Assembly (NCBI GenBank): GCA_019745975.1
Contig: JAIESQ010000019.1
Span: 1-64,000, forward strand
Reading direction: 5' to 3'
Source: Pirellulales bacterium
GTDB taxonomy: Bacteria > Planctomycetota > Planctomycetia > Pirellulales > JAEUIK01
Length of the DNA: 64,000 bases
Below are positions 1 to 64,000 of this stretch, piece by piece (position 1 is the stretch's first letter; every line of letters begins with the position of its first letter). The position numbers and the translations under genes are program-made. The notes under the pieces are model-generated. The model had not been told where the DNA came from. It searched no databases and saw nothing but the letters and a program-made list of their open reading frames with translations.

Positions 1-148
1 GCCGAAGGGCCAAGGAAGAGTCTGCGCGCCGCCAAGCCCTTGACAGGAGCATCTCTTTCAGGGAAGTGGCACCCGAGTCGAGGTTGTTCGCAGGTCGAGG
101 GGAACAGTCCCGAGACGGTCCCTGGGCAAAGCGTTCGATCGCATTCAT
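1..148 (-). CDS. 5' end of a gene running off the window, possibly the permease of the exporter operon
   Basis: An ATG at 148-146 overlaps the stop of the ABC ATPase gene by ATGA, the same junction used between the other genes of this operon. The frame stays open for 48 codons to the edge. By position one expects an ABC-2 type membrane subunit, as in the YbhGFSR arrangement, or a second ATPase. However, the visible N-terminus (MNAIERFAQGPSRD...) has no hydrophobic helix and does not resemble either. The call rests on the overlap and context only, and the frame could be fortuitous. Confidence 0.35.
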   Translation of the reverse strand, partial: MNAIERFAQGPSRDCSPRPANNLDSGATSLKEMLLSRAWRRADSSLALR

Positions 149-1071
149 ACTGAGACCTGTTGCGCGGCGCGCTGGGTGAGGTGAATGAAGACGTCTTCCA
201 GGCCGGGGTCGATGCGCTGCATTTCGAGCCCTTCGTTGAGCAAGGGGGCCAGCGCGGCCTCGAGTAGTTGAGGGTCGTCGCCGCTGACGTGCAGCGCGTT
301 GCCGAAGGCTGCCACCTGGTCGACGCCCGGCAGGCCGGCGAGGCGCTGGCCGAGAGCGACCAGGTTCGGGCCGCGAATTTGCCAGGTGGCCAGTCGGGCC
401 TGGGCGATCACTTCGGCGACCGTGCCGTGCGTGAGCAGCCGGCCGTTAAGGATATAGGCCAGGCGGTGGCAGCGTTCGGCTTCGTCCATGTAATGCGTGG
501 TGACGAGGACCGTGAGCCCTTCGCCGGCGAGCTGGTGAATTTCGGACCAGAATTCGCGCCGCGCCTTGGGATCGACGCCGGCGGTCGGCTCGTCGAGCAA
601 GAGCAGCCGTGGCTCGTGAATCAAACAAGCCGCCAACGCCAGGCGCTGTTTCCAACCGCCGGATAATTCGCCGGCCAATTGCGTTTTGCGAGCTGTGAGC
701 CCGAGGCGTTCCAAACTCGCTTGCACCGCGGCGCGGCGATCGGGAATCGCGTACATGCGCGCCGCGAAGTCGAGGTTTTCGGCGATGCTCAGATCTTCCC
801 AGAACGTGAACTTCTGGGTCATGTAGCCGACTTGCCGTTTGATCTCGGCACTTTGGCGGATGACGTCGAAGCCCAGGCAGGTGCCGTGGCCATCGTCGGG
901 CCGCAACAGCCCGCAGAGCATGCGCAGGAAGGTGGTTTTGCCACTGCCGTTGGGGCCGAGAAAGCCGCAGATTTCGCCGGTGCGCACCTGCAAGTCGATG
1001 TGGTCGACGGCCACGCGCTTGCCGAAGCGCTTGGTCATGCCGGCCACGTCGATCGCCAGCGTGTCGTTCAT
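145..1071 (-). CDS. ABC transporter ATP-binding protein (DrrA/YbhF-like exporter ATPase)
   Basis: A 308-residue nucleotide-binding subunit that would power an ABC-2 type exporter at the inner face of the cytoplasmic membrane. Visible motifs are Walker A GPNGSGKTT (about residue 40), the Q-loop region in VGYMTQKFTF, signature LSGGWKQRLALA, Walker B LLLLDEPTAGVDP and the switch histidine in VTTHYMDEAE. A C-terminal extension ending in GLEDVFIHLT is typical of the CcmA/DrrA group. The start chosen is the ATG at 1071, which overlaps the HlyD stop (ATGA). The frame is open further upstream but that part is antisense to nothing recognisable and lies inside the HlyD gene. It is the third gene of an operon TetR-HlyD-ATPase. 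E. coli YbhF carries two such domains; here there is one. Confidence 0.93.
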   Translation of the reverse strand: MNDTLAIDVAGMTKRFGKRVAVDHIDLQVRTGEICGFLGPNGSGKTTFLRMLCGLLRPDDGHGTCLGFDVIRQSAEIKRQVGYMTQKFTFWEDLSIAENLDFAARMYAIPDRRAAVQASLERLGLTARKTQLAGELSGGWKQRLALAACLIHEPRLLLLDEPTAGVDPKARREFWSEIHQLAGEGLTVLVTTHYMDEAERCHRLAYILNGRLLTHGTVAEVIAQARLATWQIRGPNLVALGQRLAGLPGVDQVAAFGNALHVSGDDPQLLEAALAPLLNEGLEMQRIDPGLEDVFIHLTQRAAQQVSV

Positions 1072-2048
1072 GGGCGCGATCCCAGGATGACGTCGACCGG
1101 CTGGCCGGGGTGCAACCGCGCGGCCACGTCGGGCGTGAAACCGATTTCGACCAGAAAGACGAGCTTGCTGCGATTTTCCTGGCTGTAGATCACCGGAGGG
1201 GTGTACTCGGCCTTCGGCGAAATGAAGCTCAGCTTGCCGGCGAACGGCTCGGCGACACCGTCGGCCACGACTTGCACGGCGTCGCCAAGTTTCAGGGCGC
1301 CGACGCGCTGCTCGGGGACGAAGGCCCGCACTTTGATGTTCTCCGGCGGCAGCAAGATGACGACGGGCTTGCCCGCGGTGACCCATTCCCCTTTTCGATA
1401 CAGCGTGTCGAAAACGAGGCCCGACTGGGGCGCGAGTTGGCGTGTTTGCGCCAGTTGCCACTGGGCCTTGGCCAGCGCCGCTTCGAGCGCGCGGATGAGC
1501 GACTCGGCCGCGGCGATTTGATCGCTGCGGGCGCCGAGCTGCGCGGTCGTGAGCTCGGCTTCGAGCTGCTCGATTCGCTTGCGATCCTGATCGGCTTTGG
1601 CGCGGAGGCGCTCGACCTCTTCGATCGAGGCGGCGCGCGAGGCGATCAGTTTCTCGTGGCGCTCCAGCTCGCTAAGCGAGAGCGCCAAAGCCACGCGCAC
1701 TTGTTCGATCTGGGCGGTGAGCGAGTCGATTTCGGAGGGGCGTTTGCCCTTGGTCAGGTCGGCTAATGTGGCGCGGGCTTCGGCCAGCCGGGCGACGGCT
1801 TCGTCGCGGGCAGCGCGCTCGTCGGCATCGTCGAGCGCGAAAAGCGGCTCGCCGGCGGTCGCCTGATCGCCGCGCCGCACGTTGAGCTCGTTGAGTGCGC
1901 CCGAGGCGGGGGACGCGACGTAAACGAACTCGCCTTCGACGTAACCTTGCACGCGATCGGTGGACTTTTTTTGGCAGCTCGCCAGCCCTGGGACGAAGGC
2001 CAGCAGCCCGAACAGACAAATCCAGCGCCACCGCAACATGCCGTTCAT
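1068..2048 (-). CDS. HlyD-family membrane-fusion (periplasmic adaptor) protein, YbhG-like
   Basis: A 326-residue adaptor that would link the ABC exporter to the cell envelope. The N-terminus has a hydrophobic signal (about residues 10-25) ending in GLASCQ, a lipobox, so it is probably a lipoprotein. Then come a biotinyl-lipoyl half (GALNELNVRRGDQATAGEPL), a long alpha-helical coiled-coil hairpin rich in Ala, Glu and Arg (about 75-205), and the returning lipoyl/beta-barrel part (TLYRKGEWVTAGKPVVILL; PEQRVGALKLGD). It ends with the usual LHPGQPVDVIL segment. Its start overlaps the TetR stop and its stop overlaps the ATPase start, each by ATGA, so the genes are probably translationally coupled. 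The substrate cannot be read from sequence. Confidence 0.92.
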   Translation of the reverse strand: MNGMLRWRWICLFGLLAFVPGLASCQKKSTDRVQGYVEGEFVYVASPASGALNELNVRRGDQATAGEPLFALDDADERAARDEAVARLAEARATLADLTKGKRPSEIDSLTAQIEQVRVALALSLSELERHEKLIASRAASIEEVERLRAKADQDRKRIEQLEAELTTAQLGARSDQIAAAESLIRALEAALAKAQWQLAQTRQLAPQSGLVFDTLYRKGEWVTAGKPVVILLPPENIKVRAFVPEQRVGALKLGDAVQVVADGVAEPFAGKLSFISPKAEYTPPVIYSQENRSKLVFLVEIGFTPDVAARLHPGQPVDVILGSRP

Positions 2049-2674
2049 TGCTCTTTGCCCCCCGGATGGACGACGATGCCGTTGAGAACGACCGAGACGA
2101 TCGCCGAGATCCCCTGCTGCGGTGTGATCTGCAAGGCGATGATGCCGGTCGGGTTCATAATGCCCTGCACGGCGGCCAACAAGATGCGGACCATCAGTGC
2201 CACCGAGATGTCGGTGCGGATCATGCCGGCCTGTTGACCGCGGGCGAAGATGCGCCCGAAGTTGTCCTGAAGCAGTTGCGCTCGTAGCGACTCGACTCGT
2301 GTGAAGATGTCGGGATTCACCAGCCGCAGATCGCGGAGCATGGCCGGCTGAATCTCGGAAGCATGGCGCTGCATACAGGCCAGGAGCTGGCCGATCGCGT
2401 CGGAGTAGGGGACTGCTTCATTCGTGGTGATCTGCTCGAACTCGCGGCGCATCTCTTGGAATTTGTTGTCGATGACCGCGCCCAGCAGGGCCTCTTTGCT
2501 GGGGAAGCAGGCGTAGAGGGTCTTCTTGCTCATGCCGAGCTCGCCCGCGAGATCGTCCATGGTGACGCTGCGAATGCCGTGGGCGAGAAAATGTTGCCGG
2601 GCGGCGGCGACGATGCGCGGAACGGCGGTGGGATCGGCGGTTTTTGGCGGTTGGGTGGGTGATTTGCGGGCCAT
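2045..2674 (-). CDS. TetR/AcrR-family transcriptional repressor of the exporter operon
   Basis: A 209-residue regulator. The N-terminal TetR helix-turn-helix lies at about residues 20-65, with the family pattern IVAAARQHFLAHGIRSVTMD, then DLAGELGMSKKTLYACFPSKEAL. The C-terminal half is the all-helical ligand/dimer domain. It is the first gene of the exporter operon, overlapping the HlyD gene by 4 bp. A promoter with an overlapping dyad lies 30-70 bp upstream, so autoregulation and drug- or metabolite-induced expression of the exporter are likely. The arrangement resembles E. coli cecR (ybiH)-ybhG-ybhF. The ligand is unknown. Confidence 0.93.
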   Translation of the reverse strand: MARKSPTQPPKTADPTAVPRIVAAARQHFLAHGIRSVTMDDLAGELGMSKKTLYACFPSKEALLGAVIDNKFQEMRREFEQITTNEAVPYSDAIGQLLACMQRHASEIQPAMLRDLRLVNPDIFTRVESLRAQLLQDNFGRIFARGQQAGMIRTDISVALMVRILLAAVQGIMNPTGIIALQITPQQGISAIVSVVLNGIVVHPGGKEQ

Positions 2675-2701
2675 TTGGCGGCTCGGCGCGTAGCAGCACG
2701 T

Positions 2702-2743
2702 AGGAAACTATTTAAGTATTCATGGTTTCCTGGCGAAGGTCAA
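2702..2743 (-). promoter_or_regulatory. sigma-70 promoter and overlapping dyad operator of the TetR-exporter operon
   Basis: On the minus strand TTGACC (2743-2738) is followed after exactly 17 bp by AATACT (2720-2715). A dyad AGGAAAC ... GTTTCCT spans 2702-2731 (30 bp) and covers the -10 element, as expected for a TetR-type autorepressor site. It ends 28 bp before the TetR start codon. Operator function is inferred. Confidence 0.7.
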
Positions 2744-2866
2744 GCAATGTCGCGCGGTTTTGCGTGCCCCAGATGGCGTTGAGGTGTGACGCCGGCGCCT
2801 GCGCGCAAAAGCGCGGTAACGGTGGTGAGGTCGTTGGTAATGGCCCGCTACTGGGTGATGGCGTGG

Positions 2867-2895
2867 TTGACGCTAGTAGGGGGTGCCGTTAGATT
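2867..2895 (+). promoter_or_regulatory. candidate promoter of the rpsB operon
   Basis: TTGACG (2867-2872), a 17-bp spacer and TAGATT (2890-2895) give a good sigma-70 match about 210 bp before the rpsB start codon. The implied untranslated leader is about 200 nt, long enough for S2-type autoregulation, but no structure was identified by eye. Confidence 0.5.
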
Positions 2896-3107
2896 TACGT
2901 GCTTCCCAGCAGGGAGCCGGCCGCACCACGGTCGCCCGGGTGAGCGATCGATCTGAGGCGGCGCCGGCGGTGCGATCTCCGAATCGTGCGCATTGGCGCT
3001 AGCGGTTTTCGCCGGGCGGTCACCCCCCGAGATACGACGCGGATGCTACCGACTTGGTGGCGGGCCTGGGCCTGCCGCCGCGACAATCCAGCCAGGAGTT
3101 TCGAGTC

Positions 3108-3839
3108 TTGTCGACCGTGCTTGTTAAGGAGTTGATCGAGGCAGGCGTGCACTTCGGCCATCGGGCGAGCCGGTGGAACCCGAAGATGCGCCCCTATATT
3201 TATGCCCGGCGGAACCTCATCCACATCATCGATGTGCGCGAGACGATCCGCGGCTTGATCCGGGCGCGGAAGTATCTCACGAGCATCGTTTCGCACGGCA
3301 GTCTGGTGCTGTTCGTGGGCACCAAGAAGCAGGCGGCCGAAACGATCGAGCGCGAAGCGCAGCGCTGCCGCATGCCGTATGTCAGCGAGCGCTGGCTGGG
3401 GGGGACGCTGACCAACTTCCGCACGATTCGCAGCCGGCTTACGCGCTTGGAAGAGCTCGACAAGCTGATTCCCAGCGATGACATGAACACCTATTCGAAA
3501 AAGATGCAGTCGACGCTGAAGCGCGAGTATCGCAAGATGTCGCGCAACCTGAACGGCATCCGCCTGCTGAATCGGCTGCCGGAGTGCCTGGTGGTGGTCG
3601 ACCCCCGCAAGGAGCACAACGCGGTGAAGGAAGCGCGCCGGCTGGGGATCAAGACGCTGGCTTTGATCGACACCGATAGCGATCCGGACGAGATCGATCT
3701 GCCGATTCCGGGCAACGACGACAGCGTGCGTTCGATCGAGTTGGTGCTTCGTCAGTTAGCCGACGCGGTGCTCGAAGGCACGGCCTCGGCGGCTTCGGTT
3801 GCCTCGGTCGGCAAAGACGGCGAGCCCGCCAAGGATTAG
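3108..3839 (+). CDS. rpsB: 30S ribosomal protein S2
   Basis: A 243-residue S2, close to the usual length. The family signature is clear: [24 protein letters not shown] near the N-terminus, [20 protein letters not shown] and the late [17 protein letters not shown] and [10 protein letters not shown] segments. The start is set at TTG 3108 because AGGAG lies about 10 bp upstream (3093-3097) and the resulting MSTVLVKEL matches other S2 proteins. An in-frame ATG at 3054 would add 18 unrelated residues. It opens the conserved rpsB-tsf-pyrH-frr order and binds the 30S head/platform junction. Confidence 0.97.
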
Positions 3840-4074
3840 CGCGGCATCGATCGATCGGCCGCGCGGCGGAAACTCGCGGCTGGGCCGCGGCACTCTCGGC
3901 GCGGGCCGGCATGGTGCCGCCAAGGTTGGGCGTTTGTCGCACTTGTCGCGGCCATGATAACTTTGCCCGCGCGGTGTTTTGGTCGCCGTGTTCTGGTTGC
4001 GGTCGCGAGCCTGGTGGCGTTGGCCGTGTTACGCGGTTGGGTTAGCAGCAGTTCTATGTCGCGGAGAAGTCACC

Positions 4075-4920
4075 GTGGTTGAGATTTCTGCATCGGCGGT
4101 CAAGGCCCTGCGCGATCAGACGGGCCTGCCCATGATGGAGTGCAAGCAAGCGCTGCTCGAAAGCGGCGGCGATCAGGATGCGGCCATCAAGTACCTGCGC
4201 GAAAAAGGGAAGAAGACAATGGCGGCTCGGGCCGATCGCGGCACCGACTTTGGCCGTATGGGGGTCTTCACCGACCTGGCCAAGGGGGTCGGCGCGATGG
4301 TCGAGCTGCGCTGCGAAAGCGCGCCGGTCGTGTCGAACGAGGATTTCGTGCGGCTGGCCACCGACCTGGCACAACAACTGGCGACGGGTCCCGGCGCCAA
4401 CACGGCCGAGGAGCTGCTCAAACAGCCTTCGCCGTCGAACCCCAAGCAAACGCTGGCCGATCAGAAGGACGAGCTCAGCAACCGAATTCGCGAAGTGTTT
4501 AACGTTGGCCGCATGGCGCGCGTGCTTGCTCCGGCGGGCGCCTATGCCCATCACACAGGCGAGTATGGCGTGCTGGTTGAGCTGGCGGCCACCGGCGGCA
4601 AATCGATCGAACCGCAGGTCGCCAAGGATATCGCCATGCATATCGCCGCCAAGAATCCCAAGGCGGTCACCAAGGACGATCTCGATCCCGAGTTGGTGCG
4701 CAAGGAGCGCGAGATCCTCTCCGAGGCCGCCCGCAAGGAAGGCAAGCCCGAGAACATCATCGCCAAGATGGTCGAGGGTCGGCTGCGGAACTTTTTCGCC
4801 GAGTTGGTGCTGACCGAACAGCCATTCATCAAGGACGAAGCCAAGACGGTCGGCGCGTTGGCCAAGGAAAACGGCGTGACCGTGAAAAAGTTCGTCTACT
4901 GGCGGCTCGGCAAGGAATAA
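4075..4920 (+). CDS. tsf: translation elongation factor Ts
   Basis: A 281-residue guanine-nucleotide exchange factor for EF-Tu. The N-terminal UBA-like part reads ISASAVKALRDQTGLPMMEC followed by KQALLESGGDQDAAIKYLREKG. Core regions include ADRGTDFGRMGVF, VELRCESAPVVSNEDF and VAKDIAMHIAA; the end has LLTEQPFIKDEAK-like residues VLTEQPFIKDEAKTVG. The start is GTG 4075, preceded by GGAGAAG (4063-4069) at a good distance; longer in-frame starts add a non-homologous hydrophobic stretch. It follows rpsB after a 235-bp gap. Confidence 0.97.
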   Translation: MVEISASAVKALRDQTGLPMMECKQALLESGGDQDAAIKYLREKGKKTMAARADRGTDFGRMGVFTDLAKGVGAMVELRCESAPVVSNEDFVRLATDLAQQLATGPGANTAEELLKQPSPSNPKQTLADQKDELSNRIREVFNVGRMARVLAPAGAYAHHTGEYGVLVELAATGGKSIEPQVAKDIAMHIAAKNPKAVTKDDLDPELVRKEREILSEAARKEGKPENIIAKMVEGRLRNFFAELVLTEQPFIKDEAKTVGALAKENGVTVKKFVYWRLGKE

Positions 4921-4995
4921 GTGCGCGATCTAGAACGCGCGCGGTCGCCACGCTCTGCCCGGTGCCCATGCCGGGCTCAAGCGCAAGGAACTGAC

Positions 4996-5778
4996 ATGAA
5001 TGCCCAACTCCGCGAGAAATATGGCACGCGAACACGTCGCGTGGTGCTGAAAGTGTCGGGCCAGAGCTTTTGCCGCGCCGGCGAACGCGGCATCAGCATG
5101 GACGAGGTCGTGCATCTGGCCGAGCAAACTTCGCGAGCCGCCGGGCGCGGCGTGCAGATCGCGATCGTCATGGGGGGCGGCAACATCCTCCGCGGCGCAC
5201 AGTTCACTTCGGGCAACGCGGGTATCGAGGAAGCCACGGCGCACTACATGGGGATGCTGGCCACGGTGATGAATGGCCTGGCCTTGCAAGACGCGCTCGA
5301 ATCGCTGGGCTGCCAAACGCGGCTGCTCACGGCCATTCGCATGGAGGCGGTTGCCGAGCCGTACATCCGCCGCCGGGCCCGCCGGCATCTCGAAAAAGGG
5401 CGGATCGTGCTCTTGGCCGCCGGTACCGGCAGTCCGTTCGTCACAACCGATACGGCGGCGGCGCAGCGGGCGCTGGAGCTCGAAGCCGACGTACTCTTGA
5501 AAGCCACGCGCGTCGACGGCGTCTACAGCGACGATCCGGAAAAGAACGCGCACGCCGTGCTGTACAGCGAGCTGACTTACCACCAGGTGCAGCAGCAGAA
5601 CTTGCGCGTGATGGACCCCACAGCCATCGCGCAATGCATGGAGCACGATATGCCGATTGTCGTTTTCAACTATCTGAAGGTGGGCAATATCGAGCGGGCC
5701 GTGCAGGGGGAGCGTTTGGGGACGCTCATCAGCAGCCGCGAGCGCAGCGCGGCGTTTTCGGAGGGGAGCACTTCATGA
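4996..5778 (+). CDS. pyrH: uridylate kinase (UMP kinase)
   Basis: A 260-residue amino-acid-kinase-fold enzyme phosphorylating UMP to UDP. Motifs are the N-terminal [10 protein letters not shown] (usual LKLSGEA), the glycine-rich [13 protein letters not shown], the [16 protein letters not shown] segment, [17 protein letters not shown] and [19 protein letters not shown]. Start ATG 4996 has AAGGAA (4985-4990) upstream; earlier in-frame codons are not homologous. Its stop overlaps the frr start by ATGA. The substitution of Q-S for the common E-A after K-x-S-G is a minor oddity. Confidence 0.97.
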
Positions 5779-6338
5779 GCGCCGACGATATTCTGCTCGA
5801 CGTCGAAGAGCGGATGGAGAAGGCCGCCGCCGTGCTCAAGCAGGCGCTGGTCGGCGTGCGCACGGGTCGCGCGAACCCGGGCCTGGTCGATTCGGTGCGC
5901 GTGACCGCCTACGGCTCGCCCACGCCGCTCAAACAACTGGCTTCGGTCGGGGTTTCGCCCGAGGGCAATCAGATAGTCATACGACCGTTCGACCCCGGCA
6001 CGCTCAAGGACATCGAAAAAGGAATCCTGGCAAGCGACCTGGGCTTCACGCCGCTCAACGATGGCCGCGTGGTGCGGATCAACGTGCCGCCGTTATCGAC
6101 CGAGACGCGCCGCAAGCTCGTTGCCCGCATCAAGGAATTGACTGAAGAGGCCAAAGTGGCGATCCGCAACGTCCGACGCGACGGCAACAAGCTCGCCGAT
6201 CAGGAGCAGAAGGACAAGGTTCTCACGGAGGACGAGCGCGACCAGGTCAAGGAGCAGATTCAGGAGCTCACCAAGTCGTACGAAAACCAGGTCTCCGAAC
6301 TGGCTTCGCACAAAGAGGCCGAGGTGATGGAGAACTAG
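5775..6338 (+). CDS. frr: ribosome recycling factor
   Basis: A 187-residue RRF, the family length. It splits post-termination ribosomes together with EF-G. Recognisable parts are [17 protein letters not shown] with the conserved [55 protein letters not shown] and the C-terminal helical NVRRDGNKL. It overlaps pyrH by 4 bp (ATGA), so translation is probably coupled. Confidence 0.98.
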
Positions 6339-6340
6339 CC

Positions 6341-7264
6341 ATGTCGCCCGGGGCGACCGCGCAGCGCGGACGTTTGTCGGCCACTGGCGGATGGTGCGGG
6401 CTGTATGCGGCAAGCTGGTGCGTGCTGGCCCTCGCTACGGCGAGCGCCGCAGAGCCTGCAGTGGCCGAGGCTCCCACGACCGAGGCTCCCGCGGTCGCCC
6501 AGACCCGCGCCGCCGATTTGATCGCAGAGCCGCGCGTGTTGGTGATCGCTCATCGCGGGGCCAGCATTGCCGCTCCGGAGAACACGCTGCCGGCGTTCGA
6601 GGCGGCGCTAAACTCCAATAGCGATCTCGTTGAGCTGGACTACCACCATACGGCGGACGGCGTTCCGCTGGTGATTCACGACGAAACGCTCGATCGCACG
6701 ACCGACGCGCGCGACCTGTTTGGCGGCCACGATCTTCATGTCGACCGCAAGCCGCTGGCCGAACTCTTGAAGCTCGACGCCGGGCTCTGGTTCGGCGCTC
6801 GCTTTGCCGGTACGCGGCTCCCCACACTCGAAGAGTCGCTCGACCTTGTTCAGCGCCGCGCGGTTACGCTCATCGAGCGCAAGGCGGGGGACGCCAAGAC
6901 GTGCGTGGCGCTGCTCGAACGCAAAGCGCTCGTGCCACATGTCGTCGTACAGTCGTTCGATTGGGACTTTCTGGCCGACTGTCACCGTTTGGCGCCGCAG
7001 TTGACGCTCGGCGCCTTGGGCTCAAAGGAGCTGACGCCCGAGCGACTGGCAGGCCTTGCCCGCACCGGCGCTAAAGTCGTCGGCTGGCACCATGACCATC
7101 TCGATCGCGCCGCGATCGAACTACTGCATAAAGAAGGTTACCGAGTGTGGGCATACACGGTCGATGACCGACGCGAAGCACAGGGCCTGATCGAAGCGGG
7201 CGTCGACGGCATCATCACCAACGACCCGGGGCGGATGCGAGCCTGGGTTGATAAGCCGCGTTGA
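6341..7264 (+). CDS. secreted glycerophosphodiester phosphodiesterase
   Basis: A 307-residue protein with an N-terminal signal (hydrophobic about 18-35, ending ATASAAEP), so it acts outside the cytoplasm on glycerophosphodiesters. The GDPD TIM barrel starts at about 65: IAHRGASIAAPENTLPAF holds the H-R and P-E-N-T motifs, VELDYHHTADGVPLVIHDETLDRTT holds the metal and catalytic residues, and the C-terminus has VWAYTVDDRREAQGLIEAGVDGIITNDP. The gene begins 2 bp after frr with GGAG upstream, so it is cotranscribed with a translation operon although functionally unrelated. Confidence 0.93.
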   Translation: MSPGATAQRGRLSATGGWCGLYAASWCVLALATASAAEPAVAEAPTTEAPAVAQTRAADLIAEPRVLVIAHRGASIAAPENTLPAFEAALNSNSDLVELDYHHTADGVPLVIHDETLDRTTDARDLFGGHDLHVDRKPLAELLKLDAGLWFGARFAGTRLPTLEESLDLVQRRAVTLIERKAGDAKTCVALLERKALVPHVVVQSFDWDFLADCHRLAPQLTLGALGSKELTPERLAGLARTGAKVVGWHHDHLDRAAIELLHKEGYRVWAYTVDDRREAQGLIEAGVDGIITNDPGRMRAWVDKPR

Positions 7265-8095
7265 AGTTGCAGGTGCGGACGGCAGTTCCTTGTCGAAGCA
7301 ACGACAGATGTGCCAGTTTGCGCATCGAGATTCAGCCGCGATGCTATTCGACAATGGCCCAACGTCTTGCGCTGCGCGAGGCAGGTGAAGTCGGGCCTTG
7401 CAAGGTGAAGAATAGCCAGTATTGAGGTGCGCTAAGTGCATAACAGATAAGGAATTTCAGTTTTTTTCCTTGCTAAGGCCGTCAATCCGACTAGCCTAAT
7501 GGTCGACAGGTGAGTTCTACCGCTATAGCAGCGGGACACCATCTCGCAAGCTGCCTTGGGAACGCTAGTGACGGTGAGCTGAAAAGCCGCTTCGACTTCG
7601 ACGTCGAATGATCTGGCTTCGCGCTGGTCGACTGAGACGAGCGCCGCGGACGAACTGCACTAAACGCCGTGCATTGCTTTCAGCAAGCCTGGAAGCCGCG
7701 CTGTAGCCAGCATCAGGTAGCCACGTCGAACGATCAATCTCCGCGGCCGTTTCAGGCAGCAACTCGCGACGCATTGGCCAGACAGAACCAGGTTGCGTCG
7801 CGCTTCGCCCTCGCGACTTTGAGCGCGCGACCACTTTCGCGTTGCGCGAAACTTAGCGCCCGCGGACGAAACGAGCGAAGCACTTGGTTGCCGTCCTGAC
7901 TCGACCACTGACTTGGTCCTGCTCCTGGCAAGCTCGAAGCGATCTTTTTCAGTTCATCGTCAACGGCATTCTCCGGGCCGCCTGCCCACGGGCGGTCACG
8001 ACGACCGCAACGTCGCGGTGTTGTAGTCGTCTTCGCGGTCAGCGTTGCCTCGGCAGCGCGGCCGCAGCAATTCAAGAACAGGAGAGATGCCAGTG
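7265..8095. other. about 830 bp with no recognised gene
   Basis: Short open frames occur on both strands, but none has a recognisable product, a good start or typical codon pattern. The stretch is somewhat less GC-rich than the neighbours around 7440-7500. An AGGAG (8080-8084) belongs to the next gene. Nothing else was identified. Confidence 0.6.
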
Positions 8096-9001
8096 ATGAC
8101 CTTTCGCAGTTTCGTTATCCGGGGCGCACATGCTGCGCGATCTACGAGCCGCGCGAGTTTCGCGGCGCTGGCCGTGGCCGCTTTGCTGGTCACGGGCACA
8201 TCGACTCAGGCCGGCCCACTCAATCTGGCGGTTGATTCTGGCCTCAGTTCATTCTCGATCAAGCTGCAACTCTCCGCGGCGGTGCCGCTGTTGCCGCCAA
8301 TCGTGGTCGATTCTCCATCGCTAAGCGCCACGCTCAGCGGGGCCGCTCCGGGATTCGCCACGATACCACCGGCCACGACCGGCTACTTGGGCAAGGTCGG
8401 CATCGCCGGATCGTTACCCGGCACGCCCGGCACGCTGGAGAATTTTGGTGGCGGATTCAACTTCACCGACATCAGCAAAACGCTGAACGGACCAGTGATT
8501 CCCTTTGTTGGCGGCGGCAGCGTCACGCTCGATCTGAAGGCGCCGCACGTCGACATCGTTCCCGGCGGACCGTACCCCGCGATCAGCCCGGTCGTCGGGA
8601 GCGCCGATTACGACTTCAGCGGCTTGGAACTCGACCTCAGCGGCGGAACGTTCAGCTACAGTTCGGCGGGTTATCTCAGCTTCCTGGGGAGCGACACGAT
8701 CAATTTCTTGCCGAACCTGTTTAGCGTTAATTTGCCGCCGGGTTCGATCGGCAAGATCGCGCTGGGCCCCGGACCGCCGGAAAACCAACTCGTCACGCTG
8801 ACGATTCCGCTGGCGATGACCGTTCCCCTCTACGACGTGGGGAATTCGACGCTGGGGGCCACGCTCAATGCGATCGTCGCGGGCGAACTGGTGCTCACCG
8901 GGATCAGCGTGCCCGAGCCAGGCTCGATCGTGCTGCTGGGCTTGGGCATTGTGGGCGCGATCCCCGTGCTGCGGCGACATTGGCGGCGCCGGGCCCGCTA
9001 G
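8096..9001 (+). CDS. PEP-CTERM anchored secreted protein of unknown function
   Basis: A 301-residue exported protein. A signal peptide (hydrophobic AALAVAALLVTGTSTQAG) is followed by a Gly/Ser/Pro-rich, low-charge body without a recognised domain. The C-terminus is a textbook PEP-CTERM tripartite signal: VPEPGS, the helix IVLLGLGIVGAIPVL and the basic RRHWRRRAR. Such tails are processed by exosortase/archaeosortase-type enzymes, which are not encoded in this window. The start ATG 8096 lies 11 bp after AGGAG (8080-8084); ATG 8087 is too close to it and GTG 8093 is possible. Confidence 0.85.
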   Translation: MTFRSFVIRGAHAARSTSRASFAALAVAALLVTGTSTQAGPLNLAVDSGLSSFSIKLQLSAAVPLLPPIVVDSPSLSATLSGAAPGFATIPPATTGYLGKVGIAGSLPGTPGTLENFGGGFNFTDISKTLNGPVIPFVGGGSVTLDLKAPHVDIVPGGPYPAISPVVGSADYDFSGLELDLSGGTFSYSSAGYLSFLGSDTINFLPNLFSVNLPPGSIGKIALGPGPPENQLVTLTIPLAMTVPLYDVGNSTLGATLNAIVAGELVLTGISVPEPGSIVLLGLGIVGAIPVLRRHWRRRAR

Positions 9002-9527
9002 GGAGCTAAAGAGAGCACGGTCGGCAACTCCCCGTGCCCGATCGCTGAAGGATTAGCAGGAAACGAAGACGACTCGCACGTACGAGCGTGTCGAGTGCCG
9101 CTGGCTGAGGTGGTTTCTCAGTCGGCCGCGCTCGGCACGCTTCTTTCTTGCGCCGATCGCCCAGAAAGGATTGCCGCCCACGAACCGTTTAGCACAATCC
9201 GAATCGGCGTTGAAACCGTTGTGCCCGGTGCATCGCGTACCAGGTTCGCTGAGCACGGTTGGGGCTATGGCGGCGTTTTCGTGTTCCGTCCGGCATGGCA
9301 GGCTCCCCGCGTGCGAAAGTGTTCACCCGTTGTTACGCCCCGATTAGCGATTCCTGACGCTTCCTCTATCGGTACTAAGCGGACGACGGTGCCGGGCGTT
9401 ACAGCCGCCGCCAAACGGCTGATGTCCGAGGGGCCGGCCGGGCGATGGATAGGCAATACACCTCGACAGGGGCAGAATTCGCCGGGTTGGCAACCCCCGC
9501 CGGCCATCGACTTTGGCGAACAGACCC
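9002..9527. other. about 525 bp intergenic, nothing recognised
   Basis: No coding region with homology to a known family, no clear terminator hairpin and no member of the dispersed repeat families was seen. It presumably carries the promoter of the oxidoreductase gene that follows. Confidence 0.5.
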
Positions 9528-11153
9528 ATGAATCGGCAGCACAAATACGACGCGATCGTAATTGGGGGTGGCCATAACGGGCTGGTGGCCGCGGCCTACC
9601 TCGCTCGCGCTGGACGCCGCGTGCTAGTGCTTGAGCGACGGGGCGTGCTCGGGGGGTGCGCGACGACCGAAGAGCTCTGGCCTGGGTATCGGGTTTCGAC
9701 CGCGGCGTATGTGATCAGCCTGCTGCTGCCCGAAATCACACGCGACCTGCGGCTGGACGACTATGGGTTGCGGGTGTTGCCGCGGAATCCGTCGTCGTTC
9801 ACGCCGCTGCCGGATGGCCGCAGCCTGACCTTGGGTCCAGACTCCGCACTTAATCAGCGTGAAATATCCAAGTTCAGCGTCCGCGACGCCGAGGCGTATC
9901 CGCGCTATGAAGCGCTGCTCGAACGGGTGGCCCGCGCACTGGAGCCGGCACTCAGCCAGCCGGCCCCCGATTTGTTACCGCTTCCCGACAGATGGCGTCG
10001 TCGCGGCTGGCGCAAGCGACTGCGCGACACCCGGCTCGGCTACGGCTTGTACCAGGCGTTGGGCAAACTGGGCGCCGAGCTTCCCGAGGCACTCGAACTC
10101 CTTGTCGGTCCCGCGCGGACGATCCTCGAACGCTGGTTCGAATCGGAGGCACTGCGGGCCACGCTGGCAACCGACGCGATCATCGGCGCGTTTGCCGCCC
10201 CGTCGACTCCCGGCAGCGCCTACGTGCTGTTGCACCACGTGATGGGCGAAGCCGGCGGGGCGCGCGGCGTCTGGGGCTACGTGCAAGGGGGCATGGGGCG
10301 CCTGGCGACGGCACTGGCGGATGCCGGGCGTGATCTGGGAGTTGAGGTGCGTCGCGAGGTCGAGGTCGCCCGCATCCTCGTCGAAGGACGCCGCGCGCGA
10401 GGCGTGGCACTGACCGACGGCACGGTGATCGAGGCGCCGGCCGTGGCGTCGAGCATCGACCCGCGCTGGACATTCGAGCGGTTTGTCGAGCGGCGCGAGT
10501 TGCCCGACGATTTTCTCGCGGCGGTGGAGCGGATCGATTATCAGTCAGCGTCGATGAAGATCAATCTCGCGCTGGCCGAACCACCGAACTTCACCTGCCT
10601 GCCCAGTAACGGCGTGATGCCGCACCATCGTGGGACGATGCACATCGGGCCGAGCATCGACTACATCGAACGCGGTTACGACGATGCCCGCGCGGGACGT
10701 CCCAGCCGCGAGCCGGTGCTCGAAATCACGATGGCCACCAGCGTCGACGACACGCTTGCGCCGCCGGGGCGCCACATTCTGTCGATGTTCGTGCAGTACG
10801 CGCCGTATCGGCTGGCGGAAGGATCGTGGGACGATCACAAGGAGGCATTCGCCGACCGCTGCCTGGCGAAACTGGCCGAATACGCGCCGAACGTGCCGGC
10901 CGCCGTGTTGCATCGCCAGGTGCTCAGTCCGCTCGATCTCGAGCGGACGTTCCGCCTCACGGGGGGGAACATTTTTCAAGGGGCGATGAGCCTGGGGCAG
11001 TTGTTCAGCTTGCGCCCCGTGCCCGGCTGGGCCGACTACCGCACGCCGATCGCGGGGTTGTATCTCTGCGGAGCAGCCGCGCATCCCGGGGGCGGTGTGA
11101 TGGGAGCCTGCGGCCGCAACGCGGCCGTGGAGATGCTCCGCGACGGCGTGTGA
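9528..11153 (+). CDS. FAD-dependent oxidoreductase, phytoene desaturase/PYROXD2-like
   Basis: A 541-residue flavoprotein. The N-terminal Rossmann dinucleotide motif reads AIVIGGGHNGLVAAAYLARAG with the acidic end of strand beta-2 in VLVLERR, then GGCATTEELWPGYRVS. The C-terminus has the closing motif GLYLCGAAAHPGGGVMGACG, which is characteristic of the COG1233 (CrtI/carotenoid isomerase/PYROXD2) group. Absence of other carotenoid genes nearby and the length favour a PYROXD2-type role over phytoene desaturation. The start is ATG 9528 (MNRQHKYDAI); no strong ribosome-binding site is present. Confidence 0.88.
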   Translation: MNRQHKYDAIVIGGGHNGLVAAAYLARAGRRVLVLERRGVLGGCATTEELWPGYRVSTAAYVISLLLPEITRDLRLDDYGLRVLPRNPSSFTPLPDGRSLTLGPDSALNQREISKFSVRDAEAYPRYEALLERVARALEPALSQPAPDLLPLPDRWRRRGWRKRLRDTRLGYGLYQALGKLGAELPEALELLVGPARTILERWFESEALRATLATDAIIGAFAAPSTPGSAYVLLHHVMGEAGGARGVWGYVQGGMGRLATALADAGRDLGVEVRREVEVARILVEGRRARGVALTDGTVIEAPAVASSIDPRWTFERFVERRELPDDFLAAVERIDYQSASMKINLALAEPPNFTCLPSNGVMPHHRGTMHIGPSIDYIERGYDDARAGRPSREPVLEITMATSVDDTLAPPGRHILSMFVQYAPYRLAEGSWDDHKEAFADRCLAKLAEYAPNVPAAVLHRQVLSPLDLERTFRLTGGNIFQGAMSLGQLFSLRPVPGWADYRTPIAGLYLCGAAAHPGGGVMGACGRNAAVEMLRDGV

Positions 11154-11347
11154 CGGCGGGGTAGCAGTCGCACCAAGACCGCGGCGCCGACCGGCAACTC
11201 TGCGCGCACACGCGCGGCCCATGCTGTCATGCTGGCGCGCGGGAACCTGCATCGACCGGCCGGAACGCTCCGGCTATTCTTTGCGGCCCGCCATTCAGGA
11301 AAACCGGAGCTGTTTGTACGACAGCGAGATCAGGAGGATCGCCGGTC

Positions 11348-14300
11348 ATGCGCCAACACCGCCAAGATTGTCAGTTCGTCGTGCGTGGTAAACGAGGGAT
11401 CGGCGCTTCTCGACTGATGGCGATGGCGGTTTTGTGGGCGTTGCTGTCGCCAGCGCGCGCCGCCGATAAGCCGTCGGGCTCGCCCGCTCCAGCGGCAGCT
11501 TCGCCGGCGGCCGCGAGCGCGGGGGCGACTCCCGGCATCGCCAGTCCTGCGGTAGAAGCCGAAGGCCCTAACGAGGCGAGCCTGCAAGCGCGCCTCAAGC
11601 AACTCGAATCGCTCGCAGGGCTCGCCGCCGACGACCGCGCGAAGCTGGTCGATGTCTACCAGCAGGCGCTCGCGCTGCTGGAAACGTCGGACCGGCTCGA
11701 ACTGAAGGCCGCCGACTACGCGCGGCAGCGGACGCAGGCGCCGCAGACACAAGCGGCCCTGCAACAAGAGCTGGCCGCACCGCCCGTCGAGCAACCGGTG
11801 GCGCTCGATGTCAAAATGTCGTTAGGCCAACTCGAACAGGCGTTGGCCAACGCCCAGGCGCAGCTTTCGCAACTCGACAGCGCGGCGGGACAGATCGACT
11901 CCGAGCGCAAGCGCCGGGCGGAACGGCGGGCTGAGATTCCCAAGCTGACGGCTACGGCCAACGAACGCCTGGTCGCGGCCGAATCGCAGCTTGTTGCGCC
12001 GCAATCGCCCGACGAATCGCCCGAGTTGGCCTTGTCCCGCCGCGAGCTCGCGCAGGCCGAGCGGCGCGCGGTCAAAGCCGAGATCGAATGCTATCGGCAG
12101 GAGCTGCTCAGCTACGAGGCCACGGCCGATCTGTTGCCGTTGGAGCAGGACAAGCTGGCGCGGGCGCGCTCGCAGGCCCAGCGGCTGGTGCAGCACTGCC
12201 GGGAGCTGGTCGACGAGCGCCGCCGGCTCGACGCCGCGGAATCAGCGCGTAAAGCGCAGGCCGCCTTGTGCCGCGCGGCTCGGGCGCATCCCGCGGTGCA
12301 GAAGCTAGCGGCCGAAAATGCCCGCATGGCGCAGCAGCGCACGCAACTGGCCGAGCTGATCGAGCAAACATCGCACTTGCTCGAAAAGCAAGCGCAGCAG
12401 TTGGCGGCGCTCGACAAGGAATTCGCGAAGCTGCAAGACAAAGCGAAACTCACGCACGGCGCCAATCTGGGGCTGTTATTGCACAAACAGCAGTCGGAGC
12501 TCCCCGATCCGCGCCAGTTGCGGCGCGAAGTCAAGCTGCTAGCGGCGACGATCTCCGCCGCGCAGCTCGAACTACTCGATCTGCACGATCGGCGCGGCGA
12601 CTTGGGCGATCTCGAGCCGCACGTGGCGCGGCATCTCACCGAGGTCGCGCCCGGCGAACGGGCTATCGAACGTGTCCAGCTCGAAGAAGCGTTGCGTGAG
12701 TATTGCCGCGCCGAACGCGAGAACGTCGACGCCCTGATCGAAGGGCAGGACCAGTACCTGCAGGAGCTCGTGGCGCTGTCGGCCGCCTACGAAAATCTGG
12801 CCGACAAAAGCCAGGATTTCGATGAGTACATCGCCGAACGAGTGCTCTGGGTGCGGAGCACCACGCCGCTCGCGCTTTCGCACCTCGCTGGCGCGAGTCA
12901 CGCCCTCGACTGGTTCAGTGATCTCGACGGTTGGTACGGCGTGGGCGAGGCACTGGTCACAAACGTGCTGCACGTCCCGCAGATCTATCTGTTGATGGCC
13001 GCGGTGTTTATCTTTCTGTGGCGGATGCGGCGCGTGGCCCGCGCGCAATTGCGCGAGTTGGGCGTGGTGGCGGCGCGGGCTCATACCGAGTCGTTTCGCC
13101 CCACAGCGCGGGCGATCGGTTTTACCGTGCTGGCCGCCGCACTTTGGCCGGCGGTGTGTGCGATGCTCGGCTGGCGGCTGTGGGCCCTTGGACCGGCGGC
13201 TCGCAGCGAAAGCCTGGGCCTGGGTCTGTTGACAACGGCCGGTGTCTTCTTCGTGCTGGAAATCACGCGGCAAGTGTGCCGGCCGCATGGCTTGGGCGAA
13301 GCGCACTTCGCCTGGTCGAGCCGCGGCTTGACGGAGTTTCGCCGCAACCTGCAGCGCTTTATGGTGGCCGCCCTCCCCTTGGTGCTGTTGCTCAAAGTAA
13401 TCGAAACGCTCGGCCGCCAGGATTGGGACGATTCGCTGGGCCGCTGTGGCTTTTTGTTGTTCATGGCGATGCTGGCGTTGTTTCTGCAGCGCACCCTGCG
13501 CCCCAGCGGCGGCGTGCTCGACGAAGTTCTGGCCAAGAATCCGCAGGGCTGGTTCGCGCGGCTCCGCTATTCGTGGTTTGTCCTGGCGATCGGCGCGCCC
13601 AGCGCCTTGGCGGTTTTGGCGCTGGTTGGTTATCACTTCACCGCGGTGCAATTGGCGTGGCGCTTGATGGCTACGGCAAGCCTGATGTGCGGGCTGATTC
13701 TGGTACACGCGCTCTTGATGCGGCTGTTATTGTTGGCCCGGCGGCACCTGGCGTTCGAGCAGTTGCGGCAGAAGCGTGCCGCGATGTGCGAAGGGCGCGA
13801 AGGGCCGCCCGTCTCGTGCGATCCGGCGCACGATCTCGCGAAGCTCGACCCCGGCCTCATCAGCCAGCAAACCCGCAAGCTGTTGCGCAGCGCGCTGGCC
13901 TGCGGGGTGGTGATTGGGCTGTACGCCGTGTGGGTCGACGTGCTGCCGGCGCTGCAGGTGCTCAACAAGCTCGAACTCTGGTCGACCACGGTCGACGTCG
14001 TCGAATTGACCACAGAGAACGGCGTCGAGGTACCGCGCCACATTCCGCGGCACGTGCCGATCACGCTGGCCAACGTGCTCTTGGCCGCGGTGGTGGTGAT
14101 GATGACCGTGCTGGCCACGCGCAACCTGCCGGGCCTGCTCGAAATCACGCTGCTGCAGCGGCTGCCGTTCGAGGCGGCGGGCCGGTACGCGATCACGACG
14201 ATTTCGCGCTACGCGATCACCGTGGCCGGCTGCGTGACGGCGTTCAGCCTGGTCGGCATCGGCTGGTCGAAGGTTCAATGGTTGGCGGCCGCGATCACGG

Positions 14301-14878
14301 TCGGTTTAGGCTTCGGCTTGCAGGAGATTTTCGCCAACTTTGTCTCGGGCTTGATCATTTTGTTCGAGCGGCCGATCCGTGTGGGAGACACCATCACGGT
14401 GGGCGCCACCAGCGGCACGGTTTCGCGCATTCGCATCCGCGCGACCACGATTCTCGACGGCGACCGCAAAGAGTTGATCGTGCCCAACAAGGAGTTCATT
14501 ACCGGGCAAGTCATTAACTGGACGCTCACCGACGAGATTGTGCGGCTGCAAATTCCGATCCGCATCGCCTATGGCTCCGACACCGAGTTGGTCGAGCGGT
14601 TGATCCTGCGGGCGACGGCAGAGCACCCGCTCGTGCTGCGCGACCCAGCCCCCAGCGCGCTGTTGGAAGACTTCGGCGATCAGACGCTGAACTTTTATTG
14701 TCGCGTTTACTTGGCGTCGGTGTCGCACATGGGGCGCGTGCGGCACGAACTGTTGGCCGCTATCAACAAGTCGTTCTCGGCGGCCGGCATCGAGATCGCC
14801 AATCCTGCTCAGGACGTGCGGCTGCGGGTGCTCGACCCCGATCTGGCCAGCCTGGTACGGCGTCGTGCGGCGAGCTGA
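11348..14878 (+). CDS. giant MscS/MscK-like mechanosensitive channel
   Basis: A 1176-residue envelope protein. A signal peptide (ends SPARAAD) precedes a long Gln/Ala/Glu/Leu-rich coiled-coil periplasmic domain (about 65-490). About ten hydrophobic segments follow from about 540. The MscS core begins near 980 with GLGFGLQEIFANFVSGLIILFERPI, followed by the beta domain (VGDTITVGATSGTVSRI, RIRATTILDGDRKELIVPNKEF) and the C-terminal alpha/beta part. This layout is that of MscK/KefA, so it probably releases solutes on hypo-osmotic shock. A strong AGGAGG (11331-11336) supports the start. A phosphotransfer protein lies 63 bp downstream. Confidence 0.93.
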   Translation: MRQHRQDCQFVVRGKRGIGASRLMAMAVLWALLSPARAADKPSGSPAPAAASPAAASAGATPGIASPAVEAEGPNEASLQARLKQLESLAGLAADDRAKLVDVYQQALALLETSDRLELKAADYARQRTQAPQTQAALQQELAAPPVEQPVALDVKMSLGQLEQALANAQAQLSQLDSAAGQIDSERKRRAERRAEIPKLTATANERLVAAESQLVAPQSPDESPELALSRRELAQAERRAVKAEIECYRQELLSYEATADLLPLEQDKLARARSQAQRLVQHCRELVDERRRLDAAESARKAQAALCRAARAHPAVQKLAAENARMAQQRTQLAELIEQTSHLLEKQAQQLAALDKEFAKLQDKAKLTHGANLGLLLHKQQSELPDPRQLRREVKLLAATISAAQLELLDLHDRRGDLGDLEPHVARHLTEVAPGERAIERVQLEEALREYCRAERENVDALIEGQDQYLQELVALSAAYENLADKSQDFDEYIAERVLWVRSTTPLALSHLAGASHALDWFSDLDGWYGVGEALVTNVLHVPQIYLLMAAVFIFLWRMRRVARAQLRELGVVAARAHTESFRPTARAIGFTVLAAALWPAVCAMLGWRLWALGPAARSESLGLGLLTTAGVFFVLEITRQVCRPHGLGEAHFAWSSRGLTEFRRNLQRFMVAALPLVLLLKVIETLGRQDWDDSLGRCGFLLFMAMLALFLQRTLRPSGGVLDEVLAKNPQGWFARLRYSWFVLAIGAPSALAVLALVGYHFTAVQLAWRLMATASLMCGLILVHALLMRLLLLARRHLAFEQLRQKRAAMCEGREGPPVSCDPAHDLAKLDPGLISQQTRKLLRSALACGVVIGLYAVWVDVLPALQVLNKLELWSTTVDVVELTTENGVEVPRHIPRHVPITLANVLLAAVVVMMTVLATRNLPGLLEITLLQRLPFEAAGRYAITTISRYAITVAGCVTAFSLVGIGWSKVQWLAAAITVGLGFGLQEIFANFVSGLIILFERPIRVGDTITVGATSGTVSRIRIRATTILDGDRKELIVPNKEFITGQVINWTLTDEIVRLQIPIRIAYGSDTELVERLILRATAEHPLVLRDPAPSALLEDFGDQTLNFYCRVYLASVSHMGRVRHELLAAINKSFSAAGIEIANPAQDVRLRVLDPDLASLVRRRAAS

Positions 14879-14941
14879 TGCCCGGCCGGCCGCGTCCGTG
14901 AGCTACGCTTGCGCTGTTGCAGGTAACTGTGAGTTGGTCTC

Positions 14942-15274
14942 ATGGATTCGCCTCGGGGAATCGCCGCACCGCTCTACTCCACGTTGGCAGCCGACCGCGC
15001 GCTGGATGATCTCGTCGAACTGTTTGTCGACGAGTTGCCTGATCGCGTGGCCCGGTTGCAACGGTTGTACGATGCCGATGAACGTCGCGAGCTGGAACGG
15101 GCCGCCCACCAGCTTAAGGGAGCCGCGGGAAGCTACGGCTTCGATCCGCTGACGCCGGCCGCTGCCCGACTCGAAAACGCTCTGGCGACCCACGACCCGA
15201 GCGCAGACGTGGTCTCAGCCCTAGCCGAATTGATCGCACTTTGTAACCGTGTGCGCGCCGGCGCGCCGCGATAG
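14942..15274 (+). CDS. stand-alone histidine phosphotransfer (HPt) protein
   Basis: A 110-residue all-helical HPt domain that would relay phosphoryl groups between a hybrid kinase and a response regulator. The phosphorylatable histidine lies in ERAAHQLKGAAGSYGF (about residues 56-71), matching the family pattern AHxLKGxxxxxG. No kinase or receiver gene is adjacent. The neighbours are the MscK-like channel upstream on the same strand and a diguanylate cyclase on the opposite strand, so its partners are unknown. Confidence 0.9.
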   Translation: MDSPRGIAAPLYSTLAADRALDDLVELFVDELPDRVARLQRLYDADERRELERAAHQLKGAAGSYGFDPLTPAAARLENALATHDPSADVVSALAELIALCNRVRAGAPR

Positions 15275-15432
15275 CACCGCGTCTAATCGGGCTGAATAGA
15301 CCGTCAGCTTAGCGCATCGCGTAATCGCCGGCACGAGTTGCGTTTGCCGGTCCGAGTGCCGCGGCGGAATCACCTCTCGGGTGGTGCGCCGAGGAGTGTT
15401 GTTCCCAAGCGAAGCGATGCCGCGCGCCGAAG

Positions 15433-16350
15433 CTACGTCGTCAACTGGAGCCGACGATCCGATGTCGCAGCCGCCCAACACTGGACGCGGTTGCGGCCAT
15501 TGGCCTTTGCTTCGTAAAGAGCGGTATCGGCCCGAAGTAGCGTTTCCTCGACACAGCATTCCGGCTCGAGTTGGGCGATGCCGAACGACGCGGTGACTTG
15601 CAACACGCGGCCACCCGCGCAGGCAATGGGCAAACTGGCGATGCCCTCGCGGAGGCGTTCGATGATTGGTAGGGCCGCTTCGAGGTTCGCCTGCGGAAGG
15701 TTCAGAAGGAATTCCTCTCCGCCATAACGAAAGATCGCGTCGTACGGCCGCAGGCTATTCAAAGCAAACTGTGCCACGGATCTCAGTACCTGGTCGCCGG
15801 CCTGATGGCCGTGCAGGTCGTTGACGACCTTGAAATGGTCGAGGTCCATCATCGAAATGCAGCATTGGTGCGCACGGCGTTTGACCAGCGCATGCTGTTC
15901 CCTCAGGCACGTCAGCATGCCGAGGCGGTTCTTCGCGCCGGTTAGCGGGTCGAGGTTGAATGTCGACTCCTGCAGTTCACGCTGCAGCGTCGTCACCTGC
16001 AGCTTCAGTCGCTCGAGCGAATTGGAAAACCGGTCGTAATCGATCGCGGAGACTGATTCGCCCGCCGCGGAGGCCAGCAGCAACTCGCGGGCCAGTTGGT
16101 GCATCAGCGCATGTTCCTGGCCAATGGGCTCAAAGCCCGGATGCTCGCGCAAGGCACGGTTGCTATCGCCGTAGTACCACTGACCGAAGAGGCACTGTCG
16201 ATGAGCATCTTCCCCGATATCGCGCTGGTCGCAGGGAAGTTCGCAGACCAGCGTCCTGTGGATCGCCCGGGACCACTCCTGATGGTTGTAGATGGCCTGT
16301 TGAAGTTGGCGGTTGACGCCGTCGAGGTCGTCTGCGCTCCCCTGGAACAT
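15433..16350 (-). CDS. diguanylate cyclase with N-terminal CZB zinc-sensor domain (DgcZ-like)
   Basis: A 305-residue cytoplasmic protein with the architecture of E. coli DgcZ (YdeH). The N-terminal CZB part (about 1-125) has the motif C-x-FG-x-W as HRQCLFGQWYYG and histidines in NHQEWSRAIHR and EHALMHQL, consistent with the family's zinc site. The GGDEF domain follows: DPLTGAKNRLGML, MMDLDHFKVVND, and the active loop RYGGEEFLL, so catalysis to c-di-GMP is expected. The start ATG 16350 is preceded by GGAG with 9-bp spacing; a longer frame to 16428 is less likely. Zinc-controlled c-di-GMP output is inferred from the family. Confidence 0.93.
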   Translation of the reverse strand: MFQGSADDLDGVNRQLQQAIYNHQEWSRAIHRTLVCELPCDQRDIGEDAHRQCLFGQWYYGDSNRALREHPGFEPIGQEHALMHQLARELLLASAAGESVSAIDYDRFSNSLERLKLQVTTLQRELQESTFNLDPLTGAKNRLGMLTCLREQHALVKRRAHQCCISMMDLDHFKVVNDLHGHQAGDQVLRSVAQFALNSLRPYDAIFRYGGEEFLLNLPQANLEAALPIIERLREGIASLPIACAGGRVLQVTASFGIAQLEPECCVEETLLRADTALYEAKANGRNRVQCWAAATSDRRLQLTT

Positions 16351-16718
16351 ATGCTCGTGCTCCGGTCGCTGAGAGACGTTGCAACTCGGCCGCCGGGTTC
16401 GTGGTGCCGGCGCCTTAGGCACAGCCAATATACGTCAAGCATTCTCAACGGACGTCGCACCGTAGGCCATGAGGTCCGCGTCATTACAACCATCATCGTT
16501 GGAATCGCGGGCAGAATCGCCTCGTCACGATGTGCCGGTGCGACGCTGCACACAGAACTGTCTGGCACGTAACGAACAAGCCACGTGACGCGGAGGTGAA
16601 TTCGCGCGCCTTAGGCCTCGGGGATGCCGACCGCTGGGCCTGAGCAACAGGAACGCGTTCGAGTCGCGCGAGGTGGCGCGCGACTGAGGAGCGCGCGTCA
16701 GTCGCGCGGCAAATTGAC
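16351..16718. other. about 370 bp between convergent-to-tandem minus genes, nothing recognised
   Basis: This gap separates the diguanylate cyclase from the end of the phosphoglycerate-kinase gene. No gene, no repeat family member and no clear terminator was found. It should contain the cyclase promoter. Confidence 0.5.
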
Positions 16719-18119
16719 TCAGCAGGTGTCTAGCCGCGCCGCCAGCCGCAGCGCCACCAGGTACGGCACTGGTTCGCTCCCCAGCGCGTTTAGCACGGTG
16801 CCGCCGGCTGTGAAGACATGCGTCACCCAATCGGGCTGGCCGTACTTTTCCAGCGCGGTGCCACCTTCGCCGCCGCCGATGTAGACCTCGATGCCGGCGT
16901 CTTTCAAACGCTTAAGCTCTGCCATGAAGCGACGCGTGCCGCTCTCGAAGCGCGGGTCTTCAAACATGCCGAAGACTCCGTTGTAAAAGACCACCGCCGG
17001 TGGCTTCCGCCCGCGCACGTCGTCGATGAATTTGCCGATCCGCGTGTGAAGCAGGTCGCTGGTCTTCGGGCCTACATCGAATTGCTGATCGCCGGGGCCG
17101 AGCTTTTCGGCTACGCTGCCGTTGGCAAGCACGAAATCGATCGGTAGTACGAACTCGACGCCACGTTGCCGCCCCGCCTCGATCATGCGCCGCGCCTGGG
17201 CGACACGCTCGGGGGGTATGTAGTAGGGCTTGTCGGCATACGCTGGGTCTTCGGCAACCCCGAGGCAGAAATCGCCGCCGTCGCGCTGCGCGGCGGCTTT
17301 CTTGAGCGCCATGGCCAGCGAGCCGGCGGCAATCACCACGCGAATCGACCCGCGATCGATCATCGCCTGCAGATCGTCGAGCTTGTCGATCTTCAGCCCG
17401 CTGAAAACCACCAACTCGGTCGCCAGACAGCGGCGCATGGGCCCGTCGAATTCACCAGCGACATAACTGCCCAGTACAGCGCGCCGCATTCCCGAGGGGG
17501 CAATCACGGTCGAGGTGTCGAGACTCCCGGCGCTGAGTGCCTCGTTGACGTAGTGCGAGGCGATGCGCGCGGCGAGCGAATTCGTGAAGGTGGCCAATCG
17601 CGGAGCAAGCTTCGCCAGCTCGTCGGGCTTGGCCTTCCAGAGCACGCGCTCGATGTCGTAGCGGCGCGTGTTCTCAAGCACCAGCACGCTGCCGGCCGGG
17701 CTGTCGGCAATCTGCCGGGCGACTTCGGGCCGCACTTCGAGAGTCGCTTCGTCGAGCCAATCGGTGCCCAGCGGCACTGGCGTTTTCAATAATTCGCTGA
17801 GCCGCGCCGCCACGGCTTTCAGCGAGCCCTCGGGTTTGCGCCCGATATGGCCGAGGATGATCTGCTTCCAGCCGTGCTGGCGGCCATGTTCGAGCGTGGG
17901 GACCATCGATCGCAGTCGGATGTCGCCGTCGCCGATCGAAGGGCCGGGCTTGGCGTCGACGTCCCCCCGCACTAACACGGGCGTGCCGGGGGGCAAGTCG
18001 TCAAGCGCGGACAGCCGCGGGATTGTGGCCAGGTAGTCGTCGAGTGTAAGCGGTGGTCGTGGCTCGACTCCCAGAAGCTTTCGGCACCAGACCAACATCG
18101 ATTCGGCAGAGACGGTCAT
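16719..18119 (-). CDS. divergent phosphoglycerate kinase family protein
   Basis: About 466 residues. The PGK fold is recognisable throughout: VLVRGDVDAKPGPSIGDGDIRLRSM corresponds to the usual VRVDxNVP...DxxRI, LGHIGRKPEGSL to SHLGRP, VLVLENTRRY to LLENxRF, VVFSGLKIDKL to an altered GGAKV, PAVVFYNGVFGMFE to WNGPxGxFE, and VTHVFTAGGTVLNALG to the GGGA segment. Several normally invariant residues are changed (see findings), so it may be a non-glycolytic paralogue. The start ATG 18119 has GAGG about 9 bp upstream; an ATG at 18155 would add 12 residues but has only a short palindrome before it. Length exceeds typical PGK (about 395). Confidence 0.8.
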   Translation of the reverse strand: MTVSAESMLVWCRKLLGVEPRPPLTLDDYLATIPRLSALDDLPPGTPVLVRGDVDAKPGPSIGDGDIRLRSMVPTLEHGRQHGWKQIILGHIGRKPEGSLKAVAARLSELLKTPVPLGTDWLDEATLEVRPEVARQIADSPAGSVLVLENTRRYDIERVLWKAKPDELAKLAPRLATFTNSLAARIASHYVNEALSAGSLDTSTVIAPSGMRRAVLGSYVAGEFDGPMRRCLATELVVFSGLKIDKLDDLQAMIDRGSIRVVIAAGSLAMALKKAAAQRDGGDFCLGVAEDPAYADKPYYIPPERVAQARRMIEAGRQRGVEFVLPIDFVLANGSVAEKLGPGDQQFDVGPKTSDLLHTRIGKFIDDVRGRKPPAVVFYNGVFGMFEDPRFESGTRRFMAELKRLKDAGIEVYIGGGEGGTALEKYGQPDWVTHVFTAGGTVLNALGSEPVPYLVALRLAARLDTC

Positions 18120-18223
18120 CACGGCGATCCTCGACAAGCGTTTCGTGTTGCTCATGTGTGCTCACACAAGATAGCACAACGCGCCCGGACGCCTAGCGGG
18201 GGCTTGTAGTTGGATGGCGCGAT

Positions 18224-18254
18224 GTTAGCCGCGAAGTTTACTTCGCGCGCTGGC
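18224..18254. repeat. family B palindrome, copy 1
   Basis: GTTAGCCGCGAAG-TTTA-CTTCGCGCGCTGGC, a hairpin of the family seen at 43208, 56402, 56482, 58731 and 58787. It lies between the PGK-like gene and the unknown gene downstream, in the gap 18156-18329. Confidence 0.75.
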
Positions 18255-18329
18255 GAGTAGGACGTTGCATCCGTATACAGTCACGCGTCAGGGAATCGCT
18301 CGAGCTAGCGCGCCGGACAGGTCCCGCGA

Positions 18330-19403
18330 CTAACGGAGTCTGCGCAACGAGTCATCGTCAGAAGTGGCGTTTGTATCGGTAGGTTTGCCACGAATTGCCG
18401 ACCAGGCCTTGCCTGCGCCGGCGCACGTGCCGTGCCAAGCGCGGCGGAAGAGCCGCCCGGTGACCAGGTCCTCGGTCCAGGTCGGTCGATCATGCGCATA
18501 GTTGTGCCACACCGCCTCGATATACGGACCGCTCACGGCGGCCAGCGTGGCATACACGCCACGCGCGCGGATGTCGGACAACGCTGTCTGGTAATGGTCG
18601 ATCACGTGGCGATTGAACAAGCCGCCGCTGACACGCAGGCCCGACAGCGCCCCGCGCCCCACCAGCGTCAGCTTGTCGAGCGCGTGCAAGGTCATCGTGC
18701 CGGATAGCTCCAGCAATCCGACCTGTTCGCGTTTGGCCAGCTCGCGCATCTCGCCCCATAGCCGCTCGAGCTCGGCTTGAGGGAGTACCTGTCGCGGGTC
18801 GACCTTGGCGACGGCTTGCCGGGTTTCGTCGACAGTCTGGCGCAAGCCGGCCAGCGAAAGCGGCGGCGTATCGAGCGCCGACGAAGTCTTACCGGCCGCG
18901 CCGCCGAGCGCGTTCAAGAAGTCGTCGAGCGAATCGATCGTCGATTGTTCATCGATAAGTCCTTCGCGCTTGAGCTCCGCCGCGAGCTCGCGGAGAAAGG
19001 TGCGCGAACCGTACGCCGCATCACTGACGATCGCCAGCAGCGTAATCGGCGAAATGTGCAGCGTGGCCAGGCTCGCCATTTCGGCGAAGTTGCCGATCGC
19101 CTTGCGAGCGATGAAGTTCTCGACGCCGGTCGATTTCTGGTCACCCGCGGTGGAGCGGACGCCGCCGATATCTTCGACCAGGTAGTCGAGCATTTGTCGC
19201 ACCAGCATGGAGTAGGTGCGCGAATTCTGAAACGCCTGTGGCACCAACAGTGAGGAACTCTCGCGCACCGCGCCCCCCACCATGCCGACGCCTGTGCGCA
19301 GCGTGCGTTCCGGCAGGCTCAGCGTATAGAGCAGGTACTTGCGCACCGCGTTGTAGCCGGGATCGGCAGTTGCGTTCGGTGTGTCGTCGATGGGTTCGGT
19401 CAT
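18330..19403 (-). CDS. unknown conserved-looking cytoplasmic or membrane-associated protein
   Basis: I do not recognise this 357-residue protein. It is predominantly alpha-helical, with an amphipathic to mildly hydrophobic N-terminal third (YLLYTLSLPERTLRTGVGMVGGAV), a segment ATLHISPITLLAIVSDAAYGS of borderline hydrophobicity, and a basic/acidic tail. Codon usage matches the neighbours, so it is probably a real gene. The start may be ATG 19403 (MTEPIDD) or ATG 19427 (MNIHARNH); neither has a clear ribosome-binding site. The upstream gap holds a family C repeat. Confidence 0.7.
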   Translation of the reverse strand: MTEPIDDTPNATADPGYNAVRKYLLYTLSLPERTLRTGVGMVGGAVRESSSLLVPQAFQNSRTYSMLVRQMLDYLVEDIGGVRSTAGDQKSTGVENFIARKAIGNFAEMASLATLHISPITLLAIVSDAAYGSRTFLRELAAELKREGLIDEQSTIDSLDDFLNALGGAAGKTSSALDTPPLSLAGLRQTVDETRQAVAKVDPRQVLPQAELERLWGEMRELAKREQVGLLELSGTMTLHALDKLTLVGRGALSGLRVSGGLFNRHVIDHYQTALSDIRARGVYATLAAVSGPYIEAVWHNYAHDRPTWTEDLVTGRLFRRAWHGTCAGAGKAWSAIRGKPTDTNATSDDDSLRRLR

Positions 19404-19435
19404 GTGGTTGCGAGCGTGAATGTTCACTTGTTCCA

Positions 19436-19510
19436 GTAGGGTGTGCGAAGCACACCACTTGTAGGGATAAACTGAACGTTCACGTTATGGTGCGTTTCAC
19501 GCACCCTACA
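19436..19510. repeat. family C compound palindrome, copy 1
   Basis: Two hairpins: GTAGGGTGTGCGAAGCACACC and, 30 bp on, GGTGCGTTTCACGCACCCTAC. Their outer ends are mutually inverted, so the unit is bounded by GTAGGGTG and CACCCTAC. A second unit in the opposite orientation is at 46288-46388. It resembles REP/BIME-type repeats. Confidence 0.8.
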
Positions 19511-19556
19511 TAGGGGTGCCGCTCACGTCGCGTACTCCGCGTGAGTACTTCGTTCG

Positions 19557-20441
19557 TCAGTCGGGGAGCTTGACGATCAGGCCGGCCCAGACGGCTTGTG
19601 GCTCGGTGCCTGTGTAGCCGATCACGTTCTGACCCGGCTCAGCCACGATCGCTCCCAGCACGAGCACCAGGTCGCCGCGGCCGGCGATTGAACCTCGCGG
19701 GCTAAGAATCGTCGTTCGCCGCGCGCCGCTAGGCACGCTCACCTGCAGAACCTTCAGTTTGCCCGACGGCTTGATCTCGTCGACCTGGCCGACAAGTAGA
19801 ATGCCGGCTTCGGGACGGGGGGGACTGTCGAGCCGGCCAGGAGTCAACTGCGCGATTTCGCGTACGTTTTCCGTCGTGGCGATGCGCAGCGTAAGTCGCC
19901 GCAAGGCGTCGCGGCGGGGCGAGACGTTCTTTTCCGGCTCGTCTGGCGACAACAGCGCGATCACCTCGGCGACGTCGCACCACGCGGTGTAGCTGTCGGC
20001 CGACAATGCCGGAGGCGGACCGCTTGCGGCCGCGCCGGCCCCAGCGCCTCCGGCCAGTTCGTTGGCGCGGACGAGCGCTTCGGCCAAGTCGGCGGAGTCG
20101 TATAAATCGAGCCGCCGCGGTCCGACATATTCGGGTGGGTACTGAACGACCGGCTCGCTCGGCGCCGGCTCCGTCGGCATCGCGGGTTGGTCGTGCGGCG
20201 GCTGCGTTGGAACGCCCACCGGACCGATTGGCGCAGCCTTCTCGGCCTGATGCTGCGCGGCTTCGGGCACTGCGGCACCCGGCTGGGTGTGGGGGATACC
20301 AGGCAGCGGAATCTTCAGCCAGTTGAAGCTCGGCCCGCCGAGATAGTTCAGCAGGTAGTAACCAATCGCCAGCCCCATCAGGCCACCGACGATCACGCCA
20401 ATGAGTTGGCTGGCGGCACTACCGCGACGACGCATATTCAT
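19557..20441 (-). CDS. unknown single-pass membrane protein
   Basis: A 294-residue protein with one N-terminal transmembrane helix (LIGVIVGGLMGLAIGYYLLNYL, about residues 12-33), a Pro/Ala-rich tether (about 45-105) and a C-terminal globular part of unknown fold (about 150-294). The globular part includes a probable beta-rich end, RGDLVLVLGAIVAEPGQNV. No family was recognised. The start ATG 20441 (MNMRRRG) is favoured because the helix then sits near the N-terminus. It lies 50 bp downstream of the M32 carboxypeptidase gene and may be cotranscribed. Confidence 0.7.
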   Translation of the reverse strand: MNMRRRGSAASQLIGVIVGGLMGLAIGYYLLNYLGGPSFNWLKIPLPGIPHTQPGAAVPEAAQHQAEKAAPIGPVGVPTQPPHDQPAMPTEPAPSEPVVQYPPEYVGPRRLDLYDSADLAEALVRANELAGGAGAGAAASGPPPALSADSYTAWCDVAEVIALLSPDEPEKNVSPRRDALRRLTLRIATTENVREIAQLTPGRLDSPPRPEAGILLVGQVDEIKPSGKLKVLQVSVPSGARRTTILSPRGSIAGRGDLVLVLGAIVAEPGQNVIGYTGTEPQAVWAGLIVKLPD

Positions 20442-20491
20442 GGCGTAACCAGGTCCGAAAACGGCGCTACTAATCTTCGACTGCGTCCGGA

Positions 20492-22063
20492 TCAATTCAT
20501 GCCGTACAGCGGGCCAAACTTTCGGCGGAAGTGCCGCATGAGCGGCTCGTGCGAAAGCGGACGCCCAGTCACACGCTCGACCAGGTCGGCAGCCGAGTAG
20601 CGCCGGCCATGTCGATGGATTTGCTCGACGAGCCACTCGCGTAGTGGCGCGAATTGTCCGCGACGGAACTGCTCGTCGAGCGAGCCGAGATCGGCCTCGG
20701 CCTGTTCGAAGAACTGGGCCGCGTACAGGTTGCCGAGCGAATAGGTGGGGAAGTAACCGATGGCCCCCGCGCTCCAGTGGATGTCTTGCAGCACGCCTTC
20801 GGCATGATTCTGGGGCGTGACGCCGAGGTAGTGGTGATAGCGATCGTGCCAGGCGTCGGGGAGATCGGCGACTTCGAGGTCTCCAGTCAGTAGTTCCTGC
20901 TCGAGCTCGAAGCGGACCAGGATGTGCAAGTTGTACGTCACTTCATCCGCTTCGATGCGCACGAGCGACGGTCGCACCTGATTGATTAGCCGATAGAACT
21001 CGTCGAGCGTTGTGTCAGTCAGCGCCTGCGGGAACGAGTGCTGGGCTTGCGAGAACAGCCATTCCCAATAGGCGCGGCTGCGGCCCACGAGATTCTCCCA
21101 CAGGCGCGATTGCGATTCGTGGATGCCCAGCGAGATCGCTTCGCCTAGCGGTAAACCAAAATGCTCGGGCGGAAGCCCCTGCTGATAGAGGCCGTGGCCA
21201 ACTTCGTGCAAGATGCTGAAGATTGCATCGGTCATGTCGCGCTGACTGTAGCGCGTGGTGAGGCGATGATCGTGCGGGCCGAGCTGCGTGCAAAAAGGGT
21301 GCGCTGAAACGTCGATCCGGCCAGCATTAAAATCGAAGCCGACTTGTTCGGCGACAAGGCGTGCGAAGGTCGCCTGCACGTCGAGTGGGAAATCGCCGTC
21401 GAGCGCGCTATCGCCGCCGGCGCGGACCGCCGCCGAAGTCTTGCGGGTCGATTCGCCTGCGCCCTTCGCCCGCGGCGTCGCGTTGACGATCGCCGTCAAC
21501 AGTGGCACTAGTTCGTCGGCCAGTGCGGCCAGTACGCGGGAAACTTCGGCGGTCTTGGCGCCGGGTTCGTATTCGTCGAGCAAGGGATCGTAGGGCGAAT
21601 CGGTAAAGCCGAAGGCGGCTGCTTCCTCGCGCTTGAGCGCCACGATGCGCTCCAAGAGCGGGCGAAAGCCCTCGAAATCGTTCGCCCTGCGCGCCACGGC
21701 CCAGGCTTGCTGCCCGAGCACGGCGGCCCGCGTCAGTTCTTCAACGAGCTTTTGGGGGAGCCGCACCTTTTTGTCGTATAGGCGGCGCAGCTCGCGGAGC
21801 GTCACGGCAGCGTCGCTATCGTGGTCGGCGACCAACGGACTGTCGGCCAGCTCGGCCAGCCACTCGGCCATGCGGGGATCGGTCCAGAGTTGATGGACGC
21901 GCCCCGCCAGATGGCTCATCTGCTCGGCGCGATACGGTCCGGCCGCTGGTGGCATGCCGGTGCGCTCGTCCCATTCCAACAGGCTTTCGATCGATTGGAC
22001 CAACGCGATCTCGCGAACGTGGTCGCACAACCGCGCGTAGGTGTTGCTCTTGATGGTTTTCAT
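20492..22063 (-). CDS. M32-family metallocarboxypeptidase (carboxypeptidase Taq type)
   Basis: A 523-residue cytoplasmic zinc peptidase removing C-terminal residues from peptides. The zinc motif HEVGH is at about residue 286 (ILHEVGHGLYQQGLP). Other family features are SPYDPLLDEYEPG, the HPFCTQLGPHDHRLTTRY segment, GIHESQSRLWENLVGRS, VEADEVTYNLHILVRFELE-type sequence (IEADEVTYNLHI) and GYFPTYSLGNLYAAQFF. The start is ATG 22063 (MKTIKSNTYARLCDHV), matching family N-termini; the in-frame extension to 22174 is not homologous. Confidence 0.95.
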   Translation of the reverse strand: MKTIKSNTYARLCDHVREIALVQSIESLLEWDERTGMPPAAGPYRAEQMSHLAGRVHQLWTDPRMAEWLAELADSPLVADHDSDAAVTLRELRRLYDKKVRLPQKLVEELTRAAVLGQQAWAVARRANDFEGFRPLLERIVALKREEAAAFGFTDSPYDPLLDEYEPGAKTAEVSRVLAALADELVPLLTAIVNATPRAKGAGESTRKTSAAVRAGGDSALDGDFPLDVQATFARLVAEQVGFDFNAGRIDVSAHPFCTQLGPHDHRLTTRYSQRDMTDAIFSILHEVGHGLYQQGLPPEHFGLPLGEAISLGIHESQSRLWENLVGRSRAYWEWLFSQAQHSFPQALTDTTLDEFYRLINQVRPSLVRIEADEVTYNLHILVRFELEQELLTGDLEVADLPDAWHDRYHHYLGVTPQNHAEGVLQDIHWSAGAIGYFPTYSLGNLYAAQFFEQAEADLGSLDEQFRRGQFAPLREWLVEQIHRHGRRYSAADLVERVTGRPLSHEPLMRHFRRKFGPLYGMN

Positions 22064-22177
22064 GCGCCGCAAGGGTCTCGGCAGGTCGAAATCGGCCCCG
22101 ACATTATTGTGCGCAAGGCTACCACGCGCCGGGCGGTCCGGGAAGTTCACCGCGCGTGGAAGCGTCGCGTTCAAGCA

Positions 22178-23764
22178 TTACAAGTACATCTGGAAGCCGA
22201 TTAGCACGACGCTCGGGTTTTGCTTGATGCGCCAGGCTTCGACCGGTCGGCGGTTTTCCAGCATCACCACGTGGAAGAACTCCAGGCGACGCGTCAGCCG
22301 CCAGCCCCCTTTCACGATGCCGCGGCGGATCGGGCCGTCGTGATACGGATTGCCGATCTGTTGCGGGTAGTACTCGCCGTAGTTGAAGTCGAGACGCACG
22401 ACGGGCATGGTCCAGCCGAAGTTCACGTAGTAGCCCAGTCCGTAAATGCCCTTGTCATTGCCCGGCCAGATATCGCGGTAATAGATACTGCGCTGCCAGA
22501 AGATGCTGTCGGGACTGAACTCGTTGCCGCGGCGTAAGCCGTACTGATCGTAAATCGCTTCGCCCGACACATCGAAGGCGCCGTAGCGCACGAGGCCATC
22601 GACGCCGATGTAGTTGTTAAATGTCTTCTGCTGCTCCGAGCCGAAACCGTCTTGAGCCTTGATCGAGGCGCCGCACGACGCGTGAGGCGTCTGGATGCCC
22701 ACCCGCGCGACGAGTGCCTTCGACGAGTTCGTGTCGCGGTCGGGGGTGCCGTTGGTCAGTGCGGCGTCGAAGACAAAGATGCTCGGCGTGTAATGGAGGA
22801 ATAGTCCCGTTTCGACCCAACGGATCGCTTCGGTGCGAATGAACGGCGCATCGAATCGCGCGTTCGAGTAGAGCGGGAAGTAGTAGCGCCCGAACGGCGA
22901 GGTGTCCTTGCCGATCGTGAAAGTCAGCGCGCCGCGCTGGATCTTGAGGTTCAACTGCCAGATCTGGAACGGGTCGGGCCGGAAGTTCTCCAAGTACGAT
23001 CGCCGCATGTTGTCGGTCAGCATGTTCTTGTCGAACGGCTGGTTGAAATAGAACGTGCTGTTGGCCGTGTACAGCCAATTGCCCGACGCGTGAAAGGCGT
23101 GCGGGCTCAACTGCCCTTCCACGCCGAACGTTTCTTCCTGGCCGCTCCACTGGATGCGTTGATCGTTGACGTAGTTGCCGCGCGCGAGACCTCCGACCCA
23201 AAAGCCGGTCATCTGCCGGTCCTCTTCGCCCCACACGCGCCCCAGGCCCATCAGCGAGCGTGGCGCCATGAAGGGCGTGATGAAGCCACGTGGATAGCCG
23301 CCGTTGCGGATCCAAGCCCACGCGGTGCTTTGCAAAGCGTCGCCGCCGGCCGTGAACCAGATGTCATCGAGCCCGCCGTACGTCGACCAGCTTGGAGCCG
23401 GCGTGCCGGGCGGCAGCCACGGAGAGCGCCGCGCACAGGCTTCGCTACCACAACCAGCGGGGCAGCACTCGGGGCCGTGTGAGATCCGGGCGGCGACGTG
23501 TGACGTTCTGGCTGCCAGTAGTTCCGGGCTGGCGGCGACCGGCGGCAGTGGATTGAGCGGCAGCGCTTGCGTGCGGGCTGGCGTCTGGGGCGATCCCGAT
23601 GACGGCGTGCCGACGGCAATCGGGCTGACTATCGGCGCAGCCGCGGTCACCGCTGGCAACGGTGCAGGCGCCGATTGCGCTTGCACCGCCGTCGCTGCCG
23701 TGACGTCAATCGCGACAGTCAGGGCCAGCGCGAAGCTTCGCAGGAATGATGACCGTTCTTTCAT
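22178..23764 (-). CDS. putative outer-membrane beta-barrel protein
   Basis: A 528-residue exported protein. A signal peptide (about 1-30, ending AVQAQS) is followed by a low-complexity Ala/Pro region (about 31-85), a Cys-rich short stretch (ECCPAGCGSEACARR) and then about 400 residues of alternating, aromatic-rich, Gly/Asn/Tyr segments such as FWVGGLARGNYVNDQ, GALTFTIGKDTSPFGRYYFP and GLGYYVNFGWTMPVVRLDFNYGEYY. This pattern suits a porin-like barrel. The C-terminus FQMYL lacks a strict terminal Phe. No specific family is claimed. Confidence 0.7.
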   Translation of the reverse strand: MKERSSFLRSFALALTVAIDVTAATAVQAQSAPAPLPAVTAAAPIVSPIAVGTPSSGSPQTPARTQALPLNPLPPVAASPELLAARTSHVAARISHGPECCPAGCGSEACARRSPWLPPGTPAPSWSTYGGLDDIWFTAGGDALQSTAWAWIRNGGYPRGFITPFMAPRSLMGLGRVWGEEDRQMTGFWVGGLARGNYVNDQRIQWSGQEETFGVEGQLSPHAFHASGNWLYTANSTFYFNQPFDKNMLTDNMRRSYLENFRPDPFQIWQLNLKIQRGALTFTIGKDTSPFGRYYFPLYSNARFDAPFIRTEAIRWVETGLFLHYTPSIFVFDAALTNGTPDRDTNSSKALVARVGIQTPHASCGASIKAQDGFGSEQQKTFNNYIGVDGLVRYGAFDVSGEAIYDQYGLRRGNEFSPDSIFWQRSIYYRDIWPGNDKGIYGLGYYVNFGWTMPVVRLDFNYGEYYPQQIGNPYHDGPIRRGIVKGGWRLTRRLEFFHVVMLENRRPVEAWRIKQNPSVVLIGFQMYL

Positions 23765-24202
23765 GAAGTCTCGCGCGGCGGGAAGGCAGGCGGTTGGCGG
23801 GGCGGGTTTGTCGGCGCCTGGCAGCGCGTCGTCAACCAATCGCTCAAAGCTGGCGATCGGTCTGGCAATTCAATCCACGCCCGGCGGCTGGGTCGATTCG
23901 CGCCGGGACGTGGTCGGGAAGCAGCCCGCACAATCGGTATCGAGTGTCGTGGCCGGCAAATCGAGTACAACCCGAACGCGTGGCAAAAGGTCCGCAGCTT
24001 TCGCTGCTTCGCTAAACGGAATGGCCCCGTGGCGAAGGCCTCAGAGAATGAACTACTCGGCCAAGATGGCCGTGCCGCGGCGGTTGGTCGCGGCTGACCG
24101 CCAGCACCCGTGGTGCTAGCAGTGAGCTGCTTCTATCTTTAGAGAGGTCACTCGTGGTGAGGCGATCGCCGGGTGAGTCGTTTGTCCTTGGAGGAGCTTC
24201 GC
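23765..24202. other. about 440 bp between divergent genes, nothing recognised
   Basis: This should hold the promoters of the barrel gene (minus) and the deacetylase gene (plus). GTGCTAGCAG at 24112-24121 recurs at other gap edges in the window. GGAGGAG (24190-24196) is the ribosome-binding site that fixes the next start codon. Confidence 0.5.
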
Positions 24203-24892
24203 GTGCTCGACGTGCTGGTGGTTGCCCCGCATCCCGATGACGCCGAGCTGGGCCTCGCCGGCACGATGATGAAGCTCGTGGACGAGGGGTACCAAGTCGG
24301 GGTACTCGATCTCACCAACGGCGAGCCGACACCGCGTGGTAGTCTGGAGATTCGGGCGCGCGAGACCGCCGCCGCGACCAAGATCCTGGGGATCGAGTGG
24401 CGCGAGAATCTTGGGCTCCCGAATCGCAGCTTGGAGGCCAGCCTCGAGGCGCGCCGCCGCCTGGCCGAAGTCTTCCGCCGCGTGCGGCCGCAGGTGCTGT
24501 TCGCGCCCTATTGGGAAGACGCGCATCCCGACCATGTCGCGGCGACGCAGCTCGTTGAGGCGGCCCGATTCTGGTCGAAGCTTTCAAAGAGCGATCTGGC
24601 AGGCGAGCCGTTTCATCCCCAGCGCATCCTCTATTACTATTGCGTCCACCTGCGGCATCTGGCGCAGCCGGCGGTGGTGGTCGACATCAGCGCGTACTGG
24701 GAGCGCAAGCGGGCGGCGATCGCCTGTTACGAGAGCCAATTTGCCGCTAGCGGTGACGAGGGCTCTCCGACACTCGTCGACCAACTCCGCGACCAGGCGG
24801 CTTACTGGGGATGGTCGATCGGCGCGGCGTACGGCGAACCGATTGCCAGCCGCGAGGCGATCGGCGTGACGACTCTCCGCGGAGTTATTTAA
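24203..24892 (+). CDS. PIG-L/LmbE-type N-deacetylase, BshB1-like
   Basis: A 229-residue zinc-dependent deacetylase. The family motif PHPDD is at about residues 9-13 ([17 protein letters not shown]) and the second metal motif is [27 protein letters not shown] and ESQFA segments match BshB1, the bacillithiol-pathway enzyme that removes acetyl from GlcNAc-malate. The start GTG 24203 is chosen because GGAGGAG lies about 7 bp upstream and [13 protein letters not shown] is the family N-terminus; the frame is open to 24173. No bshA or bshC is in this window, so the substrate assignment is inference. Confidence 0.88.
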
Positions 24893-24980
24893 AGGGTGCA
24901 GGGGGATGCTAGCAGCCGTGGCTCGCAGGCGCCAGGCGAGCGCGCGGACTTCCTTTGTGCTCGCCATCGAAAAAAGCAGC

Positions 24981-25023
24981 CAAGCGCCACCCCGGAAAGG
25001 CCTCCGTGCCAGGGTGGCGCTTG
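24981..25023. repeat. intergenic hairpin CAAGCGCCACCC / GGGTGGCGCTTG
   Basis: A perfect 12-bp inverted repeat (24981-24992 and 25012-25023) with a 19-nt loop, 90 bp after the deacetylase stop. It may serve as a terminator although no T-tract follows. Confidence 0.6.
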
Positions 25024-25061
25024 GGCTGCAACGGATCGGGTGACTTCGGCCACCGTTTCTC

Positions 25062-25126
25062 AAGCCCAGGGAAGACCGCTGGCATCGTTGCTGATGGACC
25101 GAAGGTCCGCGGTCTTCCCTGGGCTT
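25062..25126. repeat. family A palindrome, copy 1
   Basis: A perfect 18-bp inverted repeat, AAGCCCAGGGAAGACCGC (25062-25079) against 25109-25126, with a 29-nt loop that itself contains GGACC-gaa-GGTCC. It sits between the convergent deacetylase and RHH genes. Confidence 0.85.
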
Positions 25127-25183
25127 ATCCAGATGAGGCTTCCGTCGTGCTCGTGCCGTGACGGAACGCCGGGTTTTCCCCCG

Positions 25184-25564
25184 CTAGGCTTCGACCGCGA
25201 CCAGTTCGCCGTCGATTACTTGTAGCAGCTTGGTAATGCAGAGGCGGTTCATGCTCGTCCGGCGCTCGTGGGCCTCCGTCCGCAGGGCATCGTGCAGGCT
25301 CTTGGGGAGGCGGACGGTAATCACACGGGTTGGCTCGTTGGCGACTGGCTTGTTGCGACTCCGTTCGCGGACCCGTGCCAGCATGCTTTGGAGTTGGCTG
25401 TATTCTCTGCTCTTCTCGAACGAGGCGAACTCCTCGGGAGTATTGAAGATTCGGCGCACGGCCCCTTCGACGCCGAGCACTTCGCGAAAGAAGGTCACCC
25501 AGTCGGGGTCCTGGGCCATGAGGTTCTGAGCGATTCGCAGGACTTCCTCGTGCTTCTCGACCAT
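25184..25564 (-). CDS. ribbon-helix-helix (RHH/HicB C-terminal-like) DNA-binding protein
   Basis: A 126-residue protein. The C-terminal about 45 residues form an Arc/MetJ-type ribbon-helix-helix: TRVITVRLPKSLHDALRTEA followed by HERRTSMNRLCITKLLQVI. The N-terminal half is helical and acidic/basic with no known domain. The start ATG 25564 has AAGGAG about 7 bp upstream. No toxin gene lies next to it, so it could be an orphan antitoxin or a plain regulator. Confidence 0.82.
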   Translation of the reverse strand: MVEKHEEVLRIAQNLMAQDPDWVTFFREVLGVEGAVRRIFNTPEEFASFEKSREYSQLQSMLARVRERSRNKPVANEPTRVITVRLPKSLHDALRTEAHERRTSMNRLCITKLLQVIDGELVAVEA

Positions 25565-26172
25565 GTCGGTCTCCTTACTCGGTCTGGTTCTGTCGGGTTT
25601 TGCGGTCCGCAGTGGCCCGCGTTTGAGCCGATTGTCGAGTGCAGTCAAGGGCTGGTTGCATGTCATTGCTATCGCAGCATTTGTGGCGATCGAGTCAAGC
25701 TGCCTGCGAGGCGTGCATACCTGCCAGGAATTAGGCAGCCGAGTTGGTGCCTAGTTCTTGGGCACTAGCAAAAGTTCCACTGGCCAAAGTGTCCACCAAA
25801 AAAGCTGCCAAATAGTAAGAGAGGCAAGCTCGGCGCGGTTGGAATCGCCTTGATCGTCTCGCACAGGAGTCCGACGTTGTGCTGTATCGGTCCTTTGGTG
25901 GGATCGATCAGCAAGCCCAAGCGATGGCTCGCCATATCGTCGTCGTGTCGTGACCCAAGGTCGGGCCTCCCTGGGCTTTCAGGGTTCGTTCGTCACCGAA
26001 CACTTCGTGACACGGCCACGCAACTCGCGCAATTGTTTGCCGTTAGACGGTTTGCTATATTCGACCGCTTGTCGCCGGGCCGCTTGGTTCTCTCCAGCGC
26101 GGAGAGAGCGCGCCACGGCATACGTCTCGACGTAACTCCTTAATTTACCGCTTCGGCAGAATCACCAGCACT
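25565..26172. other. about 610-bp gap upstream of rpsA with candidate promoter
   Basis: TTGTTT (26033-26038), a 17-bp spacer and TATATT (26056-26061) make a plausible promoter 110 bp before rpsA. A degenerate half of repeat family A (CCTCCCTGGGCTTTC, near 25967-25981) also lies here. No gene was recognised. Confidence 0.5.
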
Positions 26173-27987
26173 ATGGTCAACCGTAACCTGATTCGCGAGT
26201 TTGATGTCTCGGAAGAAGATTGGAAGGAAACCCTTTCGGCCGCCTTGGAAGGGGCCGACGTCGACGAAGTCGACTGGAACGAGGACATCAATTGGGGCGC
26301 CGAAGCGGTCAACGTCAACTCGATAGTCGAGGGCAAGGTCCTCCGCATCGAGGGGGACAACGTGCTGGTCGACGTCGGCTACAAGAGCGAAGGGGTCATT
26401 CCCCTCTATGAGTGGGGCGAAGGAGAAGAGCCACCCCAGCCGGGACAGCGCCTCAAGGTGCTGATCGAAGAAGTTGAAGACGTCTACGGCGACGCCGACG
26501 AAGCCGCCGGAATGCTCACCCTCTCCAAGCGCAAGGCCGAGAAGATCGAGGCCTGGCTCAAGGTCATGGAGACCGTCCACGAGAACGACGTTGTCACCGG
26601 CGTCGTCACTCGCAAGATCAAGGGAGGGCTCCTGGTCGATATCGGCGTGAACGTGTTTCTGCCAGCCAGCCAGGTCGACATTCGCCGCCCTTCGGATATC
26701 GGCGACTACATCGGCCGCACGATCCAGTGCCTGGTGCTCAAGATCGACGAGGCGCGCCGCAACATCGTCGTCAGCCGCCGCGCCCTGATCGAAGCCGAGC
26801 GCGCCGAGAAGAAACAGGCGCTGCTCAGCACGCTGGCCGTCGGCCAACTTCGCAAGGGGATCGTCAAGAACATCGCCGACTTTGGCGCGTTTGTCGATCT
26901 GGGGGGCATCGACGGCCTGCTGCACATCACCGACATGAGTTGGGGACGCATCGGCCACCCGTCGGAGATGGTCTCGATCGATCAGGAGATCGAGGTCCAG
27001 GTGCTGCACATCGACCGCGAGCGCGAGAAGATCGCGCTAGGGCTGAAGCAGAAGACCGCCAGCCCCTGGGAGAACATCGGCACCAAGTACCCCGTTAACG
27101 CGGTGGTCAAGGGGGAAGTGGTCAACGTGATGAGCTACGGGGCGTTCGTCAAACTCGAGGAAGGGATCGAGGGCCTGGTTCATATCAGCGAAATGTCGTG
27201 GACCAAGCGGATCAACCACCCGAGCGAGCTCGTGCAGATCGGCGATGAGATCGACGTCGTCGTGCTGGGTATCAACAAGGATAAGCAGGAGATTTCGCTG
27301 GGCATGAAACAGACCCAGGCGAATCCCTGGGATAAGGTGGCCGAGCGCTATCCCCCCGGCACGGTCGTCACCGGCACGGTCCGCAATCTCACCAATTACG
27401 GCGCATTCGTCGAGATCGAGGAGGGGATCGACGGCCTGTTGCACGTCAGCGACATGTCGTGGACGCGCAAGATCAGCCATCCCAGCGAAGTGGTCGAGAA
27501 GGGCCAGCAGGTGGAGTGCAAGGTGCTCTCGGTCGAGCAGGACCGCCGCCGCATCGCCTTGGGCCTCAAGCAACTGCAAGAAGATCCTTGGACCACGGAT
27601 ATTCCTTCGAAGTATCAGCCTGGTCAGGTTGTCACCGGCACGGTTACCAAACTGACCAACTTCGGCGTGTTCGTTGGTCTGGAGAACGGATTGGAAGGGC
27701 TGTTGCACATTTCGGAACTGGCCGATCACAAGGTCGAGAGCCCCGAAGAAGTCTGCAAGGTTGGCGACCAGATCGAAGTAAAAATCCTCCGCGTCGACAC
27801 GGATGAGCGCAAGATCGGGCTGTCGCGCAAGCGCGTGGAGTGGAGCGAAGAGCTGCACGGCGACGGCGAATCGCCCGACGGCGGCACTCCGGCGCCGACC
27901 AGCCCGGCGAAGCCCAGCACTCCGCCGGCCGAGCTCAAAGGTGGCGTTGGCGGCGATTCGGGCCCGCTCATCAAGCCAACGAAGTAG
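26173..27987 (+). CDS. rpsA: 30S ribosomal protein S1
   Basis: A 604-residue S1 with six OB-fold S1 repeats, at roughly residues 50-118, 137-203, 222-290, 307-376, 394-463 and 479-549. Repeats 3-6 carry the RNA-binding pattern GAFVDLGGIDGLLHITDMSW, GAFVKLEEGIEGLVHISEMSW, GAFVEIEEGIDGLLHVSDMSW and GVFVGLENGLEGLLHISEL. A Pro/Gly/Ser-rich tail (about 555-604) is unstructured. It helps unstructured mRNAs bind the ribosome, which matters in an organism with few strong Shine-Dalgarno sites. A family A hairpin starts 8 bp after the stop. Confidence 0.97.
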   Translation: MVNRNLIREFDVSEEDWKETLSAALEGADVDEVDWNEDINWGAEAVNVNSIVEGKVLRIEGDNVLVDVGYKSEGVIPLYEWGEGEEPPQPGQRLKVLIEEVEDVYGDADEAAGMLTLSKRKAEKIEAWLKVMETVHENDVVTGVVTRKIKGGLLVDIGVNVFLPASQVDIRRPSDIGDYIGRTIQCLVLKIDEARRNIVVSRRALIEAERAEKKQALLSTLAVGQLRKGIVKNIADFGAFVDLGGIDGLLHITDMSWGRIGHPSEMVSIDQEIEVQVLHIDREREKIALGLKQKTASPWENIGTKYPVNAVVKGEVVNVMSYGAFVKLEEGIEGLVHISEMSWTKRINHPSELVQIGDEIDVVVLGINKDKQEISLGMKQTQANPWDKVAERYPPGTVVTGTVRNLTNYGAFVEIEEGIDGLLHVSDMSWTRKISHPSEVVEKGQQVECKVLSVEQDRRRIALGLKQLQEDPWTTDIPSKYQPGQVVTGTVTKLTNFGVFVGLENGLEGLLHISELADHKVESPEEVCKVGDQIEVKILRVDTDERKIGLSRKRVEWSEELHGDGESPDGGTPAPTSPAKPSTPPAELKGGVGGDSGPLIKPTK

Positions 27988-27995
27988 CGAATCAC

Positions 27996-28062
27996 AAGCC
28001 CAGGTTAGGCGGTCGACGCAGGTCGGTCGATACGATGGTCGCAGGCCACCTAACCTGGGCTT
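27996..28062. repeat. family A palindrome, copy 2
   Basis: AAGCCCAGGTTAGG (27996-28009) pairs with 28049-28062; the arms extend to 17 bp with one mismatch. It begins 9 bp after the rpsA stop and may act in 3'-end formation. A single half-site CCTTCCCTGGGCTTTTG follows at 28094-28110. The rest of 28063-28487, before the sigma factor start, shows nothing else. Confidence 0.8.
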
Positions 28063-28487
28063 TCGCGCGCGCCGTCACGACTTGAGCGGGCCCCCTTCCC
28101 TGGGCTTTTGTGCGCGCCGCGACGCGAGCGGAGCGCGTCGGCGACTATCGCCTTCTGCCGTGTTTCTCGTGCGGTCGTCATAGCCGATTCAGGCTGAATA
28201 GGGAGCATGGCCGCGCGCGGCCGTCGAGGTCGTTGCACGCGGCACTCCCTTCAGCATGCGAAGAATCGGCTTACGGCGTCGCCGCGGCGCGGTTGTGCAG
28301 AAGCCGCGCAAGCAGCGTCGATAGTGTGTGTGTCCCGACGGATGCGCGGCTCGCGGAGCAGAGCCGACCCGACGGAGTTGACGCCGCGGTGCAGCGCTTG
28401 GCATCGCAGGCTACGGCAGGAGGCCGGCCAACCCGCACCCTGACCAGGCCGCCGCGAAACGCAACCCGACGGCGATCCGACACCACC

Positions 28488-29330
28488 ATGAGTAAGTCGC
28501 GACGCAAAGTCTCCGCGGCCGTGCAATCGCCGTTGGAAACCTATCTCCGCGAGATCAACGAGACCGCGCTGTTGTCGGCCGACGACGAGCAGCAGTTGGC
28601 CATCCGCATCGGCCAAGGCGACACCGCCGCCCGCGATCGCATGGTGCGGGCCAATCTGCGGCTGGTTGTCAACATCGCCCGCGGCTACACCGGCAAGGGG
28701 CTCGGCCTGCAAGACCTGATCGAAGAGGGCAACCTCGGCCTGCTGCGTGCCGTTGAAGGGTTCGACCCCGCGATGGGGACGCGTTTCAGCACCTATGCCA
28801 GCTACTGGATCAAGCAGTCGATCAAGCGGGCGCTGATCAACACGGCCAAGACGATCCGTATTCCGGCCTACATGGTTGAGCTGCTGAGCAAGTGGCGCCG
28901 CGCGACGACGCGCTTGAGCGAAGAGCTAGGGCGCAACCCCACGCCCGAAGAAATCGCCCGCGTCCTCGGCTTGCCGCGCAACAAGCTCCCCATCATCAAA
29001 AAGGCCATCCGCATCTACAACTCGACGCCGCAGACCGATCAACCCGAGGCCGGCTGGTCGCTGGGCGAAATGGTCATGGACGAGCGGATCAAGAACCCCG
29101 AAGACGAAATGCTCGAAAGCGACGCGCTGCGGCAAGTCTTGGGCCTGCTGGAAACGATGGACTCGCGCGAAGCCACGGTGCTGCGGATGCGGTTCGGCCT
29201 GAACGACTCGGAGCCGCACACGCTCAAGGAAATCGGTGAGTCGCTGGGGCTCACCCGCGAGCGTGTCCGCCAGATCGAGACCGAAGCGCTCAACAAGCTC
29301 TCTGACTGCTTGCAGGGCCCGGTGGCGTAG
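28488..29330 (+). CDS. group-2 sigma-70 family RNA polymerase sigma factor (RpoD/RpoS-like)
   Basis: A 280-residue sigma factor lacking the region 1.1 and non-conserved region of the primary factor. Region 1.2 is SPLETYLREINETALLSADDE, region 2 has MVRANLRLVVNIARGYTGKG then GLQDLIEEGNLGLLRAVEGF and the -10-recognising FSTYASYWIKQSIKRAL, region 3 starts at IRIPAYMVELLSKWR, and region 4.2 is TLKEIGESLGLTRERVRQIE. The start ATG 28488 gives a typical N-terminus (MSKSRRKVS); the frame stays open about 126 codons upstream but that part has no homology and is GC-driven. Confidence 0.95.
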   Translation: MSKSRRKVSAAVQSPLETYLREINETALLSADDEQQLAIRIGQGDTAARDRMVRANLRLVVNIARGYTGKGLGLQDLIEEGNLGLLRAVEGFDPAMGTRFSTYASYWIKQSIKRALINTAKTIRIPAYMVELLSKWRRATTRLSEELGRNPTPEEIARVLGLPRNKLPIIKKAIRIYNSTPQTDQPEAGWSLGEMVMDERIKNPEDEMLESDALRQVLGLLETMDSREATVLRMRFGLNDSEPHTLKEIGESLGLTRERVRQIETEALNKLSDCLQGPVA

Positions 29331-29362
29331 GGCGGCGCCGCCTCAAATTGGTGCGCATGCAA

Positions 29363-29422
29363 GCCCAGGGAAGGTGGTCAACGGTCTGCAGAATTGCCGG
29401 CGGTTGACCACCTTCCCTGGGC
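29363..29422. repeat. family A palindrome, copy 3
   Basis: A perfect 20-bp inverted repeat, GCCCAGGGAAGGTGGTCAAC (29363-29382) against 29403-29422, with a 20-nt loop. It starts 32 bp after the sigma-factor stop. The remaining gap to 29635 holds nothing else recognised. Confidence 0.85.
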
Positions 29423-29635
29423 ATCAGCACTCGTTGCGTGCTGCGCTTCTCTTCTCGCGTTGGTGCGCTAGCACTGCTGTCGCCGCACATCCCGAGAAAT
29501 CGGCACGCGCCGAAGAATCGCTACGCCCCCGACAATCGGTCTAAACCGCACAACCCCGATAAGCCGAACCCAAGAGAAAAGGCGACTAGGACGTCGCGCT
29601 TGAAATTCAGCAAACATCCCGGGGGGGGATCGGCA

Positions 29636-31060
29636 ATGCGTGCCACTTTGATGGCGGTCGGCCTGGCCGCCTTAGTCAGCGGTTCTGCGTCGGCTCAATA
29701 CTCATCTTCGCGCACGCCTTACGCGCAGGGTTACCGTCCGCGTCCGCGCGCCGCGCACGAGTATCCCGTGCATTACCAGCCTGCGAACCCGTTTGATACC
29801 CCCGAGGCGCCGCTGCCCGAAGACGTCGATGCTCCGCGTTCGGACGAGGCAGCCGCCGACACCGAGGCTCCGTTGCCCGACGACGGCCACGGCGACGATT
29901 GTTGCGACGGCTACGGCGACGACTGCGACTACGCCGATTACTGCGACGACGGCTGTTGCCCGAGCGAGCCCTGCGCCCCACCGTGCAGTGCGCCGTGCGG
30001 TGCGCCATGCGATTCGGGTCGCTGCATGTCGGTGTGGGTGAACCTCGATTTCATGGCGCTGTGGCTCAAAGGAGACAAGCTCCCGCCGCTGGTTACGACC
30101 AGCGATCCGGGCACGTCGGCTGCCAACGCCGGCGTGAACGGACTGTCGACCACGCATGTGTTGTTCGGCGATGGCCGCGTGAATCGCGACTTCCGCGCGG
30201 GAGGGCGCGTGCAGACCGGCATGTGGTTCAATCCGGAGCAAACCGTCGGTATCGACGGACACTACTACCAGATTGCCACGGCGGCACAGAACTTCTATTC
30301 GCAAGCGAACTACGCGACGCCCGACCCCTACGCCCACATCCTGGCGATCCCGACGATCAACGGCGCGACGGGTGTGCAGAATGCGACGTTGATCGCGCAT
30401 CCATCGGCCAGCGGCGGGCTGAGCGGCTCGGTGGCCGCGACCTCCACGAGCGACATCTTGTCGGCCGGCGGCGGCGGGCGGATGCAGCTCTGGGGCGATT
30501 GCTGCGGCTGCACGCGGGTCTACGGTACGGGCGGCTATCGCTTCTTCCGCTTGGACGAAGGGCTGACGCTCGAAACGAATAGTCTGTCGAGCCAGGGGAC
30601 GCAGCGCCTTGCGACCTACGATCGCTTCCTGACGTCCAACCAGTTTCAAGGCGGCTACTTCGGCACGCTCGCGCAGGTGACGCGAGGGCCGCTCTGGTTG
30701 TGGGTGGCGCCGCAGATCGCCATCGGCAACATGCAGCAGGTGGCCAATATCAGTGGCGCCACCGGACCGCTATATGGCACGCCGACCGTTGGCTCCGGCA
30801 TCCTGACGCGAGCGTCGAACATCGGCCATCGCTGGCGCGATCACTTCGCTTACATTCCGGAAATCGACATGAAGATCGGCTATCAGATCACGCCCAACTT
30901 TGTGGCCACGTTGGGCTACAACTTCACGTTCCTCTCCTCGGTGGTGCGCCCTGGCACGGTTATCAATCCGGCGATCGGCGGCACGCAGCCGCAGTTTGCT
31001 TACAACGCCACGAGCTTGTGGATGCAGGCGGCGACGGCCGGCTTTCAACTGCGGTTCTAA
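29636..31060 (+). CDS. BBP7-family outer-membrane beta-barrel protein
   Basis: A 474-residue exported protein. The signal peptide MRATLMAVGLAALVSGSASA is followed by a Pro/Asp/Glu-rich segment, a dense Cys/Asp cluster (about residues 82-125, see findings) and the BBP7 barrel. The barrel shows WVNLDFMALWLKGDKLPPLVTTS, VLFGDGRVNRDFRAGGRVQ, GMWFNPEQTVGIDGHYYQI and YGTGGYRFFRLDEGL. The terminal FQLRF is a typical outer-membrane insertion end. BBP7 proteins are abundant in Planctomycetota and uncharacterised. The start is chosen to place the signal peptide at the N-terminus. Confidence 0.93.
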   Translation: MRATLMAVGLAALVSGSASAQYSSSRTPYAQGYRPRPRAAHEYPVHYQPANPFDTPEAPLPEDVDAPRSDEAAADTEAPLPDDGHGDDCCDGYGDDCDYADYCDDGCCPSEPCAPPCSAPCGAPCDSGRCMSVWVNLDFMALWLKGDKLPPLVTTSDPGTSAANAGVNGLSTTHVLFGDGRVNRDFRAGGRVQTGMWFNPEQTVGIDGHYYQIATAAQNFYSQANYATPDPYAHILAIPTINGATGVQNATLIAHPSASGGLSGSVAATSTSDILSAGGGGRMQLWGDCCGCTRVYGTGGYRFFRLDEGLTLETNSLSSQGTQRLATYDRFLTSNQFQGGYFGTLAQVTRGPLWLWVAPQIAIGNMQQVANISGATGPLYGTPTVGSGILTRASNIGHRWRDHFAYIPEIDMKIGYQITPNFVATLGYNFTFLSSVVRPGTVINPAIGGTQPQFAYNATSLWMQAATAGFQLRF

Positions 31061-31271
31061 CCCGCATTTCTCACCAGCCATCTGCTACGCGGAGCCCAAG
31101 TCCTTGGATGGCGGCGTCGCCGGGTGCGTCTCGATCCTCAACGTATGAGCCAATACGCTTCCGGTCGATCCACACCCTGCTTCTTGCCATCCAAGCACTT
31201 AACTCCGCTCGCGACGAAGTTGGTGAGAAATGCGGGCTAAGCCCGACGACAGCAGCACGATTGAACTGACC

Positions 31272-31337
31272 AAGCCCAGGGAAGGTGGTCGTCGATTCTC
31301 CCATGCCCGACCACGACAGGTCACCTTCCCAGGGCTT
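31272..31337. repeat. family A palindrome, copy 4
   Basis: AAGCCCAGGGAAGGTG (31272-31287) pairs with CACCTTCCCAGGGCTT (31322-31337), 15 of 16 matching. It lies in the 360-bp gap between the BBP7 gene and apt. Nothing else was recognised in 31061-31421. Confidence 0.8.
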
Positions 31338-31421
31338 CTTCGTGCGGTGACGCTGCTCGCGGCGTTCGAACATTTCTGCTAGGCTTGCGACGCCGCTTCA
31401 TTCGAGATCCAGGACTCCAGC

Positions 31422-31949
31422 TTGTCTACTGCCACGCTCGACCTGACGAAGTTTGTCCGCAACATCCCCGACTTTCCCAAGCCGGGGATTCTGTTTCGCG
31501 ACATCACGCCGCTGTTGGCTGCGCCCGAGGCTTTTGGCGAATCGATCCGGCGGCTGGCCGACCATTTCCGCGATCAGCAGGTGGCGGCCGTGGCGGCGGC
31601 CGAGGCGCGGGGCTTTATCTTCGCCGCGCCGCTGGCGCTGGAGTTGGGCGCCGCCTTCGTGCCGGTTCGCAAGCCCGGCAAGTTGCCGTTCGAGACGCAT
31701 GCCTTTCACTACGAGCTCGAATACGGCACCGACACGCTCGAAATGCACCGCGACGGTGTGCGGCCAGGCCAGCGCGTGCTCTTGGTCGACGACCTATTGG
31801 CCACCGGTGGCACGATCGAAGCCTGCTGCCGGCTGATCGAGCGCAGCGGCGCGCGGGTAATTGGCTGCGCATTTTTGATTGAGCTGATCGAGCTGGGGGG
31901 CGCCAAGCGCATCGCACCCTATGAGTGCTTCAGCTTGATCAAGTACTGA
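31422..31949 (+). CDS. apt: adenine phosphoribosyltransferase
   Basis: A 175-residue type I phosphoribosyltransferase salvaging adenine to AMP. The N-terminus [20 protein letters not shown] is the Apt signature, [19 protein letters not shown] matches the dimer/active-site region, and the PRPP loop is [14 protein letters not shown]. Length matches E. coli Apt (183). The start appears to be TTG 31422, with AGGA about 8 bp upstream; no in-frame ATG precedes the conserved N-terminus. Confidence 0.95.
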
Positions 31950-32073
31950 AGCAGCGCGTGGCAGTTCGAATCGCCTGTTGACGTATCGTCGTCGGCCTCT
32001 TCGAGGCGGGAGATCTGCCGCGAACTCCGCGGTCGCAGACCCCGGCCACAGAATACATCGATGCTGTGCCAAG

Positions 32074-35000
32074 CTACCGCGCCAGGCCCACGCTGAAGTT
32101 GAAAATCTGCTCGCGGTCGGTCGGCGCTTTCTTGACCGGCACGGCGAAGTCCAAGGCAATGGGCGCCGGCCCCATCATCGGGATCGCCAAGCGCAGGCCC
32201 ACGCCGGGAGCAACGCGGAAGCTCTCCCCCTTGAGCTGCGTCACCGGTTCGACGGTACCAAAGTCGCAGAAGACGACGCCACGCAAGGCGTCGTCGGCCT
32301 TGATCGGGAACATGTATTCGACGGTATTGATCCACTGAAAGCGACCACCAACGATCGTGCCCATCTCGACGGGCGAAGCGCCGCGGAAGAAGAAGCCGCG
32401 CAAGGTGCCGTAACCGCCCGCGAAGAAGTTCTCGAAGACTGGTGTGTTGCTGCCGGTGAAGCCCAGCATGGTAACCAATGCCAGGGTCTGACGGCCGGTG
32501 CCGTCGGCCCGCTCGCGTAGCAGGAAATACTGGCTCCCTTCAAACTCCCCGCGCGGGAACGAGAAGGTGCCAAACGCTTGTTCGTAGGCGAACATCAACC
32601 GGTGCCCCTGGGTCGGCATGAAGGGATGATCGCGAGTGTCGTTTGTCAGAGAGAAGCGCGCCGTGTACAGGCCGTTGTTGCCGAGCACATCGAGAACCGA
32701 TTGTGGCGCCGGCAAGGGACGCGGATTCGAGATGCCGACGTTCTCCATTCGCAGCGCCATGGCGATCGACAAGTCGGGGGCGATTTGGCGGCCGAGCGAA
32801 AATCGCCCGCCCAAGCGCTGCTCGGTCCAGTTCTGAAAGAACCGGGTGTAGTAGTAACCGCTCAGGCCCAAGCTGTTCTGCGTATCGAATAGATAGGGCT
32901 CGGTGAAGCTGACCATGTACCGCTGCACGAGCGTGCCTGGCATCGCCTCGATGCGGAAGTGCTGGCCCGACCCGCGCCAGGCGGTGCCGTTGCGGATTTC
33001 GGCCCAACTGCGCGGCCAGCGGCGCCAATCGAAGTTCTGTTCGTCGAGCGTAATCTGGCCGACGAGCCCGGCGTTCGAGTTCACGCCGACGCCAAACATC
33101 AAGCGACCGGTCTGCGTTTCATCGACGTAGACATCCAGCGGCACTTCGATCGTCGGCTCGAGGTCGACCGGGTTGCCAAACGGCTGGGGCTGCGGTTGTG
33201 TGCCTGGGAACAGCTCGCCCGGGTTGTCGTAGCCTTGGGGCGCGGGGAGCACGCCCGGTGCTACCGCGCCCGGGGCCGGCGGCACAGCGCCGCCGCTGAG
33301 CCAGGCGGGCGGGCCCGTGCTGGAAGTCGGCGGCGACGTGGGGCCAGCAATCGGTTGTGCCGGCGCCGCTTGCGGGCCGGGGATGAATCGCGGGCCTGGC
33401 GGAACATAGGGCGCGACTGCGGGGGGATTCACCGGCGGCCTTGGAGGGGGCGCCACGACTGGTCTGGGAGCTGGCGACGGCGAGATCGGCGCTTGACGCA
33501 AGCCGCCGGCCTGTGGACGCGGGGCCGGCACCTGATTCATGTCGAACGTCGGTAGATCCTGTCCCTGCCCAGCGCCGTAGCCAAAGTCCTGTCCGCGCAC
33601 GATTGGTTGTCGTGTGGCCGCGTTGCGAGTTGCCGGCAAGTTCTGAGGATACGGATACGGCCGATTGACTTGATCAGGTTGCGCGATGGTCGCCGGTCGC
33701 GCCGCTACGGCTGCCTGGCCTTGGTGGCGCAGTGCGCTTGCGGCGGGCACGCGCGCGTAGCGACTGCCTGCGACGGGCGGCGCGGTGCGCGGCGCATGCC
33801 CGTTCAGCCAGACATCCTGGCCACGCACGATGGGCTGCAACTGCGGTGGCGACTGGCGTGGCACGGCCGCGGAGGGTCGATGCGGTTGAGGAGCCACAGG
33901 ATTCGGCTGATACCATGGGGGTACAGCCGCGATGGCGGCGGCCCGGTTTGAGGCGGCCGCCGGCGACGCGCACGGCGGCAGCTCGACCTCGATCGTGCCG
34001 TCGTCGAGCACGTGGACAATCGCCAATTCGTCTTCGTCGTCGACGATTGTCTGCTCGAGCATTGCCTCCCACGTGCGCGGCCGACGGGAAGCCGTGCGCG
34101 CACTACTCGCAGTAAGGTCGTCGGGGCTCTGGCCGCGGAACTGCCCGGGCTTCGGTTTGGGGCCGCCGGGATTCTCGGCGATCAATTCCCCGTCGCCATC
34201 CCCTTCACCAGGTGTTGGCGCGGAGAAGACGATCTTCGGCTGGCTGCCGCCAGGCTGTTGATCAGTCATGAAAATGCCCGACGCCTTCAGCCGCCGCTCG
34301 CTGTCGCGCAGTTCGCGAATGTCGAGGATGTCGCCGGGGCGCAACGAAACGCGATTGAGTACGGCCGTGCGCCGGGTGTGTGGATCGTCCCCTTTGATGT
34401 GCACGTTGATCTGGCCGACGCGGCACCGCGCGCCTTCGCTGATCTTGTAGACCAGATCGACCTGGCCGGGCTCTTCGAGGAACCGTGTCTCGGGCTCGAT
34501 CGTGGCGAAAACATAGCCGCGGCCGCCGTAGCACTCTTCCATCGAAGTGACGTCGTGCTGCAGGCGTCCTTGATCGAAATAGTCGCCATTTTCCAGCTTG
34601 AAGGGCTCGCGGAGTTGCTCGGTCGAGAACTTCGTGTTGCCTAGGATGGCCACGTCGCGCACGCGGTAGCGGATGCCTTCGTGGATGACGAAGGTGACGT
34701 GCGCCCAGCGCTGGTCGCGATCGAACTCGAGCTCGCGGCCGACGCGTGCCTGAAAGTAGCCCAGCCGCCGGTAATAGGCGGTGAGCTCGTCGAGATCGTG
34801 CTCGATCTTCTGGGTTTCGACGAAACCCTTGAAGCCGCGGAACAACCCCGGGATGCGAAACATTGGCGGCTTTGTCTGGCAGAGCACTTGCATGCGGCCG
34901 TCGGGCGCGACCGTGTTGCCTTCGAACGAAACGTTGCTGACCTTTTGGAGCGGACCTTCGTTGACCAGGAACGTGACGCCCTGATCGCCCGGCTTATCGC

Positions 35001-35595
35001 CCTCGAGGGTTTTGACCGTGCACTGCGTGTGCCCTTTCTCGCGATACCAGGCTTCGATGCGATTGCGGGCATCCTCGACAATGTAAGGATCGAGGGCTCC
35101 GCCCTTCTTGATGGCGGCTTGCTTATTGAGCTTGCGGCCGACGACATGCTTGTTGCCCACATAGCGGATGTACTTGATGATCGCGCGTTCGACGACCTGG
35201 AACGACACGACGACGCCCCCTTGCACGGGGCGAACGACCGGTCGCACATCGAGGAACAGCTTGCTGGCGTGCAACCGGCGCACGTCCTCTTCGACCATGT
35301 TCTGATCGAGCGGGCGCCCTTTGCGCGTGCGGACATGCGGCCGGATGCTTTCGACCGGCGTTTGATGGTGCCCTTCGACACGCACATCGACGACTAGGGG
35401 ATGGTCGGGGCCCGGCTGGGCGACGACGACTTCGGGGCCCGTCCACTTCGGCTTTTCGGGTGGCCCCTGCGGCATCATGGGACCGCCCGGCGCGCTCATC
35501 TGCGCTTGCGCGCACGCGCTTGCGAGCAGCCAGATGATCCCGGCGCAGGCCAGCACACCGGCCAGACGCGGGGATTTGCGGGGCGATAGAGTCAT
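32074..35595 (-). CDS. bamA: BamA/Omp85-family outer-membrane assembly protein with a very long proline-rich linker
   Basis: 1173 residues, against about 800 for E. coli BamA. After a signal peptide (ends ACAQAQ) come POTRA domains from about 50 to 455, for example VVDVRVEGHHQTPVESI, IKYIRYVGNKHVVGRKL, VSNVSFEGNTVAPDGRM, VRDVAILGNTKFSTEQL and VGQINVHIKGDDPHTRR, suggesting five. A Pro/Ala/Gln-rich linker of about 355 residues (460-815) follows, then the 16-strand barrel (from YVDETQTGRLMFGVGVNSNAG) with the loop-6 motif as YGTLRGFFFRG. It should insert barrel proteins such as the two encoded nearby. The start ATG 35595 puts the signal at the N-terminus. Confidence 0.92.
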   Translation of the reverse strand: MTLSPRKSPRLAGVLACAGIIWLLASACAQAQMSAPGGPMMPQGPPEKPKWTGPEVVVAQPGPDHPLVVDVRVEGHHQTPVESIRPHVRTRKGRPLDQNMVEEDVRRLHASKLFLDVRPVVRPVQGGVVVSFQVVERAIIKYIRYVGNKHVVGRKLNKQAAIKKGGALDPYIVEDARNRIEAWYREKGHTQCTVKTLEGDKPGDQGVTFLVNEGPLQKVSNVSFEGNTVAPDGRMQVLCQTKPPMFRIPGLFRGFKGFVETQKIEHDLDELTAYYRRLGYFQARVGRELEFDRDQRWAHVTFVIHEGIRYRVRDVAILGNTKFSTEQLREPFKLENGDYFDQGRLQHDVTSMEECYGGRGYVFATIEPETRFLEEPGQVDLVYKISEGARCRVGQINVHIKGDDPHTRRTAVLNRVSLRPGDILDIRELRDSERRLKASGIFMTDQQPGGSQPKIVFSAPTPGEGDGDGELIAENPGGPKPKPGQFRGQSPDDLTASSARTASRRPRTWEAMLEQTIVDDEDELAIVHVLDDGTIEVELPPCASPAAASNRAAAIAAVPPWYQPNPVAPQPHRPSAAVPRQSPPQLQPIVRGQDVWLNGHAPRTAPPVAGSRYARVPAASALRHQGQAAVAARPATIAQPDQVNRPYPYPQNLPATRNAATRQPIVRGQDFGYGAGQGQDLPTFDMNQVPAPRPQAGGLRQAPISPSPAPRPVVAPPPRPPVNPPAVAPYVPPGPRFIPGPQAAPAQPIAGPTSPPTSSTGPPAWLSGGAVPPAPGAVAPGVLPAPQGYDNPGELFPGTQPQPQPFGNPVDLEPTIEVPLDVYVDETQTGRLMFGVGVNSNAGLVGQITLDEQNFDWRRWPRSWAEIRNGTAWRGSGQHFRIEAMPGTLVQRYMVSFTEPYLFDTQNSLGLSGYYYTRFFQNWTEQRLGGRFSLGRQIAPDLSIAMALRMENVGISNPRPLPAPQSVLDVLGNNGLYTARFSLTNDTRDHPFMPTQGHRLMFAYEQAFGTFSFPRGEFEGSQYFLLRERADGTGRQTLALVTMLGFTGSNTPVFENFFAGGYGTLRGFFFRGASPVEMGTIVGGRFQWINTVEYMFPIKADDALRGVVFCDFGTVEPVTQLKGESFRVAPGVGLRLAIPMMGPAPIALDFAVPVKKAPTDREQIFNFSVGLAR

Positions 35596-36219
35596 CAACG
35601 ACCGTTCCGTGGTTGCGCCGACCGGCGCAGTTTCTGACAGGATGGCGGCGCGGTGTCCGCCCGGCCCGCAAGGGACGCCGCCGAATTCGCGGCGCGCGGC
35701 GATTGGCGCGCAGCGGCCTCGGCGCCCCATTTTTGGGCCGCGTAGAGATACTTGAACCGCACCGCGGCGGCAAGGCGGATTGTTACGCTGGGCGAAACTC
35801 CCGCTAGATCGTGGATTTGGGTAGATTGGCGAGGAAAATCGCTTCTGTCGGCCCGCCGAATTCGCCAATTGCTCAAGGGAAGTCCGTCATCGACTTAAGC
35901 TTAGTCTTGCCGACGCCTTCCCTGGAGTGCTAGCAGTGGGGTTGCGTCGCGAGCAGCTAGCTCGCGTGATGGCGGGCGAGTAATCTGCTTTGCCAGCCGA
36001 GTTCGCCTTGGGATTAGGTTGCTGCGGCCCTCCGATCGCGGTTGCGGAGAGAGTGCGATTCAGTCCAGCTCAAAGCGTCGCGTGCGGCCTATCAACCGAT
36101 CCAAGAGCCGATCGGCCGCCCGGGCCGGCGACGATCAATGCACCGTTGATCCGTCGTCAGGTGACGTCGATTTCAACATGGAACATGAGTAGCCGACGGC
36201 AACCGTCTTGGTGACGCAC
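35596..36219. other. about 620 bp between divergent genes with a degenerate family A repeat
   Basis: A worn family A palindrome (AGGGAAG near 35877 and CTTCCCT near 35919) is followed by GTGCTAGCAG and a GCGAG-cagcta-GCTCGC hairpin (about 35950-35966). Promoters of the BamA gene and the polytopic membrane gene should be here. No gene was recognised. Confidence 0.45.
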
Positions 36220-38238
36220 ATGATCGGGTACGGCCCTTCTGAGAGCCTCGCGTCCGCCGCGCAAGGGACGGGTGGTGCGCGTGAACCCAAGCTGACGACG
36301 ATTGCCCTCCGGGCCACGATGCTCGTGCTCGTGTTCCTGGCTTTTCTGGCAAGCGGATTGTGGGTTCGAGCACCGTACCGCGACGCCTTTTTCTGGGCGG
36401 ATGACTATTTGTTCCTGCGCGAGATCGGATTGTATCAAACAGGGCGTTTGTCGTTTTCCGGTTATTTGTTTGAGAACGAAGGCGGCGGGCACTTTCTCGC
36501 GTTGGGAAAGCTGTTGTTCTACCTGGAATGGCGAGCGTTTGGCTTGAATACGTCGAACTGGCGCCTTGTCACCGAGCTCGTACAAGCAGGTTCGGCGTTG
36601 ATGCTTTACTTGTTGCTGAGGGCGTATCGAGTTGCTGCGCTAGGCGCCTTCGCCGGTGCACTCTTATGGGCGGGCATGGCCGGGGGAGGTGTGGATAATC
36701 CCCTGCAGTGGCTCACGTGTCAGTTCTTTGCAATCTCTTTGGCTCTTGTGCTGGCGGCGATGGTTGTCGTTTCGCACACCAGCAGGCTCGGCCGCTGGAG
36801 CCCTTGGCTGGTATTTACCCTGTCCAGTGTCGCCGTGCTGACGTGGTCGAACGCCTTGCCGATGCTGGGCGCGATTCCACTTCAGGTACGGATGCTAGGT
36901 TGGAATATCCAGGCCGGCACTGCGGCTCGACTACGCCGACAAGTGTTGATCGCGGTCGGGGGAGCGGCCGGTTTGGTCGCCGCGCCGCAACTGTTGGTCT
37001 TGGCAATGCTCACGATGGCGGGAGGCAGAGAGCTCCATCTTTCGGTAACGGAGCATGGCGAGCGGACGTCGGCTCAAACCGTGTCCGCGTGCGGTATCTT
37101 GATTTACGACTTGCCACCGGTCCTGCCGATGCTGCGAGCAAGTGGCGCGAACCAACGCGGATTGGGAATCGAACTCTGGGAATTTGTCAGTAAGAAGCAG
37201 CCAGAAATTGCCAACGCGCTCTACCCACATCAGTTCGCACAATTCAAGGAACGCCTCTCGCAAGTTGCGCGTCCGCTGCGGCTCGCCGACTTCCTGGCAC
37301 CTGGCGCGCTTGCCGGTGTCCTCCTCGCGGTCTCGTTGGCTGTGGCGGCGCCGCCTGGACGCGTTCTCCTGATGATCTTGTTCGCCATGACGCTCATGCA
37401 GTCGTTCCTCATCAACCTGGGGAGTACCGGCGATAGCTTGGCCGAGGCGATTGGCTTTACGCACTACGTGTACCATGTGGCGCTCCCGTGGTGTGCCTGC
37501 CTAGGTGTGTTGGCGGATGCAACGGTGCGTGCGAGCCGACGGGTCGGAGCCGCGTGGCTAGCGCTCGTGTGGGTGTTGCCAATTACCGCCGTGTTAGTAC
37601 ACCAAAGAACCGTCGCCGCCGATGGTCGTGAGATGTTCGACGCGGCCGCCTGCGCGAATCAAATCACGCATCGCTGGAACGAATTGCTTTTTGAGCAAAT
37701 CGCTCAACGGCGGTCCAATCAGGCAGCCAGACTGATATTGCCAGACGTGCCGACAACAGTTTCCGTGCCGCAGTCGTATTACTGGCCGGCGTCCGCGTAT
37801 TTTGCGGCGATGCTACCGCAGGTTACTTGCGTCGAGTTCGTGTCCTGCGGCGATTGTGGAATCAGGCAATGGCAGGAGGCCGTCGCATTGTTTGCCGGGC
37901 ACACTCACCATAGTGCGAACGATTGGTCGGGCAACGTTTCGTCGTGCTATCGGTGGGCGAAAGCCCTGGAGTTCCTCGACCGGCGTGCGAATTTGCGGGG
38001 AACAGTTTTAGCGATTCCAGACATCGACGCTCGATTTGACAACGCCATGACCGTCCCGCTTAGCAGTTTCCTCAAGTGGGGCTATCGAGTTGAATTGAAA
38101 CACCTCAGAATTGTGTCCCATGATTCAATGAAACCAGCCGATCGGACGATGCTCGCCGCTCGGGTCGAAGAATTACCGGAAGACGTTCGCCACTTCTGGC
38201 AAGCTCAACTGTCGCTAGGTCAAGTCACAGACCCGTGA
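36220..38238 (+). CDS. polytopic membrane protein, possibly GT-C glycosyltransferase-like
   Basis: About 672 residues with roughly ten transmembrane helices (first at about 30-50: ATMLVLVFLAFLASGLWV) and a C-terminal soluble part of about 200 residues. Directly after helix 1 is RDAFFWADDYLFLREIG, whose D-D pair is placed like the catalytic acidic motif of GT-C enzymes. The soluble part contains CVEFVSCGDCGIRQW and YYWPASAYFAAML and is not recognised. GC content and codon use look lower than in neighbours, which may mark transfer. ATG 36220 is the likeliest start; TTG 36208 is also in frame. Confidence 0.7.
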   Translation: MIGYGPSESLASAAQGTGGAREPKLTTIALRATMLVLVFLAFLASGLWVRAPYRDAFFWADDYLFLREIGLYQTGRLSFSGYLFENEGGGHFLALGKLLFYLEWRAFGLNTSNWRLVTELVQAGSALMLYLLLRAYRVAALGAFAGALLWAGMAGGGVDNPLQWLTCQFFAISLALVLAAMVVVSHTSRLGRWSPWLVFTLSSVAVLTWSNALPMLGAIPLQVRMLGWNIQAGTAARLRRQVLIAVGGAAGLVAAPQLLVLAMLTMAGGRELHLSVTEHGERTSAQTVSACGILIYDLPPVLPMLRASGANQRGLGIELWEFVSKKQPEIANALYPHQFAQFKERLSQVARPLRLADFLAPGALAGVLLAVSLAVAAPPGRVLLMILFAMTLMQSFLINLGSTGDSLAEAIGFTHYVYHVALPWCACLGVLADATVRASRRVGAAWLALVWVLPITAVLVHQRTVAADGREMFDAAACANQITHRWNELLFEQIAQRRSNQAARLILPDVPTTVSVPQSYYWPASAYFAAMLPQVTCVEFVSCGDCGIRQWQEAVALFAGHTHHSANDWSGNVSSCYRWAKALEFLDRRANLRGTVLAIPDIDARFDNAMTVPLSSFLKWGYRVELKHLRIVSHDSMKPADRTMLAARVEELPEDVRHFWQAQLSLGQVTDP

Positions 38239-38374
38239 TCGGGCGCAAGTTGCTGTTTCAGAATGCAGATTCTGGCTAGGGGATAATCCGGGCCGAGTTG
38301 AACAAAGCTCCAACAACGTGAGCCGCTAGAATTGAGTTCCGCATAGAAATAATTGCCCCCAAGTATCTGAGCAC

Positions 38375-39937
38375 ATGCCACGTCGCCGCACGCCACCCAT
38401 CGACACGCCTGATCGCTTGCCGCCGGAACCTGACGATCCGGAGGGAGACGCGATCGACGACCGATCAACAGCCGACGATCGCGAACCGGCAATCACGTCG
38501 GCCGACGAAGCGGCCATCGACGCCGCGCTCGACGAGCTGGCCGCCGGCATCGACGCTGAGTCACAGCCGCGGGACGTTGTTCCAACCGACACACCGGTTG
38601 GAACTGAGCGTTCCGGCCGTGCCAGCGAATACGGCTTTCGCCGCGCTGCGGCCAAGGTGCGCGAATTCCCGCGCACGCCCGGTGTCTATTTAATGAAAGA
38701 CGCCGCCGGCCGCGTGATCTACGTCGGCAAGGCCAAAAGCCTGCGCGCGAGGGCGGGCAGCTACTTCTTGAAGGCGGCTCGCGACGACCGCCGCACCGCC
38801 GACTTGGTGCGCGAGATTTGCGATATCGACTGCCTCGAGTGCGAGAGCGAAGTCGACGCGCTGTTGGCCGAAGCACGGCTGATCAAGGACGTTCAGCCCA
38901 AGTTCAATGTCGAGCTCAAGGATGACAAGACCTTCCCCTACTTGGAGATCATCACGCGCGAGGATTTTCCGCGCGTGCAGTTCACGCGGCAGCCGCGCAG
39001 CCGCGGCACCAGGCTCTACGGCCCGTTCGCCAGCGCCGGGGCCTTGCGCGGTGCGATCCAGGTGCTGCAGAAGATCTTCAAGTTCCGCACGTGCACGCTG
39101 GATATCGACGACGGCGACGAGAAGTGGCGCTGGTTTCGTCCCTGCTTGTTGGCCAGCATCGACCAGTGCACGGCCCCCTGTAATTTGCGCGTATCAAAGG
39201 ACGATTACCGCCGCGACATCCGCCGCTTGCAGATGTTCTTGGAAGGTCACAAGCACAAGCTATTGAATGAGCTGCGCGGCGAAATGGCTGATGCCGCTGC
39301 CAACTTGCGCTTCGAGAAGGCCGCTCGGCTGCGCGATGAGATTCACATGCTCGAGACGCTCGATCGCCGCGGCGACCTCGACGAGCACGCGCAGCCGGAG
39401 GTGTTCTACGTCGATCCGAAGAAAGGGCTGGCGGGCCTGCGCAGGGTGCTCAAGCTGAGCGAAACGCCGCGCACGATCGAGGGGATCGACATCGCGCACC
39501 TGGGAGGCGATGAGACCGTGGCCAGCCTGGTGCAGTTCATCGACGGGCTGCCGTTCAAGCCGGGCTACAAGCGGTTCCGCATCCGGCAGGTCGCGGGCGT
39601 AGACGATTTCCGCAGCATTCACGAGGTTGTCGGCCGGCGCTATCAGCGGCTGGCAGACTCGGGCGAGGTCTTTCCCGACATCGTGCTCATCGACGGCGGT
39701 CGCGGGCAGCTAAATGCGGCGCTGGCGGCCTTCCGCGAATTGGAGATCGAGCCGCCAGTGCTGATCTCGCTGGCCAAGCGCGATGAAGAGGTCTACCAAC
39801 TGACGGCCGACGAGCCGCTGAAGCTCTCGCGGCATTCGTATGCATTGCGGCTATTGCAATACGTGCGCGACGAGGCGCATCGTTTCGCGCAGCACTATCA
39901 CCATATTCTGCGGCGCAAGTCGACGTTTGAGGAGTGA
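38375..39937 (+). CDS. uvrC: UvrC-like excinuclease subunit lacking the C-terminal HhH domain
   Basis: 520 residues. A charged N-terminal extension (about 1-88) precedes the GIY-YIG nuclease (TPGVYLMKDAAGRVIYVGKAK). Then come the Cys-containing middle domain (RWFRPCLLASIDQCTAPCNL), the UVR motif (ADAAANLRFEKAARLRDEI) and the RNase-H-like 5' nuclease domain (IEGIDIAHLGGDETVASLVQF ... PDIVLIDGGRGQLNAA ... RDEAHRFA). It stops at RRKSTFEE, where most UvrC proteins continue into a tandem helix-hairpin-helix of about 60 residues. It would make the dual incisions in nucleotide excision repair. The stop is natural, 54 bp before the transposon-like element. Confidence 0.9.
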   Translation: MPRRRTPPIDTPDRLPPEPDDPEGDAIDDRSTADDREPAITSADEAAIDAALDELAAGIDAESQPRDVVPTDTPVGTERSGRASEYGFRRAAAKVREFPRTPGVYLMKDAAGRVIYVGKAKSLRARAGSYFLKAARDDRRTADLVREICDIDCLECESEVDALLAEARLIKDVQPKFNVELKDDKTFPYLEIITREDFPRVQFTRQPRSRGTRLYGPFASAGALRGAIQVLQKIFKFRTCTLDIDDGDEKWRWFRPCLLASIDQCTAPCNLRVSKDDYRRDIRRLQMFLEGHKHKLLNELRGEMADAAANLRFEKAARLRDEIHMLETLDRRGDLDEHAQPEVFYVDPKKGLAGLRRVLKLSETPRTIEGIDIAHLGGDETVASLVQFIDGLPFKPGYKRFRIRQVAGVDDFRSIHEVVGRRYQRLADSGEVFPDIVLIDGGRGQLNAALAAFRELEIEPPVLISLAKRDEEVYQLTADEPLKLSRHSYALRLLQYVRDEAHRFAQHYHHILRRKSTFEE

Positions 39938-39943
39938 GCGTCC

Positions 39944-39972
39944 TTGACGCGCATCCCAAAAATGGGATAGTT
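39944..39972 (+). promoter_or_regulatory. candidate higBA promoter with internal palindrome
   Basis: TTGACG (39944-39949), 17-bp spacer, ATAGTT (39967-39972). The spacer contains the palindrome TCCCA-AAAA-TGGGA (39954-39967), a plausible binding site for the antitoxin. The predicted transcription start falls at about the ATG at 39978, so the original toxin mRNA may have been leaderless. Confidence 0.5.
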
Positions 39973-39981
39973 GGAGTATGG

Positions 39982-39991
39982 CAGGGCAGAG
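39982..39991. repeat. target-site duplication CAGGGCAGAG (left copy; right copy 40256-40265)
   Basis: The identical 10 bp immediately flank the element on both sides, which is the mark of a transposition event and defines the element ends exactly. Confidence 0.93.
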
Positions 39992-40255
39992 AAGGGCAAT
40001 CGCATCACAATGTGCGGGCTGGGACTAGTGCCAGCATCCCATCTGCTGGAAGAACATGTGGGCGTACACTTGTCCCACGTCGATTTCTGCAAAAAATGGC
40101 CGCTCGCTTTTTCAATGATTCACCCTGTTGCAGCCTTTCGTCGCCCGCCATTTTTCGCGGTGACGAGCGCGCGACAAGTGGACAGAGCATCAAACTTGCG
40201 GCAAGGACCGTGCAAGCACTAGTCCTTGCCGTCAAAGCTTGATGCGATTGCCCTC
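39992..40255 (+). mobile_element. MITE-like non-autonomous transposon, copy 1
   Basis: A 264-bp element identical by eye to 62908-63171. Its ends are AAGGGCAATCGCATCA and TGATGCGATTGCCCTC, inverted repeats matching at 15 of 16 positions. It is flanked by a perfect 10-bp direct repeat. It carries no transposase; internal frames are short and unrecognised. The end sequence and the duplication size suggest mobilisation by an IS4- or ISAs1-type transposase encoded elsewhere, which is inference. Confidence 0.92.
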
Positions 40256-40636
40256 CAGGGCAGAGCGAGCCGATTCAACTTAAACCGATTGAGTGGATTG
40301 GATCGTCGCGATCCGACTTGGCGGCGTTTCCTCAGCCAGTTCGTCGCGAGTTCGGGCACGCGCTTTACATGGCTCAAGCGGGAGAAAAGTCGCCGCTGGC
40401 GAAACCGCTGCGCGGCTTTGGCGGCGCTGGTGTCTTGGAGATTGTCGAGAGCTTTAATGGAAACGCATACCGAGTAGTCTACACGGTTAAATTCGTAAAA
40501 GCCGTCTTTGTGTTGCACTCCTTCCAAAAGAAATCCAAGCGTGGGATGGCGACACCACAAGCGGAAATTGACCTGATTGTAAAGAGGCTGCGAGATGCTA
40601 GGACTCGCTATCAAGAAGTGTTTGGAGCCGAGTAGC

Positions 40637-40957
40637 ATGTCCAAGTCAATCGAGAGCTATCGCAGTTGTGGCAACGTGTTCGCCGATCTGGATCTGCCCG
40701 ACGCGGACGAGCTGCTCGCCAAGTCCGAACTAGCCCTGCGTATTTACAGAATCATCAAGCGCCGTCGCCTCACGCAAGCCACTGCTGGCAAGCTCTTGGG
40801 CATTAGTCAGCCCAAGGTGTCCGCCTTGTTGAACGGACGGCTCGACGGTTTTTCGACGGATCGCCTGTTCCGCTTCTTGAACAAGCTGGGGTGCGACGTG
40901 AAGATTACCGTGTCGCCGCCACGCTCGAAGAAGGTAGGCCGCGTGCAAGTGGGCTGA
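40637..40957 (+). CDS. higA: HigA-type antitoxin (XRE-family helix-turn-helix)
   Basis: A 106-residue antitoxin. The XRE helix-turn-helix is at about residues 37-80: IYRIIKRRRLTQATAGKLLG then ISQPKVSALLNGRLDGFSTD. The N-terminal SIESYRSCGNVFADLDLPDA is the usual toxin-neutralising region in this COG5606-like group. It starts 1 bp after the toxin stop, the normal toxin-first HigBA order, and is intact although the toxin is interrupted. It probably binds the palindrome at 39954-39967. Confidence 0.9.
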   Translation: MSKSIESYRSCGNVFADLDLPDADELLAKSELALRIYRIIKRRRLTQATAGKLLGISQPKVSALLNGRLDGFSTDRLFRFLNKLGCDVKITVSPPRSKKVGRVQVG

Positions 40958-40974
40958 TCTGGCATCGCTTGTCG

Positions 40975-42264
40975 TCACGCCGCGGTCGTTCGTCGTGGTT
41001 GCGCCGCACTATTGGCTCCGCTCCAGCGCCGCAGCGCCACGGCAGCCAGGTGGCCGCCGAAAGCCACCGAGATTTTGAGCGCGTGGTCGACCGCGCGCCG
41101 TCGCCCGACTAGCGGAATGCAATCCAAGTCGCACTGCGGATCCTGATGCGTTAGGTTGAGCGTCGGTGGGATGTACCCGTCGCGTAGCGCCAGCGCCGTA
41201 ATGGCCAGCTCGACGCTCCCCGACGCGTTCACCAAGTGCCCGAGCATCGATTTGACCGCGCTGACGCAAGCTCCGTCGGCGGCCCGGCCAAAGGCCTGGC
41301 GGATCGCCCGCGCCTCGACCAGATCGTTCTGCTGTGTCCCGGTGCCGTGCACGTTGATGTAGCCCACGTCGGCCGGGCTAAGCCGTGCGCTGTCGAGCGT
41401 GTCGTTGATCAGACGTACGAGCGCCTCGGGCTGGGCATCGAGATCGGTGACGTGGTGAGCTTCGGCGTGCATCGAGCCTCCCAGCACTTCGGCATAGATT
41501 TTGGCGCCGCGCCGCTTGGCGTGGCTCAATCGCTCGAGGACTAGCATCGCGGCCCCTTCGCCCATCACGAATCCGCTCCGCGCCAGGTCGAACGGCCGGC
41601 AAGCCTGTTCGGGCACGTCGTGATAAGCCAGCACGCGCATCTGGTGGAAGCCGGCGGCGAACAGCGGATGAAACGCCTCGCCGCTGCCTGCCAGGGCAAT
41701 GTCGGCCTGACCATGGCGAATTGCGCGCAGTGCCGACAGAAAGTCGATCAGGCCGCTGGCGCAAGCAGTCGAGTGACAAATCCGTGGGCCGAACAACCCG
41801 TGCTCGTTGGCGACCGTGGAGCAGGTGGTGTTGGGCATCCACTGTTGCCACCATTCGAGGGCGCCGGGTTGGCTGGTGTCGTAGACTCCGACGTGCCGCT
41901 CGACCCAGCCGGTATCGCCGATGTGTCCGCTGATCGCGCAGGCGAAGCGATCGCGATCGAGGCGACCCCGATTCATGGTGGTGGTGTCGATTTGGGCGTC
42001 GGCCAGGGCTTCATCCGCGACTCGTTGGCAGAGCGCCGTCACCTTAAGCTGGCGCGGCAGGGTGGGTTGCAGATCGACCGGAGCACCGAGCAGCAAGCCG
42101 TCGGGAATGCCGACGAGGCCTTTGAGGAGTCGCACTCCCGAGCGCCCTTCGCGGACGCCGCGCCACACGGCTTCGCGATTCAGTCCGACCGAAGCGACGA
42201 TGCCAATGCCGGTGATCACCACCGGATCGGAAACGCCGTCGGAGTTGCGCGGGTGTTGAACCAT
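40975..42264 (-). CDS. beta-ketoacyl-ACP synthase II-like enzyme (KAS family)
   Basis: A 429-residue thiolase-fold condensing enzyme. The catalytic Cys is in CHSTACASGL (about residue 170), and the two histidines are in NVHGTGTQQND and KSMLGHLVNASG, so the Cys-His-His triad is complete. VVITGIGIVASVG is the usual N-terminus. It is not beside other fab genes or an acyl-carrier protein, and it shows sequence differences from housekeeping FabF such as a long HVGVYDTSQPGALEWW insertion, so it may serve a specialised fatty-acid or secondary pathway. ATG 42264 is chosen; the frame extends 14 codons upstream. Confidence 0.9.
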   Translation of the reverse strand: MVQHPRNSDGVSDPVVITGIGIVASVGLNREAVWRGVREGRSGVRLLKGLVGIPDGLLLGAPVDLQPTLPRQLKVTALCQRVADEALADAQIDTTTMNRGRLDRDRFACAISGHIGDTGWVERHVGVYDTSQPGALEWWQQWMPNTTCSTVANEHGLFGPRICHSTACASGLIDFLSALRAIRHGQADIALAGSGEAFHPLFAAGFHQMRVLAYHDVPEQACRPFDLARSGFVMGEGAAMLVLERLSHAKRRGAKIYAEVLGGSMHAEAHHVTDLDAQPEALVRLINDTLDSARLSPADVGYINVHGTGTQQNDLVEARAIRQAFGRAADGACVSAVKSMLGHLVNASGSVELAITALALRDGYIPPTLNLTHQDPQCDLDCIPLVGRRRAVDHALKISVAFGGHLAAVALRRWSGANSAAQPRRTTAA

Positions 42265-42772
42265 GGAACCAGGAACTGGATGATCGAGTCGAGCCGCGCG
42301 GCGCAAACGCCGGCGTTGCTCAGGGGAGTCGTGATCGCAGTGAATCCTTGGGTTGGACGTTGGACGGACCCTCCCTGGCGCACGGCGCGTCGGTCTCCCG
42401 CTCGTTGTCGCGCGCTCTGATCGAGTGGGAATCGAAGCGACCGCTAGTACCTATTACTTCGGTTGAGGTTGGCCCTGCTGCCCGCGCAATTCTGGGAACC
42501 GGGCTAGCTAGCGTCAGTCGCTAGCAATCTTCAAACGTAGGGAGCGCCATCCGTCTGTCGAGCCCACGGCGCTGACATCTTCCCCGCCTAAAGCGCGGGG
42601 CAGAGTATAGGGAGGTTGGCGGATCGACCGCAATACGGGTCGAGCGGCCGCCGAATGCTCCCGGCACGGTTTTCCTGCGCAAGAACTTGCGACTTGTTAC
42701 CGCCGCCCTACACAGCCACGGGCTGCAAACAGGGCGGGCCGGGAAGTGCACGCGCCGCGTGGCCGACGCTAG
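42265..42772. other. about 510-bp gap containing a possible IS200/IS605 relic
   Basis: No gene with recognisable product. The central part (42570-42770) is treated separately as a possible mobile-element remnant. Confidence 0.5.
42570..42770 (-). mobile_element. possible IS200/IS605 (tnpB 3' end) remnant
   Basis: On the minus strand a hairpin CCCCGC-gctttag-GCGGGG (42600-42582) is followed directly by AAGATGTCAG. Hairpins of this form followed by a G-rich trailer and ATGTCA mark the right end of many IS200/IS605 elements, where they overlap the guide-RNA scaffold. The 150 bp upstream on that strand (with GTGCCGGGAGCATTCGG and CCGTATTGCGGTCG) resemble such scaffolds in style, but no TnpB or TnpA sequence remains. 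Recognition is from memory and is tentative. Confidence 0.4.
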
Positions 42773-43135
42773 CTATTCCAGCTCGTGCACGTCGGCCAGC
42801 ACCCCGCGGGGGATGCACACCGTTAGGACGGTCAGTTTGCCGATCGCCTTGTGCTTGACGCCGCGCGGCACGTAGACGACGACCCCGCGATGCAGTTCGA
42901 TCGTCTCGTCGTCGAGCACCATCGTTCCCTGGCCGTCGATCACGTAGTAGATCTCGTCGGTCCGGGCGTGGTAGTGGAACTTGGCGTCCTGGATCTCGAC
43001 GTGATGGACTTCGGCGGCCGCCTGATCGCGTTCTTCAAGCAGGCAGCGAATCTGCCCGCACGTCTCGGCCCAGGGAGTGACGTCGGCGGGATCGCGCCGC
43101 AGCCAGGTGGAACGCATGGTGGTGTCGCTAGCCAT
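42773..43135 (-). CDS. cupin-domain protein
   Basis: A 120-residue single-domain cupin (double-stranded beta-helix). The metal-binding motif 1 reads FHYHARTDEIYYVIDGQGTM, with two histidines and a glutamate, and motif 2 is VVYVPRGVKHKAIG, with the later histidine. Substrate cannot be predicted; small cupins of this type include isomerases, dioxygenases and storage-related proteins. AGGAG lies 8 bp before ATG 43135. It stands alone between a gap and a family B repeat. Confidence 0.88.
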   Translation of the reverse strand: MASDTTMRSTWLRRDPADVTPWAETCGQIRCLLEERDQAAAEVHHVEIQDAKFHYHARTDEIYYVIDGQGTMVLDDETIELHRGVVVYVPRGVKHKAIGKLTVLTVCIPRGVLADVHELE

Positions 43136-43207
43136 TGCTGCCGCTCCTGTATCCTAGATGTTCGCCGCAACGTCATCGCGTGGTGCTGCGTCGCGCTACT
43201 CAACTCT

Positions 43208-43238
43208 GTTAGCCGCGGGATTCATCCCGCGCGCTAGC
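43208..43238. repeat. family B palindrome, copy 2
   Basis: GTTAGCCGCGGGA-TTCA-TCCCGCGCGCTAGC in the 159-bp gap between the glmS stop and the cupin start. Confidence 0.85.
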
Positions 43239-43294
43239 GAGTTTCAGGCAGCATCATAGAAACCGCCGCGCGACAGTTCCAATGTAGCGGAAAG

Positions 43295-45184
43295 CTACTC
43301 CACCGTCACGCTCTTGGCTAGGTTGCGCGGGCGGTCGACGTCGCAGCCGCGCAGCACCGCGATGTGGTACGCCAGAAGCTGCAGCGGAATTACCGAGACG
43401 ATGGGCTGCAAGAAATCAGCCACGTTGGGGACGTAGATCACGTCGTCGGCCAGGGCCGCCGCCCGAGTGTCCCCCTCGTCGACGACGGCGATCACCGGGC
43501 CGCCGCGCGCGCGGATCTCCTCGAGATTGGCCATCACCTTCTCGTAGACGAGGCCCTGCGGCATGAGGAAGACGCTCGGCGTGTTCTCGTCGACCAGGGC
43601 GATCGGCCCGTGCTTCATTTCGGCGGCCGGATAGCCCTCTGCATGGATGTAGCTGATTTCCTTAAGCTTGAGGGCCCCTTCGAGCGCCACGGGGAAGTTG
43701 TACTGCCGACCCAAGTAGAGGAAATTGCCGCACTGGTAGTATTTCTCAGCGATCTCGCGAATGGCGTCGTTCGACTCGAGGGCTTGCGCAACTTTGTCGG
43801 GCAGTTCCTGCAACCGATCGATGATCTGCATTCCCTGGCCAAAGCTCAGGTGTCGCAAGCGCCCGAGATAGAGTGCCAACAGCGTGAGTGCCACGCATTG
43901 CGATGTGAACGCCTTCGTCGAGGCGACACCGATTTCCGGTCCGGCGTGCAGGTAGATGCCGCCGGCGGCTTCCTGAGCAATTGTGCTACCGACTACGTTG
44001 CAGATCGCCAGCGTGGGATGCCCCTTGCGCTTGACTTCGCGCAAAGCGGCCAGCGTGTCGGCGGTTTCGCCGCTTTGCGTGATCGCGAACAACAGGGTGT
44101 TCTTTTCCAACGGCGGATTGCGGTAACGCAGTTCGCTGGCGTATTCGACTTCGACCGGCAGCCGGGCAAACTCTTCGCAGAGATACTCGCCGACGAGCGC
44201 CGCGTGCCAGCTTGTGCCGCACGCAGTTAGCAGTAATCGATCGACGGCGCGCAAGTCACCGGGCGACAAATTCAGGCCGCCGAGCACGGCCGTGGCTTCA
44301 TCGCGGCTCAAGCGGCCGCGCATCGTGTTGCGGATGGTCTCTGGCTGCTCGAAGATTTCCTTGAGCATGTAGTGGGCGTAACCGCCACGATCGACGTCGC
44401 CCGACTCGAACTCGAGCACCTGCACGTTATGATCGACGTGCCCTTGATCGCGATGCACCACCTTGAGATCGTCTGCCGTGACGACGGCCAGTTCGTGATC
44501 GGCCAGGTACACGATCTTGTCGGTGTGGCCAACCAGTGGCGAGGGATCGCTGGCCACGAAATGTTCGTTGTCTCCCACGCCCACGACCAGCGGGCTGCCG
44601 AGCCGCGCGGCCAGGATCACCTCGGGAAAATCGCGGAACAACACCACCAGCCCGTAGGTGCCGTTCAATTGCGCGAGTGCGGCTGACATGGCCCGCACTA
44701 ACGGTGCGTACCCGCTCGCGGCAACTTCGCGTGCCGTGCTGCCGTTGAGTCCCGCGGGCAATTCTTCGGCGAGGCAGTCGGCGATCAGGTGTGCGATCAC
44801 CTCGCTATCGGTGGCCGACTGAAACTGGTAGCCCTCTTGAATCAACCGCCCCTTGATCGCCGCGAAATTGTCGATCACACCGTTGTGGGCAATCGCCAAC
44901 ACGCCGTGTCCGCCGACGTGCGGATGGGCGTTGCCGTCGGTGGCCGGCCCGTGCGTGGCCCAGCGTGTATGGCCGATGCCGATCGTGCCCGAGACGGGGG
45001 CCTCATCGAGGCGGGCGGCGAGGCGATCGATGCGGCCGGCGCTCTTGCGGATGTCGAGCGTGTGATCGGGGGCGATGGTCGCCACGCCGGCGCTGTCGTA
45101 ACCGCGATACTCGAGCCGGCGCAAGCCTTCCATCAGAATGTCGACTGCCGGCTGCCGACCGACGTAGCCCACAATGCCGCACAT
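43295..45184 (-). CDS. glmS: glutamine-fructose-6-phosphate aminotransferase (isomerizing)
   Basis: A 629-residue enzyme making glucosamine-6-phosphate for cell-wall and lipopolysaccharide precursors. The N-terminal nucleophile glutaminase starts MCGIVGYVGRQPAVD with catalytic Cys2, then GYDSAGVA and TRWATHGPATDGNAHPH. Two SIS isomerase domains follow (LLTACGTSWHAALVGEYLCE; ITQSGETADTLAALRE; EIGVASTKAFTSQ; GRQYNFPVALEGALKLKEIS), and the end is PRNLAKSVTVE. AGGAG precedes ATG 45184. No glmS ribozyme sequence was noticed upstream. Confidence 0.97.
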   Translation of the reverse strand: MCGIVGYVGRQPAVDILMEGLRRLEYRGYDSAGVATIAPDHTLDIRKSAGRIDRLAARLDEAPVSGTIGIGHTRWATHGPATDGNAHPHVGGHGVLAIAHNGVIDNFAAIKGRLIQEGYQFQSATDSEVIAHLIADCLAEELPAGLNGSTAREVAASGYAPLVRAMSAALAQLNGTYGLVVLFRDFPEVILAARLGSPLVVGVGDNEHFVASDPSPLVGHTDKIVYLADHELAVVTADDLKVVHRDQGHVDHNVQVLEFESGDVDRGGYAHYMLKEIFEQPETIRNTMRGRLSRDEATAVLGGLNLSPGDLRAVDRLLLTACGTSWHAALVGEYLCEEFARLPVEVEYASELRYRNPPLEKNTLLFAITQSGETADTLAALREVKRKGHPTLAICNVVGSTIAQEAAGGIYLHAGPEIGVASTKAFTSQCVALTLLALYLGRLRHLSFGQGMQIIDRLQELPDKVAQALESNDAIREIAEKYYQCGNFLYLGRQYNFPVALEGALKLKEISYIHAEGYPAAEMKHGPIALVDENTPSVFLMPQGLVYEKVMANLEEIRARGGPVIAVVDEGDTRAAALADDVIYVPNVADFLQPIVSVIPLQLLAYHIAVLRGCDVDRPRNLAKSVTVE

Positions 45185-45474
45185 AGGCTTTTGAACTCCT
45201 GGAGGGGGGACTACCGCATCGTGCCAGACGGCGCGCCAAGCGCCGCAACGCGGGGCCGTTCGAGGTGAGCCCGGATCCTTGGGCCGCGGCCATGCGAGCG
45301 CCGCGGGATTAGGCCTCTCGATTCTACCGCCGACCACGAGAAAGTCCTTCCTTCAAGCATAATTTAAGGCTGCAATTAGGGCGACACGAACTTCCTCGCA
45401 AAACCGACGTTCCGAATTTTCGGCCTGGACGGCTAGAATTGCTGGCATCAAACAGCCAGGGAGGGCTCGCACGG

Positions 45475-46263
45475 ATGTCGCTTGCCAGTTACTCGCCGCG
45501 GCCCCGGCTGCGGTTGCGCAGCCAGATCGTCATCCCCGCCCGACTGGCTTCCACGCGACTTCCACAGAAGCTGCTTCTTGACCGCACCGGCAAGCCGCTA
45601 ATCCAGCATACGTATGAAGCGGCCTGCCGGGCGCTGCGCCCCGAAGGGGTGACAATCGCCACCGACCACGAGTCAATCTTCGCAGCCGTGCGCGCGTTCG
45701 GCGGCGAGGCCGTCATGACGAGCCCCGCTTGCGCCAGCGGTACCGATCGCGTGGCCGAGGTCGCGCGCCGCATGGCGGACGTCGACGTCATTGTCAACGT
45801 CCAGGGGGATGAGCCTGAACTATCGGGCTCGTCGATCGATCGGGTGATTGAGCTGTTGGAAGAAGACCCGGCAGCGGTCGTGTCGACACTGGCCACGCCC
45901 ATCCGCAGCCGCGAGCAACTCGAAGACCCGGCGTGCGTCAAAGTGGTGTTCGACGGGGGGGGCCGCGCCCTCTATTTCAGCCGCAGCCCGATCCCGCACG
46001 CCCGACAATGGGACGACGCGCTATTGGCCAGCGACCCGCCGAGCTTCTATCAGCATGTGGGAATGTACGCCTACCGCCGCGACTTTCTTATGCGGCTGGC
46101 CACGCTGCCGCCGTGCCTGCTGGAAAAGATCGAATGCCTTGAGCAGCTTCGAGTTCTCGACGCGGGCTTTGCGATCCGCGTAGCCGTGATTGACGCCGCG
46201 ACACGCGGCATCGACACGCCGCACGACTACCAGGCGTTTGTCGAACGCCAGCAATCTCGGTAG
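45475..46263 (+). CDS. kdsB: 3-deoxy-manno-octulosonate cytidylyltransferase
   Basis: A 262-residue CMP-Kdo synthetase that activates Kdo for lipopolysaccharide. The nucleotide-binding start is IVIPARLASTRLPQKLLLD, followed by IATDHESIF, MTSPACASGTDRVAEVA, VNVQGDEPEL, YFSRSPIPHAR and the C-terminal GIDTPHDYQAF. GGGAGGG (45459-45465) lies before ATG 45475. Its presence implies an LPS-bearing outer membrane, agreeing with BamA in the same window. Confidence 0.96.
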   Translation: MSLASYSPRPRLRLRSQIVIPARLASTRLPQKLLLDRTGKPLIQHTYEAACRALRPEGVTIATDHESIFAAVRAFGGEAVMTSPACASGTDRVAEVARRMADVDVIVNVQGDEPELSGSSIDRVIELLEEDPAAVVSTLATPIRSREQLEDPACVKVVFDGGGRALYFSRSPIPHARQWDDALLASDPPSFYQHVGMYAYRRDFLMRLATLPPCLLEKIECLEQLRVLDAGFAIRVAVIDAATRGIDTPHDYQAFVERQQSR

Positions 46264-46287
46264 ACTCGTGTACAGCAGTTGCACGAT

Positions 46288-46388
46288 GTAGGGTGCGTGA
46301 AACGCACCGACGTCATCGCCAAGCGGGCCCATCGGCACGCAACGTCAAGCGGCGATTGGTGTGCTGCGCACACCCTACTGGATGCTCG
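46288..46388. repeat. family C compound palindrome, copy 2
   Basis: GTAGGGTGCGTGAAACGCAC at one end and TGGTGTGC-TG-CGCACACCCTAC at the other, with a different interior from copy 1 (19436-19510) and opposite orientation. It fills the gap between kdsB and pyrG. Confidence 0.85.
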
Positions 46389-46431
46389 CGCACGGTTCAC
46401 AAACTCCCCCTCAGCAGGATGCACCCAGGGC

Positions 46432-48075
46432 ATGACCAAACACATTTTTGTCACCGGCGGCGTCGTCAGCTCCTTGGGAAAAGGGCTGACCAGCGCCTCG
46501 ATCGGCATGCTGCTCGAGCAACGCGGATTGTCGGTCCGCATGCAGAAGCTCGACCCCTATATCAACGTCGATCCCGGCACGATGAGCCCGTACCAGCACG
46601 GCGAAGTCTACGTGTTGGACGACGGCAGTGAGACCGACCTGGACCTCGGGCACTACGAGCGGTTCACGCACAGCCCGCTGACCCGCGATTCAAATTACAC
46701 CACCGGGCAGATCTACCTCTCGGTGATCGAGAAAGAGCGCCGCGGTGAGTATCTCGGGCAGACGGTGCAGGTGATTCCGCACATCACCAACGAAATCAAG
46801 AGCGTGATCCGCAAGCTGGCAGCCGACGACGTCGATGTGGTGATCACGGAGATCGGCGGCACGGTCGGCGACATCGAAAGCCAGCCGTTCCTGGAGGCGA
46901 TCCGTCAGTTCTCGCTCGATGTAGGCAAGGAAAACTGCCTGTATATCCATCTGACGCTGGTGCCGTACCTGAAGGCGGCCGGTGAGCTCAAGACCAAGCC
47001 GACGCAGCACTCCGTCGGCCTGCTGCGGCAGATCGGTATCCAGCCCGACATTTTGATTTGCCGCACTGAGCGGAATCTCGACCGCGAGGACCGGGCGAAG
47101 ATCGCCCTGTTCTGCAACGTGCCGGTCGAGGCGGTCATCGAAGAGAAGGACAAAGACTTTTCGATCTACGAAGTGCCGCTGAGCCTCGTGCATAACGCCC
47201 TCGACGAACTGATCGTCCGCAAGCTGAACCTGCCGGCGGGCACGCTCGACCTCGACGATTGGCGCGACCTCGTCCACCGGCTCCGCAATCCCAAGCAGGA
47301 GATCAGCATCGCCGTGGTCGGCAAATACGCCGAACACCGCGACGCGTACAAGTCGATCTACGAAGCGCTCGACCACGCCGGCGTGGCGCGGCAGGCGCAG
47401 ATCCGCATCCAGCGCATTCAGAGCGAGCATATCGAACGCGAGGGGCCCGAGCGGCTGCTCTCGGGCTATGACGGCATCCTGGTGCCGGGCGGTTTCGGTG
47501 AGCGCGGCATCGAAGGCAAGATCGACGCCATTTGTTTCGCCCGCGAGCGCGGAGTGCCGTTCTTCGGCATCTGCCTGGGTATGCAATGCGCCGTGATCGA
47601 GTTCGGCCGCAACGTGATTGGGCTGACGGGAGCGCACTCGACCGAGTTTGACAAGGACAGCCCGCACCCGGTGATTTGCCTGCTGGACGAGCAGAAAGCG
47701 ATCACCGACAAAGGGGGCACGATGCGGCTGGGTTCGCACCCGGCGAGGCTGGCTCCCGACAGTCACGCGGCGGCAGCCTACGGCCGGCAGTTGATTCACG
47801 AGAGGCATCGCCACCGCTACGAATTCAACAACGTCTATCGGCAGCAGTACTTGGCTAACGGCATGCAGGCGGTCGGCACGAGCCCCAGCGGCGAGCTGGT
47901 GGAGATCGTCGAATTGCCCGACCATCCGTGGTTCGTGGCGGTGCAGTTTCATCCCGAGTTCAAGTCGAAGCCGACCGCGCCGCACCCGTTGTTCGCGGGC
48001 TTTATTGGCGCGGCGATCGACAAGCACAATGCGCGCGGCGAACGCGCGAAAGAGAAGGAAGTGGAAACACCCTAA
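46432..48075 (+). CDS. pyrG: CTP synthase
   Basis: A 547-residue glutamine-dependent CTP synthase. The N-terminal synthetase reads [49 protein letters not shown] and [12 protein letters not shown]. The class I amidotransferase half has [11 protein letters not shown], the nucleophile in [14 protein letters not shown] and the C-terminal [12 protein letters not shown] 46432 matches the family start; the in-frame extension to 46279 is repeat family C, not protein. It follows kdsB, which uses CTP. Confidence 0.97.
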
Positions 48076-48097
48076 GCAATGCACTGAGACAGTCGCA

Positions 48098-48206
48098 GTG
48101 TGCCACTGCTTCGGCAGAAGCAGTGTGAATTCGGCACTTCGCACTGCTTGCCGCAAAAAGCGCGGTTGCCAACGGCTAAATGACGCAGCGGCAAGCAGTG
48201 GCACAC
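48098..48206. repeat. family E nested palindrome
   Basis: Outer arms GTGTGCCACTGCTT (48098-48111) and AAGCAGTGGCACAC (48193-48206) are perfect over 14 bp. Inside, CACTGCTTGCCGC (48142-48154) pairs with 48188-48200 over 13 bp, and GCTTC-ggca-GAAGC forms a short hairpin. It follows the pyrG stop by 22 bp. Confidence 0.85.
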
Positions 48207-48262
48207 CGGCTGAAAACTCGGTCCATAGCACGTCCTACGAAACGACACGTTGAGCAGCAGTG

Positions 48263-48760
48263 ATGGCCGACGAAACCACTCCCAAGATCATCATCGACGA
48301 AGACTGGAAGTCGCAGGTCCAGCGCGAGAAAGAGGCGCTCGCCGCCCAGCACCAAGGCACGGCCCCCACGCAACCGGCGGCAGCGGCGGCGCCTGAAGCT
48401 GCCATAGCGCCGGAGCCCGAAGCTGCCGCCGCGCATCCTGGCGCTGCCACGGGCCAGGCATCTAGCGCGCCGCGGGGACCGCTGCCACCCGCGTCGCTGA
48501 CGATCCTGATTACGGGCCTGGTGCACCAGACCTCGATGCTGCTGGAAGAAACGCTCCAGTTGGAAGGCCCAGCGCGCGATCAGCAACTAGACGACGCGCG
48601 GCACGTCATCGACCTGCTGCAAGTGCTCGAGGACAAGACGAAGGGCAATCTCACCGACGACGAGTCGCGGCTGCTGAGCCAGGCATTGCACGAGATGCGC
48701 ATGGCGTTCGTCGCGGTCCGCGATCATCCCGAGCGCTTCAGGCCACAAACTACCCCGTGA
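48263..48760 (+). CDS. DUF1844-family protein
   Basis: A 165-residue cytoplasmic protein. The N-terminal IIIDEDWKSQVQREKEAL and the C-terminal helical domain (ASLTILITGLVHQTSMLLEE ... DDARHVIDLLQVLEDKTKGNL) are the DUF1844 pattern. Between them is an Ala/Pro-rich linker (about 32-75). Function is unknown. The last 11 bp overlap the end of the convergent mannosyltransferase gene. Confidence 0.88.
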   Translation: MADETTPKIIIDEDWKSQVQREKEALAAQHQGTAPTQPAAAAAPEAAIAPEPEAAAAHPGAATGQASSAPRGPLPPASLTILITGLVHQTSMLLEETLQLEGPARDQQLDDARHVIDLLQVLEDKTKGNLTDDESRLLSQALHEMRMAFVAVRDHPERFRPQTTP

Positions 48761-49505
48761 TCCAGTTGCGTATGCCGAGCTGAAAGATCACGCGCAGTGC
48801 TTCGATCGCGTCGGCGGCGCGAATCTTCGATTGTCCGCGCTGCCGGTCCACAAACGTGATCGGGGTTTCGCCGAAGCGACCGCCGGCCCGCTTGACGTGC
48901 CAGAGGATCTCTTCCTGGAAGGCGTAGCCGCGCGAGCGCACGGCGTCGAGATCGAGCTTCTTGAGTGTCGACACGCGGTAGCAGCGATAGGCGCCACTCA
49001 CGTCGCGCGGCGACAGTCCTAACAACGTGCGGGCGTAGAAGTTCACGGCCTTGCTCATCAAGTAGCGCTTCAGCGGCCAGCCTTCGACGCCGCCGCCCGC
49101 CACGTAGCGCGAGCCGATCAGGCAATCGACCGGCGGCTGCACATCGCCGCACATGCCGGCCAGCAGGTCGGGGAGATTGCGCGGCGGATGGCTCATGTCG
49201 GCGTCCATGTTGATCACCAGCTCGTAGCCGTGCTCGATCGCGTACTTGAGTCCCGCGATGATCGCCGTGCCCAACCCGAGCTTGCCGGTGCGATGCAGGC
49301 ACTTGAGGCGAGGCTCGCTCTGGAGACGATCTTCGCACCACTGGCCGGTGCCGTCGGGCGAGTTGTCGTCGATTACCAGCACATGCGCGGCGGGGAGCTG
49401 GCCGAGGATGGCATTGACCATCAAGGCGACGTTCTCGATCTCGTTGTACGTGGCCAACGTCACCAGCACGCGATCGGTGGTGCGAACCTCAGGTGATTGC
49501 GGCAT
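48750..49505 (-). CDS. polyprenol-phosphate mannosyltransferase-like (DPM1/Ppm1-type) GT2 glycosyltransferase
   Basis: A 251-residue GT-A enzyme without transmembrane helices. The family motifs are LVTLATYNEIENV, VLVIDDNSPDGTGQW, GLGTAIIAGLKYAIEHG, the metal-binding DADMSHPP, GSRYVAGGG, VSGAYRCYR and GYAFQEEILWHVKRAG. It would transfer a sugar (commonly mannose) from a nucleotide sugar to polyprenyl phosphate, supplying membrane GT-C enzymes. A TMTC-like candidate acceptor enzyme is encoded 2 kb away. ATG 49505 is the start matching the family. Confidence 0.93.
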   Translation of the reverse strand: MPQSPEVRTTDRVLVTLATYNEIENVALMVNAILGQLPAAHVLVIDDNSPDGTGQWCEDRLQSEPRLKCLHRTGKLGLGTAIIAGLKYAIEHGYELVINMDADMSHPPRNLPDLLAGMCGDVQPPVDCLIGSRYVAGGGVEGWPLKRYLMSKAVNFYARTLLGLSPRDVSGAYRCYRVSTLKKLDLDAVRSRGYAFQEEILWHVKRAGGRFGETPITFVDRQRGQSKIRAADAIEALRVIFQLGIRNWITG

Positions 49506-49869
49506 GTCTTGTTGACTTGTAGTGCGGTGCGCAGTTCGCGACTCGAAAGTCGTCGTCGAGCCTGCTGGCGTGTACGAAAGTGTCCCGACCATGAAACGGC
49601 TCCTTCCCTGGCAAACGCTGACCGCCTTCCTGCGGCGGGCCCGCCGGGCCGCGCGCGGCAACCAGCGGGGGGGCATCTTAGCAAACCGCGTTCGTTGGGG
49701 GAGGGTCAATCGGTCGGCCCTGGTGTGGCCGCGACAATCCGCGGTTTGGTCCTCCTTTTGCGTCGATTTTCAGCACTTCATGAGAATTGAACGTCGTCGA
49801 GTATAATCGTCCGATGCCTACCGCGAGGCTCGCTGCGACGAGCTTCGGCCAGCTCCCGCCACTTTGACC
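49506..49869. other. about 360-bp gap with candidate MFS promoter
   Basis: TATAAT (49802-49807) with TTCATG 18 bp upstream (49778-49783) may drive the MFS gene. Open frames here have no recognisable product. Confidence 0.45.
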
Positions 49870-51279
49870 ATGATCCGTCGTTCCAGCCCGTCGTCACTTG
49901 TCGCCGAAGCGCGAATAGCTCCGGCCAACGGCGGCGCGTCGCCTTCGCGAGTTGTCGATTCGGCTGCCGAGGTGCATGCGTACGGGGTCGATTTCTGGTT
50001 TGCCTACGCGGCGAACATGCTGCTGACGACCGCCACGGCGCTGTTGTTCCGCTATGGCGATTTCGTGACCTCGATCGGTGGCACCGAGTTCAACCTGGGG
50101 TGGATTGTCGGCGTCGGCATGATCGGCAGCCTGCTGATGCGGGCGGCCCAGGGCGTCGGGATCGATGTCTACGGAGCGCGGCAGATTTGGCTGTTGTCGA
50201 ACGCCGGCTTCACGCTCAGTTGCCTGGGGCACCTGGCCGTGGGGCAAGTCGACGGGGTGGCCGTCTACGCGCTGCGCGTGCTGTATCAAACGAGCGTGGC
50301 GGGATTCTTCGGCGCGTCGATCACGTTTGTCGCCCGTCGCGCACCGGCCAATCGCATGGCGGAAGTTGTCGGCACACTCGGCACGTCGGGCTTCATGGGC
50401 ATGGTGCTGGGGAGCTGGCTCGTCGATCGCATTTTCGAGTTCTCGGCGGCCGCCCAGCGCGTCGACTTCATGTTCGCGACGGCCGCCGGACTCAGCGCCG
50501 TGAGTTTTGTATTTGGACTCCTGGCCACGCGGAACTATGTGCGGCCTCCGCGGCGCCGCCAGCCGCCGGTGTTGTGGCTCTTGCGGCGCTATCATCCCGG
50601 CATGATTCTGCTGGTCTCGGTGGCGATGGGCTTCGGGCTCAGCTTGCCATCGACGTTTGTCCGCCCATTTACAGCCTACATGAACATCTCGGGCATCGCC
50701 GTGTTCTTCACGGTGTATGCCGGCACCGGCTTCGTCACGCGGATGTCGATCCGGCGGTTTCCCGAACGGTTTGGGTTTGCGGTGATGATCCACGCCGGCA
50801 TGGCGGCGATGGTCGCGAGCATGCTGTTGTTCCTCGTCGTGAGCCGGCCGTGGCAGATGGCGCTGCCAGCAACCATGCTTGGCGTGGCGCACGCGCTGAT
50901 GTTTCCGGCGGTGATCGCCGGTGGCAATACGACGATGCCGCTGCGCTATCGCGGATTGGGGACGACGCTGCTCTTGGCCATGTTCGATCTCGGCGCAATG
51001 TGCGGCGCGCCGACTGTTGGCGTGTTGTTGCGCGTGGCCGAGGCACTAGGCTGGCCGAAGTATACGGTGACCTTCGTGGTCGTGGCCGCGTTGATGGCGG
51101 CGATTGCCGTGGCATACGTGATTAGCGAGCTGCGCCAGCGGCCACAGCGACGCAAGCCGGAGAATCGGCCGACACAGTTATCGATGAACATGCCCGACGC
51201 CGCCGATGACGTGCTACCGCAGCGCGGCCGCCTGGGCGCGAGCCAAAACTTCGGTAGCGGGCGGCCAACCGGGACGTAG
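49870..51279 (+). CDS. major facilitator superfamily transporter
   Basis: About 469 residues with roughly twelve hydrophobic segments (for example WIVGVGMIGSLLMRAAQG, GTSGFMGMVLGSWLVD, MILLVSVAMGFGLSLPS, VVVAALMAAIAVAYVI). The N-terminal about 40 residues and the C-terminal tail are polar. The general MFS fold is clear, but substrate motifs are not; the usual loop 2-3 signature is weak. ATG 49870 is preferred over TTG 49864. The last 66 bp overlap the 3' end of the convergent TPR gene. Confidence 0.82.
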   Translation: MIRRSSPSSLVAEARIAPANGGASPSRVVDSAAEVHAYGVDFWFAYAANMLLTTATALLFRYGDFVTSIGGTEFNLGWIVGVGMIGSLLMRAAQGVGIDVYGARQIWLLSNAGFTLSCLGHLAVGQVDGVAVYALRVLYQTSVAGFFGASITFVARRAPANRMAEVVGTLGTSGFMGMVLGSWLVDRIFEFSAAAQRVDFMFATAAGLSAVSFVFGLLATRNYVRPPRRRQPPVLWLLRRYHPGMILLVSVAMGFGLSLPSTFVRPFTAYMNISGIAVFFTVYAGTGFVTRMSIRRFPERFGFAVMIHAGMAAMVASMLLFLVVSRPWQMALPATMLGVAHALMFPAVIAGGNTTMPLRYRGLGTTLLLAMFDLGAMCGAPTVGVLLRVAEALGWPKYTVTFVVVAALMAAIAVAYVISELRQRPQRRKPENRPTQLSMNMPDAADDVLPQRGRLGASQNFGSGRPTGT

Positions 51280-53598
51280 CTCCAGCGCCACTTGGCAAAG
51301 CGACTGGGCCTCGGCAGGGCGACCCTGTCGCAACCGCACGTCTGCCAGGCCAAGATATGGATCGACATAGCGCGGATGAGCGGAGATTAACTGCTCAAAG
51401 GCCGCGGCCGCCGTGGCGATCTGGTCTTGCTCGACCAGCACGCGCGCGAGCTGAAAGCGGGCCTGCAGAAAGTTTGGTTGCAGTTCCAGCGCCTCGCTGA
51501 AGTAGCGCAGCGCCGCGGGCCAGTCGCGGCGTTCGAAAGCCAGTTCACCCAGCCCGTAGTGTGCCGCCGACAGGCGTGGCTCATGCCCAATCGCCATAAT
51601 CCATGCGCGGTGGGCGGCATCGGCGTGCTGTTGCTCGCGTTCGACACAACCTAGCAAGTACCAGGCATCGCCGAGGTTGGGCTGCAGTTTGATGGCCGAT
51701 TTCAGGCATTGGCGCGCCTGGTCAAACTCGCGCCGCTGCAAGTAGGCATCTCCCAAGGTCGCTTGAGCCAGCGCACAGTCGGGCTCGCGCGCGACCGCGC
51801 CTTCGAGCACGATCACGGCGCGCTGGTAGCTGCGGGTTTCGATCAGCGCCCGTCCGAGATTCGTCGCGGTCATCACGTCGGTAGGATCAAGTGCCAAGGC
51901 CCGTTCGAAGTTGCGAACGGCTGTGTTCCATTTTCGTTGTTGCAGGTGCAGGACGCCCCAGTTGAACCAGGCCAGCGGATAGTCGGGGTTAACCGCCAAG
52001 GCTCGGCGATAGTTGTCGGCCGCCGTGGCTACATCGCCACGGCGCGCCGCGGCGTGTCCACGCTGCGTTAGCGCTACAAAGCTTGAACGGTTCACGTCGA
52101 GCATGCGCGCAGCGACTGTTACATCGTTGCGCCAATGTGCGCACTGCACAAACGAGAGGACGCTGCAGGACGCAATTCCGGCTAGCGCCGCCGGCCAGCG
52201 CCAGGATGCCCGCGCGGCAGGCATGGGTTGATTCGCCAAGCGCCGTCGTTGCTGGCGAGTTAACGTGCGAGTTGCCACACGATCATCGTGCGTACTAGGT
52301 TCTGCCCGCGCACCTTCGCGAGTGGCCAGCCACATACCCAGTCCGATCGCCGGGCCAAGCATTGCTAGATAAAAGTAGCGGTCGGCAACGAACGAAATGG
52401 CCTGAAATGCCGAGGGAACCAGGCCGATCGTTGGCGCCACGGCAACGAGCACGACCGTCGCCAAGGCCCACCAGCGTCGGTCGAAGCGACGACGGAAAAT
52501 CACCAACATGCTCGCTACAAGAGCCGGCGCGAGACACCAGGCATAGCGCCAGCTGGCCGTCGCCATGATCGGGGTGCGCCAACCATAGTCCGGCGCCAAT
52601 CCCAAAGGCACGCAGAGCTTGCCGAGATAGAAGCCGGTGCTGGCCATGGCTGCGGCCGGCCGCGCGTACCAGGCCAAGGGCGCCGAGAGCGTATCGTGAT
52701 GCTGCAGTCGCGAGGTGCCGACGGCCAGCGCGAGCCCTACGCCCAGCCAAACGACTAACAACGAGAACCAGGCGATCCGTGAAGCCATTCGAAGGGAGCC
52801 GCTTCCTGCCAAAGCTGCACGCCATGCCCAGACAACGACCAGCACCACGAGCGGCACGACGGCCACTGTTGGCTTGCTGCACAAGGCCGCCAGGTAGCAG
52901 GCCGTCGCCGCGGCATAGCGCAGCATTGTGAACCAGCGACGTCGTCGACCGACAGAGTTGTCGCGATGAATGGGGAGCACGAGCTGAACGGCAAACAGTC
53001 CGAACAGCGCGCTCAGCAAGCCGCGCGTATCGGAGACCCAGGCGACCGCTTCGACTTGCAGCGGATGCGCGGCAAAGAGCGCCGCGCCGGCGGCTGCCGG
53101 CCAGATTAGTCCGATCAAGCGACGTGCCAGTTGATAGACGAGGAGTACGTTGGCCGCGTGCAACAGCACACTACCGAGGTGAAACACCCAAGGCTCGGGC
53201 TGGTTTGCGCCGCTGATCCATCCGCTGATCAGCGATTCGGCGGCGAACGCCGTGTACACTACGGGCGCGTAGAGGCCGAAATACGGCTTCTGCCAGAGAT
53301 GAGCCAGACCGGCAGCCGACGGCGGATTGAGCCAGGGGTTCTGAGTGACGTGGTAGCCGTCGTCCCAGCTCAAGAAGTCGAACGTTGCCGTGCGACCATA
53401 TACCACGAGCACCAGCGCAATTAACAGCAGCGGCGCGGCGACCGTGGATTTCAGAACCCGCCAAGTGCGCCAATGCGAGAGCCACCGCCATCTCGGATGA
53501 GCCGGCCGATCGCGCTGTGTGCCGACGCCCGCCACGTCGTGTTTGGTACGCAGGCTGTGCTTGGTGTCGGGCAGGCTTGCCTTGTGTCGCTGAACCAT
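51214..53598 (-). CDS. TMTC-like membrane protein with C-terminal TPR repeats (candidate O-mannosyltransferase)
   Basis: 794 residues. The N-terminal half (about 50-470) has around ten transmembrane helices. The first periplasmic loop carries FLSWDDGYHVTQNPWLN with the D-D pair expected of GT-C catalytic sites, and HPLQVEAVAWVSDTRGLLSA matches the conserved loop of eukaryotic TMTC and related bacterial proteins. The C-terminal half (about 510-790) contains seven or so TPR units (for example AADNYRRALAVNPDYPLAWF, AVRNFERALALDPTDVMTAT, ALRYFSEALELQPNFLQARF). Together with the nearby Ppm-like enzyme this suggests lipid-linked mannosylation of exported proteins. ATG 53598 is the chosen start. Confidence 0.85.
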   Translation of the reverse strand: MVQRHKASLPDTKHSLRTKHDVAGVGTQRDRPAHPRWRWLSHWRTWRVLKSTVAAPLLLIALVLVVYGRTATFDFLSWDDGYHVTQNPWLNPPSAAGLAHLWQKPYFGLYAPVVYTAFAAESLISGWISGANQPEPWVFHLGSVLLHAANVLLVYQLARRLIGLIWPAAAGAALFAAHPLQVEAVAWVSDTRGLLSALFGLFAVQLVLPIHRDNSVGRRRRWFTMLRYAAATACYLAALCSKPTVAVVPLVVLVVVWAWRAALAGSGSLRMASRIAWFSLLVVWLGVGLALAVGTSRLQHHDTLSAPLAWYARPAAAMASTGFYLGKLCVPLGLAPDYGWRTPIMATASWRYAWCLAPALVASMLVIFRRRFDRRWWALATVVLVAVAPTIGLVPSAFQAISFVADRYFYLAMLGPAIGLGMWLATREGARAEPSTHDDRVATRTLTRQQRRRLANQPMPAARASWRWPAALAGIASCSVLSFVQCAHWRNDVTVAARMLDVNRSSFVALTQRGHAAARRGDVATAADNYRRALAVNPDYPLAWFNWGVLHLQQRKWNTAVRNFERALALDPTDVMTATNLGRALIETRSYQRAVIVLEGAVAREPDCALAQATLGDAYLQRREFDQARQCLKSAIKLQPNLGDAWYLLGCVEREQQHADAAHRAWIMAIGHEPRLSAAHYGLGELAFERRDWPAALRYFSEALELQPNFLQARFQLARVLVEQDQIATAAAAFEQLISAHPRYVDPYLGLADVRLRQGRPAEAQSLCQVALELRPGWPPATEVLARAQAAALR

Positions 53599-53773
53599 GG
53601 GTGCGCTCGAAGTGGATCGTGGAGTCAAAGCGGCAGCCGAGCCATCCTGGCAGGATTGCGGGGCGCGGACCGTATCCGCCCCCGGCCGCGCGCGTCAAGA
53701 GAGAGCCCGGCGCGGGCGAGTGCTAGCAGCCTTGCAGTCCCTGGGGGAGCGCAACTGTTGGGCGTAAGAAAAG

Positions 53774-55288
53774 CTACCGGCTCTCGCGACGCAGCTTGGC
53801 GAAGAGCTGCTCGTATTCCACTCGTCGAGCAGAACCGCGCACCAGGCCATGCCTTGCGACGTCGTTAGCTTCATCGTCGATGACGATCAGATCGTCGTCC
53901 TGGATTTCTTCTACCAACGGCGCGTCGTCGACAGGTTGGACGAAGGCGTCGGTCCACGAGTTGGCCGGCGCGGTGCCAACTCCACCGCCGATCGCCTGGT
54001 GGCCCCAATCGTCGCCCGCATCGAATTCCTGCGGAGCGACGACGCGAATGTGGTCAGGTGTCTCGACTTGCACGAAGGGCTCCAGCAAGTCGCCAAGAAT
54101 CCGGCCCTCGACGCTTTGGACCTTGGGGCGACGGGCCAGCGTGCAGCTATCGAGTTGCGCGTACCGATCGACGACGACTTCCTCCTGCTCAAATTGATGG
54201 CCGCGGCCATGCACGGGATCTTCGACGACGTTCGATGGCACGGCGACCGCTGCGGCCGTAACCGAAGCCGACAGCGGCGCCCAATTGGGTGCGGCGACAC
54301 GCGGCGAATTGTGCGTGGTCGGTTCGTCTTCGTCGAGAGCGCCAAATTCGATTGTCGCCGTGGCGCCGTGCGACGAATTGCCGCTTGCCGAAGCAGTGCT
54401 CGCACTGGCGACTCGCGCTTCTCGGTTGGATGAATACGCACCGATTGGAAGGGTCGCGCCGGCCGCCTGATCGCGCGGCGCCGGGAACTGCTGCAAGTCG
54501 GCCCAGGCAACGGAAATCGCGGCGGCATCGAGCCGCAGCCGGCCGGCCGCCGCACCCAGTACGAGCGCATGATCGCAGAGCTGGTTCACGAGCCGTGGCA
54601 CGCCGTCGGTCGCCTGTTGAAGGCGCCTCACGGCGTCGTCAGTGAACAACCGCTCGGGCCGCCCGTCGCAGGCCGCCAATCGCGCGGCGATGTAGCCGCG
54701 CGTTTCGGCGTGCGTGAAAGGAGCCAGGTAGCAACGCGCCGCCAGCCGCTGATTGAACGACTCGAGCTTCGGGCTGGCCAGGCGCTCCTCGATTTCCGGG
54801 TTGCCGGCAAGCACCAAGTGGACGCACGTCTGCTCGTACCGCACCAGGTTTGTCAATAGCCGCAGCTCCTCGAGTACCGTGACTTCGAGCAGTTGTGCGT
54901 CGTCGATCACCAACACCAGGCCGGTCGCCGGCAGCGAATAGCCGCTGATATAGTCGACCAGAGCCAGCCGCAATTCCCCTTCGTCGCCTCGGATCGGGCG
55001 GCCAAGTCGATGTAGAACCGTCTGCGACAGCGCGCGCCGGTTGATACATTCGCCGCCGGCCAATGTCACCACCTGGTGCGTGGGGCGCAGGTGTTGGGCG
55101 ATCACGCTCGCGAAGATCGACTTGCCGATGCCCACGCCGCCCACGACCAGCGCCGGCCCTTCACCGCGGCGCACGCAGCGCAAGGTGGTCTCGCGAGCGG
55201 CTTCGCTGCTCGCCGTGCGAAAGTAGTGCGCCGCCAGCGCCGTGGCGACGAACGGCCGCCCGCTCAACTGATAGAACGCTTCGTACAT
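53774..55288 (-). CDS. ExeA/GspA-like AAA ATPase
   Basis: A 504-residue protein. The N-terminal AAA_22-type domain (about 1-265) has FYQLSGRPFVATALAAHYF, Walker A GGVGIGKS (about 50-57), Walker B LVLVIDDAQLL and the sensor-like DGVPRLVNQLCDHAL. In contrast to ExeA no transmembrane helix or peptidoglycan-binding domain follows; the C-terminal half (about 290-504) is low-complexity, acidic and Ala/Thr-rich. It may be the ATPase of a secretion or surface-polysaccharide system, but no gsp genes are near. Start ATG 55288 has GAAGGAAG upstream. Confidence 0.87.
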   Translation of the reverse strand: MYEAFYQLSGRPFVATALAAHYFRTASSEAARETTLRCVRRGEGPALVVGGVGIGKSIFASVIAQHLRPTHQVVTLAGGECINRRALSQTVLHRLGRPIRGDEGELRLALVDYISGYSLPATGLVLVIDDAQLLEVTVLEELRLLTNLVRYEQTCVHLVLAGNPEIEERLASPKLESFNQRLAARCYLAPFTHAETRGYIAARLAACDGRPERLFTDDAVRRLQQATDGVPRLVNQLCDHALVLGAAAGRLRLDAAAISVAWADLQQFPAPRDQAAGATLPIGAYSSNREARVASASTASASGNSSHGATATIEFGALDEDEPTTHNSPRVAAPNWAPLSASVTAAAVAVPSNVVEDPVHGRGHQFEQEEVVVDRYAQLDSCTLARRPKVQSVEGRILGDLLEPFVQVETPDHIRVVAPQEFDAGDDWGHQAIGGGVGTAPANSWTDAFVQPVDDAPLVEEIQDDDLIVIDDEANDVARHGLVRGSARRVEYEQLFAKLRRESR

Positions 55289-55717
55289 GCGGCTGGTGCT
55301 TCCTTCAACTCGCAGGTGCGATGCCGGGCGATGGCGCGAGCTTTGCCCAGGGGGCAAACGGCGCGGTTGCGGACCCTATTACCATTCGGCCGCCATGCCG
55401 GGCGTTCTGCACCCTTGTTGCCAGCGGCCGAGAGTGCTAGCAAGAAGGATGAAATTACCTGAAGTTCCGCCGCCGGCTAGGACGGGCAAGCAGCGGAGAG
55501 CACTGAGTGAAGATTGGCCACAGAGGCCACAGAGTATGAGTGCAAGTGGACATGTCGTGCCAAGCTGACTTCCGTGAGAATATCGCTTCAAAAGCAATCA
55601 TTGCCAAACTAAACGCAGCTGTTTAGACGCTGCTTTCGCACCTAGGACTTTCACCTACATTCGTCTCTGTGTCCTCTGTACTCTCTGTGGCTTTCCAACC
55701 CCACACTCTGTGGCAAC
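55289..55717. repeat. 430-bp gap with family D repeats
   Basis: GGCCACAGAGGCCACAGAG (55517-55535) and, inverted, CTCTGTGTCCTCTGT with CTCTCTGTGGC (about 55667-55692) bracket about 130 bp. GTGCTAGCAAG (55434-55444) also occurs. No gene was recognised. Confidence 0.7.
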
Positions 55718-56380
55718 ATGTTTCGCATTAAGATCTGCGGAATTACGAATCTCGACGACGCCCTGGTGGCGGCCGATGCGGGGGCCGATGCCATCGGCTT
55801 CAACTTCTGCACGCGCAGCCCGCGCTTCATCGAGCCTTTGGCCGCCCGTGACATTGCCGCCCGGTTGCCGAGGGGCGTGGCGCGCGTGGGCGTGTTCGTG
55901 AACGCGACCGACGGTGCGATTGTGGCGGCTGCCGATCTGGTGGCCCTCGACATCATCCAACTGCACGGCGATGAGCCGCCTGATGAAGTGCGGGCGCTGG
56001 CCCCCCGTCAGGTGATGCGAGCGATCCGCGCCGCGACGAATAACCTCTCCGAAGTCTCGCGCTATCTCGAACGCTGTCGCAAAGTCGGGGCCGAGCTGGT
56101 GGCGATCATGGCCGATGCCGCAGTGGCGGGGCAGTACGGCGGCACGGGCCAGCGGGCCGATTGGGAAGCCTGGTCGCACTATGCCAGCAAGCCGCGCGTG
56201 CCGCCGCTGGTGCTGGCTGGCGGATTGACACCCGAGAACGTGGCCGAGGGGATCGCGCGAGTGCGTCCGGCGGCAGTGGATGTCGCCAGTGGTGTGGAGA
56301 GCGAGCCGGGCATCAAGGACCAAGCAAAGGTCAAGCAATTCGTCGACGCGGCGCGCGCGGCGTTTACCAGACACGAGTAA
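55718..56380 (+). CDS. trpF: phosphoribosylanthranilate isomerase
   Basis: A 220-residue TIM-barrel enzyme converting PRA to CdRP in tryptophan synthesis. The catalytic Cys is in FRIKICGITNLDDALVA and the general acid Asp should lie in VAIMADAAVAGQYGGTGQ. Other features are GADAIGFNF, IIQLHGDEPPDEV, LVLAGGLTPENVAEGI and VDVASGVESEPGIKD. It stands alone rather than in a trp operon. No Shine-Dalgarno sequence precedes the ATG. Confidence 0.96.
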   Translation: MFRIKICGITNLDDALVAADAGADAIGFNFCTRSPRFIEPLAARDIAARLPRGVARVGVFVNATDGAIVAAADLVALDIIQLHGDEPPDEVRALAPRQVMRAIRAATNNLSEVSRYLERCRKVGAELVAIMADAAVAGQYGGTGQRADWEAWSHYASKPRVPPLVLAGGLTPENVAEGIARVRPAAVDVASGVESEPGIKDQAKVKQFVDAARAAFTRHE

Positions 56381-56401
56381 CTCCGGTGTCGGTTCGCTTT
56401 T

Positions 56402-56432
56402 GTTAGCCGCGGGACTTGTCCCGCGCGCTAGC
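56402..56432. repeat. family B palindrome, copy 3
   Basis: GTTAGCCGCGGGA-CTTG-TCCCGCGCGCTAGC, 22 bp after trpF. Confidence 0.88.
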
Positions 56433-56481
56433 TTGTTCGATGCCGTGTCGCATTAGCGCAATCGGGAATCGCGCTCCACCA

Positions 56482-56512
56482 GCTAGTGCGCGGAGTGAAC
56501 TCCGCGACCAGC
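56482..56512. repeat. family B palindrome, copy 4, inverted
   Basis: GCTAGTGCGCGGAGTGAACTCCGCGACCAGC, the reverse orientation of copy 3, 50 bp away, so the two units form a larger inverted pair between trpF and the convergent small membrane gene. Confidence 0.8.
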
Positions 56513-56577
56513 AGATCGTTTTGGTCTCGGCCCGACTACGGCTCCTTTCGCCAGCGCACTGCGCCCACATTGTTCGA

Positions 56578-56859
56578 TTACGACAGCAGCCTGATAAGCA
56601 CTCCGACGCCGATAGCCGCGGCGGCGAGAAAAATGGCGCGAAGCACCCCAGGAACGTGAACGGAGAACACCACCTCATCAGCAAGAAGGTTCACCGAAAT
56701 GAGGCTGACGGACAGCAGCAAGATAAACGTCCCTAACGTAAGAAGAACGGTCGAAAGCAACCGGACGACGTCTGGTTTCGTCCGCTGGGAGCGTCGATTG
56801 GCCACCGAATTTGGCTGGTGGTCTGGAGATTGGTATGGATTGCCGTCTTGCGTGGGCAT
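56578..56859 (-). CDS. small two-helix membrane protein with NPYxxP N-terminus (paralogue 1)
   Basis: A 93-residue protein. The N-terminus MPTQDGNPYQSPDHQP has the NPYxxP motif common in short planctomycetal membrane proteins. Two hydrophobic helices follow (VVRLLSTVLLTLGTFILLLS and VLRAIFLAAAAIGVGVLI). It is a paralogue of the next gene upstream: both share DGNPYxxP and the same helix spacing. Function unknown. GC content is a little lower than the neighbours. Confidence 0.75.
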   Translation of the reverse strand: MPTQDGNPYQSPDHQPNSVANRRSQRTKPDVVRLLSTVLLTLGTFILLLSVSLISVNLLADEVVFSVHVPGVLRAIFLAAAAIGVGVLIRLLS

Positions 56860-56874
56860 CTTTACGCCTAGGAG

Positions 56875-57165
56875 CTAAGAACTGCGATTGCGTCGCAGCC
56901 AGAAGCCGAACCCATACAAGCCGCTTATGACGATCAGGTAGGCCGCGATACCGGACGGGTTGATTGGTTCCTCGGTCGCGCGAGTTTGCGGATCGATCGC
57001 GTAGATCAAAAGTCCAGCGGTCAGGCCGAGTGCCAGGAACGTCGCGAAGGTGATGAAGGCCGTCGAGAAGACGCGGTTTGCCAGCGACAGCCGCGGCGGC
57101 GCAGGCGCAGGCCCGCCAGCCATTGACTCGGGCGCCGCATACGGGTTGCCGTCATGCTCGGCCAT
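56875..57165 (-). CDS. small two-helix membrane protein with NPYxxP N-terminus (paralogue 2)
   Basis: A 96-residue protein starting MAEHDGNPYAAPESMAGG, then two hydrophobic helices (FSTAFITFATFLALGLTAGLLIYAI and IAAYLIVISGLYGFGFWL) and a basic end. It lies 15 bp upstream of paralogue 1 and is probably cotranscribed with it. ATG 57165 is chosen because it aligns with paralogue 1; an in-frame ATG at 57207 adds 14 residues. Function unknown. Confidence 0.75.
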   Translation of the reverse strand: MAEHDGNPYAAPESMAGGPAPAPPRLSLANRVFSTAFITFATFLALGLTAGLLIYAIDPQTRATEEPINPSGIAAYLIVISGLYGFGFWLRRNRSS

Positions 57166-57374
57166 CCTTTGAACGTAACCCGTGCGACCGCGCTGCGTAA
57201 GCGTCATGGCGACGCGGTCGTTTCGCGGCCAGCGGCAGATTTCGTCGGCTTGTCAACGAGCCCCCAGGGCACGTAAGATAAGACGCCGACGGACAGGATC
57301 GCCGCGGCAAGCAAAACCGCTGCCGTGTAAGCACTTCGGCTGAATCGAACCCGCCAGACGACAGGAGACTTCGC

Positions 57375-58700
<1,326 letters not shown>

Positions 58701-58730
58701 GAGCGGCTTCCTGGTTGCCAATCGCGGGGT

Positions 58731-58761
58731 GTTAGCCGCGGAGCTTGCTCCGCGCGCTAGC
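58731..58761. repeat. family B palindrome, copy 5
   Basis: GTTAGCCGCGGAG-CTTG-CTCCGCGCGCTAGC, 30 bp after ahcY. Confidence 0.88.
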
Positions 58762-58786
58762 TCGCACGATGTTGTCCCGACCACCA

Positions 58787-58815
58787 CTAGCGCGCGGGAC
58801 AAGTCCCGCGGCTAA
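58787..58815. repeat. family B palindrome, copy 6, inverted
   Basis: CTAGCGCGCGGGA-CAAG-TCCCGCGGCTAA, facing copy 5 across 25 bp. A worn seventh unit, GCGCGGGATAAATCTCGCGG, lies at about 58913-58922. Confidence 0.85.
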
Positions 58816-58854
58816 GGATCATCCGTACTTCTGCGCTGCTGCATCGACAAGCCA

Positions 58855-58870
58855 TGTTTCACGTGGCACA
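58855..58870 (+). promoter_or_regulatory. parS: parS-like site 1
   Basis: TGTTTCACGTGGCACA, matching 14 of 16 positions of the general bacterial parS consensus TGTTNCACGTGAAACA. It lies in the ahcY-DUF1015 gap, 1.9 kb before parA. Confidence 0.75.
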
Positions 58871-58974
58871 TTGGCCGCTGGCACCTTGTCGCGCGGGCCT
58901 GTGCGCGGGATAAATCTCGCGGTCGTCCAAGTTGCTGGCGACAAGCTCCGAGCCCCTAGCATCAGCCGCTCCCC

Positions 58975-60282
58975 ATGCCCGAGATCCGCCCCTTCCGCGC
59001 CGTGCGTTACGACCTGGCCCACGTCGGCCCGCTGTCGGCCGTGGTCGCGCCCCCCTACGACGTGATCGGCCTCGAACTGCAGGACACCCTGTATAAGCAG
59101 CACCCTGCCAACGTCGTGCGGCTGATCCTCAATCGCGAGGAACCCGGCGACGACGAGCGGCACAACAAATACGCCCGGGCCGGGCGCTTCCTCCGCAACT
59201 GGCAGAGCGAAGGCGTGCTGTTCACCGACAGTGCTCCGGCCCTGTACGTCTACCATCAGACGTTCGAGCACGAGGGGCAGCGGTACACGCGGCGCGGCTT
59301 CATGTGCCGCGTGCGGCTCGAACGGTTTGGAACAGGCCGCATCTATCCGCACGAAGAAACCATGAGCGGCCCCAAGCAAGACCGTCTGCTGCTCACGCGG
59401 GCCTGCCGGGCGAATCTCAGCCAGGTGTTTGGGCTGTATCCCGATCCCAACAATAAGGCCCAACACATTCTCGAGCGGGCGGTCGCCGGTCAGCCCCCGA
59501 TCGAGGCCACCGATCACTTGGGCGTCATTCACCGGATGTGGCTGGTGACTGATCCGGCCACGATCGCGGCGGTCGCTGGAGTCATGGGTCCGCTCGACGT
59601 GTTTATTGCCGACGGCCATCACCGCTATGAAACCGCCTGCAACTACCGTGACGAGATCGCCGCAGCCGCCGGCGGACAGCTCGACGCCGAGCACCCTGCC
59701 AACTTCGTGCTGATGACTTGCATCAGCATGGATGACCCAGGCATGGTGGTGCTGCCGACCCACCGGCTCTTCCGCGGCCTGCCGAAGCTCGACACCGACG
59801 GGCTCAAACAGAAACTCGGCTCGGCGTTCATGTGCCGAGTGGCCGGCGAGGGGAGCGACCTGGCCGACACCGTGTGGGACGAGATCGAAGCCAGCGGCGA
59901 CCAGGGCGCCCTGGGCTTCTTCACACAGGCCGACGAGCGCTGGACTGTCGCCCGGCTGACCGCCGCTGGCCGCGAGCGGATGGCCAAGATTGCCGCCGAG
60001 CATAGCGAGCCTTGGTGCGGGCTGGGGGTAAGCCTGCTGCATAAGCTCGTGGTCGAAGACCTGCTCGCAGCGCGCGATCTACCGAAGCCGACCTACGTGC
60101 ACCTCGTGAGCGAGGTGGTCGACGAGCTCGAGTCGGGCGACTATCCATTGGCGGCGTTGGTCATGCCGGCGACGCTCGATCACATCCGCGAGATCAGCCA
60201 GAGCGGCGAGCGAATGCCAGCCAAAAGCACCTATTTCTATCCCAAGTTGCTCAGCGGGTTGGTGATCAACCCGCTGGAATAG
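58975..60282 (+). CDS. DUF1015-family protein
   Basis: A 435-residue protein covering the whole DUF1015 domain. Typical segments are EIRPFRAVRYD, VVAPPYDVIG, HPANVVRLIL, IYPHEETMSGPKQDRL, the conserved VFIADGHHRYETA and ALVMPATLDHIREISQSGERMPAKSTYFYPKL. The family is thought to relate to the SpoOM/HprK-distant group and its biochemical role is not settled. The gene sits between two groups of parS-like sites and 430 bp ahead of parA. No strong ribosome-binding site precedes ATG 58975. Confidence 0.92.
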   Translation: MPEIRPFRAVRYDLAHVGPLSAVVAPPYDVIGLELQDTLYKQHPANVVRLILNREEPGDDERHNKYARAGRFLRNWQSEGVLFTDSAPALYVYHQTFEHEGQRYTRRGFMCRVRLERFGTGRIYPHEETMSGPKQDRLLLTRACRANLSQVFGLYPDPNNKAQHILERAVAGQPPIEATDHLGVIHRMWLVTDPATIAAVAGVMGPLDVFIADGHHRYETACNYRDEIAAAAGGQLDAEHPANFVLMTCISMDDPGMVVLPTHRLFRGLPKLDTDGLKQKLGSAFMCRVAGEGSDLADTVWDEIEASGDQGALGFFTQADERWTVARLTAAGRERMAKIAAEHSEPWCGLGVSLLHKLVVEDLLAARDLPKPTYVHLVSEVVDELESGDYPLAALVMPATLDHIREISQSGERMPAKSTYFYPKLLSGLVINPLE

Positions 60283-60386
60283 GCGGGCGGCGAAAGACGC
60301 GGGGTTCGCGATTCCGGCCGACGGCGCGTGCCGTGTTCGCATTGCTCCCGTTGGCGTCGAGCCTGGTTGCTTTGGCCCGTTTGCAA

Positions 60387-60402
60387 CGTTTCACGTGGCA
60401 CA
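60387..60402 (+). promoter_or_regulatory. parS: parS-like site 2
   Basis: CGTTTCACGTGGCACA, sharing the 15-bp core GTTTCACGTGGCACA with sites 1 and 3, in the same orientation. Confidence 0.75.
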
Positions 60403-60428
60403 TTCGTGCACCGTCTCCCAATTCGCAA

Positions 60429-60444
60429 GGTTTCACGTGGCACA
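60429..60444 (+). promoter_or_regulatory. parS: parS-like site 3
   Basis: GGTTTCACGTGGCACA, 42 bp after site 2 and about 270 bp before the parA start. Confidence 0.75.
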
Positions 60445-60714
60445 TCGGCTGCTAGCAAGGTGCGAAAAACGCTCATTTTTTCTAAATGTTGCGCGAGTGT
60501 AATGTCGATAATCCTCTATTTTTTGCGCAACGGACCGCTATTTTTTGGCCATTGTTTTGCTAGCATTGCTGATGTCGCGACCGTTCCGCCAGCACACGGA
60601 GCGAAGTGATCAACTGACATTCCGGTCCGGTCACGTCGACGGGTAGAATTCCGCCCCCCAGTGCGATCGCGCTTTCGCGTGATTGATCCACGTCTGGCGA
60701 GGCGGCCCGCAAAC
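60445..60714. other. AT-rich leader region of parAB
   Basis: The stretch 60470-60570 is clearly richer in A/T than the rest of the window and contains repeated CTATTTTTTG tracts (60517 and 60537 region). It follows parS-like site 3 and precedes parA. It may hold the parAB promoter or a bendable or unwinding segment; no DnaA boxes were recognised. Confidence 0.5.
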
Positions 60715-61461
60715 GTGACCCGAATCCTCTGTATCGCGAATCAGAAAGGAGGCGTCGGCAAGACGACGACGGCGGTCAATCTCGCCGTCGGCCTGGCCAA
60801 GGCGGGCAACCGCACGCTGCTGGTTGATCTCGATCCGCAGTGCAACGCCACGACCGGACTGGGGAGCGCGCCCAGCGCGCGACACCCGCTCGTGTCGCTA
60901 GCACCGCTAGCAGAATCGCTCTGCGACCCCGGTCCGGAGGGTCTCGAGTTGTTGCCTGGCAGCCGCAGCTTCGAAGACGTCGATGCGCTGGCGACCAGCG
61001 GCGACGAGCAAGCCGCTACCCTGCGCCAGCACCTGGCCGCCGGCCTGACATCGTACGACTTCGTGGTGATCGACTGCCCGCCGTCGCTGGGCCCACTAAC
61101 CCGGATCGCGCTGGCCAGCTCGACCGAAGTGTTCATCCCCATCCAGTGCGAGTACTTCGCCATGGAGGGGCTGGCGCAGATGATCGAGGTGATTCGCGAG
61201 GTGATGCACGCCCAAACCAGCCGGCTGAGGTTCGGCGGCATCGTGCTGACGATGTACGACCCGCGGCTGGAGCTCACGGCCGAGGTCGACAGCGAGGTGC
61301 GTGAGTTTTTCGGCGATATCGTCTTCCGCAATCCCATTCCGCGCGACGTGGCGGTGGCTGAAGCCCCCAGCCATGGCTGCGCGGTGCTCGACTACGCGCC
61401 CCGCTCGCGGGGGGCTCGTGCTTACATCGAACTTTGCATGGAGGTACTCGAACGTGACTAA
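60715..61461 (+). CDS. parA: ParA/Soj-family chromosome-partitioning ATPase
   Basis: A 248-residue Walker-type ATPase that binds nonspecific DNA and drives ParB-parS segregation. The deviant Walker A is CIANQKGGVGKTTTAVNLA with the signature lysine, A' is LLVDLDPQCNAT and Walker B is FVVIDCPPSLGPLT. The start is GTG 60715, which gives the usual short Soj N-terminus (MTRILCIANQKGG); the frame opens at GTG 60661. Its last 8 bp overlap the parB start. Confidence 0.96.
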   Translation: MTRILCIANQKGGVGKTTTAVNLAVGLAKAGNRTLLVDLDPQCNATTGLGSAPSARHPLVSLAPLAESLCDPGPEGLELLPGSRSFEDVDALATSGDEQAATLRQHLAAGLTSYDFVVIDCPPSLGPLTRIALASSTEVFIPIQCEYFAMEGLAQMIEVIREVMHAQTSRLRFGGIVLTMYDPRLELTAEVDSEVREFFGDIVFRNPIPRDVAVAEAPSHGCAVLDYAPRSRGARAYIELCMEVLERD

Positions 61462-62470
61462 AGAACGACGACTTGGCCGCGGGCTCGAGGCCCTCTTGGG
61501 GCGCGGACCCGACGTAGCTGCCGCGGATCCTGACCTTCGGCGTGGCGAATCTCCCGCCGGAACGGGCACGGCCATGCTCCATCGCGAGCTGCCTGCGATT
61601 GCCGACGAGGGGACCGTCGTCAAACCAGGCGAGTCTCAGGCGATCGCGGTCTCGCAGATCGATCCGAACCCGTTTCAGCCGCGCTCCGAGTTTCGCGCCG
61701 ATGAGCTGGCCTCGCTGGTCGAAAGCATTAAGACAAATGGCCTGTTACAGCCGGTGGTCGTCCGCGTGGCCAGCGGACGCTATCAGTTGATCGCCGGCGA
61801 ACGGCGCTGGCGGGCTGCCAAGGAAGTCGGCTGGGAAACGATTCCAGCGATGTTCGTCGAGGCCGACGATCGGCAAATGGCCGAGCTGGCGCTCGTCGAG
61901 AATCTGCACCGCGCCGACCTGAACGCGGTTGATAAGGCCCTCTCCTTCCAGCGCTACCTTGAAAAATTCTCCGCCACGCACGAAGAATTGGCCCAGCGCG
62001 TGAACGTCGATCGCACGACGGTGAGCAACCTGATCCGGCTGCTCGAGCTGCCGCCACGCGTGCAGGCCGCGGTGCGAGCCGAGCACATCAGCACGGGGCA
62101 CGCCCGGGCGCTGCTGCCGCTGGAAACCGAACAGCAGCAGGTCGAGTTGTGCGAGCGCACGATCGCCGAAGGGCTAAGCGTACGTGCACTCGAAGCGGCC
62201 GTGCAGGCGGTGCTAGCTGCCGATGATGGCGTTGCGGCACACACGGCGGTTGCCGGCGCGGTGCTGCCAATCACGCGCGGCAAAAGGCCTGCTCAGGTGG
62301 TGGCGCTGGAGCTCGAACTGCGGCAAGCGCTGGGTACGAAGGTCGACTTGCGCGTCAACTCGCGGCAGCGCGGCAAGATCGTGATTCACTTCTCGAACCA
62401 GGAGGAATTCGAGCGGCTCCGCGAAATGCTGGCCACGCCCATCAAAGGGAAGCGGCAGCAAGCGGGCTAG
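61454..62470 (+). CDS. parB: ParB/Spo0J-family partitioning protein (parS-binding CTPase)
   Basis: A 338-residue clamp protein. The N-terminal RRLGRGLEALLG is the usual ParA-stimulating segment. The CTP-binding N domain has IDPNPFQPRSEF, VVVRVASGRYQLIAGERRWR with the arginine patch (about residues 114-121) and ALVENLHRADLNAVDKAL. The parS-binding HTH is EELAQRVNVDRTTVSNLIRL followed by HARALLPL. The C-terminal dimerisation part ends IHFSNQEEFERLREML. GTG 61454 has GGAGG (61440-61444) at good spacing. It should bind the three parS-like sites upstream. Confidence 0.96.
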   Translation: MTKERRLGRGLEALLGRGPDVAAADPDLRRGESPAGTGTAMLHRELPAIADEGTVVKPGESQAIAVSQIDPNPFQPRSEFRADELASLVESIKTNGLLQPVVVRVASGRYQLIAGERRWRAAKEVGWETIPAMFVEADDRQMAELALVENLHRADLNAVDKALSFQRYLEKFSATHEELAQRVNVDRTTVSNLIRLLELPPRVQAAVRAEHISTGHARALLPLETEQQQVELCERTIAEGLSVRALEAAVQAVLAADDGVAAHTAVAGAVLPITRGKRPAQVVALELELRQALGTKVDLRVNSRQRGKIVIHFSNQEEFERLREMLATPIKGKRQQAG

Positions 62471-62506
62471 CCACTGGAGCGGCGGCCACGGAAAAAGGAA
62501 CTTTAG

Positions 62507-62645
62507 CCACAGAGGCCGCCGGGGGCACGGAGAAGACGAAGCAGAAGTAGGCCACGCAACGCTGCGGTGTTCGCTAAGTTGGATGAACATTCATAGCAAT
62601 CTATCGCAATCCTCTCTCTGTGAGCTCCGTGCCCTCGGTGGCCAC
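62507..62645. repeat. family D repeat pair between parB and the GNAT remnant
   Basis: GCCACAGAGGCC with GGGGGCACGGAG (about 62505-62532) faces CTCCGTGCCCTCGGTGGCCAC (62625-62645). GGGCACGGAG/CTCCGTGCCC is a perfect 10-bp arm. The segment resembles the family D unit at 55517-55692. Confidence 0.7.
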
Positions 62646-62668
62646 AATACGTTCTCGGTGGCAGCCAA

Positions 62669-63283
62669 ATGGAAATCATCGTTCGCATGCTCGCAGCCGA
62701 CGAAGCCGATGTGTTGGCCAACGTGGCCGATGGAGTGTTCGATCATCCGGTACGGCCCGATCTCGCGCGCGAGTACCTGGCCGATCCGTGGCTGCACCTG
62801 GCTGTCGCGCTCGACGGCGACCTGGTCGTCGGCACGGCGTCGGCCATCAGCTACATCCATCCCGACAAGCCGTCGCAATGGTTCATCAACGAGGTGGGAG
62901 TGGCGCCAAGGGCAATCGCATCACAATGTGCGGGCTGGGACTAGTGCCAGCATCCCATCTGCTGGAAGAACATGTGGGCGTACACTTGTCCCACGTCGAT
63001 TTCTGCAAAAAATGGCCGCTCGCTTTTTCAATGATTCACCCTGTTGCAGCCTTTCGTCGCCCGCCATTTTTCGCGGTGACGAGCGCGCGACAAGTGGACA
63101 GAGCATCAAACTTGCGGCAAGGACCGTGCAAGCACTAGTCCTTGCCGTCAAAGCTTGATGCGATTGCCCTCGGTGGCCACCGAAGTCGATAACGCCGCGG
63201 CCAGGGCCCTGTACGCATCGACCGGCGGAATCGAAGACCCGACGCCGGCGATTGTGTATACCTATCGCTTGTCGGGCCACTGA
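62669..63283 (+). pseudogene. GNAT N-acetyltransferase gene broken by MITE copy 2 with an internal deletion
   Basis: The 5' part (62669-62907) encodes an AAC(3)-I-like GNAT N-terminus: ADEADVLANVADGVFDHPVR ... LHLAVALDGDLVVGTASAIS ... SQWFINEVGVAP. The 3' part (63172-63283) resumes in the same frame with VATEVDNAAARALYASTGG and ends at TGA 63283. Between them lies the 264-bp element, and the acetyl-CoA-binding segment expected there (about 28 residues, usually containing RRxGxGxxL) is missing. Translation into the element stops after RAIASQCAGWD. Activity must be lost. Confidence 0.88.
62908..63171 (+). mobile_element. MITE-like non-autonomous transposon, copy 2
   Basis: Identical by eye and equal in length (264 bp) and orientation to copy 1 at 39992-40255, with the same terminal inverted repeats. 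The flanking 10-mers, GAGTGGCGCC and GGTGGCCACC, are not a duplication, unlike copy 1. It lies inside the GNAT gene. Confidence 0.92.
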
Positions 63284-63448
63284 TGCGAACCAGGTCCATG
63301 TCGACCGGGTCAATTCAAACATGGGGGCATTCGGCCGCAGTGAATGGCAGCGCGCGTGAATCGATACGCGTGCCGCGAAGCGCGTTTGATTGCCGGCCCG
63401 TTGGCGGTTTTCGATCAACGGCCTTGCCGGTATGATAGGACGTTCGCG

Positions 63449-63523
63449 CGGAGCGTAGCTCAGCCTGGCTAGAGCACCTGCTTTGGGAGCAGGGGGTCGC
63501 AAGTTCGAATCTTGTCGCTCCGA
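63449..63523 (+). tRNA. tRNA-Pro (anticodon TGG)
   Basis: Acceptor arms CGGAGCG (63449-63455) and CGCTCCG (63516-63522) pair perfectly, with discriminator A63523. The D arm TAGCTCAGCCTGGCTAGAGC, anticodon stem CCTGC/GCAGG with loop TTTGGGA, and T arm with GTTCGAATC are all present. The anticodon is TGG. The 3' CCA is not encoded (CTA follows). Confidence 0.95.
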
Positions 63524-63537
63524 CTATTCCTCGAAAC

Positions 63538-63575
63538 AAGCCCTTCGGCCAAAACGTCGAAGGGCTTTCTTATTT
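63538..63575 (+). terminator. Rho-independent terminator after tRNA-Pro
   Basis: AAGCCCTTCG (63538-63547) pairs with CGAAGGGCTT (63558-63567) around a 10-nt loop and is followed by TCTTATTT, 14 bp past the tRNA end. Confidence 0.85.
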
Positions 63576-64000
63576 GTGGGACAAGAGGTACGCCGTCGAG
63601 TCGGCAGTTCAAACGATTCGCCGAAAGCCAAGGGTTTTTCTCAATGTAGCTTCGCAAGTGCTTGATATAGAGTGAGATAGCATGGTTCAGAAACGGCTGC
63701 TGTTCCGGCCGAATCATTTCGGTAAAAGCTAATCACGACGCCGCTGCTGGTCAGCAAGTGGAGCCTGGGGTTCGCGGCCTTCAACTTTTGTGCAAACCGC
63801 TGATGGAGTCCTTGATCGCGATTTGACCATCTGTTGACGCCCACCTGAGTCCTCCGCACTCATGGGCTGCCACAAGATTCTGACCGCAGAAATTCCAGAG
63901 CGTTGCAACGTAGGTTTCAATCGCTCGAAGGGGAATGCGCAACGTGCCAGCGCCACCTCGCCGGTAGACGGCTGCGCCGCCGACCCCGGAAGCAAAAAAA
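63576..64000. other. about 425 bp at the window edge without a recognised gene
   Basis: Minus-strand frames (63641-63859 and 63729-63995) are open, but their products have no recognisable domain and overlap in different frames. GC content is lower than average. The last bases are a run of seven A. This may be a gene fragment or degraded DNA. Confidence 0.4.

Follow-up and report, generated by a model that had tools for sequence, protein, structure and literature searches.

Where in BamA does a proline-rich insert of about 350 residues sit, and what could it be for? The question is raised by the bamA gene on the minus strand of the window, the whole 64,000-nucleotide stretch of a Pirellulales genome that we analysed. 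BamA is the central insertase of the outer membrane. In E. coli and others, the family covered by the model TIGR03303, it has an Omp85 barrel preceded by POTRA repeats, and the window protein has the same arrangement. Unlike E. coli-type BamA, it appears to have an insertion of some 350 residues at the turn that joins strands β2 and β3 of POTRA5. In the reading that we prefer, and to which we give a probability of roughly 0.6, the protein is an intact BamA whose insert occupies a break-tolerant site; at this site, bamA would have been cut into two genes in 5 of 20 families of the order, with the two chains rejoining.

The window gene and the position of its insert

Translation of the minus strand gives one reading frame that begins with ATG at 35595, stops at 32074-32076 and has no internal stops; the frame is open further upstream, as far as a TTG at 35868. 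Pfam analysis of the product detected four POTRA stretches and Omp85, and the score of 372.2 bits against the BamA equivalog model TIGR03303 is above the cut-off of 297.15. POTRA5, the last of the five POTRAs expected before the barrel of a BamA, has no Pfam match: it is visible by alignment alone and is broken by the insert. The protein is also the sole Omp85 match of the 6.98-Mb genome. Judged from its sequence, the gene in the window encodes an intact BamA (Table 1). The ASAC in its signal sequence passes a home-made lipobox rule, so that the N-terminus may be lipidated. The neighbours of bamA in the window encode a BBP7 porin (29438-31060) and a 676-residue protein for which Pfam gave no hit at E 0.01 (36208-38238).

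Table 1. Features of the bamA gene, in window coordinates.
Feature	Position	Strand	Basis
bamA, 1173 aa plus stop, single ORF	32074..35595	-	translation; Pfam; TIGR03303 372 bits vs cut-off 297
N-terminal signal sequence, residues 1-31, end ...ASACAQAQ	35503..35595	-	read by eye
POTRA1 to POTRA5 strand β2, residues 66-460	34216..35400	-	Pfam POTRA; phmmer to solved BamA; alignment
Pro/Ala-rich insert, residues 461-812, probably disordered	33160..34215	-	composition; insertion site by alignment
Box 1, FRGQSPD, residues 486-492	34120..34140	-	recurs in relatives
First QPIVRGQD, residues 587-594	33814..33837	-	sequence
Second QPIVRGQD, residues 663-670	33586..33609	-	sequence
Strand β3 of POTRA5, TIEVPLDVYVDE, residues 815-826	33118..33153	-	alignment with nine linkerless BamAs and known fold
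Omp85 barrel, residues 831-1173	32077..33105	-	Pfam Omp85

Proline accounts for 20.7% of the insert, alanine for 14.8%, glycine for 9.1% and glutamine for 7.7%. Nine linkerless BamAs from the same class show what the region looks like without it: the end of β2 (PTVEF in one of them) is followed by about 9-14 residues, β3 (QDIRVRVQEAQTG in the same protein) and the barrel. Alignment of these nine with the window protein, taken minus most of its linker, identified the window counterparts as PKIVFSAP and TIEVPLDVYVDE, which are separated by about 350 residues. The names β2 and β3 follow the known POTRA fold, which we take the window POTRA5 to share. Using phmmer, residues 105-453 of the window protein (P0001) aligned to the Bacteroidota BamA 9hj3, ending at 9hj3 residue 437, and the barrel part from residue 796 aligned to 9hj3 residue 432; this is the only solved-structure alignment across the break, with a weak match for the barrel part (i-Evalue 2.9). 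An AlphaFold model of P0001 with P0002 had a mean pLDDT of 27.6 and was discarded as uninformative. On the basis of the alignment with the sister BamAs, with which both the 9hj3 matches and the way in which split gene pairs divide TIGR03303 (see below) agree, a loop within the β2-β3 turn of POTRA5 is the most plausible reading of the insert.

The first-pass annotation had described a proline-rich insert of about 355 residues between the POTRAs and the barrel. The insert is real and lies in one uninterrupted ORF, but the alignment places it inside POTRA5, between β2 and β3, rather than at the POTRA-barrel junction. This bears on the proposed role of the insert as a tether, a flexible arm that would join a complete POTRA5 to the barrel and let the POTRAs reach across a wide periplasm. 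The length and composition of the insert suit a flexible linker, and, should the alignment with the linkerless BamAs be wrong, PKIVF could represent the final strand of POTRA5. However, these sister proteins have both the PTVEF-like and the β3 stretches, and the window protein has both as well, on opposite sides of the insert. With the last POTRA5 strand on the barrel side, the POTRA-barrel distance would be the usual one if POTRA5 folds, and the insert would be a loop. The suggested fit to an enlarged planctomycetal envelope fares no better, since 9 of the 19 same-class relatives outside the order have a linkerless BamA (open frames of 793-853 aa; families f23, f24 and f25) and the planctomycetal envelope can thus do without the insert. 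We therefore regard the arm as unlikely. Our preferred reading gives the window's insert a concrete meaning, that of a loop at a break-tolerant site and not of a reach extender; in the window's species the loop would be covalently closed and the POTRA-barrel distance should stay unchanged.

Fused and split bamA genes among relatives

The window protein has matches in 38 of 40 relatives (the window's genome counted; G001 and G009 without match), in 39 of 40 genomes of the order, which mostly overlap the 40 relatives (G009 without match), in all 24 genomes of the class (window counted) and in all 31 genomes of family f15. In the same-class genomes outside the order, POTRAs and barrel are encoded in one ORF in 19 of 19; apart from the nine linkerless proteins, ten of these BamAs are longer, with 950-1206 aa (f21 and f22). 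G009, a member of family f4 listed as 99% complete, gave no match, and its family mate G027 (88% complete, 6% contamination) has two split bamA loci, L039 and L040. A divergent linkerless BamA with an open frame of 830 aa and 27% identity (L073, G035:C535) was found in an f14 genome (83% complete, 5% contamination) and is perhaps the gene of another organism. G024 has a second POTRA match (G024:C19:142660-143778; 32% identity, 566-aa frame), for which a barrel match was absent from the search of the 40 relatives.

We called bamA split or fused from stop-to-stop ORFs at 69 loci in 68 genomes of the order (L034-L042, L047-L072, L074-L077 and L100-L129), a set without the window, L002 and the divergent L073, and also without G003 and G006, in which the two halves are on separate contigs. 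Forty loci are split, 27 are fused and two at contig edges are undecidable (L075 and L076). In five related families BamA is encoded by two genes, unlike E. coli-type BamA: split loci occur in 39 of the 68 genomes and belong to f2, f3, f4, f8 and f15, while the other 15 families are fused, and among decided loci no family mixes the two states. All 33 f15 loci, from 33 of 33 genomes, have a split bamA; sampling is uneven, as this family makes up 33 of the 68 genomes. To judge from its size, f15 may be the Pirellulaceae.

The fused loci also bear on the error that the first-pass annotation had named as fatal to its claim, namely that a frameshift or an accidental fusion of two genes in the assembly produced the linker. 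At the 27 fused loci among the 69, POTRAs, insert and barrel lie in one intact ORF, and among 28 fused proteins of the order (counting the window and L002 but not the divergent L073) the linker ranges from 134 to 416 residues. The insert is, as far as these gene sequences tell, a lineage trait of the order, and its being common to the order excludes a frameshift. Within the window gene, the linker has a third-position GC of 0.73, the POTRA part one of 0.80 and the barrel part one of 0.83, and the five other frames have 2 to 10 stops each across the linker. These coding-like codon positions in a single ORF count against an artefact, as does the conservation of boxes and flanks. The halves of G003 and G006 on two contigs indicate that the region can be hard to assemble, but no other support for an artefact was found and its probability is close to nil.

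In split pairs, the upstream gene encodes the POTRAs and ends past β2, in seven loci only 7-11 residues past it. The downstream gene starts near or inside the end of the upstream gene and encodes its own signal peptide, a proline-rich stretch, β3 and the barrel. For 8 of the 40 downstream genes, the start with the best score gives a 4-nt overlap with the upstream stop, under a score that favoured 4-nt-type overlaps and lipoboxes. At 39 of the 40 split loci, L036 among them, the β3 segment is part of the barrel half; the pattern search missed it at L036, where it was visible in a separate look, and at the remaining locus, L104, the contig runs out. Two pairs from single-contig genomes divide TIGR03303 between them, the halves of L110 covering model positions 2-367 and 395-738 and those of L117 positions 3-370 and 418-738. 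The four halves score 203, 143, 221 and 170 bits, each below 297, and simple addition of the two scores per pair gives 346 and 390 bits. Neither half would thus be filed as BamA alone although the pair spans the model, and a split BamA would explain how annotation with the BamA model can miss BamA in these families.

The pairs might instead be decaying or independent genes, with the barrel or the POTRA protein working alone, and barrel-only Omp85 proteins of a 'noNterm' type are indeed described in the available text of PMC4104836. Against this, the halves are adjacent at 40 loci, both halves match the BamA model in the two pairs above, and 11 of 12 split genomes checked have a single Omp85 match and hence no other Omp85 barrel. 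In four pairs, Pfam assigned only POTRA families to the first half and only Omp85 to the second. We consider independent function very unlikely. A naturally split BamA with no other Omp85 barrel beside it, as in 11 of the 12 genomes checked, would show that the covalent POTRA-barrel link is dispensable, and it would make transmission from POTRA5 to the barrel directly testable. A second, weak Omp85 match of 40 bits with an open frame of 589 aa was seen in G068 (G068:C1:5046488-5047015).

Signals and RGQ boxes on the two halves

Under one uniform home-made rule, a lipobox-type signal is present on 32 of 40 barrel halves versus 6 of 40 POTRA halves, on 2 of 27 fused N-termini and in none of the 27 fused linkers. 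Inspection by hand gave a candidate lipobox in 36 of 40 barrel halves, 28 of them near consensus; the halves without one are those of L039, L040, L042 and L109. None of the hand-found candidates has Asp at +2. According to the Lol rule of E. coli, absence of Asp at this position favours the outer membrane, and by this rule the outer membrane would be favoured for the barrel halves.

The octapeptide QPIVRGQD, which had been reported near residues 584 and 662, does occur twice (Table 1), and an exact 8-residue repeat arose in one of 2000 shuffles of the linker. As the proposed search of homologues for similar repeats revealed, RGQSPD-like and [VI]R[GAM]Q-like boxes recur in relatives within an otherwise variable insert (one alignment of 17 proteins). 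With loose patterns and the whole protein scanned, at least one box is present in 26 of 28 fused proteins, the window counted. At the 40 split loci, the same kind of loose patterns placed boxes on both sides in 22, on the barrel side only in nine, on the POTRA side only in three and on neither in six. The recurrence of short boxes makes the partner binding put forward by the first-pass annotation possible, but no partner was found. The insert in the window's species probably serves to carry RGQ boxes rather than to lengthen the POTRA arm. The BamAs of L083-L087 in family f21 (956-1107 aa) have no RGQ box, and their added length may have a separate origin. A family of RGQ proteins in the window's genome was considered and rejected: RGQSPD has four sites genome-wide versus one in the reversed control, and no family was found. 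The sites outside bamA are in reading frames of 51 and 187 residues and, in the form RGQTPE, in a 595-residue frame that looks amidohydrolase-like by eye.

Short recurrent motifs in a disordered stretch, at the place where relatives are cut at the gene level, could also be protease sites, in which case cleavage at the insert would yield a two-chain BamA in the window's species too. But at least one box is kept at 34 of 40 split loci (loose patterns), where cleavage would be purposeless; the retention of boxes after the split favours binding over cleavage, and we judge processing by a protease quite improbable.

For the split families, we propose that two exported chains meet in the periplasm and form one working BamA. 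The β3 strand of the barrel chain would complete POTRA5 of the other chain by strand complementation, the lipid would anchor the barrel chain, and RGQ boxes on both halves might help to hold the halves together or to a shared partner. The site would tolerate breaks because POTRA5 is able to close over the insert. Slightly less firmly than the main reading, but still with better than even odds, we propose that BamA in f15 (33 of 33 genomes) and the four other families is an obligate two-chain protein, in which POTRA5 is shared by two chains, one soluble and bearing the POTRAs, the other bearing the barrel and mostly lipid-anchored, and that the window protein represents the covalent ancestor-type state. 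If BamA is indeed two-chain in these families, its POTRA arm might be detached, exchanged or regulated.

Order of events and relation to known Omp85 proteins

In a tree of the POTRA and barrel columns, with the linker omitted, the split label needs four changes, and the starred branches force two changes (39 rows) or three (78 rows, including an outgroup and 20 of the 33 loci of f15); five changes are required without the outgroup. The earliest branches within the order are fused, G003 and G006 being labelled fused despite their halves on two contigs. Together, the label changes and the fused first branches favour several fissions of a linker-bearing gene, but the AU test did not reject a single split clade (p 0.19) and the root of the tree depends on one long branch. 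On the same two grounds, the split state could be older within the order, with a later re-fusion giving the window gene. Yet the same-class relatives outside the order are fused throughout, so are the first branches of the order (one of them, G003, with halves on two contigs), and a signal-like remnant, sought in the 27 fused linkers and in the linker of the window, was not found. Re-fusion is accordingly an improbable order of events.

Two kinds of described Omp85 protein resemble the split barrel halves. The available text of PMC4104836 sorts Omp85 proteins into ten groups that include lipoproteins and POTRA-less barrels; its main text, as far as available, has no mention of Planctomycetes. 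TamL, or Omp85 'Lipo', of Bacteroidetes and Chlorobi has a lipoprotein signal like the split barrel halves, but in TamL, as outlined in the accessible parts of PMC4104836 and PMC6604945, the lipid precedes three POTRAs on one chain, whereas here it would precede the proline-rich stretch and barrel, with the POTRAs on another gene. The TamL model NF052279 gave only 20-45 bits for the window protein and four halves, versus a cut-off of 400, and these proteins do not score as TamL. Like the split barrel halves, the 'noNterm' barrels have no POTRAs on the same chain, and the text available of PMC4104836 connects them with the metalloprotease Omp85 group without mention of a POTRA gene as partner. 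Unlike them, the split barrel halves match the BamA model and adjoin a POTRA gene.

BamA was noted in the Planctomycetes genomes then published, with no POTRA or linker detail in the accessible portion of PMC3422733, and bamA is reported to be essential in Planctopirus limnophila (PMC10632474). The literature examined, as far as its text was available, treats BamA as a single chain, and no report of a split BamA was found in the literature searched, which comprised no subscription papers or preprints; the consulted portion of a 2026 review (PMC13067283) contains no mention of planctomycet, linker or separate gene. A gene order common to all six loci examined for synteny was not found. The pair at L038 lies beside apt-like and sigma-70 genes, a neighbourhood not shown for the other five of these loci and one that is also found near the window bamA.
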